Shown: piece after piece, positions 1 to 42,350 of the stretch
How the letters are laid out: every line of letters begins with the position of its first letter
Numbering within the stretch: the stretch's first letter is position 1
Source: an uncultured Bacteroidia bacterium
GTDB taxonomy: Bacteria; Bacteroidota; Bacteroidia; Bacteroidales; F082
Direction: 5' to 3'
Assembly (NCBI GenBank): GCA_902769875.1
Contig: CACXQV010000018.1
Span: forward strand, 1 to 42,350
Length of the DNA: 42,350 bases
The notes under the pieces: model-generated
What the model was told of the DNA's origin: nothing
Seen by the model: only the letters and a program-made list of their open reading frames with translations
The model's database searches: none
Program-made: the position numbers and the translations under genes

Positions 1-967
1 TCGGGTCCAGATTGGTGATTTTCAAGCAATAAGCCACCACGCTATTGGCCCCGCTGCCCCGCCCGACGTGGTAAAATCCCTGCGACATGGCATAGCGAAC
101 GATGTCCCACGCGATGAGGAAATAGGCGCAAAAGCCCATCCTCTCGATGATGTCCAACTCCTTCTCGATACGGCGGTAGGCGGTCTTGTTGGCCGTGCCG
201 TAGCGGTAAACCATGCCGTCAAAAGCCAACTTGCGCAGCAGTTCGCGGTCGTCGTAAACATTTTCGGTGAAGCAACGCTTGTTTTTCACGCTGTTGTCCA
301 AGTTGATTTCGCACTTGTCCAAGATACGCTCCGCATTTTCAATGAGTTGCGGATAAAGCGCAAAGGTCGTTTTCAGCCTTTCGGCGGGCAGAAGAATCTC
401 ATCGGGCGCGGCACAAGCGGCAGGCTCAAGGCGCGAAATCAGCACGTTTTCATCAATGGCGCGCAGGCTTTGATGCAGTTGGAAATCGTCGGCTTCGGCG
501 AAGGTGACGGGCTGCATCGCGACCAACTTCCCAAAGGATTCGCAGTTGTACAATTTGGTCAATTGGGAGAAGCGCACACCGAGAAATTCGTTCTCTTTCA
601 GCGCATTAGGTTTCCGTTTTCCGAAGGGGTAAATCACGAAAACCTGTTCCCAATCGGGCGCGATTTCGGGAAAAGGTTGTTTTGTGAGGTTGTGTTGCGT
701 CAGGAAGTGGTTCAGTTCGGCGAAGCCTGTGTTGTTTTTGGCCAAGGCCACATAGAGCAACTCATTACCTTTGCGCACCTCCACGCCCACAACGGGCCGC
801 ACACCCTTCCGCCGACATTCCACCACAAAATCGGCCACGCCCATCGTCGTGTTGATGTCGGTCAAAGGCAAGACGGTATAGCCCATCGCGGCGGCCTTCG
901 TGACCAAATCCGCAATCGGCATCGTCCCGTAGCACAGGCTGTTATATGAATGAACCGCGATCAGCAC
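1..967 (-). CDS. dnaE: DNA polymerase III alpha subunit, second (mutagenesis-type) DnaE, N-terminal part
   Basis: The first 322 codons of a DnaE-family polymerase are present; the rest lies beyond the left edge. The N-terminus reads as a PHP domain (VHSYNSLCYGT near residue 5, then LPLTDINTTMG and RPVVGVEVR). The part nearest the window edge has the conserved palm signature GRGSGANSVVAYCL followed by ITNLDP. The start chosen is GTG at 967, because it keeps the PHP-domain histidine; ATG at 922 would remove it. Bacteroidota commonly carry a second DnaE beside dinB and an S24 repressor, functionally like the ImuB/DnaE2 set, and the same three genes are found here. The usual first histidine pair of the PHP site (HxH) is reduced to one histidine, which suggests no PHP exonuclease activity. 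The upstream region shares an element with dinB, so SOS-like co-regulation is likely. Family assignment is firm; assignment to the mutagenic subtype is inference from neighbours. Confidence 0.88.
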   Translation of the reverse strand, partial: MLIAVHSYNSLCYGTMPIADLVTKAAAMGYTVLPLTDINTTMGVADFVVECRRKGVRPVVGVEVRKGNELLYVALAKNNTGFAELNHFLTQHNLTKQPFPEIAPDWEQVFVIYPFGKRKPNALKENEFLGVRFSQLTKLYNCESFGKLVAMQPVTFAEADDFQLHQSLRAIDENVLISRLEPAACAAPDEILLPAERLKTTFALYPQLIENAERILDKCEINLDNSVKNKRCFTENVYDDRELLRKLAFDGMVYRYGTANKTAYRRIEKELDIIERMGFCAYFLIAWDIVRYAMSQGFYHVGRGSGANSVVAYCLKITNLDP

Positions 968-970
968 AAT

Positions 971-1030
971 ACTTTGATTAGTTTTTCGTCAAAATTTTCG
1001 CCGTAAATTTAATCAAAGTTTTTGAGATGA
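971..1030 (-). promoter_or_regulatory. Upstream element of dnaE (candidate repressor operator), copy 1 of a repeated element
   Basis: A perfect 10-bp inverted repeat, ACTTTGATTA at 971-980 and TAATCAAAGT at 1010-1019, lies immediately upstream of dnaE. On the minus strand it contains TGATTAAATTTACGGCGAAA (1015-996), and the same 20 bases occur upstream of dinB (6923-6904). A further TTTGA-N11-TCAAA pair falls inside it. Positions 989-1030 recur identically at 1756-1797. The S24 repressor at 7901-8710 is the natural candidate to bind it; that is inference. Confidence 0.6.
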
Positions 1031-1075
1031 TAGTCGGTTCGGGAGCAAAATTGTCATAAAAATAGCACCAAAAAC

Positions 1076-1105
1076 TTGCCAATTTAGGAAAGTTACGTAT
1101 CTTTG
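1076..1105 (+). promoter_or_regulatory. Promoter of the HigA-like gene
   Basis: TTG at 1076-1078, exactly 19 bases, then TATCTTTG at 1098-1105. This matches the Bacteroidota housekeeping sigma consensus (TTG-N19-TAnnTTTG) and lies 20 bases before the ATG at 1126. Confidence 0.7.
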
Positions 1106-1125
1106 AAGCATATTTGAAAATCATT

Positions 1126-1446
1126 ATGGATTACACAACTCTTGACCAAATGATTGAAAAAGACCTTGGCCCAGTCGGAACCACGGAAAGGGATCAGTTT
1201 GAGGCCGAAGCAAAAGAACGGATTGAAGCGTGGCGGCTTGGCGAGAAAGTCAAGGAAGCGCGCAAGGCACAGAACCTTACCCAAAAGGAACTCGGGGAAA
1301 GGATAGGGGTCGGCGAGGCGCAAATATCGAAAATAGAGAGTGGCCGTGCCGCAACCTTCACCACCATCAGCCGCGTGCTGAAAGCCCTCGGCGCGAAATC
1401 CGCCAGCCTCGACCTCGGCTCATTGGGCCGAGTCGCCCTCTGGTGA
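1126..1446 (+). CDS. HigA-like XRE antitoxin without a toxin partner
   Basis: This 106-residue protein has an N-terminal segment (TLDQMIEKDLGPVGT) followed by an XRE helix-turn-helix (residues about 45-95, with LTQKELGERIGVGEAQISKI). The layout is that of HigA/HTH antitoxins that pair with RelE/HigB-type toxins in Bacteroidota. In that family the toxin gene normally lies directly upstream. Here the upstream side is the dnaE promoter region and no toxin reading frame is present; downstream is only a gene remnant on the other strand. A TTG at 1114 is in frame, but the ATG at 1126 fits the homologous start better and has a good promoter in front. It may be a solitary regulator or an antitoxin left after loss of its toxin. 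The DNA-binding fold is clear; the target is unknown. Confidence 0.75.
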   Translation: MDYTTLDQMIEKDLGPVGTTERDQFEAEAKERIEAWRLGEKVKEARKAQNLTQKELGERIGVGEAQISKIESGRAATFTTISRVLKALGAKSASLDLGSLGRVALW

Positions 1447-1454
1447 CGAAACAG

Positions 1455-1610
1455 TCTTTTTTAGTGCAATTCCCGTGGCGTGACCTTCGGTGAGGTCAAG
1501 TTCTTTCAAGAACTCGCCTAAACGGCGGTTGCTGTAATGATGCGAGTCATCCGCTCGCCTTCCACGGCGCGACCGCAGAGCAGTTCCTCTATGTTGATGG
1601 GGAGTTTCAT
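1455..1610 (-). pseudogene. Internally deleted AlbA_2-type ATP-binding/DNA-binding protein remnant
   Basis: Reading from ATG at 1610 gives MKLPINIEELLCGRAVEGER, which resembles the N-terminus of the large AlbA_2 (divergent AAA_4) ATP-binding proteins. From about 1539, in another frame, comes HYSNRRLGEFLKELDLTEGHATG, which resembles the C-terminal part of the same family (NRR-GEFLKEL-LTEG-GTG). The several hundred codons between the two are missing and the joint changes frame, so only a 30-codon reading frame is left. TAAATTTG on the minus strand (1636-1629) may be its old -7 element. Family recognition is from memory of these two conserved ends. Confidence 0.55.
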
Positions 1611-1755
1611 TGCTTGAGTTTTATGCTGCAAATTTACTACTTTTTCCCAATTGGCTTATTGATTGCTTGACAAAATGACCCCGAGAGCCCTCCAATGTTG
1701 AAATAGCGGAGAAACGTAATGGTTTAGATTTTTCGTCCCAATTTGTGGTACACAA

Positions 1756-1797
1756 TCAAAATTTTCGCCGTAAATTTAATCAAAGTTTTTGAGATGA
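1756..1797. repeat. 42-bp direct repeat, copy 2 of the dnaE upstream element
   Basis: This segment is identical to 989-1030. It includes the shared 20-base element (1763-1782). The two copies enclose the HigA-like gene and the AlbA remnant, so the enclosed 0.7 kb looks like an insertion or the product of recombination at the element. Confidence 0.85.
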
Positions 1798-1840
1798 ATT
1801 GGAATTGGTGCCATCGAAAGTCTCTTTTTTTCGATTTATT

Positions 1841-1870
1841 TTGCCAATTCAGAAAAACAATCTATCTTTG
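1841..1870 (+). promoter_or_regulatory. Promoter left in front of the DUF4143 remnant
   Basis: TTG at 1841-1843, 19 bases, then TATCTTTG at 1863-1870. Behind it an imperfect 24-base direct repeat occurs (1876-1899 and 1908-1931, both ending GAAAATATTGGATA). Confidence 0.65.
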
Positions 1871-1958
1871 CGCACGATTTTGATTGAAAATATTGGATAG
1901 CATCCTCGATTTTCAATGAAAATATTGGATATACATAAAATAACGATACGACATCGGC

Positions 1959-2336
1959 GTGGCCAATCATTTATTACACCGCAAGGAAATGAGCAGAGGC
2001 AGCGTCGATTACGGACACGCTTTCGAGCACTTGGTCATTCAAGAGATTTATGCTTGGCTACATTACACCCATTCGGAAGAAACCTTGTCGTATTGGCGCA
2101 CTTATACGGGAATTGAGGTGGACGCTGTGATTGGAGACGCACGAGTGGCCATTGAAATCAAATCGACCGAAGAGATACAGCCGCGCCACACCAAAGGATT
2201 GAAAGCGTTTGGCGAAGAACATCCTGACAGTCGTCGTATGGTGGTTTCGCTCGACAAGTTTAACCGCCGAATTGGTGACATTGAATGTGTCTATGTTCTC
2301 GATTTCTTCAAGATGTTGTGGTCGGGAGGGATTTAA
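1959..2336 (+). pseudogene. C-terminal DUF4143 fragment of an AAA+ ATPase
   Basis: About 125 codons encode HLLHRKEMSRGSVDYGHAFE, then a segment with SYWRTYTGIEVDAVIG and VAIEIKSTEEIQPRHTKGLK. This is the C-terminal PD-(D/E)XK-like DUF4143 half of the Bacteroidota ATP-binding proteins that pair an AAA+ domain with DUF4143. The N-terminal ATPase domain (P-loop, Walker B), normally about 250 residues, is absent. The reading frame opens only at a GTG at 1959 with no sensible start. A good promoter 90 bases upstream has survived, so the deletion removed most of the gene body. It is probably inactive; a short translated nuclease-like domain cannot be excluded. Confidence 0.75.
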
Positions 2337-2365
2337 CTGAACACATACTTTGTTTTTGTATTGTT

Positions 2366-2400
2366 TGTCGCCTTGAGTTTAATCAAAGTTTTGAAAATGA
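2366..2400. repeat. Partial third copy of the dnaE upstream element
   Basis: This stretch contains GTCGCC, then AGTTTAATCAAAGTTTTGA and AAATGA, which matches the right half of 989-1030 with a few changes. It closes the segment that holds the DUF4143 remnant. The remainder of 2337-2545 is AT-rich with no gene; TACTTTTG at 2514-2521 is a possible -7 element for the next gene. Confidence 0.55.
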
Positions 2401-2545
2401 ATTTATTTCATACACAAAATAACTGCAATTTGTTATTTTTGTTGTAAATAACTATTGAGAAAATTTTAACAATGTTTAACCAATTTTCTTGCAATCCATC
2501 CAACTATTCTTTCTACTTTTGCGGCAAATTCTAAACACAAATGAT

Positions 2546-3181
2546 ATGGAAACGTTAATTGAAAGTCTAAAACAATTCGAAGAAAAAGCCAACACTGTTT
2601 CTAATGAAACAGAACTTCAGAGCATCTTTAAAGAGCTCGCACCAGCATTCCTTTATGGCGGCTATATCCAGGTACACGACGAATACAGGGTGTTTATTCG
2701 AACCGTAGAGTTCTATTTCCACAGCGAAAAAGAAAATGGGATACACGACCCAATCGTATATCATCGCAATGGAAAAGATTTTGTAAATGTCCCATACTTT
2801 CCTCTAATGACTTTACACGCACATTCTTCAGGTTTTGATATTACCTTTGAAAGTGAAGCAGAACAGTATAGAGCATCGGCTTTGATACGAACTTATGAGG
2901 TGAAAGATAAGGATGGAAAGTATTTGGTTTGGAATAAAGAAAAAAGTATGTTCGAAGAAACCACGGAATATGGATATAACACTCAATCCACATATCTTTA
3001 TGCTTTGATAAATGGGTTTTCTCTTGGGAACAGCAATAATGTCAAATGGATTGATGCACCAAGAAAACAATCATCATCCACTATGGAGAAGAAGCGTCAG
3101 AATGTTTATCAATTTGATTCTGAAAGAAACAAAGTTAAATGCAATCGAAACTGGAGTTTTACGAGAATAGAGCAAGTATAA
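2546..3181 (+). CDS. Protein of unknown function (211 aa)
   Basis: I do not recognise a named family. The ATG at 2546 is preferred over an in-frame upstream start because it lies 24 bases after a TACTTTTG -7 element. The middle of the protein has a patterned region (RVFIRTVEFYFHSEKENGI, DPIVYHRNGKDF, LMTLHAHSSGFDITFE, YRASALIRTYEV) that looks like a compact beta-rich fold. No signal peptide or membrane segment is visible. Codon use is clearly more AT-rich than in the dcw genes, which suggests transfer. The deiminase gene follows after only 15 bases, so the two probably form one transcript. Confidence 0.7.
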   Translation: METLIESLKQFEEKANTVSNETELQSIFKELAPAFLYGGYIQVHDEYRVFIRTVEFYFHSEKENGIHDPIVYHRNGKDFVNVPYFPLMTLHAHSSGFDITFESEAEQYRASALIRTYEVKDKDGKYLVWNKEKSMFEETTEYGYNTQSTYLYALINGFSLGNSNNVKWIDAPRKQSSSTMEKKRQNVYQFDSERNKVKCNRNWSFTRIEQV

Positions 3182-3196
3182 CAAAATCGCTTCGCT

Positions 3197-4048
3197 ATGA
3201 CCACCGACAACCTCACCAACACCGTCTATTTCTCTGACCTTCTACCAAAGAAATGTCCGATCTTGAACCAGCACATTGTTGAAGCATTGGAAACGAACAA
3301 GATTCGCTATGTCTATCTTTCTGAAACCAAGGATATTTGGTGCCGCGACTTTATGCCAATCCAAATAGAAGAAGGCCATTTTGTGTTCTACAAATACACG
3401 CCCGACTATTTGCAAACTCCCTACTATCGCCGTATTCAGACCAATCCTGAAAAAGTGTTTCAAGCACCACAGAATCGTCTGGAACAAGTAACGCGAAATG
3501 CCATCACGATTGACCTTGTTATAGATGGCGGCAATGTGGTGAAATGCGGCGACACCATTGTAATGACGGAAAAAGTGTTTGTCGAGAACAAGGACAAAAC
3601 ACGTACCGAAGTGGAAAGAATCCTGAAAGATGCTTTCCGTTGCGACATTCTGTTTCTGCCGTGGGACCGAAAAGAAACCTTCGGCCACAGCGACGGTATT
3701 GTCCATTATGCGGGTGACGGCAAAATCCTATTGACGAACTATGACGACAGTTCGCTTTATTATTTCCGACGTTTCCGAAAGGTCTTGGAAAAACACTTTG
3801 AGGTTTTCCCGTTGAAGTATGCAACCAAAAGACGACACGCTCGCAGTTGGGCTTACATCAATTTCTTGCAGATTGGCAAGTTGGTTCTCGTCCCGCAATT
3901 AGGGCTTGAAGAGGACGGGCTGGCTTTGGAACAGATTGCCAATGCCCTGTCCGATTTTGAAGTGATAGGCATACCAGCATTGGAAGCGGTCAGGAGAGGC
4001 GGGGGACTTAATTGTATTTCGTGGAATGTTTTGATGCTGCACCACTAA
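3197..4048 (+). CDS. Agmatine/peptidyl-arginine deiminase family protein (short form)
   Basis: This 283-residue protein belongs to the guanidino-group-modifying superfamily (PAD_porph type), which hydrolyses arginine-like guanidinium groups to ureido groups and ammonia. Visible motifs are WCRDFMP (residues 48-54), DGGN (110-113), GHSDG with the catalytic His164 and Asp166, and the C-terminal GGGLNCISW with the nucleophile Cys273. All catalytic positions are kept. It is shorter than typical agmatine deiminases (about 350 residues). No signal peptide is seen, so it acts in the cytoplasm. It sits 15 bases behind an unknown gene and converges with the next gene, which ends 15 bases further on. 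Substrate (agmatine, free arginine or a peptide) cannot be told from sequence. Confidence 0.85.
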   Translation: MTTDNLTNTVYFSDLLPKKCPILNQHIVEALETNKIRYVYLSETKDIWCRDFMPIQIEEGHFVFYKYTPDYLQTPYYRRIQTNPEKVFQAPQNRLEQVTRNAITIDLVIDGGNVVKCGDTIVMTEKVFVENKDKTRTEVERILKDAFRCDILFLPWDRKETFGHSDGIVHYAGDGKILLTNYDDSSLYYFRRFRKVLEKHFEVFPLKYATKRRHARSWAYINFLQIGKLVLVPQLGLEEDGLALEQIANALSDFEVIGIPALEAVRRGGGLNCISWNVLMLHH

Positions 4049-4063
4049 TAGCAGCAAACCACA

Positions 4064-5644
4064 TCACCTCACAATCCAGTCCTCAATGGTCTTGCTTTCC
4101 GTCGAGAATTTCACGCCCACTTTCACCACTTTGCGGCCATCGGTCAGGTAGGGGGTGGCATAGCCTTTCTGCTCTATCTGGTCCAAGGCTTCCTGCGCCG
4201 TGCCATTCACCTTCAGTTCGATGACATAGATGGTGTCGGGCATCCTCACCACCAAGTCGGCACGACCTCCGGCACAGCGCACTTGGGTCTGCACATACAC
4301 ATTCAGCATATTGAAAATCAGCATCATCGACCACTCGTAGAAGCCTTCCACGTTGGAAACATCCTCCAATTTCTTCTTGAAGCCTTCCACGTAGGGCAGC
4401 CCAGCAAAGAAGGTCTGCATCTCGCGCAAGGCCAAGTCGAGGTCGTTCTTCTTCAGGGCTCGCCAGAATTTCAGGGCAAAGCCGGCACGGACGTCGTCTC
4501 TCCGCAAACCAACATATATGGGCAACAGGCCGTCGGCCAACCCGACACGGACTTCTTGGTTGGGAATGCCTAACGTGTAAATGAACGATTCTCTGTCGTA
4601 TGACTTAATTGTCAGATAACCAGTTTGATAGAGCAAAGGTAAGGCGGTTTCCATATCCTCTGTCGGGCTGTAAAAGGAATACTCCGAGGCTTCCACACAA
4701 TCCAACTCTGTAATGTCAGTGCGGTACTTTTTCATCTGCTGGAAAAGGAAAGTCGGGGTGCCGCTCTCAAACCAATAGTTCCCAAGTGCCTTATTCACAA
4801 AGGCTTGCATCAGGCTATAGGGGTTGTAGACTTTTTCTCCACGGTCGGCGAACAAATAGCCGTCGTACTTGAGTCGGAGGCGTGCTATGGTTTCTTCTTT
4901 CGAGTAGCCAAGTTCCTCGGCAAGCATCTCAATGTCCGCCGACATACAGGTCTCAAGCTCCTCCTCCGTTATCCCGCAAATCGCTGTGTATTTTGGGTTT
5001 AGCGACATATTTGTCATATTGTTCAATGTCGAAAAGATGTTCATCTGGCTGAGGCGGGTGATGCCAGTGAGGAAGCAAAACTTGATCATCGCCTCGCTGG
5101 CTTTCAAGGGCTGGTAAAACTCCTGCATCACTCGGCGGTACTCCGGCAACTTCGCCTCATCGTGAAGCACATCCAAAATGGGCGCATCGTATTCATCGAT
5201 GATGACGGCCACTTGTTTGCCGGTTTTCTCGTAAGCGCGACGAATCAGGCCGAAAAGCATTTCGCCTGGCGTAAGTTCCTTGTCGTTGCTTCCATAGATG
5301 CCCGTCAATGGATCAAGCAGCAGCATTAGCGCACGCCTCAACTCCATTGCCGTTTCCCTGCCCTTGGCCGCACTCACATCCACGTGGATGACGGGATAAC
5401 GCTCCCATTCCTTCTCCAATTCCATAATTTTCAAGCCTTCGAAAAGGTCTTTGCGACCTTCGAAATAGGAAGCTAAAGTGGTGGATAGCAGGCTTTTGCC
5501 GAATCTGCGCGGACGGCTGAAGAAGATGTATTTGGCTTCGTTAGCCAATTCCCAAACGAGGTCGGTCTTGTCAACATAAACATATCCTCCTTTCCTGATT
5601 TCCGAAAAGGTCTGAATACCAACGGGATATTTGCTTGCTTTCAT
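4064..5644 (-). CDS. AAA-ATPase-like protein with C-terminal PD-(D/E)XK nuclease-like domain
   Basis: This 526-residue protein has the N-terminal AAA-ATPase_like domain, with YVDKTDLVWEL, then FFSRPRRFGKSLL (a P-loop variant near residue 43-50) and the Walker B stretch VAVIIDEYDAP. The C-terminus carries a PD-(D/E)XK_9 type nuclease-like domain with GRADLVV and YVIELKVNG. Proteins of this build are strongly expanded in gut Bacteroidota, often as mobile-looking paralogues; their function is not established. It lies between dinB and the other inserted genes, so it is probably a passenger that separated dinB from dnaE. A TATATTTG -7-like element is present at 5673-5666 on the minus strand. Family is firm, role unknown. 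Confidence 0.9.
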   Translation of the reverse strand: MKASKYPVGIQTFSEIRKGGYVYVDKTDLVWELANEAKYIFFSRPRRFGKSLLSTTLASYFEGRKDLFEGLKIMELEKEWERYPVIHVDVSAAKGRETAMELRRALMLLLDPLTGIYGSNDKELTPGEMLFGLIRRAYEKTGKQVAVIIDEYDAPILDVLHDEAKLPEYRRVMQEFYQPLKASEAMIKFCFLTGITRLSQMNIFSTLNNMTNMSLNPKYTAICGITEEELETCMSADIEMLAEELGYSKEETIARLRLKYDGYLFADRGEKVYNPYSLMQAFVNKALGNYWFESGTPTFLFQQMKKYRTDITELDCVEASEYSFYSPTEDMETALPLLYQTGYLTIKSYDRESFIYTLGIPNQEVRVGLADGLLPIYVGLRRDDVRAGFALKFWRALKKNDLDLALREMQTFFAGLPYVEGFKKKLEDVSNVEGFYEWSMMLIFNMLNVYVQTQVRCAGGRADLVVRMPDTIYVIELKVNGTAQEALDQIEQKGYATPYLTDGRKVVKVGVKFSTESKTIEDWIVR

Positions 5645-5688
5645 AACAGTGGCGTTTTAATGGCGCAAATATATACAAAAAAACCGAA

Positions 5689-6825
5689 TCACCCCGCCGC
5701 CCGATGGATAATCTCCTCCCCGAACCGCATTTTGATTTTGTCCATCGCGGAATAGAGGTTCGTCAATTCCGCATTGTCGTCAAACAAAGCGAGTTGCGGC
5801 GCACCGCTCACCAATTCGCTGAAGCGCACACCCACGAGCCGAATCATCATCCGGCGGTTGTAGAGGCGGTCGAAGATGCTGTTCACCGTTTCGCGCAAAA
5901 CGTGGTCGAAGGCGGTGTAAGGGATGCGCTGCTGCATATCGTGCGTGTCGAAGTTGGAGTAGCGGATTTTCACTGTCACGCACCCCGTCAGTTTGCCTTG
6001 CGAGCGCAGGTCGAAGCCAAGGCTTTCCACCATCCGCGCCAGGCATTGCCGGATGGCAGCCACATCAATCGTGTCTTGCTCAAACGTCCTTTCCTTGCTG
6101 ATGGACTTCCGCTCTTGGTAAGGGCACACAGGCGTGCTGTCTTGCCCGTTGGCTTTCTTCCAGATGTCGAGGCCGTGTTTGCCCATCGCGCGTTCCATCG
6201 CCAAAGGTGGCAGTCGGCGTAGCGTGCCGATTTTCTCCACGCCCATCGAGCGGAGCAAATGGTAGGTCTTTTCGCCCACCATCGGGATTTTCTGCACCGA
6301 GAGCGGGTCAAGGAACGTATTAATATAAGGTGTGGGCACTTCGAGTTCGCCGTTGGGCTTGGCCTGTCCCGTCGCAATCTTCGCAACGGTCTTGTTTTCC
6401 GACAAGCCAAACGAAATCGGCAGGCCTGTTTCGTGGATGATTTTCTGGCGCAGTTCGTGCGACCACAGTTGGCAGTTGTGGAAGCGGTCCATACCCGTGA
6501 GGTCTAAATAATGCTCGTCGATGGACATTTTCTCATAGACGGGCGCGCTGTCGGCGATGATGTCGGTCACGAGGCGGGAATAGCGGCTGTAGAGTTCCAT
6601 ATCGCCACGGATGAAAACGGCCTGCCCGCACAGTTGCCGCGCCATCCGCATCGGCATAGCCGAATGTACGCCAAAACGCCGTGCCTCGTAACTGCAAGTG
6701 GAAACCACACCACGGTCGGACATACCGCCCACGATGACAGGCTTGCCCTCCAACGATGGGTTCACCAACCGCTCCACCGACACGAAAAACGTGTCCAAAT
6801 CCAAGTGCAAAATCGTCCTTTCCAT
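5689..6825 (-). CDS. dinB: Y-family translesion DNA polymerase (DNA polymerase IV type)
   Basis: This 378-residue protein copies past damaged bases at the cost of errors. The catalytic acidic residues are kept: LHLDLDTFF (Asp9) and SIDEHYLDLTG (Asp103, Glu104), so unlike ImuB it should be active. The C-terminal part has GAPQLALFDD, a match to the sliding-clamp binding motif QLxLF. The start is the ATG at 6825 rather than an upstream in-frame one because GGAGGAAATTTT directly precedes it, a strong Shine-Dalgarno site unusual in this phylum. It shares its 20-base upstream element with dnaE and should be controlled together with it, probably by the S24 repressor at 7901. The usual dinB-dnaE neighbourhood has been split by about 4.7 kb of other genes. 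Confidence 0.95.
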   Translation of the reverse strand: MERTILHLDLDTFFVSVERLVNPSLEGKPVIVGGMSDRGVVSTCSYEARRFGVHSAMPMRMARQLCGQAVFIRGDMELYSRYSRLVTDIIADSAPVYEKMSIDEHYLDLTGMDRFHNCQLWSHELRQKIIHETGLPISFGLSENKTVAKIATGQAKPNGELEVPTPYINTFLDPLSVQKIPMVGEKTYHLLRSMGVEKIGTLRRLPPLAMERAMGKHGLDIWKKANGQDSTPVCPYQERKSISKERTFEQDTIDVAAIRQCLARMVESLGFDLRSQGKLTGCVTVKIRYSNFDTHDMQQRIPYTAFDHVLRETVNSIFDRLYNRRMMIRLVGVRFSELVSGAPQLALFDDNAELTNLYSAMDKIKMRFGEEIIHRAAG

Positions 6826-6871
6826 AAAATTTCCTCCTTTTTTTGCCCAAAATGCTTGCATATTCCAAAAA

Positions 6872-6925
6872 AGTTGTACTTTTGACGAGTTTTTAATCAG
6901 AAATTTCGCCGTAAATTTAATCATT
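6872..6925 (-). promoter_or_regulatory. Upstream element of dinB (candidate operator/promoter)
   Basis: On the minus strand this segment runs TGATTAAATTTACGGCGAAA (6923-6904), then TTTCTGATTAAAAACTCGTC and AAAAGTACAAC. The dnaE upstream sequence aligns along its whole length, including a TGA-N11-TCA inverted pair between the presumed -33 and -7 positions. This arrangement suits a repressor that blocks RNA polymerase. The same intergenic stretch also lies upstream of the divergent KilA-N gene. Confidence 0.6.
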
Positions 6926-7012
6926 TATCGCAAGACGAAACAAAAAGAACAGAATTATTTTTATCTCAACCCAAAATATGTGTGTATATCAATCACTTAA
7001 AAACAAGACACT

Positions 7013-7837
7013 ATGAAAAGAACGACTATCAATGCTGAAGGTTACGAAATAGAAGTCAGATTTGGAGGGAAAAATGGCGATTTCGTTTCATTAACCGATA
7101 TTGCCCGCTACAAGACCTCGGAAAACCCAGGGTATGTCATCCAAAACTGGATGCGAAACAGGAATACGGTTCGTTTCCTTGGCCTTTGGGAACAGTTTCA
7201 CAATCCGGTTTTCAATTGCCTCGAATTCGAGGCAATTGAAAACGAAGCCGGGATGAATAGTTTTGTGCTGACCCCAAAACGATGGATAGAAGCAACCCAA
7301 GCCATCGGAATAGTCTCAAAACAAGGACGTTATGCATCGACTTTAGCCCATCAAGATATTGCTTTCGAGTTCGCGTCGTGGATTTCTCCCGAATTCAAAC
7401 TTTACATCATCAAAGACTACCAAAGGCTGAAATCCGATGAAAACGGGCGGCTTTCTCTTGGCTGGAATTTGAACAGAGAACTGACAAAAATCAATTATCA
7501 CATTCATACTGATGCCATCAAGGAGCATCTTATACCCGAAAATATTTCGGCAAAGGCACGTTCTTTCATTTATGCTGACGAGGCGGATGTCCTTAATGTG
7601 GCTTTATTTGGCATGACCGCAAAAATGTGGCGAGAACAGAATCCTGAGAGCAAAGGCAATATTCGTGACCACGCTTCTTTGCACCAGTTGATTGTACTTG
7701 TAAATTTGGAAAGCATGAACGCCGAACTAATCAAGTCTGGACTCTCGCAAGCAGAAAGAGCCATCCGATTAAACCAAATGGCTATCAACCAATTGCAAGT
7801 CCTTAACGAGCATCGCTCCATAAAATTACTGGAGTAA
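7013..7837 (+). CDS. KilA-N domain protein
   Basis: This 274-residue protein begins with a KilA-N DNA-binding domain (residues about 5-115, including FVSLTDIARYK, IQNWMRNRNTV, FLGLWEQ and later KRWIEATQAIGIVSKQGRY, AFEFASWISPEFKLYIIKDY). Such proteins come from phages and are frequent in Bacteroidota chromosomes, usually as small solitary genes of unknown role. The C-terminal half is helical (SAKARSFIYADEADVLNVAL, LSQAERAIRLNQMAI). It stands between dinB (divergent) and the S24 repressor (same strand, 63 bases downstream) and could share a transcript with the repressor. A 36-bp perfect palindrome lies inside the coding region, where the protein has residues VFNCLEFEAIENE that look like an insert into the domain. 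Confidence 0.88.
   Translation: MKRTTINAEGYEIEVRFGGKNGDFVSLTDIARYKTSENPGYVIQNWMRNRNTVRFLGLWEQFHNPVFNCLEFEAIENEAGMNSFVLTPKRWIEATQAIGIVSKQGRYASTLAHQDIAFEFASWISPEFKLYIIKDYQRLKSDENGRLSLGWNLNRELTKINYHIHTDAIKEHLIPENISAKARSFIYADEADVLNVALFGMTAKMWREQNPESKGNIRDHASLHQLIVLVNLESMNAELIKSGLSQAERAIRLNQMAINQLQVLNEHRSIKLLE
7208..7243. repeat. 36-bp perfect palindrome inside the KilA-N gene
   Basis: Positions 7208-7225 are the exact reverse complement of 7226-7243; the centre is TCGAATTCGA. There is no loop, so the DNA could form a cruciform and the mRNA a long hairpin. It keeps the reading frame open. Confidence 0.95.
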
Positions 7838-7900
7838 CTCATCTCACTTCTCAACCTCATCAGTAAAATCCGTTTAATCCGTAGTTAAAAAATCAATTCT

Positions 7901-8710
7901 ATGTACTTCAACAGCAACATCAAATTCCTCCGCAAGCACCGCCACCGCACACAAGACGACATCGCTTTTGCGCTCAATATGAAACGCTCCACGTTGAGCG
8001 GCTATGAAAACGGCGTTTCCGAGCCTAACCTTGAGGCTTTGGTCGCCTTCTCGAAATATTTCGGCATCGCCATTGATACTTTGGTGAAAGTCGATTTGAG
8101 CGGCATCAGCCCGAGCCAACTTTCGCAATTGGAGCGCGGCTACGACGTTCACCTGAAAGGCAGCAATTTGCGCGTATTGGCCACCACGGTCAATAACGAC
8201 AACAACGAGAACATCGAACTCGTGAACGAAAAAGCCAAAGCGGGCTATGCCACAGGCTTCGCCGACCCCGAATATATCAAGGTGCTGCCGACGTTCACGA
8301 TGCCCTTCCTCTCGCGCGACCGCAAATACCGCACCTTCCAAATCAGCGGCGACTCGATGCTGCCCATCCCCGACGGCTCTTTCGTCACCGGCGAGTACGT
8401 CCTCGACTGGACCTACATCCGCAGCGGCCAGCCCTACATCGTGCTCACGCAAGACGACGGCATCGTCTTCAAGATCGTGGACAACAAAATCGAGCACGAG
8501 AGCAAACTCACGCTCAGTTCGCTCAACCCTTTGTATCAGCCTTACGATTTGGCCGCCTCCGATATTAAAGAGGTGTGGAAATTCGTGCATTACATCAGCG
8601 CGGAAATGCCCGAGCAGCGCGAAAACCGCTTCCGCGAGGAGCAACTTCTGCAAACCGTCCAAGAACTGAAACGGCAGGTGGAGGAGATACAGTTGAGGCT
8701 GAATATTTGA
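7901..8710 (+). CDS. XRE-S24 LexA-like self-cleaving repressor
   Basis: This 269-residue protein has an N-terminal XRE helix-turn-helix (residues 5-65, with TQDDIAFALNMKRSTLSGYE) and a C-terminal S24 peptidase domain. The catalytic Ser152 lies in SGDSM and the Lys191 in VFKIV. A plausible Ala114-Gly115 self-cleavage site occurs in KAKAGYATG. The last 30 residues form a coiled coil. Such repressors accompany dinB and the second dnaE in Bacteroidota and are thought to respond to DNA damage. The likely targets are the shared elements at 996-1015 and 6904-6923. The gene's own upstream region has CCGTAGTTAAAAAATCA (7879-7895), weakly like the shared element, so self-regulation is possible. Confidence 0.9.
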   Translation: MYFNSNIKFLRKHRHRTQDDIAFALNMKRSTLSGYENGVSEPNLEALVAFSKYFGIAIDTLVKVDLSGISPSQLSQLERGYDVHLKGSNLRVLATTVNNDNNENIELVNEKAKAGYATGFADPEYIKVLPTFTMPFLSRDRKYRTFQISGDSMLPIPDGSFVTGEYVLDWTYIRSGQPYIVLTQDDGIVFKIVDNKIEHESKLTLSSLNPLYQPYDLAASDIKEVWKFVHYISAEMPEQRENRFREEQLLQTVQELKRQVEEIQLRLNI

Positions 8711-8758
8711 ATTGTCTGGTTCAGTGGTAGTCGCAAAATTTGCGAATATCATCAAGCG

Positions 8759-9208
8759 TTATTTTAATACCTTATCGACAAAATCAGTTGGTGACAACAC
8801 TTCAACAAAAGATTCTTGAACATTCGAGAAATCGTTGATGTTGATGGTTATAAGATAGTCGCATCGATTTCGCAAAGCGCATTGATATTGAAAACTGTCT
8901 TCAATGTCGGAAAACGCAGTGTCATCAACTCCAGTAATCATGTCGTCGTAATCCATGTTTCCAACGGGAACAAGGTAAAGCATACTACGAACAATCTTTC
9001 GAGTCTGTTCCGTCAATTCTGGACGATGAATGCCTTTGTGTTTTAACATCTGTTCAGAGAGGTACGCCAAAGTGTAAAATGTGGCGCATGAAGTGATTCC
9101 CTCAATTTGTTTGTTCCTTAAGGCTTGAAATATGCGCTGAACAGATGCGAATTGCTCTCTTTCGAAGATGTATTCGACAAAAACATTTGTATCAAGAAAC
9201 ACTTTCAT
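8759..9208 (-). CDS. PIN-domain ribonuclease toxin (VapC-like)
   Basis: This 149-residue protein has a PIN fold: FLDTNVFVEYI at the start with Asp6, the acidic stretch SDIEDSFQY near residue 100, and CDYLITININDF with the last acidic residues. PIN toxins cut RNA, often tRNA, and are held in check by a partner encoded upstream. The partner here is the gene at 9296-9628. Originally the two genes would have overlapped by ATGA; a 91-bp duplication now places this start (ATG 9208) 88 bases beyond the partner's stop. Which RNA it cuts is unknown. Confidence 0.85.
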   Translation of the reverse strand: MKVFLDTNVFVEYIFEREQFASVQRIFQALRNKQIEGITSCATFYTLAYLSEQMLKHKGIHRPELTEQTRKIVRSMLYLVPVGNMDYDDMITGVDDTAFSDIEDSFQYQCALRNRCDYLITININDFSNVQESFVEVLSPTDFVDKVLK

Positions 9209-9348
9209 AATGCAATGCCATATTTATCTTGGAAATACTCGGCTTTTAAATCCTCAAGATGTATTCGACAAAAACATTTGTATCAAGAAACACTTTCATA
9301 ATGCAATGCCATATTTATCTTGGAAATACTCGGCTTTTAAATCCTCAA
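9167..9348. repeat. Perfect 91-bp tandem duplication across the toxin/antitoxin junction
   Basis: Positions 9167-9257 and 9258-9348 are identical base for base. Each copy holds the last codons of the antitoxin gene and the first 14 codons of the PIN toxin. Perfect identity points to a recent event. Confidence 0.97.
9246..9299 (-). pseudogene. 17-codon vestigial copy of the PIN toxin start
   Basis: The upstream duplicate copy of the toxin start (ATG 9299, overlapping the antitoxin stop as ATGA) runs MKVFLDTNVFVEYI and then LRI before a TAA. It is a by-product of the duplication. Ribosomes finishing the antitoxin would re-start here and stop 36 bases before the real toxin ATG, so it could lower or relay toxin translation. 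Confidence 0.8.
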
Positions 9349-9628
9349 AATCCGGCAATCCTCTATGGATGCTTTTCAGAAAATTCAATCCAAACATAGG
9401 GTCGATGTCTTGCTCTTGAAGGGTGTTCTCTTTCGCTCTCATTTGCTCCAATTGTAGTTGTAGAAAGCGAATTATCCATAAAGTATCCGACTTGTCAAGG
9501 TGAGATAATTCGGGGATAATGCCGCTTTCCTTGAGTTTGGTGCTTGATCCATAATACAATGCGGCAGATGGTTCTGCGGCCATGCTGACAGGATTGTTGT
9601 TTTCTCCGTATTCCATTTTGACTATCAT
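9296..9628 (-). CDS. Putative antitoxin partner of the PIN toxin (110 aa)
   Basis: I do not recognise the family. The protein has no obvious helix-turn-helix or ribbon-helix-helix; the middle is helical and glutamine/glutamate-rich (SDTLWIIRFLQLQLEQMRAKE), and the C-terminus ends KAEYFQDKYGIAL. Small proteins of this position, co-transcribed directly ahead of a PIN toxin, usually neutralise it; that is the basis of the call. Its stop codon overlaps the first (vestigial) toxin ATG by ATGA, showing the original translational coupling. TACTTTTG on the minus strand at 9646-9639 is a likely -7 element 10 bases before the start. Confidence 0.6.
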   Translation of the reverse strand: MIVKMEYGENNNPVSMAAEPSAALYYGSSTKLKESGIIPELSHLDKSDTLWIIRFLQLQLEQMRAKENTLQEQDIDPMFGLNFLKSIHRGLPDFEDLKAEYFQDKYGIAL

Positions 9629-9771
9629 TGTTCGGGCGCAAAAGTAGCAATAAAAAACGAATCGTAGTATTTTTTGAAATTTTATTACAGCTTATGCTTC
9701 AATCCAGCACAGGTTTTTGTTTTCTTTGCAGCGTGAAAACAAAAGCGGTCTGAACAATATGTCAATAATGG

Positions 9772-9799
9772 TTGTGTTTGGGAAAAATGTTTACCTTTG
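9772..9799 (+). promoter_or_regulatory. Promoter of the leader RNA and three-gene operon
   Basis: TTG at 9772-9774 and TACCTTTG at 9792-9799 are separated by 17 bases, slightly shorter than the usual 19. Transcription would start near 9805, about 300 bases before the first gene. Confidence 0.5.
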
Positions 9800-9805
9800 C
9801 AGCAA

Positions 9806-10023
9806 ATTCATGCAAGTATCATTCTTGTGTGAGTTGACATATTGCATACTTGCTGACCTTTCGGCTCGGTTAAATCTGGTAAATTCAACCCTTGAAGCAC
9901 GAATAAGTCATTGCAGGTTTGTAGCCTTTTGGGAGGGCACAGACCGCTTTGCTTGTTTCGCTTCAAGGCCCACCAGAGCCGAACCGAGGAAACGACAAAG
10001 GGATTTCGTGTTCTCCCTTTTTA
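9806..10023 (+). ncRNA. Candidate structured leader RNA ending in a terminator-like hairpin
   Basis: No gene is convincing between 9629 and 10110, but the stretch is rich in helices. GCAAGTAT (9812-9819) pairs with ATACTTGC (9846-9853). TTTC and CTCGGTT (9859-9862, 9865-9871) pair with AACCGAG and GAAA (9982-9992). AGCACGAA (9896-9903) can pair with TTCGTGTT (10005-10012). A hairpin AAAGGGA (9997-10003) / TCCCTTT (10014-10020) followed by TTATA resembles an intrinsic terminator, and it competes with the 9896/10005 helix. ATACTTG recurs at 10023-10029 as an alternative partner for 9813-9819. The picture is of a roughly 220-base RNA, or an attenuating leader for the genes at 10111-13187. No known RNA family was recognised. 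Confidence 0.4.
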
Positions 10024-10110
10024 TACTTGAGCACGACGGAAATGCGGAAACCCGTTAGCGGAAGCATATAAACAAGAAGTTGCGCCCGTGACGTATTAGG
10101 GTATTAAGAA

Positions 10111-10416
10111 ATGATTGCAGACATTGTTTACAAAAACAAAATGTACTATGTTTTAAATGAACAAGGAAAAGAAATTTCCCGCAACTGGGAAAGCACTTTA
10201 GGTGAACTAATGGGTTTCAGTGGAACTTTTATCGTGTTCAGAAGAAACAAAATGTTCTACACGATGGACGACAGGCTAAAAGAGATTGCACGCAACTGGG
10301 AATCAACACTCGGTGAATTCCGTAATGTGGCAGGAAACTCCGTCAATTTCCGTCGAAACAAGATGATTTACACCTACGACAGCCGTTTAAAAGAAATCAG
10401 CCGTCGTTGGGAATAG
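10111..10416 (+). CDS. Small protein of three beta-type repeats (101 aa)
   Basis: The protein is made of three copies of a roughly 36-residue repeat with the pattern NKM-Y-DxxxKEI-RNWESTLGE (RNKMFYTMDDRLKEIARNWE in the second). The third copy ends the protein after SRRWE. The pattern recalls short WG-like or propeller-type repeats seen in other small Bacteroidota proteins, but I cannot name the family. It has no signal peptide or membrane segment. It is the first gene of a three-gene unit (12 bases to the next) and could be a binding or sensing partner of the membrane protein and the DUF262 protein. Base composition is AT-rich relative to the core genes. Confidence 0.75.
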   Translation: MIADIVYKNKMYYVLNEQGKEISRNWESTLGELMGFSGTFIVFRRNKMFYTMDDRLKEIARNWESTLGEFRNVAGNSVNFRRNKMIYTYDSRLKEISRRWE

Positions 10417-10428
10417 GAGGACAAGATT

Positions 10429-11484
10429 ATGGAAAAACAAAAAGAAAACAAACTGACTCCCGTTTTGTATTTCATAGGCATCTTTCTACTCATCGCCTTT
10501 ATTCTATTGGCGTGGATGTCACATTCATGGCAGGAGTCGGAAATTGCCTCTCAGCTTTTTGCAGCCTTGGCGGGTGCTGTTATTGCAGCTTTCATTACAT
10601 CCATTCTATTGAGGCTCCAGACTCAAAGCCAAGCAAAACTCATAGAAGGGCAAGCAGCTATTGAGCAAGAAAAGGAAAAAGAGGCCAAGGTGTATGAGGA
10701 AAAACTGCGCATTTATCAGGAGTTTCTTCACAAACTCAATGAAATCATCCGCGACAACAAAATTGACAAGGAAGAGGTGATAGATCTCCAATTTCAAGTT
10801 TCCTTCATCGATATGCATACCTCATCAGAGCATATCAAAGAAATCAGTATGCACGTTGCAAACATCGTAAGAAACATCAACAATCCAAATGAAAACTTCA
10901 ACCTTTTGGAGGAAATGTTTGCCATCAATGAGACCTTTAGGGAGGAGCTTTACAAGAAAAAAGAGACGGAACTCGCTGATGGCAACAAGCAAAACAGAAT
11001 AGATGCCGTTGATAATTTCAAATCCATAACAGTATATGAAAAAGGTAATAGTGTGGAAAGCATCAACATCTATGAATGGATTAAAAAGCTCAAGCAAAAT
11101 ATTAAAGCTCCAGGCTTCCGCCAATGGATTTATGGCAAACGCACTTTGGTTCACGAATTGTATCTGAACTATGACGGCGAAGCGTTTCGGAAAGACCCTG
11201 CCGAAAATTCCCTTTGCTGTGATTCGGTGTTTAATTCTGACGAAACCATCAGTGTTCTACTTTTCTTAAGGAAGAACAAAAAAGAAGCAACTAAAAATCT
11301 TCTTAGTGATGACATCTGGAAAGAATACCAAAACCTTCCAATAACCGATGATGGAAGGTGCGAAATTAAGGTATTCGGTAAAAAAGATTCCGAAAACGAC
11401 ATCAAAGAATACTTTGAAAAAGAAATCTTCCCCAAAATGAGCAACTGGAGAGAAAAACATAAAGACGAGTATAGAATTGGCTAA
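10429..11484 (+). CDS. Two-helix membrane protein with coiled coil and unknown C-terminal domain (351 aa)
   Basis: I do not recognise the family. Two membrane helices open the protein (about residues 11-31 and 41-62: VLYFIGIFLLIAFILLAW and LFAALAGAVIAAFITSILL). A charged coiled coil follows (65-130) and then a soluble domain to residue 351 with no catalytic motif I can see (FRQWIYGKRTLVHELYLNYD). The topology places most of the protein in the cytoplasm, hung on the membrane. It is 12 bases after the repeat protein and 17 before the DUF262 gene, so the three are one unit. Membrane-anchored helpers next to nucleases are common in anti-phage systems; a role here is inference. Confidence 0.75.
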   Translation: MEKQKENKLTPVLYFIGIFLLIAFILLAWMSHSWQESEIASQLFAALAGAVIAAFITSILLRLQTQSQAKLIEGQAAIEQEKEKEAKVYEEKLRIYQEFLHKLNEIIRDNKIDKEEVIDLQFQVSFIDMHTSSEHIKEISMHVANIVRNINNPNENFNLLEEMFAINETFREELYKKKETELADGNKQNRIDAVDNFKSITVYEKGNSVESINIYEWIKKLKQNIKAPGFRQWIYGKRTLVHELYLNYDGEAFRKDPAENSLCCDSVFNSDETISVLLFLRKNKKEATKNLLSDDIWKEYQNLPITDDGRCEIKVFGKKDSENDIKEYFEKEIFPKMSNWREKHKDEYRIG

Positions 11485-11501
11485 AACAAATAACAATAAC
11501 T

Positions 11502-13187
11502 ATGGAAGCAAAAACAACCATCAATGATCTGTTTTCTGGCAACCGAATTATGGTACCAGATTATCAAAGAGCATACTCGTGGAATACGACCGAAAAGAAT
11601 GATAACGGGCATGTAAACACATTCCTCAACGATCTGTTGGACTACATCAAATCGGGCAGCTCAGCTCCTTATTATTTCGGGCATTTTTTGTTTGAGCAAA
11701 AAGACGGACACAATTTCGCTGTCATTGACGGACAACAACGCCTTACAACAATCAGCATTTTCCTCTCGGTTGCATTTCGCGTTATGAAGGAGAATCGCGA
11801 CTTGAAAGAGGAAGAAATCGAAATGTACGAGGACATGGTAAAACGGAACAGCACATACCGTTTCTCGACCGTGGCATACGACAACATACTCATGCGTGAT
11901 TATGTGATAGACCAGACCAAGCATGATTTGTATGGCATCAAGACGACTTCAGGGATGCGGATAACAAAAGCCTACGACTATCTCTATTTGCAGCTTGTGC
12001 GACTTGGATTAGATACGACAATCGAATTGGTAAAAGCCGTGGCAAAAGCCGCTTGCACCACCCATATCGTTAATTCTGAGTCGGAAGGCATACAGATGTT
12101 CATTTTTCAAAACAACAGAGGAAAGAAGCCCTCGAATCTTGAGATAATCAAGGCCCAGTTCATGTACAACCTACACCTTTATGGCGGTTCAGATGCCGAA
12201 AGCATGATCCAAGAAGTGAAAGAAAGGTTTGAGAACATCTATCTAAACATCTCAAAGATTGAGGATTTTGTGGACGAGGATGACGTTTTGTCAAGAACAA
12301 TGCAAGTGTATTTCAACTCACTTTGGCGCGACAATGCCATGGACGAGGTGGACAAAGCCTTGAAACAGCCCAGCCGATTGGTATTCATTATGAACTTCAC
12401 CCATGCCTTGGCCAATACTTTCACCAATTTGGAGCAACTGCTCGAAGACAGCAAAAGAGATGTCAATATAGAAAGTGCTTTGCTTTGTGGTCGATATTAC
12501 ATTGTTCTGCCTTTTTTTATCAAGGCATATTCAAACGGCATGACCTTATACGACATCAGCCGTATGGCAAAAGCACTTGGAGACTTGGTTCTTCGCGATT
12601 CGATAGTGGGTACCCGCGCCGATATGCGTTCTCGACTGAAAGACGTGTTTGAAAAACTCAACAAATCACCCGAAGACGTTATTGGAAGAATCAATTGGAT
12701 GAAGACAAACGAAAACTGGTGGTGGCACTATTGGAACAACGATGAACTTCGTAATGCAGCATCGGGAAATTGGAATCAAAATAGCCATTGGTTAGCGAAA
12801 ATCGTCCTGTGGAGATACGAAAACCACTTGATAGACCTTGCTGGAAAAGGCTATTCGCCCATTCAGTTCCATAGCATCAAGAAGCGCGATTTGGAACATA
12901 TCGCTCCGCAAACCCAAAACGACGAAAAAGAGGCTGCTGGCTACGACACCTACGACCAAGATTTTTGGGACAATTACATGTACCATTTGGGTAACTTCCT
13001 TCTGCTTTCCGCTGCACATAACGAATCCATCGGCAACAAGCCTTTTGTGCTAAAAAGAAGCACATACGAGCACCTTTACCAACAACGCGAGATAGTTACA
13101 TTAACCGAAAATGACCTAAAATGGGACAAGCCTAAAATCGAACAGCGTACAGAAAAGATAATAGGTTTTTTAGTAAAAGAGTGTTGA
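11502..13187 (+). CDS. DUF262/DUF1524 (GmrSD-like) nuclease protein
   Basis: This 561-residue protein has an N-terminal DUF262 domain (VPDYQRAYSW at residues 18-27, IDGQQRLTT near 76, and FQNNRGKKPSNLEIIKAQF near 205) and a C-terminal DUF1524 HNH-type nuclease domain (LEHIAPQT, LGNFLLLS, HNESIGNKPF). DUF262 is a ParB/Srx-like NTP-using fold; the pair is known from the type IV restriction enzyme GmrSD, which attacks modified phage DNA, and from other defence proteins. Both halves look intact, with the histidine and asparagines of the HNH core kept. No methyltransferase gene is nearby, which fits a modification-dependent or differently triggered system. It is the last gene of the three-gene unit and is followed by a terminator. 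Confidence 0.9.
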   Translation: MEAKTTINDLFSGNRIMVPDYQRAYSWNTTEKNDNGHVNTFLNDLLDYIKSGSSAPYYFGHFLFEQKDGHNFAVIDGQQRLTTISIFLSVAFRVMKENRDLKEEEIEMYEDMVKRNSTYRFSTVAYDNILMRDYVIDQTKHDLYGIKTTSGMRITKAYDYLYLQLVRLGLDTTIELVKAVAKAACTTHIVNSESEGIQMFIFQNNRGKKPSNLEIIKAQFMYNLHLYGGSDAESMIQEVKERFENIYLNISKIEDFVDEDDVLSRTMQVYFNSLWRDNAMDEVDKALKQPSRLVFIMNFTHALANTFTNLEQLLEDSKRDVNIESALLCGRYYIVLPFFIKAYSNGMTLYDISRMAKALGDLVLRDSIVGTRADMRSRLKDVFEKLNKSPEDVIGRINWMKTNENWWWHYWNNDELRNAASGNWNQNSHWLAKIVLWRYENHLIDLAGKGYSPIQFHSIKKRDLEHIAPQTQNDEKEAAGYDTYDQDFWDNYMYHLGNFLLLSAAHNESIGNKPFVLKRSTYEHLYQQREIVTLTENDLKWDKPKIEQRTEKIIGFLVKEC

Positions 13188-13194
13188 ACAAATC

Positions 13195-13232
13195 AGCCTG
13201 CGCCCCAATTCGGCACAGGCTTTCTTTTTCTT
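13195..13232 (+). terminator. Terminator after the DUF262 gene
   Basis: AGCCTG (13195-13200) pairs with CAGGCT (13216-13221), extended inside by GCC/GGC, and is followed by TTCTTTTTCTTT. The T-run end also has a TTTCTTTG that could act as a -7 element for the next gene. Confidence 0.6.
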
Positions 13233-13262
13233 TGCAGCGTAGTAACTACAACACAACACACT

Positions 13263-13670
13263 ATGCTAACGAAATCCAGTAAGCCGTTTGATACAACAAC
13301 CATCGCCCGCCTGCTCAGTCACGAGGACGAGCACGGCATGGGGCGTGTCTTTATGTATGCTTTCCTTAATGAAGTGATACGACAGAAAAGGCCATTCCCA
13401 TTCGATTGTGAATCCGTTCAAGTAAGTTCCGACTTGATGATTGTTGACAAACAAGGTAGAAGTGTCGCCGTTGAGCAAAGGCGCAATCGGCTTAGTTTAA
13501 CCCTCAACGACCAACGAAGTGAAGCTTCCGCACTCATCGAATACCAAGGCAAAGCCTATCGGCAAGTCATTCTTGCTTGGCTTGCCGCCTGCATCCAATA
13601 CACTTCGTTGCAACCTGAACTTCGCAAAGAGCTGACAAGATATGCCCAATCCATTCAAAGAAGAATTTAG
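13263..13670 (+). CDS. Protein of unknown function (135 aa)
   Basis: I do not recognise the family. The protein is soluble, starts at a clear ATG 76 bases after the DUF262 stop, and has a beta-rich middle (VQVSSDLMIVDKQGRSVAVE, RRNRLSLTLNDQRSE) and a helical end (YRQVILAWLAACIQYTSL). The terminator and possible promoter between it and the DUF262 gene suggest separate transcription, although it lies in the same accessory block. A weak hairpin with a T-run follows it (GTGC 13689-13692 / GCAC 13702-13705). Confidence 0.65.
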   Translation: MLTKSSKPFDTTTIARLLSHEDEHGMGRVFMYAFLNEVIRQKRPFPFDCESVQVSSDLMIVDKQGRSVAVEQRRNRLSLTLNDQRSEASALIEYQGKAYRQVILAWLAACIQYTSLQPELRKELTRYAQSIQRRI

Positions 13671-13762
13671 CTTACAAAAGTTTTACCTGTGCGTCAATTC
13701 GGCACGATTTTTGTAAGGTTTTTCCATATTGTTAAACAACAAACACATCAAAAATCATCATT

Positions 13763-14758
13763 ATGAAGAAAGCATTTTTTAGTTTGGTGCTTCTCTGCGG
13801 CCTCGCACTGATGGGCACCAGTTGCAAAGACAACAACAATGGAAACAACAACGGCAATGGCAATGTCACTCCCGAAGTGCAAAGCGGTGAGGTGGCCGTC
13901 GGCAACAACAAGGCTAACATTGTCACAGCCAAGGCCGTCAACTATGGCCAAAAGAATGCCATCGTCCTCGCATCCAAGGAGATGACCGCAGCCGAAAACG
14001 AAGGCATCGCCATCGTCTTCAACGGCAACATCGTCCCCGGCACTTACAGAATGGGCAGCAACTCGAAAGATCCCGTGCCCACCGTGGTCGGTTTCCACGA
14101 GTTCAACCTCGGCGAACTGCCTTTCATTATGGGCGCCGACACCTTGTGTTATGGCGACACCTATTTTTGGATGAACGGCGAACTTTCCGTCACCGAAAAC
14201 AATGGCACCTACACCGTCATTTTGTCACAATGTATGGGCACCAACGCCAACGGCTCCAATGTCCATTTGGCCTTGAACTTCAACGGCACACTGCCCACCT
14301 ACACCTTCGACACGGAGAACAAGTTCAAAATCGGCAACACCGAAAGCCCTGTCGGACTGGCGGGCATCACTGCGCTCAACGGTCTGAGTGCGCTTGGCCT
14401 CGATGTAAAGTCGATGCTCTTTATGTCGGCTGACCGCAAACGTTTCTTCATCGTCAGTTACTTGGGTGGTCAGGTCGTCGATGGTGAGTATAGCCTCGGG
14501 TATCTCGGCACACCTTATCTGCCCAAATTCCCTTGTGTACACGTTGCCCTCGACGGCGATTTCTGGACCTTCCAACCGCAAACGGGTTACATTGCAAAGG
14601 ATGGCACATTGAAGGTCGTCACCAACGACGACGGCACCAAGACCGTCACGATGGAGAACCTCAAACTCAAGAATGTGGAACACGAAAGCGAGTTCTTCTT
14701 CCCCATCCTCGATGGCGAGTTGCAATACCACGGCTATATGTATGAACTGAGTTTGTAA
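13763..14758 (+). CDS. Lipoprotein of unknown function (331 aa)
   Basis: The N-terminus is a lipoprotein signal peptide with lipobox: LVLLCGLALMGTSC, with the modified Cys21 followed by KDNNNGN, a flexible Asn/Gly tether. The body is beta-rich with no recognised motif (GEVAVGNNKANIVTAKAVNY, FNGNIVPGTYRMG), typical of secreted Bacteroidota proteins of the outer membrane or periplasm. The lysine and aspartate directly after the cysteine resemble the export-signal region for surface lipoproteins, but this is weak. It stands alone: the unknown gene upstream is separated by 92 bases, and a strong terminator follows before mutS2. Confidence 0.8.
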   Translation: MKKAFFSLVLLCGLALMGTSCKDNNNGNNNGNGNVTPEVQSGEVAVGNNKANIVTAKAVNYGQKNAIVLASKEMTAAENEGIAIVFNGNIVPGTYRMGSNSKDPVPTVVGFHEFNLGELPFIMGADTLCYGDTYFWMNGELSVTENNGTYTVILSQCMGTNANGSNVHLALNFNGTLPTYTFDTENKFKIGNTESPVGLAGITALNGLSALGLDVKSMLFMSADRKRFFIVSYLGGQVVDGEYSLGYLGTPYLPKFPCVHVALDGDFWTFQPQTGYIAKDGTLKVVTNDDGTKTVTMENLKLKNVEHESEFFFPILDGELQYHGYMYELSL

Positions 14759-14779
14759 GGGGTTATTCCTCCATAAATC

Positions 14780-14809
14780 AAGCCCGGATGCTTACATTCG
14801 GGCTTTTTT
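14780..14809 (+). terminator. Intrinsic terminator after the lipoprotein gene
   Basis: AAGCCCGGATG (14780-14790) pairs over 11 bp, with one G-T pair, with CATTCGGGCTT (14795-14805) around a CTTA loop, followed by a run of T. Confidence 0.9.
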
Positions 14810-14839
14810 GTGTACCTTTGCGACCTAAAAAAACGACCA

Positions 14840-17230
14840 GTGATTTACCCGACCAATTTTGAACAGAAAATCGGCTTCGTCAGCATCCGAAAAATGGTTT
14901 CCGGCCACTGCATCAGTCAGATGGGCTTGGAGAAAGTGGACGAAATGGCATTTTCGACCGACAAAGCCCTTATCCTCAAGAGTTTGGAGCAAACTGACGA
15001 GTTCATCCGCTTGCTGCAAACGGGCGTGCCTTTCCCCGTGCGCGATTTCCACGACTTGCGCGAGGCTTTCCATCAAATCCAAATCGAGGGAACCTGCCTC
15101 AGCGTGGAGGATTTGTTCGCTTTGAAACCATCGCTGAATGTTTTGGAAGCCATTTTGCGTTTCGGCCATTCGGAAGGCTCGGTCAATTTCCCTCAACTCA
15201 AATCGCTGATTGAGAACATTTTCATTGAACGAAGTATCTTTACTGAGGTCAATCGCCTCGTTGATGATAAGGGCGAAATCCCCGACAACGCCTCCACCGA
15301 ATTGTTGGAAATCCGCCAAAGCATCCGCCGCAAGCAAGGCGGCATTGAGAAGCGCATCCGCCAAATTATGGGCGACGCCAAGACTGCGGGCTGGGTCGAC
15401 CAGAAATCGGAAATCACCATCCGCGACGGTCGTTTGGTCATCCCCGTGAAGGCGGGCGACAAACGCGCCATCCGAGGTTTCATCCACGACGAGTCGGCGA
15501 CAGGGCAAACCGTTTACATCGAACCTGCCGAAATTTTTGACACTTCCAACGAAATCAAGGAGTTGGAATATGCCGAAAGACGAGAAATCCGTCGTATTTT
15601 GATGGCTTTCACACGCTTGCTGCGGCCTTATCTTTCCGAATTGCGCAAGGCTTGGAATATGCTCGGTGAACTTGATTTCATCCGCGCCAAGGCATTGTTG
15701 GCCAATGAAATAGGTGGCATCAAGCCCGAAATCAAAGACATACCTTATATTAATTGGATTCAGGCGCGGCACCCGCTTTTGGAGCAAAAACTGAAAAAGC
15801 AAGGCAAACAAGTCGTTCCGTTGGACTTGCAACTCAATGAAACCGACCGTATTTTGGTCATCAGCGGGCCCAACGCTGGCGGCAAGTCCGTGTGCCTGAA
15901 AACCACTGGCCTGCTGCAATATATGCTGCAATGCGGCCTTATGCCACCAATGCGCATCGACTCTCAGTGCGGCCTTTTCGACAGCCTCTTCATCGACATC
16001 GGTGACGAGCAGTCCATTTTGGACGACCTTTCCACCTACAGTTCACACCTTATTAATATGAAGGCCCTGTTGGAAAACGCCGACGGAAAAACGCTGTTCC
16101 TCATTGATGAGTTTGGCACGGGCACCGAGCCGCAATTGGGCGGAGCCATCGCCGAGGCTATCTTGTTGGAACTCAACAAGAAACAGGCTTTCGGTATGGT
16201 CACGACGCACTATGCCAACCTGAAACTTTTGGCCGACAACCACGAGGGCATCATCAACGGAGCAATGCTGTTCGACACGCGCTTTATGCAGCCGATGTAC
16301 ATTATGCTCACAGGCAAACCCGGTTCCTCTTTCGCTTTTGAGATTGCCAAGAAAATCGGCTTTCCGAAACAAATCCTCGACGACGCAGCCAACATCACCG
16401 GCGACCAGCATCTGAAATTCGAGAAGCAGCTGCAACAGTTGGAAGTCGACAAAAAGGCCATCCGCAAGAAAGAACAAGACCTGCGCATTGCAGACCAACT
16501 TCTGACCGAGGTGGTGGAGAAATACAAAAAACTTTTGGCTGAACTTGAGGGCAAGAAAAAACAATATCTCCGCGACGCAGCGGCTGAGGCTCAGGAACTT
16601 ATATCAAAAGCGAACAGCCAAATCGAGCGCACCATCAAGGAAATCAAGGAGGCACAGGCGGAAAAAACCAAAACCAAGGAAATCCGCCAAAACCTTGAAA
16701 AGACCAAGGAAGAAATCGCGCAAAAAGCCAAGGAAGTGGCCGAAGCCAAGAAAAAAGAGGAAACAGAAGTCGTGCTGAAGGTGGGCGACACGGTTTGCAT
16801 CGAGGAAATGCAAGTGGTAGGCGAAATCCTCGCCATCAGCGACACCGACGCCACCATCTTGTTCGACAGTATTCGCTTGCGCACCTCGCCCGACAAACTC
16901 CGCAAGGTGAGTCGTGCCGAAGCACGCAAAACCCAACGACGCTGGCAGTCTGGCATCGCCGAAGACCTCAGCGAAAAGGCCGAGCATTTCGACCTCACCT
17001 TAGACGTGCGCGGCAAACGCGCCGATGAAGCCTTGGACATCGTCGACAAGTATTTGGACGAAGCCAAACTCCTCAGCATCAAGGAAGTGAGCATCCTCCA
17101 CGGCAAAGGCAACGGTATCCTCCGCAAACTCATCCGCGAAAAACTCAGCCACATCCACGAGGTGGAACGCTTTTGTGATGCCTCCTTGGAAACAGGTGGA
17201 ACGGGGATTACGCGAGTGTATTTCAGATAG
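14840..17230 (+). CDS. mutS2: MutS2 family ATPase/endonuclease
   Basis: This 796-residue protein has the MutS core and ATPase domain with P-loop GPNAGGKSVCLKTTG, Walker B LFLIDEFGTGTEP, a long charged coiled coil, a KOW-like stretch (VLKVGDTVCIEEMQVVGE) and a C-terminal Smr nuclease domain (LDVRGKRADEAL, LHGKGNGILRKLIRE). MutS2 proteins suppress recombination and in some bacteria rescue collided ribosomes; which applies here is not shown. The start is GTG 14840, giving VIYPTNFEQKIGF at the N-terminus as in relatives; no ATG is nearby. TACCTTTG at 14813-14820 is a -7 element only 20 bases ahead, so the leader is very short. Converges with the minus-strand block. Confidence 0.93.
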   Translation: MIYPTNFEQKIGFVSIRKMVSGHCISQMGLEKVDEMAFSTDKALILKSLEQTDEFIRLLQTGVPFPVRDFHDLREAFHQIQIEGTCLSVEDLFALKPSLNVLEAILRFGHSEGSVNFPQLKSLIENIFIERSIFTEVNRLVDDKGEIPDNASTELLEIRQSIRRKQGGIEKRIRQIMGDAKTAGWVDQKSEITIRDGRLVIPVKAGDKRAIRGFIHDESATGQTVYIEPAEIFDTSNEIKELEYAERREIRRILMAFTRLLRPYLSELRKAWNMLGELDFIRAKALLANEIGGIKPEIKDIPYINWIQARHPLLEQKLKKQGKQVVPLDLQLNETDRILVISGPNAGGKSVCLKTTGLLQYMLQCGLMPPMRIDSQCGLFDSLFIDIGDEQSILDDLSTYSSHLINMKALLENADGKTLFLIDEFGTGTEPQLGGAIAEAILLELNKKQAFGMVTTHYANLKLLADNHEGIINGAMLFDTRFMQPMYIMLTGKPGSSFAFEIAKKIGFPKQILDDAANITGDQHLKFEKQLQQLEVDKKAIRKKEQDLRIADQLLTEVVEKYKKLLAELEGKKKQYLRDAAAEAQELISKANSQIERTIKEIKEAQAEKTKTKEIRQNLEKTKEEIAQKAKEVAEAKKKEETEVVLKVGDTVCIEEMQVVGEILAISDTDATILFDSIRLRTSPDKLRKVSRAEARKTQRRWQSGIAEDLSEKAEHFDLTLDVRGKRADEALDIVDKYLDEAKLLSIKEVSILHGKGNGILRKLIREKLSHIHEVERFCDASLETGGTGITRVYFR

Positions 17231-17237
17231 CACAAAA

Positions 17238-17261
17238 AAAGCGAAGCCAAAAGCTCCGCTT
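17238..17261 (-). terminator. Terminator for the minus-strand YeaQ/engB/gls block
   Basis: Read on the minus strand, AAGCGGAGC (17261-17253) pairs with GCTTCGCTT (17247-17239) around TTTTG with one mismatch, and the helix is followed by TTTTTGTG. Confidence 0.65.
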
Positions 17262-17283
17262 AACTTATTGACGTTGGTCAGAC

Positions 17284-17532
17284 TTACTTCTTATTCTTAA
17301 TCCTGGAAACAAGCCAAAGCAGCACCACGGAACCAACAACGCCAACCAAAAGCTGACCCCAGAATGTTGTTTTGGGTGCAGCACCCAACAAGCCAAAAAG
17401 CCAGCTGCCCAAAAAGCCGCCGACAATACCGACAAGGATGCAAATCAAAAGACCCATACTTTTGTCCATGATTTTACCGGCAACAAAACCAGCAATCGCA
17501 CCGATTAAAACAGATACAAGAATACCACCCAT
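17284..17532 (-). CDS. GlsB/YeaQ/YmgE family small membrane protein (stress type)
   Basis: This 82-residue protein consists of three membrane helices rich in glycine (LVSVLIGAIAGFVAGKIM, GLLICILVGIVGGFLGSWLF, LLVGVVGSVVLLWLV) and a short basic tail. It matches the transglycosylase-associated/YeaQ family, linked to general stress in other bacteria; its activity is not known. The family is sometimes called GlsB, which is unrelated to the glycine-lipid enzyme upstream. It lies 40 bases behind engB on the same strand and may have its own AT-rich promoter there. Confidence 0.9.
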   Translation of the reverse strand: MGGILVSVLIGAIAGFVAGKIMDKSMGLLICILVGIVGGFLGSWLFGLLGAAPKTTFWGQLLVGVVGSVVLLWLVSRIKNKK

Positions 17533-17572
17533 AGCAATAATTATTTAGTTGATTATTAATTAGTTAATAGTA

Positions 17573-18190
17573 TCATTTCCTGTTCATCAGGTTAGACATT
17601 TCGGCGTTTTGCTGCTCGATGTAGTCAAGCACTTCGTCGCGTCCGGTCTTTTTTTCCGCCGAGGTGATGAAAATGGGCGGCAGTTCCTCCCAGTCTTCCA
17701 GCAATTTCGCCTTGAACGCTTCCACGTTCTTGTCCAACTCAGCCTTCGAAACCTTGTCGGCCTTGGTGAAAATGATGCAAAACGGCATTTGGCTTTCGCC
17801 GAGCCACTCGATGAAGCCCAAGTCGTTGTTTTGCGGCTCGATACGCGCATCGACGAGGACAAAAGTACACACCAAATTGCGCCGCCGCGTGATGTAATTA
17901 TTGATCATCACCCGCCACTGTTCACGGGTCTTCTTCGAATGCTGCGCGTAGCCATAGCCCGGCAAATCAACGAGATACCAAGCGTTGTTGACGATGAAAT
18001 GGTTGATGGCCACCGTCTTGCCCGGCACCGACGAGGTCTTGGCCAAGCCTCTGCGCTGCACCAGCATATTAATAAGAGAGGATTTGCCCACATTGGAGCG
18101 ACCGATGAAGGCATATTCAGGAATGTTGTCGTTGGGCAAGAACTCGAAACGAGTGTTGCTCATCAGGAATTCGGCTTTGTTAATTTGCAT
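17573..18190 (-). CDS. engB: Ribosome-assembly GTPase EngB/YsxC
   Basis: This 205-residue GTPase of the TrmE-Era-EngA family helps assemble the large ribosomal subunit. The G motifs are visible: G1 GRSNVGKS (30-37), the switch region [14 protein letters not shown]3 DLPGYG (75-80), G4 TKAD (142-145) and a G5-like TSA near residue 176. Length is normal. Its ATG overlaps the last 11 bases of the acyltransferase gene upstream, so translation is likely coupled. The first Met is chosen because the second (Met10) would remove residues conserved in the family. Confidence 0.95.
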
Positions 18191-19157
18191 AAAACGGCAT
18201 TTTCAAGTGTTCAGGAATTTCATTCATATCGTAGATCAGATGGCGTTTCACCTTTTCCTCAAACATGTCGCTGATGGTGATGAGGATGCCCGTTTCTTCC
18301 ACCTTGCCGAAGCCGGGGTTGAGCGCCGTGCCAAACGAGCGCAAAGTAGGCGAAAGGTTCATGTAGGCATTCACCAAAGGCGGCACGGCAGCGCCACGCT
18401 CACGCACCTGACGCACCAAAATCTTGTAGTCGTCGCGATAGTTCCCACCAACGAAAACCGACTCGAGCCACTCACGGTCGGCCTTGATGGGCAAATCGAG
18501 TTCGGGGCGAACCGTCACCAGATGTTCCTTGTCGGGGAAATGCTTCTGGATGAAAAACAGAATCATGTCGCGCGAGGTCCGTTCCAAGTGCGGATACATC
18601 GTCACCTTGCCAAAATAATACTTGGCCTCGGAATAGATGTCGAGCAGCGAACCCAATCCATCCCACAGATTATCAAGCGAATACATACCTTTTGACAAGC
18701 TCTTGGAAGGTTGGTAATTGGGCTGCACGAATGAACGGCCCAGCTCGATAGTGTCAGGCAAATAATCTTGCACAAACCGCTCAGAATAATGGAAGAGCTC
18801 GCTTGTGGGCGTATCCACCTGCCCGTCGTCGTCGAGCGGAAGGCCGTCGCAAAGCAGGAAGCGGTAGCCGCCAACGATGGCTTTGTCGACCGGATTCCAA
18901 ACGATGAGCTGGTGGAAATAATTCTCCTTGCGGACGTCCCAGTCGTCGATGTCGCAGTCGAGGCCAGTGCCACCGCCCGAGTCGCGGAAACTGATTTCGC
19001 GCAAGCGGCCGATCTCTCGCATGATGTTGGGCGAATCGTGGGCCGAAAGAATGTAAATCTCGTTTCCGGCATTGTTCGTCTTGCGGAAAAACTTGTCTTT
19101 GGTCAGCTCATCCATAATGGCCTCCAAGGGCACCGGTGCAATAATGTCTTTCATCAT
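18180..19157 (-). CDS. glsB: GNAT-type N-acyltransferase, likely glycine-lipid GlsB
   Basis: This 325-residue protein belongs to the hemolysin-like acetyltransferase family (Acetyltransf_5). The N-terminal half carries the GNAT region ([44 protein letters not shown]), and the C-terminal half is a family extension ([20 protein letters not shown]). In Bacteroides thetaiotaomicron the GlsB N-acyltransferase joins a 3-hydroxy fatty acid to glycine, the first step of glycine-lipid synthesis, and works with the O-acyltransferase GlsA encoded beside it. The same pair is found here, overlapping by ATGA, which supports the assignment. The start is the first of two consecutive Met codons at the overlap. 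Confidence 0.85.
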
Positions 19158-20029
19158 ATCGTGTATTCTTTTTGAGGGTCAAAAACCGAATCGGGATCGT
19201 TGGCAAGCTGGTAGGAGAACCTGCGCAGCTTCTCGGCCCATTGCGCGTCGGTGAAGCGGCGGTCGAGCGTCTGGTAGGGAACAGGTTTGCCGAAGGTGAT
19301 GGTCAGCTGTTTGTTGCGCTGCTTGAAGAACTCGTCGACGAGGAAAGCCATCTCTATGTTCACCTTGATACCCAATCGTTTGCGCCACATGGCAAGGTTG
19401 TAGAAGAAGTTGGAGTTGCGTCCTTCGATGTGTACCGGGACGATGTCGCGCCGATAGGCTTTCGATTTGGTCACGAAGGTTTTCTTCCAGTCCAGATCCA
19501 TGATTTTCCCGCCTTTGGTCTTTCGCGAACAGAGGCCGAAGGGGAAATAGCAAATCGTGGCGTCGCCCGCGAAGGTCTCGTTGAAAAGGCGCAAGTTTTC
19601 CTCGCGATTGGTCGTCGCGCTCCCCACCTTGCTGACCGGGATGAAAATCGGCTGAAGGTTCTTCACGAACATCAGGAAATCGTTGACCGGGGTGAGCACC
19701 TCTCCCCTATTGTTCCCGATGGCGCCGATGAGCGCGATGCCGTCGAGGCCGCCCAAAGGATGGTTGGAAGCCACCAAGACGCGGTCGGGAGCCATCAGGT
19801 TGTCGACACCTTTCAGCACCACTTCGAGGTTGAAGTCGGCCACCACCGCATTGATGAAGTCGATGCCTTGTTTGTCGGCATACTTCGTCAAAATATCGTT
19901 GATGTCGTCCTCGTGCAGCAGGCGCTGGATTTTCCTGAACAGCCATTCGGGCATGTGTTTCATCAACTTAGGCACCTTGGCGGTGAAAATCTTCCTGAAA
20001 TCGATGAGATTATTTTGTGGCGTCTCCAT
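19154..20029 (-). CDS. glsA: PlsC-like O-acyltransferase, likely glycine-lipid GlsA
   Basis: This 291-residue protein (start ATG 20029, reading METPQNNLIDF) carries the acyltransferase motif as SNHPLGGLDGIAL, followed by EVLTPVNDFLMFVKNL, ENLRLFNETFAGDATICYFP and VPVHIEGRNSNFF. It resembles membrane-surface acyltransferases of the lysophosphatidate/hemolysin type. GlsA adds the second acyl chain to the N-acyl glycine made by GlsB; glycine lipids and their serine-bearing relatives are major lipids of Bacteroidota. A GGAGGG sequence stands about 10 bases before the start. TATTTTTG (20063-20056) is a possible -7 element. It heads the unit glsA-glsB-engB. Confidence 0.85.
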   Translation of the reverse strand: METPQNNLIDFRKIFTAKVPKLMKHMPEWLFRKIQRLLHEDDINDILTKYADKQGIDFINAVVADFNLEVVLKGVDNLMAPDRVLVASNHPLGGLDGIALIGAIGNNRGEVLTPVNDFLMFVKNLQPIFIPVSKVGSATTNREENLRLFNETFAGDATICYFPFGLCSRKTKGGKIMDLDWKKTFVTKSKAYRRDIVPVHIEGRNSNFFYNLAMWRKRLGIKVNIEMAFLVDEFFKQRNKQLTITFGKPVPYQTLDRRFTDAQWAEKLRRFSYQLANDPDSVFDPQKEYTI

Positions 20030-20191
20030 AAAACGTAACCCTCCAATTCGAGGCAAAAATAGTAAAAAGTAAAAAGCCGACATTTGTTTTTGCCAAAAAT
20101 CGCGACAAAAACGGGACAAAGCCCTCTGTCATCAACAATTATGGACATTGATACCATTTTGTAAAATAAAGAATTAACACAATGTCAACAA

Positions 20192-20233
20192 AGTTATGAA
20201 CAAACAATGCCGAGTTATGAACAAACAATGTTG
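20192..20233. repeat. 21-bp direct repeat upstream of mraZ
   Basis: AGTTATGAACAAACAATG plus CCG (20192-20212) is followed immediately by the same 18 bases plus TTG (20213-20233). It lies between glsA and mraZ and could be a regulatory site for either; nothing more can be read from it. Confidence 0.8.
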
Positions 20234-20250
20234 AAAACTATTTTATGATT

Positions 20251-20295
20251 AAGTGTCAGGAAGTGTCAAAAAATGGGAAAAAGTGTTTACCTTTG
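20251..20295 (+). promoter_or_regulatory. MraZ-box-like array overlapping the mraZ promoter
   Basis: Four 10-base units stand head to tail: AAGTGTCAGG, AAGTGTCAAA, AAATGGGAAA and AAGTGTTTAC (20251-20290). MraZ proteins bind direct repeats spaced by 10 bp, as TGGGN in enteric bacteria, so this is probably the autoregulatory site of the cluster, with AGTGT as a local version. The -7 element TACCTTTG (20288-20295) overlaps the last unit, so bound MraZ would exclude polymerase. Confidence 0.65.
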
Positions 20296-20318
20296 CAGCT
20301 GAAAAACGACGAAACGAA

Positions 20319-20771
20319 ATGAGTTACTTGGTAGGACATTACAACTGCAAATTGGACGCGAAAGGGCGCATTTTGGTCCCCAGCGAGTTCAAGGAGCAAT
20401 TGGGCACACAGGTGGAGGAAGGCTTCGTGCTTCGCCCCGGCCTGCACGCCCACTGCCTCGAGCTCTACACGCGCAAGGACTGGGACGAAGTGCAAGACCA
20501 GCTGCGCTCGGCCTTCAGCCAATTCAAGGCCAAGCAGGAAGCAGTGTTGCGCAAGTACAACGCCGGCGCGCGTCTCGTGAAACTCGACGCGAGCGGGCGA
20601 CTGCTCATCACCAAGGACCTCGCGGAAAAGGCCTCGCTTGCCAAGGACATCGTCATCACCTCGGTGACAACGAAGATGGAAATCTGGGACAAGGACCTCT
20701 ACGAACAGTCCATCAACGGCGACCTCAGCGACGAGGAATTTTTCGAATTGCTCGACGAAAACATCAAATAA
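20319..20771 (+). CDS. mraZ: Transcriptional regulator MraZ
   Basis: This 150-residue protein has two MraZ (AbrB-like) half domains, each with the DNA-contacting DxxxR signature: KLDAKGRILVP near residue 13 and KLDASGRLLIT near residue 86. MraZ is the first gene of the dcw cluster and regulates it. The start is ATG 20319 (MSYLVGHYNCKLD), 24 bases after the -7 element; the in-frame upstream codons would lie ahead of transcription start. rsmH follows after 14 bases. Confidence 0.95.
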   Translation: MSYLVGHYNCKLDAKGRILVPSEFKEQLGTQVEEGFVLRPGLHAHCLELYTRKDWDEVQDQLRSAFSQFKAKQEAVLRKYNAGARLVKLDASGRLLITKDLAEKASLAKDIVITSVTTKMEIWDKDLYEQSINGDLSDEEFFELLDENIK

Positions 20772-20785
20772 GGGGAGGGCCAAAA

Positions 20786-21685
20786 ATGTATCACAATCCG
20801 GTCATGTTGGATGAATGCATCGAGGGGCTTAACATCAAGCCCGATGGCGTGTATGCCGATGTCACCTTTGGCGGCGGCGGCCATTCGCGTGCCATCCTTG
20901 ACCGCCTCACCACGGGCCATCTCTACGCCTTCGACCAAGACGAAGATGCCGCCGCGAATGCTTTCGACGACGACCGTTTCACCTTCATCCCACAGAATTT
21001 CAAGTATTTCAAGAACTTCATCCAGCTCTATCAGGGCGGCCAGATTGACGGCGTCATCGCCGACTTGGGCGTTTCGTCGCACCAATTCGACACCCCGGAG
21101 AAAGGATTCTCGACGCGCTTCGACGGGCCTTTGGACATGCGCATGAGCCAAATGACCTCCAACGACGCCGCCACCGTGGTCAACACCTACGACCACGCCG
21201 AACTGACGCGCATCTTCCGCCTCTACGGCGAAATGCAGCAGCCCCAACTCTTCGCCTCCGACATCGTCATAGCCCGCGAAAACGAGCCCATAGAGACCAC
21301 CGAGCAGCTGAAGGCCGCCGTCGGACGCCGTTTGCCACGCGGTCGCGAAAACAAGGTTCTCGCGCAGCTCTTCCAAGCCTTGCGCATCGAGGTGAACCAA
21401 GAGCTGGAAGCCCTCGCCGCCTTCCTCGGCCAATGCCCCGAAATGCTGAAGCCGGGCGGACGGCTCGTGGTGATGTCGTACCACTCATTGGAAGACCGCC
21501 TCGTGAAAAACTTCATGAAGACCGGCAACGCCGAGGGCAAGGAAGAGAAAGACTTTTTCGGCAACCTTCTCACACCCTACACCATAATCACACGCAAGCC
21601 CATCACAGCCTCCGACGAGGAGAACGCGAACAACAGCCGGGCCCGCAGCGCGAAACTCAGAATTGCGGAAAGGAAAAAACAATGA
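20786..21685 (+). CDS. rsmH: 16S rRNA (cytosine1402-N4)-methyltransferase RsmH
   Basis: This 299-residue S-adenosylmethionine-dependent enzyme methylates C1402 in the decoding centre of 16S rRNA. Visible are the N-terminal HNPVML, the binding loop ADVTFGGGGHSRAIL (residues 24-38), IADLGVSSHQFD and the C-terminal VVMSYHSLEDRLVKNF and RSRARSAKLR-like end (SRARSAKLRIAER). Its stop overlaps the ftsL ATG as ATGA. Confidence 0.97.
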   Translation: MYHNPVMLDECIEGLNIKPDGVYADVTFGGGGHSRAILDRLTTGHLYAFDQDEDAAANAFDDDRFTFIPQNFKYFKNFIQLYQGGQIDGVIADLGVSSHQFDTPEKGFSTRFDGPLDMRMSQMTSNDAATVVNTYDHAELTRIFRLYGEMQQPQLFASDIVIARENEPIETTEQLKAAVGRRLPRGRENKVLAQLFQALRIEVNQELEALAAFLGQCPEMLKPGGRLVVMSYHSLEDRLVKNFMKTGNAEGKEEKDFFGNLLTPYTIITRKPITASDEENANNSRARSAKLRIAERKKQ

Positions 21686-22053
21686 AAGAGGAAAAAGAAA
21701 AAAACCAGAAAAAGAAAGGCGGCAAAACCGTCATGAAAGTGCTGGGCGGGACCTTTCTCGTGAAGGAAAGTTTCTCGAAGCAGTTCCCCTTCATGGTCTA
21801 TGTGACCCTGCTGCTGATGATCATCATCACCAACACTTACATTGCCGAGGAGCACAACCGCAAACTGACCGACACCGGGAAGCGGCTCTACGACCTTCAG
21901 GTGGAATACGTGCAAGTGAAGTCGGAAATCATGGAAGCCTCAAAGCAGTCGGTGCTGGCCAAGAAACTGGAAGGCACCGGGCTCAAGGAAGCCGTGGAGC
22001 CGATGCGCCGCATCAACATCGAAGACGAACCCTCAAAATCCCCGCAACAATGA
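21682..22053 (+). CDS. ftsL: FtsL-like division protein
   Basis: This 123-residue single-pass protein has a basic cytoplasmic N-terminus (KEKNQKKKGGK), a membrane helix (about residues 37-56, FMVYVTLLLMIIITNTYIA) and a periplasmic heptad region (DTGKRLYDLQVEYVQVKSEI). This topology, length and position between rsmH and ftsI are those of FtsL, which joins FtsQ and FtsB to activate septal wall synthesis. Sequence conservation is low as usual for the family, so the name rests mainly on topology and place. It overlaps both neighbours by ATGA. Confidence 0.85.
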   Translation: MKEEKEKNQKKKGGKTVMKVLGGTFLVKESFSKQFPFMVYVTLLLMIIITNTYIAEEHNRKLTDTGKRLYDLQVEYVQVKSEIMEASKQSVLAKKLEGTGLKEAVEPMRRINIEDEPSKSPQQ

Positions 22054-24209
22054 AGATCGACCCGAAAACCGACATGCTTTGGAAGACCTACTTGGTCTAT
22101 ATCCTCACCTTGGTCTTTGGCGTGGCCATCATCGTGAAAATCGTGATTGCCCAAACCAAGGACAACAAGGAGCTTTTGGCCTTGGCCGAGCAACGAGAAT
22201 ACCGCGTCAGGACATTGGAGGCTTCGCGCGGCAACATCTTCTCGAGCGACGGCCAGCTGATGGCCACTTCCATCCCACTCTACGACGTATTCTTCGACTA
22301 CAAGACCGTGGATTCAACACTCCTTGCCGACAACATCGACTCGCTCTGCCGGCAAATGGCAGGCCTGTTCCCCAAAAGAAATGCCGCACAATGGAAGGCT
22401 TTCTTTGCCGAAGGCATAGCCAAAAAGAACCGTCACTACAAAATAGCCCTCAACATCACCCAGCCGCAGCTGCGCCAAATGGAGAAATTCGTCATTTTCA
22501 AGGAAGGCATATACAAGGGCGGAATGATTGCGGAGAAAAAAATCCGTCGCGAGCATCCCTACAAGGAACTTGCCAGCCTCATGCTTGGCATGGCCAACGA
22601 GCAAAAAGGCTATTATTTCGGGCTGGAAGGCGCCTATAACGACTACCTCAAAGGGCAAAACGGACGGCAGTTGGTGCGCCGCATCCACCATGGCGACTGG
22701 ATGCCCGTAGGCTCGGAAGACGACCTCGACGCCAAAAACGGCGACGACGTCGTCACCACCTTCGACATCAAGCTGCAAGACATCGTTGAGACCGCGCTCA
22801 ACAACACCTTGACCACCAACAAGGCCGAGCAAGGCTGCGCCATACTGATGGACGTGGAGACGGGCTATGTGAAAGCCTTGGCCAACCTCAGCCTCAACCA
22901 CAAGACCGGAAAATATGAAGAGCTCTACAACGTGGCCCTCACCGAGCGTTACGAACCCGGTTCGGTGTTCAAAATCGCCTCGATGGTGGTGCTGCTCAAC
23001 CACAAGGAGGATATGCAGCTCACCGACTTGGTCAATATCGGGACGGGTCCCATCAAGTTCTCGAACCGCACGATGAAAGACGACCACAGTTTTGCCAAGG
23101 GCGGCATCTGCACCGTTCAGGAGGTCATCGAACAATCGTCGAACAAAGGCACGGCGGTATTGGTTACCAAAGCCTTCGCCGCCCACCCGGAGAAATATGT
23201 CGAAGGTCTTTACGCCTTGGGGCTGAACAAGAAAATCGGGACGGGCATCGCCGGCGAGGCACAACCCGTCATCAAGCACCCAAACGACAAGACCAAGGAC
23301 GGGCACAAGCTCTGGTCGAACGTTTCGTTGCCTTGGATGTCAATCGGATACGAAGTCAACGTGACGCCCATGCAGCTCCTTATGCTTTACAACGCCATCG
23401 CCAACAATGGCCGTCTGATGAAGCCTCAATTCGTCACCGAAATCAAGCGAGGCAACCAAACCATCGAAAAATTCGACCCCATCGTGCTTAACGAGCACAT
23501 CGCTTCGACCGAATCCATCGAAAAGTTGCAGACCATGCTGGAAGGTGTCGCCATCAGAGGCACAGCCCGACGGCAGTTCCAAGGCTGTGTGGTCAAAGTG
23601 GCGGGCAAGACGGGCACGGCACAATATTATGACAAGGTGCAAGGCTACGCCTATCATGAGCCGGGCATCGGACGACGACTGTACAACACCACTTTTGTTG
23701 GCTACTTCCCCACCGACAAGCCACGCTACAGCTGCATCGTGATGGTGAGCCGCGCCCGTGGAGCCAAGTGGGCAGCAGGTGGCGTTTCGGCGCCCGGATT
23801 CAGGGAAATCGCCGAAAAAGTCTATGCCACGCGCATCGGCATCCAAGAGGACGACACGACAATCATGGGCAAAAAGACGTTCATCGCACCTTATCTCGTC
23901 CGTCGCGACAAAGAGACGCAATACCTCAACGGCATCGCCAAGCCATACAACGACTTCGCCATCAACGGGGAATGGGTCACAGTGGAAAACACCGAGACAG
24001 GCGAGACCCATATCCGCGAGGCCAAGCTCGACAACCAAGTCGTACCCAACGTGGTCGGCATGGACATCACCGACGCCGTCTACCTGTTGGAGAATATGGG
24101 CATCAGCACCAACTTCAACGGGCAAGGCACCGTCAAAGAGCAATCGCTGCATGCCGGCGACACGCTCAAACCCAACAGCATTATGCACTTAACATTGGCA
24201 AAAAAATGA
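22050..24209 (+). CDS. ftsI: Septal transpeptidase FtsI (PBP3 type) with PASTA domain
   Basis: This 719-residue protein cross-links septal peptidoglycan. It has an N-terminal membrane helix (residues 14-34), a dimerisation domain (RGNIFSSDGQLMATS), and a transpeptidase domain with the active-site Ser305 in GSVFK (305-308 SxxK), SSN at 363-365 and KTG at 520-522. The last 60 residues form one PASTA domain (VVPNVVGMDITDAVYLL), common in the Bacteroidota version. All catalytic motifs are intact. Start and stop overlap ftsL and murE by ATGA. Confidence 0.96.
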   Translation: MKIDPKTDMLWKTYLVYILTLVFGVAIIVKIVIAQTKDNKELLALAEQREYRVRTLEASRGNIFSSDGQLMATSIPLYDVFFDYKTVDSTLLADNIDSLCRQMAGLFPKRNAAQWKAFFAEGIAKKNRHYKIALNITQPQLRQMEKFVIFKEGIYKGGMIAEKKIRREHPYKELASLMLGMANEQKGYYFGLEGAYNDYLKGQNGRQLVRRIHHGDWMPVGSEDDLDAKNGDDVVTTFDIKLQDIVETALNNTLTTNKAEQGCAILMDVETGYVKALANLSLNHKTGKYEELYNVALTERYEPGSVFKIASMVVLLNHKEDMQLTDLVNIGTGPIKFSNRTMKDDHSFAKGGICTVQEVIEQSSNKGTAVLVTKAFAAHPEKYVEGLYALGLNKKIGTGIAGEAQPVIKHPNDKTKDGHKLWSNVSLPWMSIGYEVNVTPMQLLMLYNAIANNGRLMKPQFVTEIKRGNQTIEKFDPIVLNEHIASTESIEKLQTMLEGVAIRGTARRQFQGCVVKVAGKTGTAQYYDKVQGYAYHEPGIGRRLYNTTFVGYFPTDKPRYSCIVMVSRARGAKWAAGGVSAPGFREIAEKVYATRIGIQEDDTTIMGKKTFIAPYLVRRDKETQYLNGIAKPYNDFAINGEWVTVENTETGETHIREAKLDNQVVPNVVGMDITDAVYLLENMGISTNFNGQGTVKEQSLHAGDTLKPNSIMHLTLAKK

Positions 24210-25663
24210 AAATCAAAGAGATATTAGTCAACTGCAACCTCTTGGACATCGTAGGCAACAAGGACCTCGACATCCCTAACATCACCTTCGATTCGCGCCA
24301 AGTGGAACAAGACACCCTGTTTTTTGCGGTGAAAGGCACGCAAGCAGACGGTCACGACTACATCGACAAGGCCATCGAGCAAGGCGCATCGGCCATCGTA
24401 TGCGAGAAAATGCCATCGAAGAAACAAGACAATGTCACATACATCAAGGTCGACAACTCGGCCTACGTCCTCGGCGTTGCCGCCTCGAATTTCTTTGGCA
24501 ACCCTTCGGAAAAAATGCGCTTGGTTGGCGTGACCGGCACCAACGGCAAAACCACCATCGCCACTTTGCTCTATAGGCTTTTCACCGATGCGGGCTACAG
24601 TTGCGGACTGCTCTCCACCATCGAGAACATCGTCGACCGCAGCGTCATCCCTTCCACCCACACCACTCCCGACCCCATCGAGCTGAACGGCTTGCTGCAC
24701 CAAATGGCCGAAGCGGGTTGCGAATACGCTTTCATGGAAGTGAGCTCACACAGCGTGGCGCAAGACCGCATAGCGGGGCTGCACTTCGCGGGCGGCATCT
24801 TCACCAACCTCACCCATGACCATCTCGACTACCACAAGACGATGGCCAACTACCGCAACGCCAAAAAGAAATTCTTTGACGACCTGCCCCAAACGGCCTT
24901 CGCACTCACCAACCTCGACGACAAAAACGGGGAGTATATGCTGCAAAACACACGAGCCCGCAAGCTGAGCTACGCCCTGAAGCACGACGCCGACTTCAAA
25001 GGCATCATCATGGAAAGCCATTTTGACGGCATGATGCTCAAGGTGAACGGAAGGGAGATGTTCACCCGACTCGTGGGCGGCTTCAACGCCAGCAACCTGT
25101 TGGCCATCTATGGCGCGGCCATCGCTTTGGGCTTCGACAAAGAGGAACTCTTGGTCGAAATCAGCAAGCTGCGCGGCGCCAATGGCCGTTTCGACATAGT
25201 GCATTCAGCGAATGGCATCGTCGGCATCGTCGACTATGCCCACACGCCCGACGCTTTGGAGAACGTCCTGAAAACCATCAACGAGGTGAGAGGCCATAAG
25301 GAAACGCTCATCACCGTGGTAGGCTGTGGCGGCAATCGCGACACCACCAAGCGTCCTGAGATGGCTGCCGTGGCTGTCAAGCTGAGCGACAAGGCGATTC
25401 TCACCAGCGACAATCCCCGCTTCGAAGACCCCGACGAAATCATCCGCCAGATGAAGGCGGGCATTGCCGACGAAGACCGTCACAAAGCGCTGAGCATCAC
25501 CAACCGGAAAGAGGCCATCCGCACCGCCGTGGCCCTTGCCAAAAAAGGCGACATCATCCTCTTGGCCGGCAAAGGGCACGAGAACTATCAGGAAATCAAC
25601 GGAATCAAGAACCATTTTGACGACAAGGAAGTCTTGTCGGAAGCTTTTAAGGAGGCCATGTAA
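24206..25663 (+). CDS. murE: UDP-MurNAc-tripeptide synthetase MurE (meso-diaminopimelate type)
   Basis: This 485-residue cytoplasmic ligase adds the third amino acid to UDP-MurNAc-L-Ala-D-Glu. It shows the P-loop GVTGTNGKTT (108-117), the uridine region TFDSRQVE (28-35), the carbamylated-lysine region YRNAKKKFF (216-224) and SDNPR (401-405). The DNPR motif marks use of meso-diaminopimelate rather than lysine. The domain set is complete, in contrast to the murD remnant two genes on. It overlaps mraY by one base (TAATG). Confidence 0.96.
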   Translation: MKIKEILVNCNLLDIVGNKDLDIPNITFDSRQVEQDTLFFAVKGTQADGHDYIDKAIEQGASAIVCEKMPSKKQDNVTYIKVDNSAYVLGVAASNFFGNPSEKMRLVGVTGTNGKTTIATLLYRLFTDAGYSCGLLSTIENIVDRSVIPSTHTTPDPIELNGLLHQMAEAGCEYAFMEVSSHSVAQDRIAGLHFAGGIFTNLTHDHLDYHKTMANYRNAKKKFFDDLPQTAFALTNLDDKNGEYMLQNTRARKLSYALKHDADFKGIIMESHFDGMMLKVNGREMFTRLVGGFNASNLLAIYGAAIALGFDKEELLVEISKLRGANGRFDIVHSANGIVGIVDYAHTPDALENVLKTINEVRGHKETLITVVGCGGNRDTTKRPEMAAVAVKLSDKAILTSDNPRFEDPDEIIRQMKAGIADEDRHKALSITNRKEAIRTAVALAKKGDIILLAGKGHENYQEINGIKNHFDDKEVLSEAFKEAM

Positions 25664-26940
25664 TGCTGTACTATCTGTTCAATTATTTGCACCAACACGA
25701 TTTTCCCGGTGCAGGCGTGTTCAACTACGTCACCTTCCGTGCGGCGGCGGCCATCATTTTGGCCCTCATCATCTCGGTGTGGTTCGGCAATTGGTTCATC
25801 AAATTGCTGAAACGCAAGAAAATCGTTGAAACACAACGCGATGTGGCCACCGACCCCTACAACACCAAGAAAGTGGGAGTGCCCACCATGGGCGGTGTCA
25901 TCATCATTGCGGCCATCCTGATTCCCGTATTGCTCGTCTGCAAGCTGCACAGCATCTATACCATCCTTATGATTGTCACCACATTGATTCTCGGCATTTT
26001 GGGTTTCTCCGACGACTACATCAAGACCTTCAAGCACAACAAGGAAGGCCTCAAGCCGAAAGTCAAGTTGGGCGGGCAGATACTTTTGGGCCTCATCGTC
26101 GGCCTCACCCTGCGTTTCAGCCCAGCGGTGCATATCAACGAAACCGTACAGCTGAAAATCGAGAACAACAAGGAAATCGTGGTGAAAAGCCCCGACGTGA
26201 AATCGACGCGGACGACCATTCCCTTCGTGAAGAACCACAACCTCAACTACGCCGACCTGTTCAAATGGGCAGGCCCGAAATGGATGTACAACCTCGCTTG
26301 GGTCTTCTTCGTGCTGCTCACCGTTTTCGTGGTGGCTGCCGTCAGCAACGGCTCCAACCTCAACGACGGGATGGACGGCATGGCCTCGGGCAACTCAGCC
26401 ATCATCGGCCTGACCTTGGTCATTTTGGCCTACATTTCGAGCAACGCCGTGACCGCCAGCCACTTCAACCTCATGTACATCCCCGGCAGCGAAGAGTTGG
26501 TTGTCTTCATGTCGGCATTCGTGGGTTCCTTGATCGGCTTCCTTTGGTTCAACTCCTACCCTGCCCAAATCTTCATGGGCGACACGGGCAGCCTGACCAT
26601 AGGCGGCCTCATAGCGGTGTCGGCCATCATCATGCACAAGGAGCTGCTGCTGCCCTTGCTCTGCGGCGTGTTCCTCGTCGAAATCCTTTCCGACTTGGAC
26701 GTGAAACGTTTCGTCAAGACCGGCAAGAAGCACCGCATCTGGAAGAAAGGCCCCGTCCACGACCACTTCCGCACCAGCTACAGCGACTTCAAGAAGGCTT
26801 GGCCCAACTCGACCGTCACCTTCAAAGGGCAGGGCGAGGGCTACAACATCGTTCACCACGAAGTGAAAATCACCATCCGTTTCTGGATCATCACCATCCT
26901 TTTGGCGGCATTTACGCTCATCACATTCAAAATCAGATAA
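25663..26940 (+). CDS. mraY: Phospho-MurNAc-pentapeptide translocase MraY
   Basis: This 425-residue integral membrane enzyme moves phospho-MurNAc-pentapeptide onto undecaprenyl phosphate to give lipid I. It shows the paired-Asp motif FSDDYIKTFK, NLNDGMDGMASG with the third catalytic Asp, GDTGSL, and the terminal KKGPVHDHFR-like stretch (WKKGPVHDHFRTSY). It is longer than the E. coli enzyme (about 360) because of a periplasmic insert around residues 148-200 (VHINETVQLKIENN, VKSPDVKSTRTTIPFV), as in other Bacteroidota. Confidence 0.96.
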   Translation: MLYYLFNYLHQHDFPGAGVFNYVTFRAAAAIILALIISVWFGNWFIKLLKRKKIVETQRDVATDPYNTKKVGVPTMGGVIIIAAILIPVLLVCKLHSIYTILMIVTTLILGILGFSDDYIKTFKHNKEGLKPKVKLGGQILLGLIVGLTLRFSPAVHINETVQLKIENNKEIVVKSPDVKSTRTTIPFVKNHNLNYADLFKWAGPKWMYNLAWVFFVLLTVFVVAAVSNGSNLNDGMDGMASGNSAIIGLTLVILAYISSNAVTASHFNLMYIPGSEELVVFMSAFVGSLIGFLWFNSYPAQIFMGDTGSLTIGGLIAVSAIIMHKELLLPLLCGVFLVEILSDLDVKRFVKTGKKHRIWKKGPVHDHFRTSYSDFKKAWPNSTVTFKGQGEGYNIVHHEVKITIRFWIITILLAAFTLITFKIR

Positions 26941-26961
26941 TCAACAAGACAACAGAATACC

Positions 26962-27528
26962 ATGAACTACCTTCAAGAATTAATCAATCCAAGACCGAAG
27001 CAATCCAATTCGATGGTTGCAGGAATCACATCGAAAGTATTGCAAATCAGAAAAGAAAGCATCAAAGAAAGCCTTAGCGACCTGAACACCATAGGGCATA
27101 GGCAAGACTATGTGGCCACCATCGGCAACGTGATGTATTACGACGATTCGAGAGCCGAGAGCGTAAACGCCACTTGGTTCACCTTTGAGAACATCGTCCG
27201 TCCTGTGGTTTGGATTGCCGGCGGCTACGACCGCGACACCGACTTCAGGGAGCTGAAGCAAGCGGTCAGGAAGAAAGTGCGTGCGCTGATTTGCATCGGG
27301 AGGTACAACGCCAACCTGAAAAACACGTTCCAAAAGGACATCAAGGAAATCTACGAAGTGAAGAGCATGGACGAAGCCGTCGATTTGGCGTCGTTTTTGG
27401 CCAAGGAAGAGGACATTGTGCTGTTTTCGCCCGCTTGCAAGTCGGAAAACGAAGACGAGACTTACATCGAGCGCGGCAACCTGTTCACCGACACCGTCAA
27501 GAAACTGGAATATGAATGTCTTCAATAA
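26962..27528 (+). CDS. MurD-derived protein: C-terminal domain only
   Basis: At the normal murD place, between mraY and ftsW, stands a 188-residue reading frame that matches only the last third of MurD. After 15 unplaced residues (MNYLQELINPRPKQS) it enters at NSMVAGITSKVLQIRKESI, the end of the central domain, and continues with the C-terminal glutamate-ligase domain (HRQDYVATIGNVMYYDD, PVVWIAGGYDRDTDF). The UDP-binding and ATP-binding domains, including the GTNGKT P-loop, are wholly absent. Two motifs are changed: NDSKATN is DDSRAES, and SPACASFDxF is SPACKSENEDET. It therefore cannot be a normal ligase. The frame is open, codon use is like its neighbours, and its end overlaps ftsW by 17 bases, so it appears to be kept. 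Either a decayed gene or a repurposed domain; a true murD must lie elsewhere. Confidence 0.88.
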   Translation: MNYLQELINPRPKQSNSMVAGITSKVLQIRKESIKESLSDLNTIGHRQDYVATIGNVMYYDDSRAESVNATWFTFENIVRPVVWIAGGYDRDTDFRELKQAVRKKVRALICIGRYNANLKNTFQKDIKEIYEVKSMDEAVDLASFLAKEEDIVLFSPACKSENEDETYIERGNLFTDTVKKLEYECLQ

Positions 27529-28807
27529 AATATTGAGAGGCGACAAAGTCATCTGGATCGTGGCGTTGTTGTTGGGCATCATTTCGCTCATCGTGGTGTA
27601 TAGCGCGACGAGTGCCTACGCGACCAACAACTACAAAGGCGACACGGGCAAGGTGCTGATGCGGCATCTCGGCACGTTGGTTTTCGGCTTCATGATGATG
27701 TATGCGACCTACAAAATCAACTACAAGCATTTCGCAAAAGCCGCCTTGCTCTTGCTGATACCTTGCTTGGCTTTGTTGGTCTACACGCTCGTCTTCGGAC
27801 AGCACCTGAACGAGGCCAACCGTTCCATCAACATCGGCGGTTTCTCATTCCAGCCAAGCGAGATGGCCAAAATCATCCTCATCACCTATCTGGCGCGACA
27901 GCTCATCATGATGGAAGGCAAGGTCTACAATTTCAAGGACTTCCTCATCAAGTTGGCCCTGCCCATCTTGTGTACCGTCGGCCTGATTTTCACCGAGAAC
28001 CTCTCCACGGCCCTCATCCTCACCGCCGTTTGCATGGTGCTGCTTTTCGTCGGGCGTGCAAGATTCGTCCATATCCTGTCGCTCGTCGGGCTTTGCGTCG
28101 TTGGAATGGGGTTCTATCTTGCCTTGGATGCCATCAGCACCAACAGGCACAACAGGCATGCATTGAAGGCCCAGCAGGTGGCCATTGCCCAAGGCGACAC
28201 CTCCAAGGAGTACAAGGAAAAGCAAAGCCGCGTGATGACTTGGGTGAACCGCATCAAGACGATGGGCGAAGACAAGGAGAACATCGACCCCTTCGACGAC
28301 CGCCACATGCAGCGCACATACGCCGACATCGCCGTGGCTTCAGGCTCCATCTTCGGCAAAGGACCCGGCAAGAGCGAACAACGGAACTTCCTGCCCCACC
28401 CCTATTCCGACTTCATCTATGCCATCATCATCGAGGAATACGGCATTGTCGGCGGCATCATCGTCTTGCTGCTTTATGTCATACTCTTCACAAGGGTGAT
28501 ACGCATCGTAAGCCGGCGAGCCGTCACCTTCGGCGCGTTGATGTCGTTCGGCCTGGGATTCCTCGTCGTTATGCAAGCCATGGTCAATATGGGCGTATCC
28601 ATAGGCTTGTTGCCCGTCACAGGCCAGCCTATGCCCTTCGTCAGTATGGGCGGCACCTCATTGATGGCCACAGGAATCATCCTCGGAATGATTTTGAGCG
28701 TTACGCGCACCATGGAGGACGAAGCCATCAGCGACCAGCAAGAATTGGAAATAATCAAGGAAACAATTGATACAGAAGATGAAAGAGAACTTGAAAGTGG
28801 TGATTAG
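27512..28807 (+). CDS. ftsW: SEDS-family septal glycosyltransferase FtsW
   Basis: This 431-residue polytopic membrane protein polymerises lipid II at the septum together with FtsI. The family pattern is visible: VVYSATSAYA in the first helix, NIGGFSFQPSEMAKI with the SEDS hallmark, FLPHPYSDFIYAIIIEEYGI, and TGQPMPFVSMGGTSL near the end. ATG 27512 (MNVFNKILRGDK) lies inside the end of the MurD-derived gene. The long loop between residues 190 and 275 (ISTNRHNRHALKAQQ) is typical of Bacteroidota. Confidence 0.95.
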   Translation: MNVFNKILRGDKVIWIVALLLGIISLIVVYSATSAYATNNYKGDTGKVLMRHLGTLVFGFMMMYATYKINYKHFAKAALLLLIPCLALLVYTLVFGQHLNEANRSINIGGFSFQPSEMAKIILITYLARQLIMMEGKVYNFKDFLIKLALPILCTVGLIFTENLSTALILTAVCMVLLFVGRARFVHILSLVGLCVVGMGFYLALDAISTNRHNRHALKAQQVAIAQGDTSKEYKEKQSRVMTWVNRIKTMGEDKENIDPFDDRHMQRTYADIAVASGSIFGKGPGKSEQRNFLPHPYSDFIYAIIIEEYGIVGGIIVLLLYVILFTRVIRIVSRRAVTFGALMSFGLGFLVVMQAMVNMGVSIGLLPVTGQPMPFVSMGGTSLMATGIILGMILSVTRTMEDEAISDQQELEIIKETIDTEDERELESGD

Positions 28808-29882
28808 CGGCGGCGGCACGGGCGGGCACATTTTTCCAGCCATCGCCATCGCGGATGCCTTGAAGCGGAGATTCCCCAAGGGCGACATCCTTTTTATAGG
28901 TGCCAAAGGCCGCATGGAGATGGAGCGCGTGCCCAAAGCGGGCTATCCCATCGAAGGCCTGTGGATCAGCGGATTCACCAAGGACATACGCTCGCTCACG
29001 CTGCCACTCAAACTCGTTGACAGCATCAATCACGCCATCGCCATCCTGAAACGCTTCAAGCCTGATGTGGTGATTGGCGTGGGCGGCTATGCCAGCGGCC
29101 CCACGCTGAAAGCCGCCAACTGGCTCGGCATTCCCACAGTCATACAAGAACAGAACTCGTATCCCGGCAAGACCAACCGCAACGTGGGCCAAAAGGCCAA
29201 GGCCATCTGCGTTGCCTACGACCACTTAGACCAATGGTTCCCCGCCGAGAAAATCCACTTCACGGGCAATCCGCTGAGAGCCAACATCAAGCTCAACTGT
29301 ACCCGTGAGGAAGCCGCACAATACTTCCACCTCAACCCGGAAAAGCCCGTTGCGCTGCTCGTAGGCGGAAGCCAAGGCGCCTTGGGCATCAACAAGGGCA
29401 TCAGCGCCCAGCTCGCCGCCTTCAAGGACAGCGACCTGCAACTCATTTGGCAAACCGGCAAAAACTACATCGACCAAGCCCAAGCCGAAGTGAAAGCCTT
29501 AGCCCTTGAAAACCAAGTGAAACCCACCGTTTTCATCGACAGGATGGACTTGGCATACGGAATTGCCGACGTGGTCATTTCGCGCGCCGGCGCCATGTCG
29601 ATTTCGGAGCTTGCATTGGTGCAAAAGCCTGTCATTTTCGTGCCTCTGCCCACAGCCGCCGAAGACCATCAGACCAAAAACGCACAGCAGCTCGTCAATG
29701 CCGGAGCGGCCATCATGGTGCGCAACTCCGACACAGAGAAAGAGCTTGTGCCCACCCTGTTCAAGTTGGCACAAGACAAGGCACTTCAAGAGAAAATGAG
29801 CGCAAACATCGGCAAGTTTGCCCGACCCAATGCCGCTGACGACATTGTGGACCAAATCGTTAAAGCAATAAACACAAAATAA
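28779..29882 (+). CDS. murG: UDP-GlcNAc:lipid I N-acetylglucosaminyltransferase MurG
   Basis: This 367-residue peripheral membrane GT-B enzyme turns lipid I into lipid II. It shows the N-terminal VVISGGGTGGHIFPAIAIA, GVGGYASGPTLKAA, QEQNSYPGKTNR and the donor site GGSQGALGIN, then RAGAMSISELA and PLPTAAEDHQTKNA. ATG 28779 is preferred to an in-frame TTG at 28767. It overlaps ftsW by 29 bases and murC follows after 5 bases. Confidence 0.97.
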   Translation: MKENLKVVISGGGTGGHIFPAIAIADALKRRFPKGDILFIGAKGRMEMERVPKAGYPIEGLWISGFTKDIRSLTLPLKLVDSINHAIAILKRFKPDVVIGVGGYASGPTLKAANWLGIPTVIQEQNSYPGKTNRNVGQKAKAICVAYDHLDQWFPAEKIHFTGNPLRANIKLNCTREEAAQYFHLNPEKPVALLVGGSQGALGINKGISAQLAAFKDSDLQLIWQTGKNYIDQAQAEVKALALENQVKPTVFIDRMDLAYGIADVVISRAGAMSISELALVQKPVIFVPLPTAAEDHQTKNAQQLVNAGAAIMVRNSDTEKELVPTLFKLAQDKALQEKMSANIGKFARPNAADDIVDQIVKAINTK

Positions 29883-29887
29883 AGATT

Positions 29888-31240
29888 ATGAAGAGCGGAG
29901 AAGGACATACGATTTATTTTTTAGGTATCGGTGGCATCGGCATGAGCGCCTTGGCACGTTATTACCACAGCGAAGGCTACTCGGTGGCCGGTTACGACCG
30001 CACCCCTTCTCCGCTGACGAAGCAATTGGAAAATGAGGGCATGGCCATCCATTATGAAGACAATCCGGCTTTATTGCCTGCCCTCATTGACTTCGTCGTC
30101 TACACCCCAGCCGTGCCTTGCGACCTCAACGAGTTTGAGGCATTGCGCCAACGCCAGCTTCCCATCCTGAAACGCTCGCAGGCTTTAGGCCGAATTTCGG
30201 AAAGCCACTACGCCATTTGCGTGGCTGGCACGCACGGAAAAACCACCACCACGGCCATGGCAGCCCACATCATGCACTCTTGTCATGTGGACACCTTGGC
30301 TTTCATTGGCGGCATCGCCAACAATTTCGACAGCAACCTTGTGTTGGGGAAGGGCAACGACAGCGTCATGGTCGTCGAAGCCGACGAATTCGACCGCTCG
30401 TTCTTGCAGCTTCGCCCCGACATCAGCATCATCAATTCCATCGATGCCGACCACTTGGACATTTATGGCGACAAGCAGCATTTGGTGCAGAGCTTCAACG
30501 ACTTCGCCCATCTCACCACCCAATGCGTCATCGTCAAGGAAGGGCTCGGCATAGAGGCGGCAAACGCCATCCGCTTCGGCTTTGGCGAGGAATGCGACTA
30601 TCGAGCCATGATCCACAGTTCGGAACGAGGCACGACGCGTTTCGGCATCGTCCACAACGGGCAAGCCACCGAAATCACATTGCCGATGGCGGGCCGCCAC
30701 AATGTGCTGAACGCCACGGCGGCATTTGCAGCCGCCTGCGAAAAAGGCCTCAAGCCAACCGACATCGCCCAAGCATTGGCCTCGTTCAAAGGCGTGAAAC
30801 GACGCTTCGACATCCGCGTCAACAACGAACACCACTGTTACATAGACGATTATGCCCATCATCCCGAAGAAATCAAATCGTGCTTGTTGGCCGTGAGAGA
30901 AGCCTTCCCCACAAAGCGCATCACGCTCGTCTTCCAGCCCCATCTGTTCAGCCGCACCCGCGATTTCATGGACGGTTTCGCCGATGTTTTGGCTTTGGCC
31001 GACGAATTGGTCCTTTTGGACATCTATCCCGCCCGCGAATCGCCCATCGAGGGCATCAGCTCGGCGGTCTTATTAGGAAAAGTGCAAATGACCGACAAGA
31101 AACTCGTTGCCAAGTCGGAGCTCATCGCACTGATTGACAGCGAGAAACCCGAATTGCTCATCACGATGGGCGCAGGCGACATCGACCGTTTTGTTGAACC
31201 CTTGGAAAACCTGATAAAGAAATGGCAAGGAAGATATTAA
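29888..31240 (+). CDS. murC: UDP-N-acetylmuramate--L-alanine ligase MurC
   Basis: This 450-residue ligase adds L-alanine to UDP-MurNAc. It shows the N-terminal FLGIGGIGMSALA nucleotide-sugar site, the P-loop VAGTHGKTTTTA (residues 112-123), VVEADEFDRSFL, the His of IDADHLDIYG, and the C-terminal DDYAHHPEEIK. All three Mur domains are present. It overlaps ftsQ by 19 bases. Confidence 0.97.
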   Translation: MKSGEGHTIYFLGIGGIGMSALARYYHSEGYSVAGYDRTPSPLTKQLENEGMAIHYEDNPALLPALIDFVVYTPAVPCDLNEFEALRQRQLPILKRSQALGRISESHYAICVAGTHGKTTTTAMAAHIMHSCHVDTLAFIGGIANNFDSNLVLGKGNDSVMVVEADEFDRSFLQLRPDISIINSIDADHLDIYGDKQHLVQSFNDFAHLTTQCVIVKEGLGIEAANAIRFGFGEECDYRAMIHSSERGTTRFGIVHNGQATEITLPMAGRHNVLNATAAFAAACEKGLKPTDIAQALASFKGVKRRFDIRVNNEHHCYIDDYAHHPEEIKSCLLAVREAFPTKRITLVFQPHLFSRTRDFMDGFADVLALADELVLLDIYPARESPIEGISSAVLLGKVQMTDKKLVAKSELIALIDSEKPELLITMGAGDIDRFVEPLENLIKKWQGRY

Positions 31241-31986
31241 GCATAGTGTTGTGGGTGGCCACCGCCGCCGCCTTGGTTGTGCTCTTCATCTTCGCAAGAG
31301 AAAACTACTTGGAGGCACCCGTGAATGGCATCAACTTGATACCCAATAGCGACAGCGGTTTTGTCAGGAGGAACGAGTTGCGCGACGAAATCGGCGGCTT
31401 TTGCAGCCACAAAACCATCGGCACCGTCAACATGGTGGCCATCCAACGTTTCCTCGACGGCAACCCGTGGATTGAGAGCAACACCTCCTACATCGACCTC
31501 GACGGGATGCTCCAAGTCAACTACAAGGAATACGAGCCCAGCTTCAGGGTGTTCGGCAAGAACGGCAACTCGGTGTATATCACCGACGAAGGCATCGTGA
31601 TCCCTTCGAGCCATCGTTACATCCCTTACGTCTTGATAGCTAGCGGCAACTTCGACCTGCAAAACGACTCGACCGCCTACAAGCTGAACGACACCTTGCC
31701 TGACGGCCAAAACCTCATCGACGCGCTGCATTGGTACAAGGCCATCGAAGGCAACCCCTTCATCCGCAATTGCATCGGGCAATTGTATTGCAACAGCAAA
31801 AACCAATTCGAGCTCACCGTGAAAGGCATCGACGCCAAGGTGACCGTGGGCGACACATGCGATGCCGCCGACAAGCTCAACCGCTTGGAAATCTTCATAA
31901 AGCAAAAGGCGGACAGCCACGAGACACAAGCATTGAAAAACATCAACTTGAATTATAAAAACCAAATAGTCTGCACTAAACGATAA
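31222..31986 (+). CDS. ftsQ: Cell division protein FtsQ
   Basis: This 254-residue protein has a short cytoplasmic start, one membrane helix (residues 5-26, ILSIVLWVATAAALVVLFIF) and a periplasmic part with a POTRA-like beginning (IGTVNMVAIQRFLDGNPWIE) and beta domain (VNYKEYEPSFRVFGKNGNSV). Topology and place between murC and ftsA identify it. FtsQ links FtsL/B to the divisome. Its end is 4 bases before ftsA. Confidence 0.9.
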   Translation: MARKILSIVLWVATAAALVVLFIFARENYLEAPVNGINLIPNSDSGFVRRNELRDEIGGFCSHKTIGTVNMVAIQRFLDGNPWIESNTSYIDLDGMLQVNYKEYEPSFRVFGKNGNSVYITDEGIVIPSSHRYIPYVLIASGNFDLQNDSTAYKLNDTLPDGQNLIDALHWYKAIEGNPFIRNCIGQLYCNSKNQFELTVKGIDAKVTVGDTCDAADKLNRLEIFIKQKADSHETQALKNINLNYKNQIVCTKR

Positions 31987-31990
31987 TACT

Positions 31991-33352
31991 ATGAGCGAAG
32001 GAAAAATCATCGTCGGATTAGACATCGGCACCACCAAAGTGGCCTGCATCGTGGGCCGAAAGACCGACAACGGGAAAATCGAGATACTTGGTTATGGCAA
32101 GACCATCTCCACCGGTGTGAGAAGAGGCGTGGTCACCAACATCTTCGACACCGTCGAGGCCATCAAGACGGCCGTCAAGCAAGCCTCCGACCAGTCGGGC
32201 GTCGAAATCAACCGCGTCAGCGTGGGCATCGCCGGACAGCACATCAAAAGCCTGCAACACAGGGGCGTGCTGATGCGCGACAACCACGAAGCCGTGATTT
32301 CGGAAGCCGAACTTGAACGCTTGCGCAACGACACCTTCAAAATCAACATGACCCCCGGTGAGGAAATCATCGACGTCATACGGCAAGACACCTACGTCGA
32401 CGGCGAGTTGGCCACCAACCCCGTGGGCATGTTGGGCAACAAGATCGAGGCCAATTTCCACGTCATCATAGGACAGACTTCGGCGGCCAAAAACATCATC
32501 AAGTGCATCCAAAGCGCCGGCTTGGAAATGGACTACATGATTCTTGAGCCTATTGCCTCGGCACAGGCGGTGCTCGACGAAGAAGAGAAAGACGCGGGCG
32601 TGGTACTCGTCGACATTGGCGGCGGCACCACCGACATCGCCATCTTCAAGGACAAGAAAATACAACACACCGCCGTGATTCCTTTCGGCGGCAACATCAT
32701 CACCGACGACATCTGCTCGGGCTGTTCCATCATCAAGCACTATGCCGAAGAAGTGAAGGTGAAGTTCGGGTCGGCCTTGGCCAGCGAAAACCGCGACGAC
32801 GAGGTGGTCTCCATCCCCGGCATCCGTGGCCGCGAGCCTAAAGAAATATCTTTCAAGAACTTGGCCCACATCATCCAAGCCCGTTTGGAGGAGATTTTCG
32901 AGTTGGTCAACTACGAAATCCACAAGGCCAAGACCGAGAACCAGCTCATTGCCGGCATCGTGCTCACTGGTGGCGGAGCCATGATGCGCCACATCCAGCA
33001 ATTGGCGGAGTTCAAGACGGGTTTGGAAGTGCGCATCGGCTATCCCAACGAGCACCTCAACCAAACCCAGATGAAGGAGCTTTCGAGCCCGATGTTCTCG
33101 ACGGGCATCGGCATCGTCATCGAAACCATTGCCCGAATGGAACACGACGAATATCTCGAAGCCACCAAAGCCTCAGCCATGCCGAACCTCACCCCCGAAA
33201 AGCCGTCGCCCAGCCCCGAAATTCCCGAAAAGGAAGAAAACGGCGATGAAAAGGAAGAATCAGGCAACCAAAAGAAAAAGAAGAAGGGAATCGATTTGAA
33301 AAAAATCGTAACTTCGTTGACTGAATTTTTCACACCAGACAACATTGAATAA
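31991..33352 (+). CDS. ftsA: Cell division protein FtsA
   Basis: This 453-residue actin-like ATPase anchors FtsZ to the membrane. It shows VGLDIGTTKVACIVG at the start, the SHS2-type 1C region (GEEIIDVIRQDTYVDG), VVLVDIGGGTTDIAIF and VLTGGGAMMRHIQQLAE. The tail has a proline/glutamate/lysine-rich linker and ends with an amphipathic helix (IDLKKIVTSLTEFFTPDN) as the membrane tether. All parts of the family are present. Confidence 0.96.
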   Translation: MSEGKIIVGLDIGTTKVACIVGRKTDNGKIEILGYGKTISTGVRRGVVTNIFDTVEAIKTAVKQASDQSGVEINRVSVGIAGQHIKSLQHRGVLMRDNHEAVISEAELERLRNDTFKINMTPGEEIIDVIRQDTYVDGELATNPVGMLGNKIEANFHVIIGQTSAAKNIIKCIQSAGLEMDYMILEPIASAQAVLDEEEKDAGVVLVDIGGGTTDIAIFKDKKIQHTAVIPFGGNIITDDICSGCSIIKHYAEEVKVKFGSALASENRDDEVVSIPGIRGREPKEISFKNLAHIIQARLEEIFELVNYEIHKAKTENQLIAGIVLTGGGAMMRHIQQLAEFKTGLEVRIGYPNEHLNQTQMKELSSPMFSTGIGIVIETIARMEHDEYLEATKASAMPNLTPEKPSPSPEIPEKEENGDEKEESGNQKKKKKGIDLKKIVTSLTEFFTPDNIE

Positions 33353-33373
33353 CGTCCAAAAAACCGGAAAACC

Positions 33374-35101
33374 ATGGCAGAAGATTACTTGACAAACAAT
33401 GACAATCGAGACGAGTTGTTCAAGCCCGTTGATGTGGAAAAGCCCAACTATATCAAGGTCATTGGTGTGGGTGGTGGAGGTGGCAATGCCGTCAACCACA
33501 TGATGGAAGAAGGCATACAGGGTGTCGACTTCGTGCTGTGCAACACCGACCATCAGGCCCTGCTGAAAAGCAAGGTGAAGACCACCGTCCACCTCGGCAA
33601 GCGCGAACTTGGTGCCGGCAACGACCCCAACATTGGGCGCGAAGCCGCCGAGATGAGCCGCGACGAGATTGAGGCCCTGTTGGACGACGAAACCAAGATG
33701 CTGTTCGTGACCGCCGGAATGGGTGGAGGCACGGGCACGGGTGCAGCCCCCGTGGTGGCCAAAATGGCCAAAGACAAAGGCATACTCACCGTGGGCATCG
33801 TCACCATGCCGATGGAGCGCGAAGGCCGCCGCCGCAAGCTGCAAGCCTTGGCGGGCATTGAGGAACTCAAGAAATGTGTGGACACGCTCATCCTCATCAG
33901 CACCGACAAGCTCCGCGACCAATATGGCAACATGAAGCTCTCCGAGGCCTTCAAGAAAGCCGACGACGTGTTGGCCACCGCCGCGCGAGGCATCGCCGAA
34001 ATCATCACCGTGCCCGGCTATGTCAACGTCGACTTCGAGGATGTCAAGACCGTGATGAAAGACAGCGGGAAGGCCATTATGGGTTCGGGTGTGGCCGAAG
34101 GCGACAACCGCGCCGAAAAGGCCATCAAAGACGCCATTCATTCTCCTTTGCTCAACGATTCCAACATAGAAGGCGCCAAAAACATCCTGCTCTACATCAC
34201 CTCCGGCACCGATGAAGTCTCGTTGGACGAGGTCGACGAGATCCTCGAAATCGCTCAAAACGCCTGCGGCAACAATTCCGACGTGATTTGGGGCAACGGA
34301 ATGGACGAAAGTCTCGGAGAAGCCCTCAGCGTCACCCTGATTGCCACTGGATTCAACCACGATGCCAAGCCTTACAGCGCCGTCATCAGCGAAAAGCAAA
34401 ATCCCACGCCTGCGCCACAGCCCAAAAAGGTGTACGACCTCAATGGGCAAGTGAAAGGCGCGGAACAACCCTTGGCCGCCCATCCCGTTGAGGCCACGGC
34501 TCCACAACCGAAACCCGCCGTCCACCCGATTGCGGAGGAAAAACACGAGGAAAAGACCATCCATCCCTTGTTTGAGCCCGCTGTGCCAAAAGCTGTTGAA
34601 GAGCCCAAACCAGTGAAGGAAGTCGCGCCTGTCGAGGCCGACGAGCCCGTGTTTGAGCCCACCAACCAGCCCGCCCCAGCCGCACAGCCGGTCCGCGAGG
34701 CTCCTTCTGCCCCTCGCTACCAAGAAGAGCGTCCCGTGGTCAGGACTTTCGACAACCCGTTCCGCACCGGCGGCAACGACGACGAGAGCTTCGAAATCAC
34801 CTCGCGCATCATCACCCACGAAGAGGTCAAGGCTCGTGCCGAACAGGAGATAGCCGTCATGGAAGCCAAGAAAGCCAAAGAGGCCGACCCCAAGGAACAG
34901 CTGAAGAAGCAACGCCTACGCGCCTTGAGCTTGAACTTCAGGACCGCCCGAGGACTGGAAGAGCTTGAAAACCAACCGGCTTACCTTCGTCGCAACGTCG
35001 ACCTCAGCCATACCGAAAACGGCGAAGGCATTTCGCACTACTCCACCTCGCAAAGCGGCATCAGCAGCGAAAATTCATTCCTTCACGACAACGTGGACTA
35101 A
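33374..35101 (+). CDS. ftsZ: Cell division GTPase FtsZ with very long linker
   Basis: This 575-residue tubulin homologue forms the division ring. The GTPase core (about residues 20-340) has IGVGGGGGNAV, the tubulin signature GGGTGTG (117-123) and the T7 loop (VNVDFEDVKTVM). A linker of about 190 residues rich in Pro, Ala, Glu and Val follows. The conserved C-terminal peptide appears as QPAYLRRNVDL, but is not at the end: about 31 more residues (SHTENGEGISHYSTSQSG onward) follow it. The usual FtsZ is 380-470 residues, so the linker is unusually long. The next gene starts at the base after the stop codon. Confidence 0.96.
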   Translation: MAEDYLTNNDNRDELFKPVDVEKPNYIKVIGVGGGGGNAVNHMMEEGIQGVDFVLCNTDHQALLKSKVKTTVHLGKRELGAGNDPNIGREAAEMSRDEIEALLDDETKMLFVTAGMGGGTGTGAAPVVAKMAKDKGILTVGIVTMPMEREGRRRKLQALAGIEELKKCVDTLILISTDKLRDQYGNMKLSEAFKKADDVLATAARGIAEIITVPGYVNVDFEDVKTVMKDSGKAIMGSGVAEGDNRAEKAIKDAIHSPLLNDSNIEGAKNILLYITSGTDEVSLDEVDEILEIAQNACGNNSDVIWGNGMDESLGEALSVTLIATGFNHDAKPYSAVISEKQNPTPAPQPKKVYDLNGQVKGAEQPLAAHPVEATAPQPKPAVHPIAEEKHEEKTIHPLFEPAVPKAVEEPKPVKEVAPVEADEPVFEPTNQPAPAAQPVREAPSAPRYQEERPVVRTFDNPFRTGGNDDESFEITSRIITHEEVKARAEQEIAVMEAKKAKEADPKEQLKKQRLRALSLNFRTARGLEELENQPAYLRRNVDLSHTENGEGISHYSTSQSGISSENSFLHDNVD

Positions 35102-35623
35102 ATGGCCTACCTGAAATCGAACGACCTGTTCGGCAAGCTCAGCCCTGAGAGACTGTATGAGCGCGTGCCCAAGCCCATCATCATTGCCGACCATCTGATG
35201 ACGCCCGACAACATCGGGGCGATGATACGCTTGGCCGACAACATCGGGGCTTCTGAGGTGTGTTTCCTCGGCAAGCAAGACGAGCACCGCCTGAGCAAGA
35301 TACGCCGTGCCGCCGCCTCAAGCCGCGACAACATACGATGGTATTTCAGCGAAACAACCCACCTGCACGACATCGTTCCCGAAGGCAAGACCATAGTGGC
35401 CATCGAGACCTCCGACAACGCCACTTGCATCTACGACACTACGCTTCCCGCCGATGCGGCATTCATCGTAGGCAGCGAGAGCCAAGGCCTGAGCGACGAA
35501 CTGTTGGCGCAATGCGACATAGTCGTCTACATCCCCGTGCCCGGCCCGACGCGGTCGCTCAACGTAAGCCACGCCGCTGCGGTAGCGCTTTTCGAATGGC
35601 AACGACAAATGCTCATGAAATGA
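35102..35623 (+). CDS. SpoU-type (TrmH) RNA 2'-O-methyltransferase
   Basis: This 173-residue protein has the SPOUT methyltransferase knot and its three motifs: NIGAMIRLADNIGA (about 38-51), FIVGSESQGLSDELL (about 120-134) and IPVPGPTRSLNVSHAAAVAL near the end. Short single-domain members of this kind usually methylate a tRNA (TrmH- or TrmL-like position), but the target base cannot be read from sequence. The ATG follows the ftsZ stop with no gap, and its own stop overlaps the next ATG by ATGA, so it is read with the dcw cluster. Confidence 0.9.
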   Translation: MAYLKSNDLFGKLSPERLYERVPKPIIIADHLMTPDNIGAMIRLADNIGASEVCFLGKQDEHRLSKIRRAAASSRDNIRWYFSETTHLHDIVPEGKTIVAIETSDNATCIYDTTLPADAAFIVGSESQGLSDELLAQCDIVVYIPVPGPTRSLNVSHAAAVALFEWQRQMLMK

Positions 35624-36315
35624 AATCATGCAAACACATCTTCTTCGACCTCGACCGCACCCTTTGGGATTTCGATGCCGCCGCCGAAGTGGCCTTTGAG
35701 CGCATCTACGAGAAATACCAGCTCAAAAGCCTCGGCATTCCGAGCGCACACGATTTTCACGAAGTGTATCATCCTCTCAATGAACAGCTTTGGGTGCTTT
35801 ATCGAGCCAACAAAATCACGAAAGACGACCTCAATCGGACACGCTTCGTGTTGCCTTTGGAGCATTATGGCATCCACGACACCACCTTGGCCGACCACCT
35901 CAGCGAGGATTATGTGTATTGGTCGCCACGCATCGTGCGTCTCGTCCCAGGAACCTTGGAACTTCTTGACTATCTGAAGCCCAAATACCATTTGCACCTG
36001 ATTACCAACGGCTTCCAAGAGGTGCAACACACCAAGCTGAGCGGTTCGGGGATGGAGCCTTATTTCGAGACACTGACCGTTTCGGAGGAAGTCGGGGTGA
36101 AAAAGCCCGACCCTGAAATTTTCTACCACGCCCTCGCCAAAGCCCATGCCAAGCCCAGTGAAAGCCTGATGATTGGCGACGAAATGGCCGTCGACATCGA
36201 TGGGGCAAGGGCCGTCGGGATGGACACGGTTTTGTTCAACCCAAAGAATGAAACGATTGAAGGAGAGCGGACGTTTGAGGTGAGAAACCTGAACGAGATT
36301 CGGGAAATCCTATAA
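35620..36315 (+). CDS. HAD-family hydrolase, YjjG-like nucleotidase
   Basis: This 231-residue protein has the HAD motifs FFDLDRTLWDFD (residues 8-19, nucleophile Asp10), HLITNGFQE (motif II), the Lys in GVKKPDPEIF (motif III) and MIGDEMAVDIDGA (motif IV). The spacing and ITNG fit the YjjG family, house-cleaning nucleotidases that remove phosphate from non-canonical pyrimidine monophosphates. ATG 35620 overlaps the methyltransferase stop. It is the last gene of the dcw transcript; a hairpin follows. Confidence 0.88.
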   Translation: MKSCKHIFFDLDRTLWDFDAAAEVAFERIYEKYQLKSLGIPSAHDFHEVYHPLNEQLWVLYRANKITKDDLNRTRFVLPLEHYGIHDTTLADHLSEDYVYWSPRIVRLVPGTLELLDYLKPKYHLHLITNGFQEVQHTKLSGSGMEPYFETLTVSEEVGVKKPDPEIFYHALAKAHAKPSESLMIGDEMAVDIDGARAVGMDTVLFNPKNETIEGERTFEVRNLNEIREIL

Positions 36316-36332
36316 TACTTAAGGGCATTTCC

Positions 36333-36352
36333 AAAAATTGCCTGCAATTTTT
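36333..36352. terminator. Bidirectional terminator-like hairpin between convergent operons
   Basis: AAAAATTG (36333-36340) and CAATTTTT (36345-36352) form an 8-bp stem with a CCTG loop, with A- and T-runs on either side. It lies between the HAD gene and psd, which face each other; nothing else is seen in 36353-36462. Confidence 0.5.
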
Positions 36353-36462
36353 ATCCCAGATTAACTACGTTGAAATCTCCGATTCGGCGAAGCCAATCTT
36401 CGATTTCGATAAAATTCAAATAATCAACAAAATAATTCTTGATAATTAGAAATCCCATTAAA

Positions 36463-37137
36463 CTATTTCAGCATAGCCAAAACCGTCTCCTTGCTCACCA
36501 TCCTGTCACCGATTTTCACCTTCACCTCGGCATCCAAAGGGAGGAACACATCCACCCGCGATCCGAAACGTATCATCCCTAACTCCTCGCCCACTACGGC
36601 CTCATCGCCGACCTGAAGGTCGCAAACGATGCGCCGCGCCACGAAGCCCGCAATCTGCCTAACCAAAACCTCGCGCCCTTTCTTGTCGCGCAAGACAATC
36701 GTATTATGCTCGTTTTCGGTCGACGACTTCGGCTTGAAGGCCAACAGGAACTTGCCGGGATGGTATTTGTAATAAGTCACCGTGCCATCAAACGGGAAAA
36801 CATTGATGTGCACGTCGTAAATCGACATGAAGATGGAAACCTGACGGCGGCGGTCGTGGAAATACTCGTCTTCCATCGTCACCTCGTTGGCGGCCACAAT
36901 GCCATCGGCGGGCGAAATCACGGCATCCTCGGCAATGGTCGTCTTTCGCCATATAGGGATGCGGAAAAACCTAATTGTCAAGACAATAACCAAAAGGCAA
37001 AAAGCATACAGCAGGCAATGCCAAAGTGTTTGCAATGGCCAAAACCAGTTGACAAGAACAATTGTTGCCGCAACCACGGCAAGCGCAATCAGGATGGCTT
37101 TTGTGCCTTCTTCGTGCAAACGTTTATGGATCTTCAT
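36463..37137 (-). CDS. psd: Phosphatidylserine decarboxylase proenzyme
   Basis: This 224-residue protein makes phosphatidylethanolamine from phosphatidylserine. It has one or two N-terminal membrane helices (residues 13-57), then ISPADGIV, the His of YDVHINVFPFDG, HPGKFLLAF, and GMIRFGSRVDVFLP near the end. Self-cleavage before Ser193 in FGSRVD would create the pyruvoyl group. Its size fits the short, archaeal-like psd type usual in Bacteroidota. The start overlaps the cdsA stop by 4 bases, so both phospholipid genes form one unit. Confidence 0.94.
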   Translation of the reverse strand: MKIHKRLHEEGTKAILIALAVVAATIVLVNWFWPLQTLWHCLLYAFCLLVIVLTIRFFRIPIWRKTTIAEDAVISPADGIVAANEVTMEDEYFHDRRRQVSIFMSIYDVHINVFPFDGTVTYYKYHPGKFLLAFKPKSSTENEHNTIVLRDKKGREVLVRQIAGFVARRIVCDLQVGDEAVVGEELGMIRFGSRVDVFLPLDAEVKVKIGDRMVSKETVLAMLK

Positions 37138-37946
37138 AGCAGCAGCAAATAAACGAAAATAAACGGTACGCTAAACATGACTGAGTCGAAACGGTCCAAA
37201 ATTCCGCCGTGGCCTGGAATCAGCTTCCCCGAATCCTTCACTCCGGCCTGCCGTTTCAACATCGATTCGCAGAGGTCGCCCAAAGTGCCAAACACCACTG
37301 CAATGGCGGCCAAGCCCATGCCCACATAAATCGACAGCCAAGCTGAATAATGGCTGAAAAGCATCATCGCGGCAACCGTGAAAACCAAGCCTCCGATGCT
37401 TCCCTCGATGGTCTTGCCAGGCGAAATCCGCGAAAACAGCTTGTGCTTGCCCAACAGCTTTCCCGTGAGATAGGCAAAGACATCGTTGACCCACAAAAGG
37501 CAGAACACCATGACAACCAGCCCCGAACCGGCCAAACTGCCAAACAATTCCTCTCGATACATCAACAGCATCAGCATGGAGGGCAAAACCAAAAAAGCAA
37601 ACGAAGCGTACATATAAGTGAAAACGTGCTTGGCATCGTGCTTTTTGGAAAACAAGGCAAAGAGGAACGGCGCCATCAGCAACGGCAATTCGAGAAACAA
37701 CCACCGCTGCGCCACAGCCTGCAAGGCCACCAAAGCCGCCAAGCCGAAAGTACACAAGGCGAAAGCCTCGCCAATGGCAATTCCCGCCGTGGAATCCATC
37801 TGCAACAGGCGCGACATCTCAAAGGTGCCGACCGCGACGATGAACAGCAGCAAAACGGCACAAGTGTAGGGCGAAACCAACACACAAGCAAGGATTACGA
37901 TGCACAGCAGCAAGCCCGAAACCGAACGAACCAATAACTCTTTCAT
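37134..37946 (-). CDS. cdsA: Phosphatidate cytidylyltransferase CdsA
   Basis: This 270-residue multi-pass membrane enzyme makes CDP-diacylglycerol from phosphatidate and CTP, the precursor used for phosphatidylserine and then by Psd. The signature is clear in the C-terminal part: SPGKTIEGSIGG, FGTLGDLCESMLKRQAGVKD and LIPGHGGILDRFDS. About seven hydrophobic segments are seen. ATG 37946 (MKELLVRSVSG) is chosen because the upstream extension has no membrane or family-like features. Confidence 0.95.
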   Translation of the reverse strand: MKELLVRSVSGLLLCIVILACVLVSPYTCAVLLLFIVAVGTFEMSRLLQMDSTAGIAIGEAFALCTFGLAALVALQAVAQRWLFLELPLLMAPFLFALFSKKHDAKHVFTYMYASFAFLVLPSMLMLLMYREELFGSLAGSGLVVMVFCLLWVNDVFAYLTGKLLGKHKLFSRISPGKTIEGSIGGLVFTVAAMMLFSHYSAWLSIYVGMGLAAIAVVFGTLGDLCESMLKRQAGVKDSGKLIPGHGGILDRFDSVMFSVPFIFVYLLLL

Positions 37947-38123
37947 AACGATTGCGAAATGATGTGCAAAAATAAGAAAAAGAATCATACGATGGACACC
38001 ACAACCCAACGCGACACCGGCTTTGGGGCGAAACACGTGTAATCGGCTGGGATTCTTTCATTTGCGGGAATTTACATCGGCAGGGGTTTACACCTCCTGC
38101 CTACATTGCTGCCACCTCTACGA

Positions 38124-38199
38124 GGTTCCCACGCGCCCGCAGCAAAGTCACGGAGTGACGTAGGATATTAGGCAGGGGTGGAATGCAATGAAACCCCTG
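38124..38199. repeat. 76-bp intergenic repeat, family A copy 1
   Basis: This block differs by one base from 41055-41130. It contains GTCACGGAGTGAC, an interrupted inverted repeat, and CAGGGGT paired with ACCCCTG at its right end. The whole stretch 37947-38430 has no gene; apart from this repeat it holds a family C copy (38336-38373) and a terminator. Confidence 0.93.
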
Positions 38200-38335
38200 A
38201 CGATAATAAACACAACTGCCAGCATCGAATACATTGCCAACATCCGGTTCCCTCGTGTCGCCAAAGTCCTGAAAGGACGGCCCGAGCCCAAGCAGGCGAC
38301 GCCAGTCCCTGCTTGCAACGGAATGAAAACACGCA

Positions 38336-38390
38336 TTCCTGACGAAAACGATAAAAAAGGCGACCCTCAAAAATTGAAGGCCGCCTTTCG
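38336..38390 (-). terminator. Terminator of the BspA-like gene within a family C repeat
   Basis: On the minus strand AAAGGCG (38388-38382) pairs with CGCCTTT (38362-38356), followed by TTTATCG. The segment 38336-38373 (TTCCTGACGAAAACGATAAA and onward) recurs at 41959-41995, so a repeat supplies the terminator. Confidence 0.75.
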
Positions 38391-38430
38391 TCTTGTTTTC
38401 ATACTATTAGGAAATGATAGCCAATGATGA

Positions 38431-40581
38431 TTAGTTCGCGTTCACCACAGTCCAGCCATAGGGAATGCCGCTGCCACCGCTTCCCCATCCTGTCATTGAA
38501 GCAGCTTTCACAAAGGTACCACCAGAGCTCATTAAATTTTCAAGCCATTCATTAGTGCAATCCTCTGCTGAAATATCGGTGGCAAGACACTTGATGTATT
38601 TCACAGTAGTATCATAAAACATTCGTTCATAGCAACCCGTTACCAACGTTGGGGCGGGCAGTTCGGGAGTAACATTCTCAAAGAAAGGATTATTACAACC
38701 CAAGAACATTTCTTGATAGCAATAGTCTGCCAGTGTAGTCGCAGGTAGAGCAGGTACCGATTCCAAAGAAGAGCATCCGTTGAACATCTTTGAATAGCAA
38801 TATGGGGCTAATGTTGTGGCAGGCAATGCAGGAGCCGAGGTCAAATACCTACATCCGTAGAACATACATGAATAGCAATGGTCTGCTAAAGTTTCAGCAG
38901 GCAGAGCAGGAGCCGAAGTCAATTTGCATCCGTGGAACATTTCCTCATAGCAATAATCTGCCAGCGTAGTGGCAGGCAATGTAGGAGCCGAGGTCAAATA
39001 TGAGCATCCGGAGAACATGTTTGAATAGCAATAAGGGGCTAACGTTGTGGCAGGCAGCGAAGGAGCCGATGTAAAGGACTTATTGCTACAACCAACGAAC
39101 ATACGAAAATAGCAATAAGGGGCCAACGTTGTGGCAGGCAATGCGGGAGCCGAGGTCAATTTTGAACATTCTTCGAACATATTTGAATAGCAGCCATACG
39201 TTAGCGTGGTGGCAGGCAGTTCGGCAGGAGCCGAGGTCAAATTCATGCATCCGTAGAACATAGATGTATAACAATTGTCTGCTAATGTTGTGGCGGGCAA
39301 CATAGGAGCCGAAGTCAAATTCCTACAGTTGATGAACATTTGATAATAACACATGGTTGTCAGTGTGGTGGCAGGCAACACCAACGCCTTGGAAGAATGA
39401 CTATAGATATTCGTGTTTTGGGAAAACAGACTGCAGAATGTGTAATCACCTATCAGGGTGGTTGCTGTAGCATAGTCATTTGAATAGAGGAGACTCATGA
39501 TATTGCCGTAGATGAAACACTTGCCAGTAGTAGAGAATTTGCTCGAGCCATAAGAGTATGGTTCTGAGGCTAAAGTATTATTGTCGCCTCTGAAGGATAC
39601 CTTGTCACCAGTAGCGGAGAGGGTAATGGCTGTGCCAGAGGTGTAAGGTTTCCAGCCCGTGCCATCATAAGTGTTGTATTGCATGGTGATGGCCGGAGTC
39701 ATTGACGTAGCCGTAAATGTAACCTTGGAATTGGCTTGGTTCGCCTCGAAGGTGAGGGCCATATAGTTGATGTCGAAAGTGCTCACGTCCAAGTCATCAG
39801 CAACTGTGGTGATATATTGGTTTGAAGCAATCGCATCCAGTGCCGGACGATTACCCTTATATCCGTCATAAGTATATGCCGTGCCTACAGCACCTGCTGG
39901 CAAAGCCTCTTGCGGAAGCACGATGGCCCAAGTTTCATTATTGGCATCTTTGGCAGGCATCTCTATCAGACCGCCGTCTTCTGCGTTTATGCCGTATTCG
40001 AAGCCGCTGTCAGTTGGATTGTCAAAGTGTACGGTAACCTCGTTGTTCATGCCTAAAATACAAATAGGCTGGTCGGAATCCGTGGTTACATCAAACTTCA
40101 TTAGCGAGCATTTGTTGTAAAGTCGGGAAGAGTAGGAATTGTTAGACGAAGGATAGTCCTCGGTGGACTTACCCATCGAAATTACTGGGAGTTCTTGCGT
40201 CTGGTCGCTGATATTCACAATGCATTCATCGGTTTCTCCTGCTGTAAGGGTTGTAACATCAATCTTGTTGCCGAGGAAGTAGAAATACAACTTCTGGCCT
40301 TCCACAGGATTGGTGATGCTGCCGGAGAAAACACCACCTGTACGGGTCAATGTACCGACATATTTACCACCGCTGGCCACCAAAATCTGGTCGCCGTCTA
40401 CAAAAGTGATTTGGGTTGTTGCATCCGGGTCCACATTTGCTCTTGAGCTGTTGTTGTTGTCACCCACATTCAAGGTAATCATCACACCTTCGCTTTGGGG
40501 TGTGGTGGTCTGTTCTTTCTTGCATTGCGCGAGGCCAAGCACCAAGGCCATGGCCAATAAGATTGTGCTGAGCTTTCTCAT
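38431..40581 (-). CDS. BspA-like repeat surface lipoprotein (716 aa)
   Basis: The N-terminus is a lipoprotein signal (LLAMALVLGLAQC, modified Cys20 followed by KKEQTTTPQS). The first half is beta-rich and resembles fimbrillin-like domains (ITFVDGDQILVASGGKYVGT). The second half has ten repeats of about 24 residues of the form LPATTLAPYCYSNMFYGC with LTSAP between them, a BspA/LRR_5-type array. Each repeat carries two cysteines at fixed places, unusual for this array type. Such proteins bind host or microbial surfaces in gut Bacteroidota. The last 50 residues end with WGSGGSGIPYGWTVVNAN. Repeated DNA makes copy-number change likely. It follows a small exported protein gene by 3 bases. Confidence 0.88.
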   Translation of the reverse strand: MRKLSTILLAMALVLGLAQCKKEQTTTPQSEGVMITLNVGDNNNSSRANVDPDATTQITFVDGDQILVASGGKYVGTLTRTGGVFSGSITNPVEGQKLYFYFLGNKIDVTTLTAGETDECIVNISDQTQELPVISMGKSTEDYPSSNNSYSSRLYNKCSLMKFDVTTDSDQPICILGMNNEVTVHFDNPTDSGFEYGINAEDGGLIEMPAKDANNETWAIVLPQEALPAGAVGTAYTYDGYKGNRPALDAIASNQYITTVADDLDVSTFDINYMALTFEANQANSKVTFTATSMTPAITMQYNTYDGTGWKPYTSGTAITLSATGDKVSFRGDNNTLASEPYSYGSSKFSTTGKCFIYGNIMSLLYSNDYATATTLIGDYTFCSLFSQNTNIYSHSSKALVLPATTLTTMCYYQMFINCRNLTSAPMLPATTLADNCYTSMFYGCMNLTSAPAELPATTLTYGCYSNMFEECSKLTSAPALPATTLAPYCYFRMFVGCSNKSFTSAPSLPATTLAPYCYSNMFSGCSYLTSAPTLPATTLADYCYEEMFHGCKLTSAPALPAETLADHCYSCMFYGCRYLTSAPALPATTLAPYCYSKMFNGCSSLESVPALPATTLADYCYQEMFLGCNNPFFENVTPELPAPTLVTGCYERMFYDTTVKYIKCLATDISAEDCTNEWLENLMSSGGTFVKAASMTGWGSGGSGIPYGWTVVNAN

Positions 40582-40584
40582 GGC

Positions 40585-40837
40585 TTAGTCCTCCTTCTTC
40601 TTCAGTGCGACATAGCCGAGACCAAGGCCCATGAGGATGGCGATGCCGCCGCCAAGTGGGGCGGGGTCGGATTCACCAAAGTTGCCGTTGGTGAAGTTGA
40701 ACGACTCACTTTCGCGAGCGCTTTGCGGGGTTCTGCAAAAGCCCGTGGTTGATCTGGGCTTCCAGTGTGGCCGGCGCCATCAGGGCCGCCAGCCCGAGCG
40801 AAAGCGCGACGGCTTTCAAAGTCTTGGTCTTTCTCAT
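40585..40837 (-). pseudogene. Small exported protein with C-terminal anchor, frameshifted
   Basis: ATG 40837 opens with a signal peptide, MRKTKTLKAVALSLGLAALM and then APATLEAQ. That frame stops at 40706 after 43 codons (HGLLQNPAKRSRK). In the next frame, through the same bases, runs SESFNFTNGNFGESD, then PLGGGIAILMGLGLGYVALK and KKED with a stop at 40585: a glycine-rich membrane anchor with a charged tail. Together the two halves make the small signal-peptide plus anchor protein (about 80 residues) found in many Bacteroidales beside surface proteins. A single-base slip near 40707-40735 separates them. It may be a true mutation, a sequencing error or programmed slippage. Confidence 0.65.
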
Positions 40838-40912
40838 TTTTTATTTTGATTATTTATTGAATATCAATAATTTACTGTTGTTTATCATAGGTTTCGCGCC
40901 CTTTTGAGGCTG

Positions 40913-40920
40913 CAAAAGTA
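40913..40920 (-). promoter_or_regulatory. -7 element upstream of the small exported protein and BspA-like gene
   Basis: TACTTTTG on the minus strand followed by CAGCC, 76 bases before ATG 40837. A TTG 21 bases further upstream could be the -33 element. The spacing is two longer than usual. Confidence 0.5.
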
Positions 40921-40977
40921 CGCAAAAAACGGAAACGGTCCCAACAAACCGACGGGAAAAAACGCGCGAGTGGAAAA

Positions 40978-41056
40978 GGAATCCAAAGCCCGTGGACTAC
41001 GGGGACAAACCGAGGGGCTGGCGGCGGATTCCAAGGTACAGGCAAACCCTCAAGGG
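40978..41056. repeat. Intergenic repeat, family B copy 1
   Basis: This stretch, beginning GGAATCCAAAGCC and containing GGCGGATTCCAAGG and ACAGGCAAACCC, resembles 42116-42193 with scattered changes. GGAATCC at its left end can pair with GGATTCC inside it. It abuts family A copy 2. The gene-free stretch 40838-41286 consists largely of such repeats. Confidence 0.75.
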
Positions 41057-41130
41057 TTCCCACGCGCCTGCAGCAAAGTCACGGAGTGACGTAGGATATT
41101 AGGCAGGGGTGGAATGCAATGAAACCCCTG
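41055..41130. repeat. 76-bp intergenic repeat, family A copy 2
   Basis: This is 75/76 identical to 38124-38199, in the same orientation, about 2.9 kb away on the other side of the BspA-like gene. The two copies could recombine and delete that gene. Confidence 0.93.
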
Positions 41131-41196
41131 CCGAAAGACACACACATCCCAGCCGAAAGACACACACATCCCAGCCGAAAGACACACACATCCCAG
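41131..41196. repeat. 22-bp tandem repeat, three copies
   Basis: Three identical units (41131-41152, 41153-41174, 41175-41196), each CCGAAAGACACACACATCCC plus AG, stand directly after family A copy 2; a fourth begins as CCGAA. There are no spacers, so it is not a CRISPR array. Confidence 0.95.
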
Positions 41197-41286
41197 CCGA
41201 ATATAGTTCATCCCCGCATTGCGAATGCCCATATTCACGCCTTCCGAATTGCAAATTCGGAAAACGGGTTGTCAAGTTATCCCTAA

Positions 41287-41772
41287 TTAGACGACGATTT
41301 CGTAATAGTTTTGGCTCAACAAGTCGCCGAAGGCCTTGATCAACTGCTGTTTGTAGGGATTGTCCTTTCTGAAATAGATGGATAGCAACAATTCGTAATC
41401 GCCTTCGCCCACCTCAGCATTGATAGTGGTCAATGTCCCGTCGTTGTAATAACGGAACCAATGGTCGAACAGGTTTCGACGCTTATGTTGTTTGCCGTCG
41501 GTGCTGTCGCACACCATAATCATAGCGTTCTCAATAGTCTCGAAGAAACGGCGCAATATATGGACGACAGTAGCGGCAATACGAAGGTCGATGGGGTGAG
41601 GATTCGTACCCTCTCGCTCGATGTTGAACGAATAAGTGTTCACCAAATCGGGATATATGCTGCTTATCGGGGTAAAATACAGGTGATACCTAATGCTGTC
41701 CCTGTTGACAAACTCGTAGTTAAGTTCGTCAATCTTCCGATACTCATACGGGAGTTGCGAAGGTAAAACCAT
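41287..41772 (-). CDS. Small cytoplasmic protein, possibly DUF6169 family (161 aa)
   Basis: The protein resembles a set of small Bacteroidota proteins I know as DUF6169 (PYEYRKIDELNYEFVNRDSI, RYHLYFTP, DLRIAATVVHILRRFFE, MIMVCDSTDGKQHKRRNLFD). Its function is unknown. No signal peptide or membrane segment is seen. The segment VCDSTDGK followed by a basic stretch is the most conserved-looking part. It overlaps the small gene upstream by 29 bases. Such a pair resembles a toxin-antitoxin layout, though no evidence for that is visible. Confidence 0.7.
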   Translation of the reverse strand: MVLPSQLPYEYRKIDELNYEFVNRDSIRYHLYFTPISSIYPDLVNTYSFNIEREGTNPHPIDLRIAATVVHILRRFFETIENAMIMVCDSTDGKQHKRRNLFDHWFRYYNDGTLTTINAEVGEGDYELLLSIYFRKDNPYKQQLIKAFGDLLSQNYYEIVV

Positions 41773-41896
41773 ACTTGTCAGCTATTCGTTTCATTTCTTC
41801 ATGATCGGCCCCGTTCTGGATGCACTCTCTCATCTCCCGCTTGAACTGAAGCAGGCGGGGAACGAAGTTCTTCGGCTTTGTCGTGGTTGCTTCCAT
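41744..41896 (-). CDS. Small partner protein (50 aa) of the following gene
   Basis: A 50-residue frame from ATG 41896 reads MEATTTKPKNFVPRLLQFKR, then EMRECIQNGADHEEMKRIAD and KYGFTFATPV. It is charged and helical. It has a strong promoter 29 bases ahead and overlaps the 161-residue gene by 29 bases, so the two are translated together. I do not recognise it; small partners of this kind often precede genes like the one downstream. Confidence 0.65.
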   Translation of the reverse strand: MEATTTKPKNFVPRLLQFKREMRECIQNGADHEEMKRIADKYGFTFATPV

Positions 41897-41924
41897 TTCC
41901 TTGTGTATTATGAGTTTCTGGGCG

Positions 41925-41954
41925 CAAAGATACATATTATTTCCTAAACGTCAA
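41925..41954 (-). promoter_or_regulatory. Promoter of the two-gene unit
   Basis: On the minus strand TTG (41954-41952), exactly 19 bases, then TATCTTTG (41932-41925) and CGCCC. This is a full match to the Bacteroidota consensus. Confidence 0.8.
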
Positions 41955-41958
41955 GGCT

Positions 41959-42011
41959 TTCCTGACGAAAACGATAAAAAGGCGACCCTCAAAAAACGAA
42001 GGCCGCCTTTT
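41959..42011. repeat. Family C repeat with hairpin
   Basis: TTCCTGACGAAAACGATAAA and onward (41959-41995) matches 38336-38373. AAAAGGCG (41977-41984) pairs with CGCCTTTT (42004-42011), so it can serve as a terminator as at the other copy. Confidence 0.8.
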
Positions 42012-42115
42012 CTGGACTTGATTAGTTTGGTCTTATTTCATTCCCGCCTTCCGAATTGCAAACTTGCAAGAACGGGGATTATCGAAACAGTCAACCCAAA
42101 TCAGGAAAAGGCAAA

Positions 42116-42193
42116 GGAATCCAAAGCCTGCGGGCCACGGGGGCAAACCGGGGGCGGCAGGCGGATTCCAAGGAACAGGCAAACCCACAAGGG
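42116..42193. repeat. Intergenic repeat, family B copy 2
   Basis: This block begins GGAATCCAAAGCC and contains GGCGGATTCCAAGG and ACAGGCAAACCC like 40978-41056. It lies between the two-gene unit and the rRNA operon end. No gene is seen in 42012-42272. Confidence 0.75.
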
Positions 42194-42233
42194 AGCCACA
42201 AGGGAAGGACGGGCGGATCCACAATAAAGCAAG

Positions 42234-42264
42234 AAACCCCTCACCGGTGGATGGTGAGGGGTTT
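42234..42264 (-). terminator. Terminator of the rRNA operon
   Basis: AAACCCCTCACC (42264-42253 on the minus strand) pairs over 12 bp with GGTGAGGGGTTT (42245-42234) around a 7-base loop, followed by CTTGCTTTATT. It stands directly behind the 5S gene. Confidence 0.88.
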
Positions 42265-42272
42265 CCGCTGTG

Positions 42273-42350
42273 GGTGGGCGGCGAGCTACTTTCCCACGGT
42301 CTCCCGCAGTATCATCGCCGCGGCGGGGCTTAACTTCTCTGTTCGGAATG
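42273..42350 (-). rRNA. rrf: 5S ribosomal RNA, 3' part (cut by window end)
   Basis: On the minus strand the sequence reads CATTCCGAACAGAGAAGTTA, then AGCCCCGCCGCGG and GGGAGACCGTGGGAAAGTAG, CTCGCCGCC. CCGAACAGAGAAGTTAAGC is the conserved loop B/helix III region of 5S rRNA. The 5' third is outside the window. The exact 3' end is estimated. 23S and 16S genes should follow beyond the right edge. Confidence 0.93.

Follow-up and report, generated by a model that had tools for sequence, protein, structure and literature searches.

Repeated trimming of murD to a stand-alone C-terminal domain, retained under selection, in MurL-bearing Bacteroidales

The gene at the murD place encodes only the last third of MurD

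In the window (the whole 42,350-nucleotide stretch of DNA analyzed here, from an uncultured Bacteroidia bacterium), the cell-wall and division genes follow the order murE, mraY, a 188-aa open frame, ftsW, murG, murC and onward. The features of this locus are:

24206..25663, plus strand: murE, an intact three-domain ligase (domain scan)
25663..26940, plus strand: mraY, the upstream neighbor (ORF and homology)
26941..26961, no strand: junction that lacks MurD domains 1 and 2, between the mraY stop and the MurD-C start (ORF positions; sister comparisons of other lineages)
26962..27528, plus strand: MurD-C, a stand-alone MurD C-terminal domain of 188 aa (TIGR01087 positions 273-440, PF02875, AF2/Foldseek, homologues at the murD place)
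27142..27162, plus strand: DDSRAES, an altered DSKATN motif with K319 and T321 changed and D317 kept (sequence comparison)
27427..27462, plus strand: SPACKSENEDET, an altered SPACASFDxF motif (sequence comparison)
27512..28807, plus strand: ftsW, with its ATG at 27512, overlapping MurD-C by 17 bases (ORF positions)
28779..29882, plus strand: murG (named from the cluster and matches)
29888..31240, plus strand: murC, an intact three-domain ligase (domain scan)

Mur ligases are essential three-domain enzymes and drug targets. The frame at 26962-27528 (plus strand, ATG start), however, matched the MurD profile TIGR01087 at model positions 273-440 only (E 1.1e-36), with a score of 126.9 bits versus the curated cut-off of 211.95, and a Pfam scan returned Mur_ligase_C alone (PF02875; 38.5 bits versus a gathering cut-off of 28.4), aligned over the whole domain (1-127 of 127). 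Of the UDP-binding, ATP-binding (middle) and C-terminal domains of MurD it thus carries the last alone, confirming a sequence-only reading of this DNA which had taken the frame for a MurD C-terminal domain at the murD position. The AF2 model of MurD-C (mean pLDDT 81; residues 1-22 below 50) matched the C-domain of solved MurD structures in Foldseek (best E 9.7e-12), and homologues at the murD place were of similar size (176-190 aa). As the mraY stop at 26940 lies ~20 bases before the MurD-C start, there is no room upstream for the two missing domains. The same reading had also noticed that two substrate motifs were altered, which was borne out: DDSRAES replaces DSKATN, so that the D-Glu and catalytic residues of a MurD ligase are not all in place, and SPACKSENEDET stands at SPACASFDxF. 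Therefore MurD-C shares with full-length MurD its place in the dcw cluster, its fold and homology to the last third, but the domains that bind UDP and ATP are missing, its residues for D-Glu and catalysis are eroded, and it is predicted to be unable to ligate.

The neighborhood was conserved across short loci: ftsW was directly 3' of the short MurD in 68/68, at distances ranging from an overlap to 272 bases, and mraY was upstream in 65/68, mostly within 120 bases. In the other three, L052 and L208 were at or near contig ends, while L046 (genome G015) had murE directly upstream and no mraY in the locus. Among 80 named GTDB loci with a short MurD, mraY and ftsW both adjoined in 75, ftsW was absent in one, and an upstream mraY was not detected in four (L137, L146, L147 and L151). 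An assembly artefact or frameshift was rejected on the basis of the 65 loci with mraY upstream, and one short murD gene sits on a contig of 5.26 Mb (genome G183), which also argues against an artefact. The coupling to ftsW, described earlier as kept, turned out not to be the inherited state: the overlap occurs in part of the genus, whereas full-length murD relatives with ftsW in view (n=58) mostly had a gap of 0-50 bases. The invariable ftsW neighbor and the 17-base overlap in the window could mean that the stretch is preserved for spacing or translational coupling of ftsW and not as a protein, but the distances to ftsW vary and selection acts on the amino acids (below), making this extremely improbable.

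A MurL-MurD2 pair is encoded elsewhere in the genome

Only one MurD passed the cut-off in the window's genome (3.5 Mb, 82.6% complete, 5.7% contaminated), and it lies on contig C59. This protein scored 319.4 bits versus TIGR01087 over positions 1-440 of 441, i.e., a full-length MurD-type ligase. Its ORF overlaps that of a MurL homologue (263.1 bits versus NF041275, aligned over 5-392 of 447), which is below the 700-bit cut-off of that Xanthomonadales model, one reached by 0/295 Bacteroidales; the homologue is linked to MurD2 by this overlap, and MurI was not found in the window's genome. At D182, K348, L416 and A414 (E. coli MurD numbering here and below, transferred by alignment), the C59 ligase has E, R, Y and S, residues of the L-Glu type. 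The signature D182E, K348R, K319I and L416Y was found in 21/21 MurD2s versus 0/6 canonical MurDs, with S or A at A414.

According to two reviews on the Xanthomonas route, MurD2 adds L-Glu, which MurL then epimerises; where E. coli MurD has D182, K348, A414 and L416, the MurD2 of X. oryzae has E, R, P and F, and K319T lets E. coli MurD accept L-Glu (PMC8788868, PMC5808125). The string “Bacteroid” is absent from the text of both reviews (PMC8788868, PMC5808125). The likeness to Xanthomonas is threefold: i) the full MurD is of the L-Glu type; ii) it overlaps a MurL homologue; iii) MurI was not found in the window's genome. The differences are that MurL here reaches 263 bits versus the 700-bit Xanthomonadales cut-off, that Y stands at L416 (F in X. 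oryzae) and S or A at A414 (P in X. oryzae), that MurL and MurD2 form one polypeptide in some relatives, and that the activity of the pair is here a prediction from its genes. With MurL-MurD2 present and MurI not found, MurD2 would add L-Glu and MurL would convert it into D-Glu. The fused MurL-MurD2 occurred as a single ORF of 897-910 aa, profile scans covering two of the three, in three genomes of the same genus as the window (L061 3730-6462, plus strand, G031; L062 5954-8647, minus strand, G024; L063 3774-6494, minus strand, G028), and in G019 and G021 MurL and MurD2 were likewise within one open frame.

The earlier proposal that a full murD had been acquired or moved elsewhere was therefore right in that a full-length MurD is found on C59, but not in its nature: the residues identify it as an L-Glu-type MurD2 beside MurL, with MurI not found in that genome, and not as a moved or second D-Glu copy of the local murD. 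Contamination as the origin of C59 is unlikely since its MurD2 is 87% identical to that of G018, whose MurD-C is the nearest to that of the window. The absence of two domains from the window might in principle reflect a split enzyme, with MurD domains 1 and 2 encoded elsewhere and acting with MurD-C in trans, although nothing beyond the missing domains speaks for it: all MurD-model matches in this 82.6%-complete assembly were accounted for (MurD2, MurD-C, MurC, MurE (two stretches), MurF, MurC/Mpl-like ligase and MurF-Alr), and MurD-C has a degraded D-Glu site. The probability of such an arrangement is close to negligible, and it was rejected for the window's genome. Its loci L006, L004 and L007 (contigs C7, C28 and C4) carry a MurF-alanine racemase fusion, a separate MurF that passes the cut-off and an additional MurC/Mpl-like ligase.

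Short MurD is associated with MurL

The same short protein was found at the murD place in 33 of the 36 genomes of the genus (own included), far beyond chance; in the remaining three mraY was not found either. MurL was present in 32/36 (not found in G002, G003, G016 and G023), and MurI, the glutamate racemase, in 0/36, several of these genomes being incomplete, versus 17/24 other Bacteroidales. Across the order, MurL homologues were identified in 95 of 295 sampled genomes, which suggests that D-Glu in much of the order does not come from MurI. MurI over the cut-off was found in 0/80 MurL-bearing genomes, with weaker matches in 18.

Outside the genus, 80 of 96 candidate MurL carriers and 80 of 200 genomes without a MurL match were surveyed. 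Among the MurL carriers the old-type MurD was short in 30, had its other domains in 46 (a count that includes G085 and G047, where the gene runs to or near contig ends) and could not be scored in four: G136 (contig edge), G055 and G156 (only weak mraY-like matches) and G109 (no old-type MurD). Among the MurL-lacking genomes it was full-length in 78, and left out of the count were G178, where it was in two pieces on two contigs, and G157, where no match was found. Thus a short MurD occurred in 30/76 scorable MurL carriers versus 0/78 scorable genomes without MurL (Fisher p 1.7e-11, relatedness ignored). That the full-length MurD of MurL carriers is dead was rejected, as the P-loop and DSKATN were intact in 45/45 examined. 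With 46/76 scorable MurL carriers keeping a full-length MurD, and catalytic residues in 45/45, MurD has not become dispensable in every carrier of the new route. Relatives of D-amino acid aminotransferase (E <= 1e-20, none over the cut-off) were present in 12/20 MurL carriers with full-length MurD, 1/14 with short MurD and 1/6 MurI-bearing genomes; as a source of D-Glu this is suggestive only.

Four genomes departed from the pattern. G050 (98% complete; locus L051), which lies outside the MurL-lacking sample of 80, encodes a diverged MurD-C between mraY and ftsW despite having no MurL. It has MurE, MurF, one MurC/Mpl-like ligase, MraY, an FtsW-type protein and MurG, while a search found in it no MurD over the cut-off, MurD2, MurL or MurI, nor a D-amino acid aminotransferase relative; it perhaps salvages peptidoglycan peptides. 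G023 (97% complete; L029, L264), a member of the genus, has MurD-C and mraY, but neither MurL nor MurD2 was found in it, perhaps owing to an assembly gap. In G016 (77% complete) MurD-C was present and MurL was not found. In G109 (91% complete; L265), a search for an old-type MurD found none and an apbE-like gene comes after mraY, which may represent complete loss of MurD-C. Apart from these genomes, L153, from a record titled Christensenella sp. UBA1214, carries a Bacteroidales short MurD and is probably a misbinned contig.

The tie between short MurD and MurL carriers (30/76 versus 0/78) would also be produced if MurD-C were a trans-acting subunit of the replacement pathway, binding and tuning MurD2 or MurL. 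However, 46/76 MurL carriers do without the short form, MurD-C adjoins ftsW and not murL, and in G050 it persists with neither MurD2 nor MurL found; if G050 is real, the role of the domain needs neither protein. We therefore regard a subunit role as distinctly unlikely.

Truncation of murD was repeated and usually reached the same internal Met

On a tree of MraY plus FtsW (104 rows), the full-length and short states required at least 18 changes with the doubtful row L208 included, and 16 once five doubtful rows were dropped. The domain's own tree (103 rows) required 12: shorts of families f71, f49, f110 and f13 grouped with full-length members of their own family, those of f6 stood apart from the f6 full-length genes, and f27 and f35 did not resolve. 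In a careful 31-row tree, seven shorts, picked after seeing the MraY plus FtsW tree, needed seven changes, and grouping them was rejected (p 6.8e-5). The genus was thinned to 10 of its 33 rows in these trees. With 12-18 changes, truncation was repeated; a single ancestral truncation, or one spreading short gene, is unsupported by the domain's own tree and the 31-row tree. The trimming cases were MurL carriers, plus one further case, G050, without MurL. In MurL-bearing Bacteroidales the old MurD thus lost its first two domains repeatedly, and the cut mostly reached one and the same conserved Met inside the gene, in support of the earlier suggestion that the local copy had been trimmed in frame.

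Of the 34 short genes outside the genus, 23 start at the column of this conserved Met (263 in L033), three start two residues earlier and eight further upstream. Of the full-length genes, 56/59 have the Met, in a sequence context rich in A and poor in G, and the full-length sisters of f35 and f71 also carry an ATG at the place two residues earlier. These observations would fit a murD gene with two products, in which an internal start at the conserved Met yields a C-domain isoform and truncation removed the long product only. On the other hand, the context may reflect only the Asn, Lys and Ile residues encoded, the Met marks the domain boundary, so that any viable deletion would tend toward it, and eight of the 34 start further upstream. 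A two-product murD, which is compatible with docking as proposed below, is from these sequences fairly unlikely.

The retained domain is under purifying selection while its D-Glu site erodes

Among 22 close pairs within the genus (dS 0.05-0.6), the dN/dS of MurD-C had a median of 0.08 and a maximum of 0.21, the median being about twice those of four neighboring genes (0.04-0.05). A wider set of 303 pairs (dS up to 1.0) gave a median of 0.28 and a maximum of 1.10, values probably swollen by saturation, and 12 pairs from other truncated families had dN of 0.16-0.59 with dS saturated or 0.9-2.7. Comparison of synonymous and non-synonymous change thus pointed to purifying selection (the median of 0.08 in 22 pairs) and not to a randomly broken fragment, the outcome by which the sequence-only reading would have recognized simple decay.

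Within the domain, conservation was uneven across the 67 short proteins (34 outside and 33 inside the genus): D317 was present in 67/67, R302 occurred as R or K and F437 as F or Y in 67/67, and a conserved W was found in 64/67. K348, however, was K in only 9/34 non-genus and 5/33 genus shorts (14/67), and T321 was T in 22/34 and 1/33 respectively. The D-Glu site of MurD-C thus erodes. The sequence-only reading had proposed binding of a Mur substrate or a division protein as a putative role; with its site eroding, D-Glu itself would be an improbable ligand. Such erosion of D-Glu and catalytic residues, a dN/dS about twice that of the neighbors and the possible complete loss in G109 are what a functionless leftover on its way out might show. 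Yet dN/dS was below 0.22 in 22/22 close pairs, the 12 pairs of other families showed dN of only 0.16-0.59 at those large dS values, and the gene is kept in 33/36 genus genomes, the other three also lacking mraY; decay is very unlikely.

A probable ligase-independent role for the MurD C-terminal domain

With the C-terminal third still preserved by selection, MurD-C probably does a job other than enzyme chemistry. The explanation we favor comprises five steps: i) MurL-MurD2 would have relieved the old MurD of catalysis; ii) domains 1 and 2 of the old MurD were deleted repeatedly in MurL-bearing Bacteroidales, usually leaving a gene that starts at the same natural internal Met; iii) the domain that is left keeps the position of murD beside ftsW and is held by purifying selection, with its residues for D-Glu and catalysis eroding; iv) it would persist for a ligase-independent role already held by full-length MurD; v) this role would most likely be that of a docking or scaffold piece linking the cytoplasmic Mur enzymes to MraY/MurG and perhaps to FtsW or MreB. 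The replacement genes, the repeated trimming and the selection are evident at the level of sequence, and enzyme replacement together with a retained non-catalytic function is highly probable. Docking specifically is a tentative proposal, and may well be wrong; the explanation as a whole (MurL-MurD2 took over catalysis and MurD-C was kept, most likely for docking) is nearly an even call. Counting against it are the 46/76 MurL carriers with a full-length MurD, the possible loss of MurD-C in G109, the presence of MurD-C in G023 and G016 where MurL was not found, the dN/dS above that of the neighbors, the higher values in the wider set of 303 pairs, and the f6 shorts that stand apart from their full-length relatives. 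Evenly balanced, in our judgment, is the wider proposition that the MurD C-domain serves the cell-wall or division machinery of Bacteroidales in a role of its own, selected and independent of ligation, possibly already as an internal-start isoform, and that enzyme replacement, with deletion of the catalytic two thirds, exposed this role many times.

Recognition of MreB, MraY and MurG by individual Mur enzymes has been reported, and MurG and MreB were described as scaffolds for the Mur ligases, MurD included (PMC4929429); moreover MurG binds MurE-MurF (PMC6420597). In the portions of these two articles drawn on here, MurD is named among the scaffolded enzymes, which offers a possible role for MurD-C, whereas no contact is ascribed to the C-domain, so that scaffolding of MurD-C is putative (PMC4929429, PMC6420597).

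The fold and the pathway are known, and what is new is the stand-alone, repeatedly derived and selected MurD C-domain; a search of the open-licence PMC literature, outside which most subscription journals lie, found no description of a MurD consisting of the C-domain only. The catalytic domains have been deleted in nature repeatedly while the last third was kept, which is evidence from comparison that MurD has a second function, and the short MurDs are ready-made minimal constructs for finding its partner.

As a minor observation, the AF2 model of MurD-C also had fold matches in the PDB to plastid RNA polymerase chains, which we take to be probably its MurE-like subunit. That subunit resembles the case proposed here in being a Mur ligase relative that serves inside another complex, but it is a relative of MurE whereas MurD-C is a lone MurD C-domain, and the matches were weak (8qma_O, 8ras_Q and 8r6s_Q; E 2.5e-4 to 8e-4).
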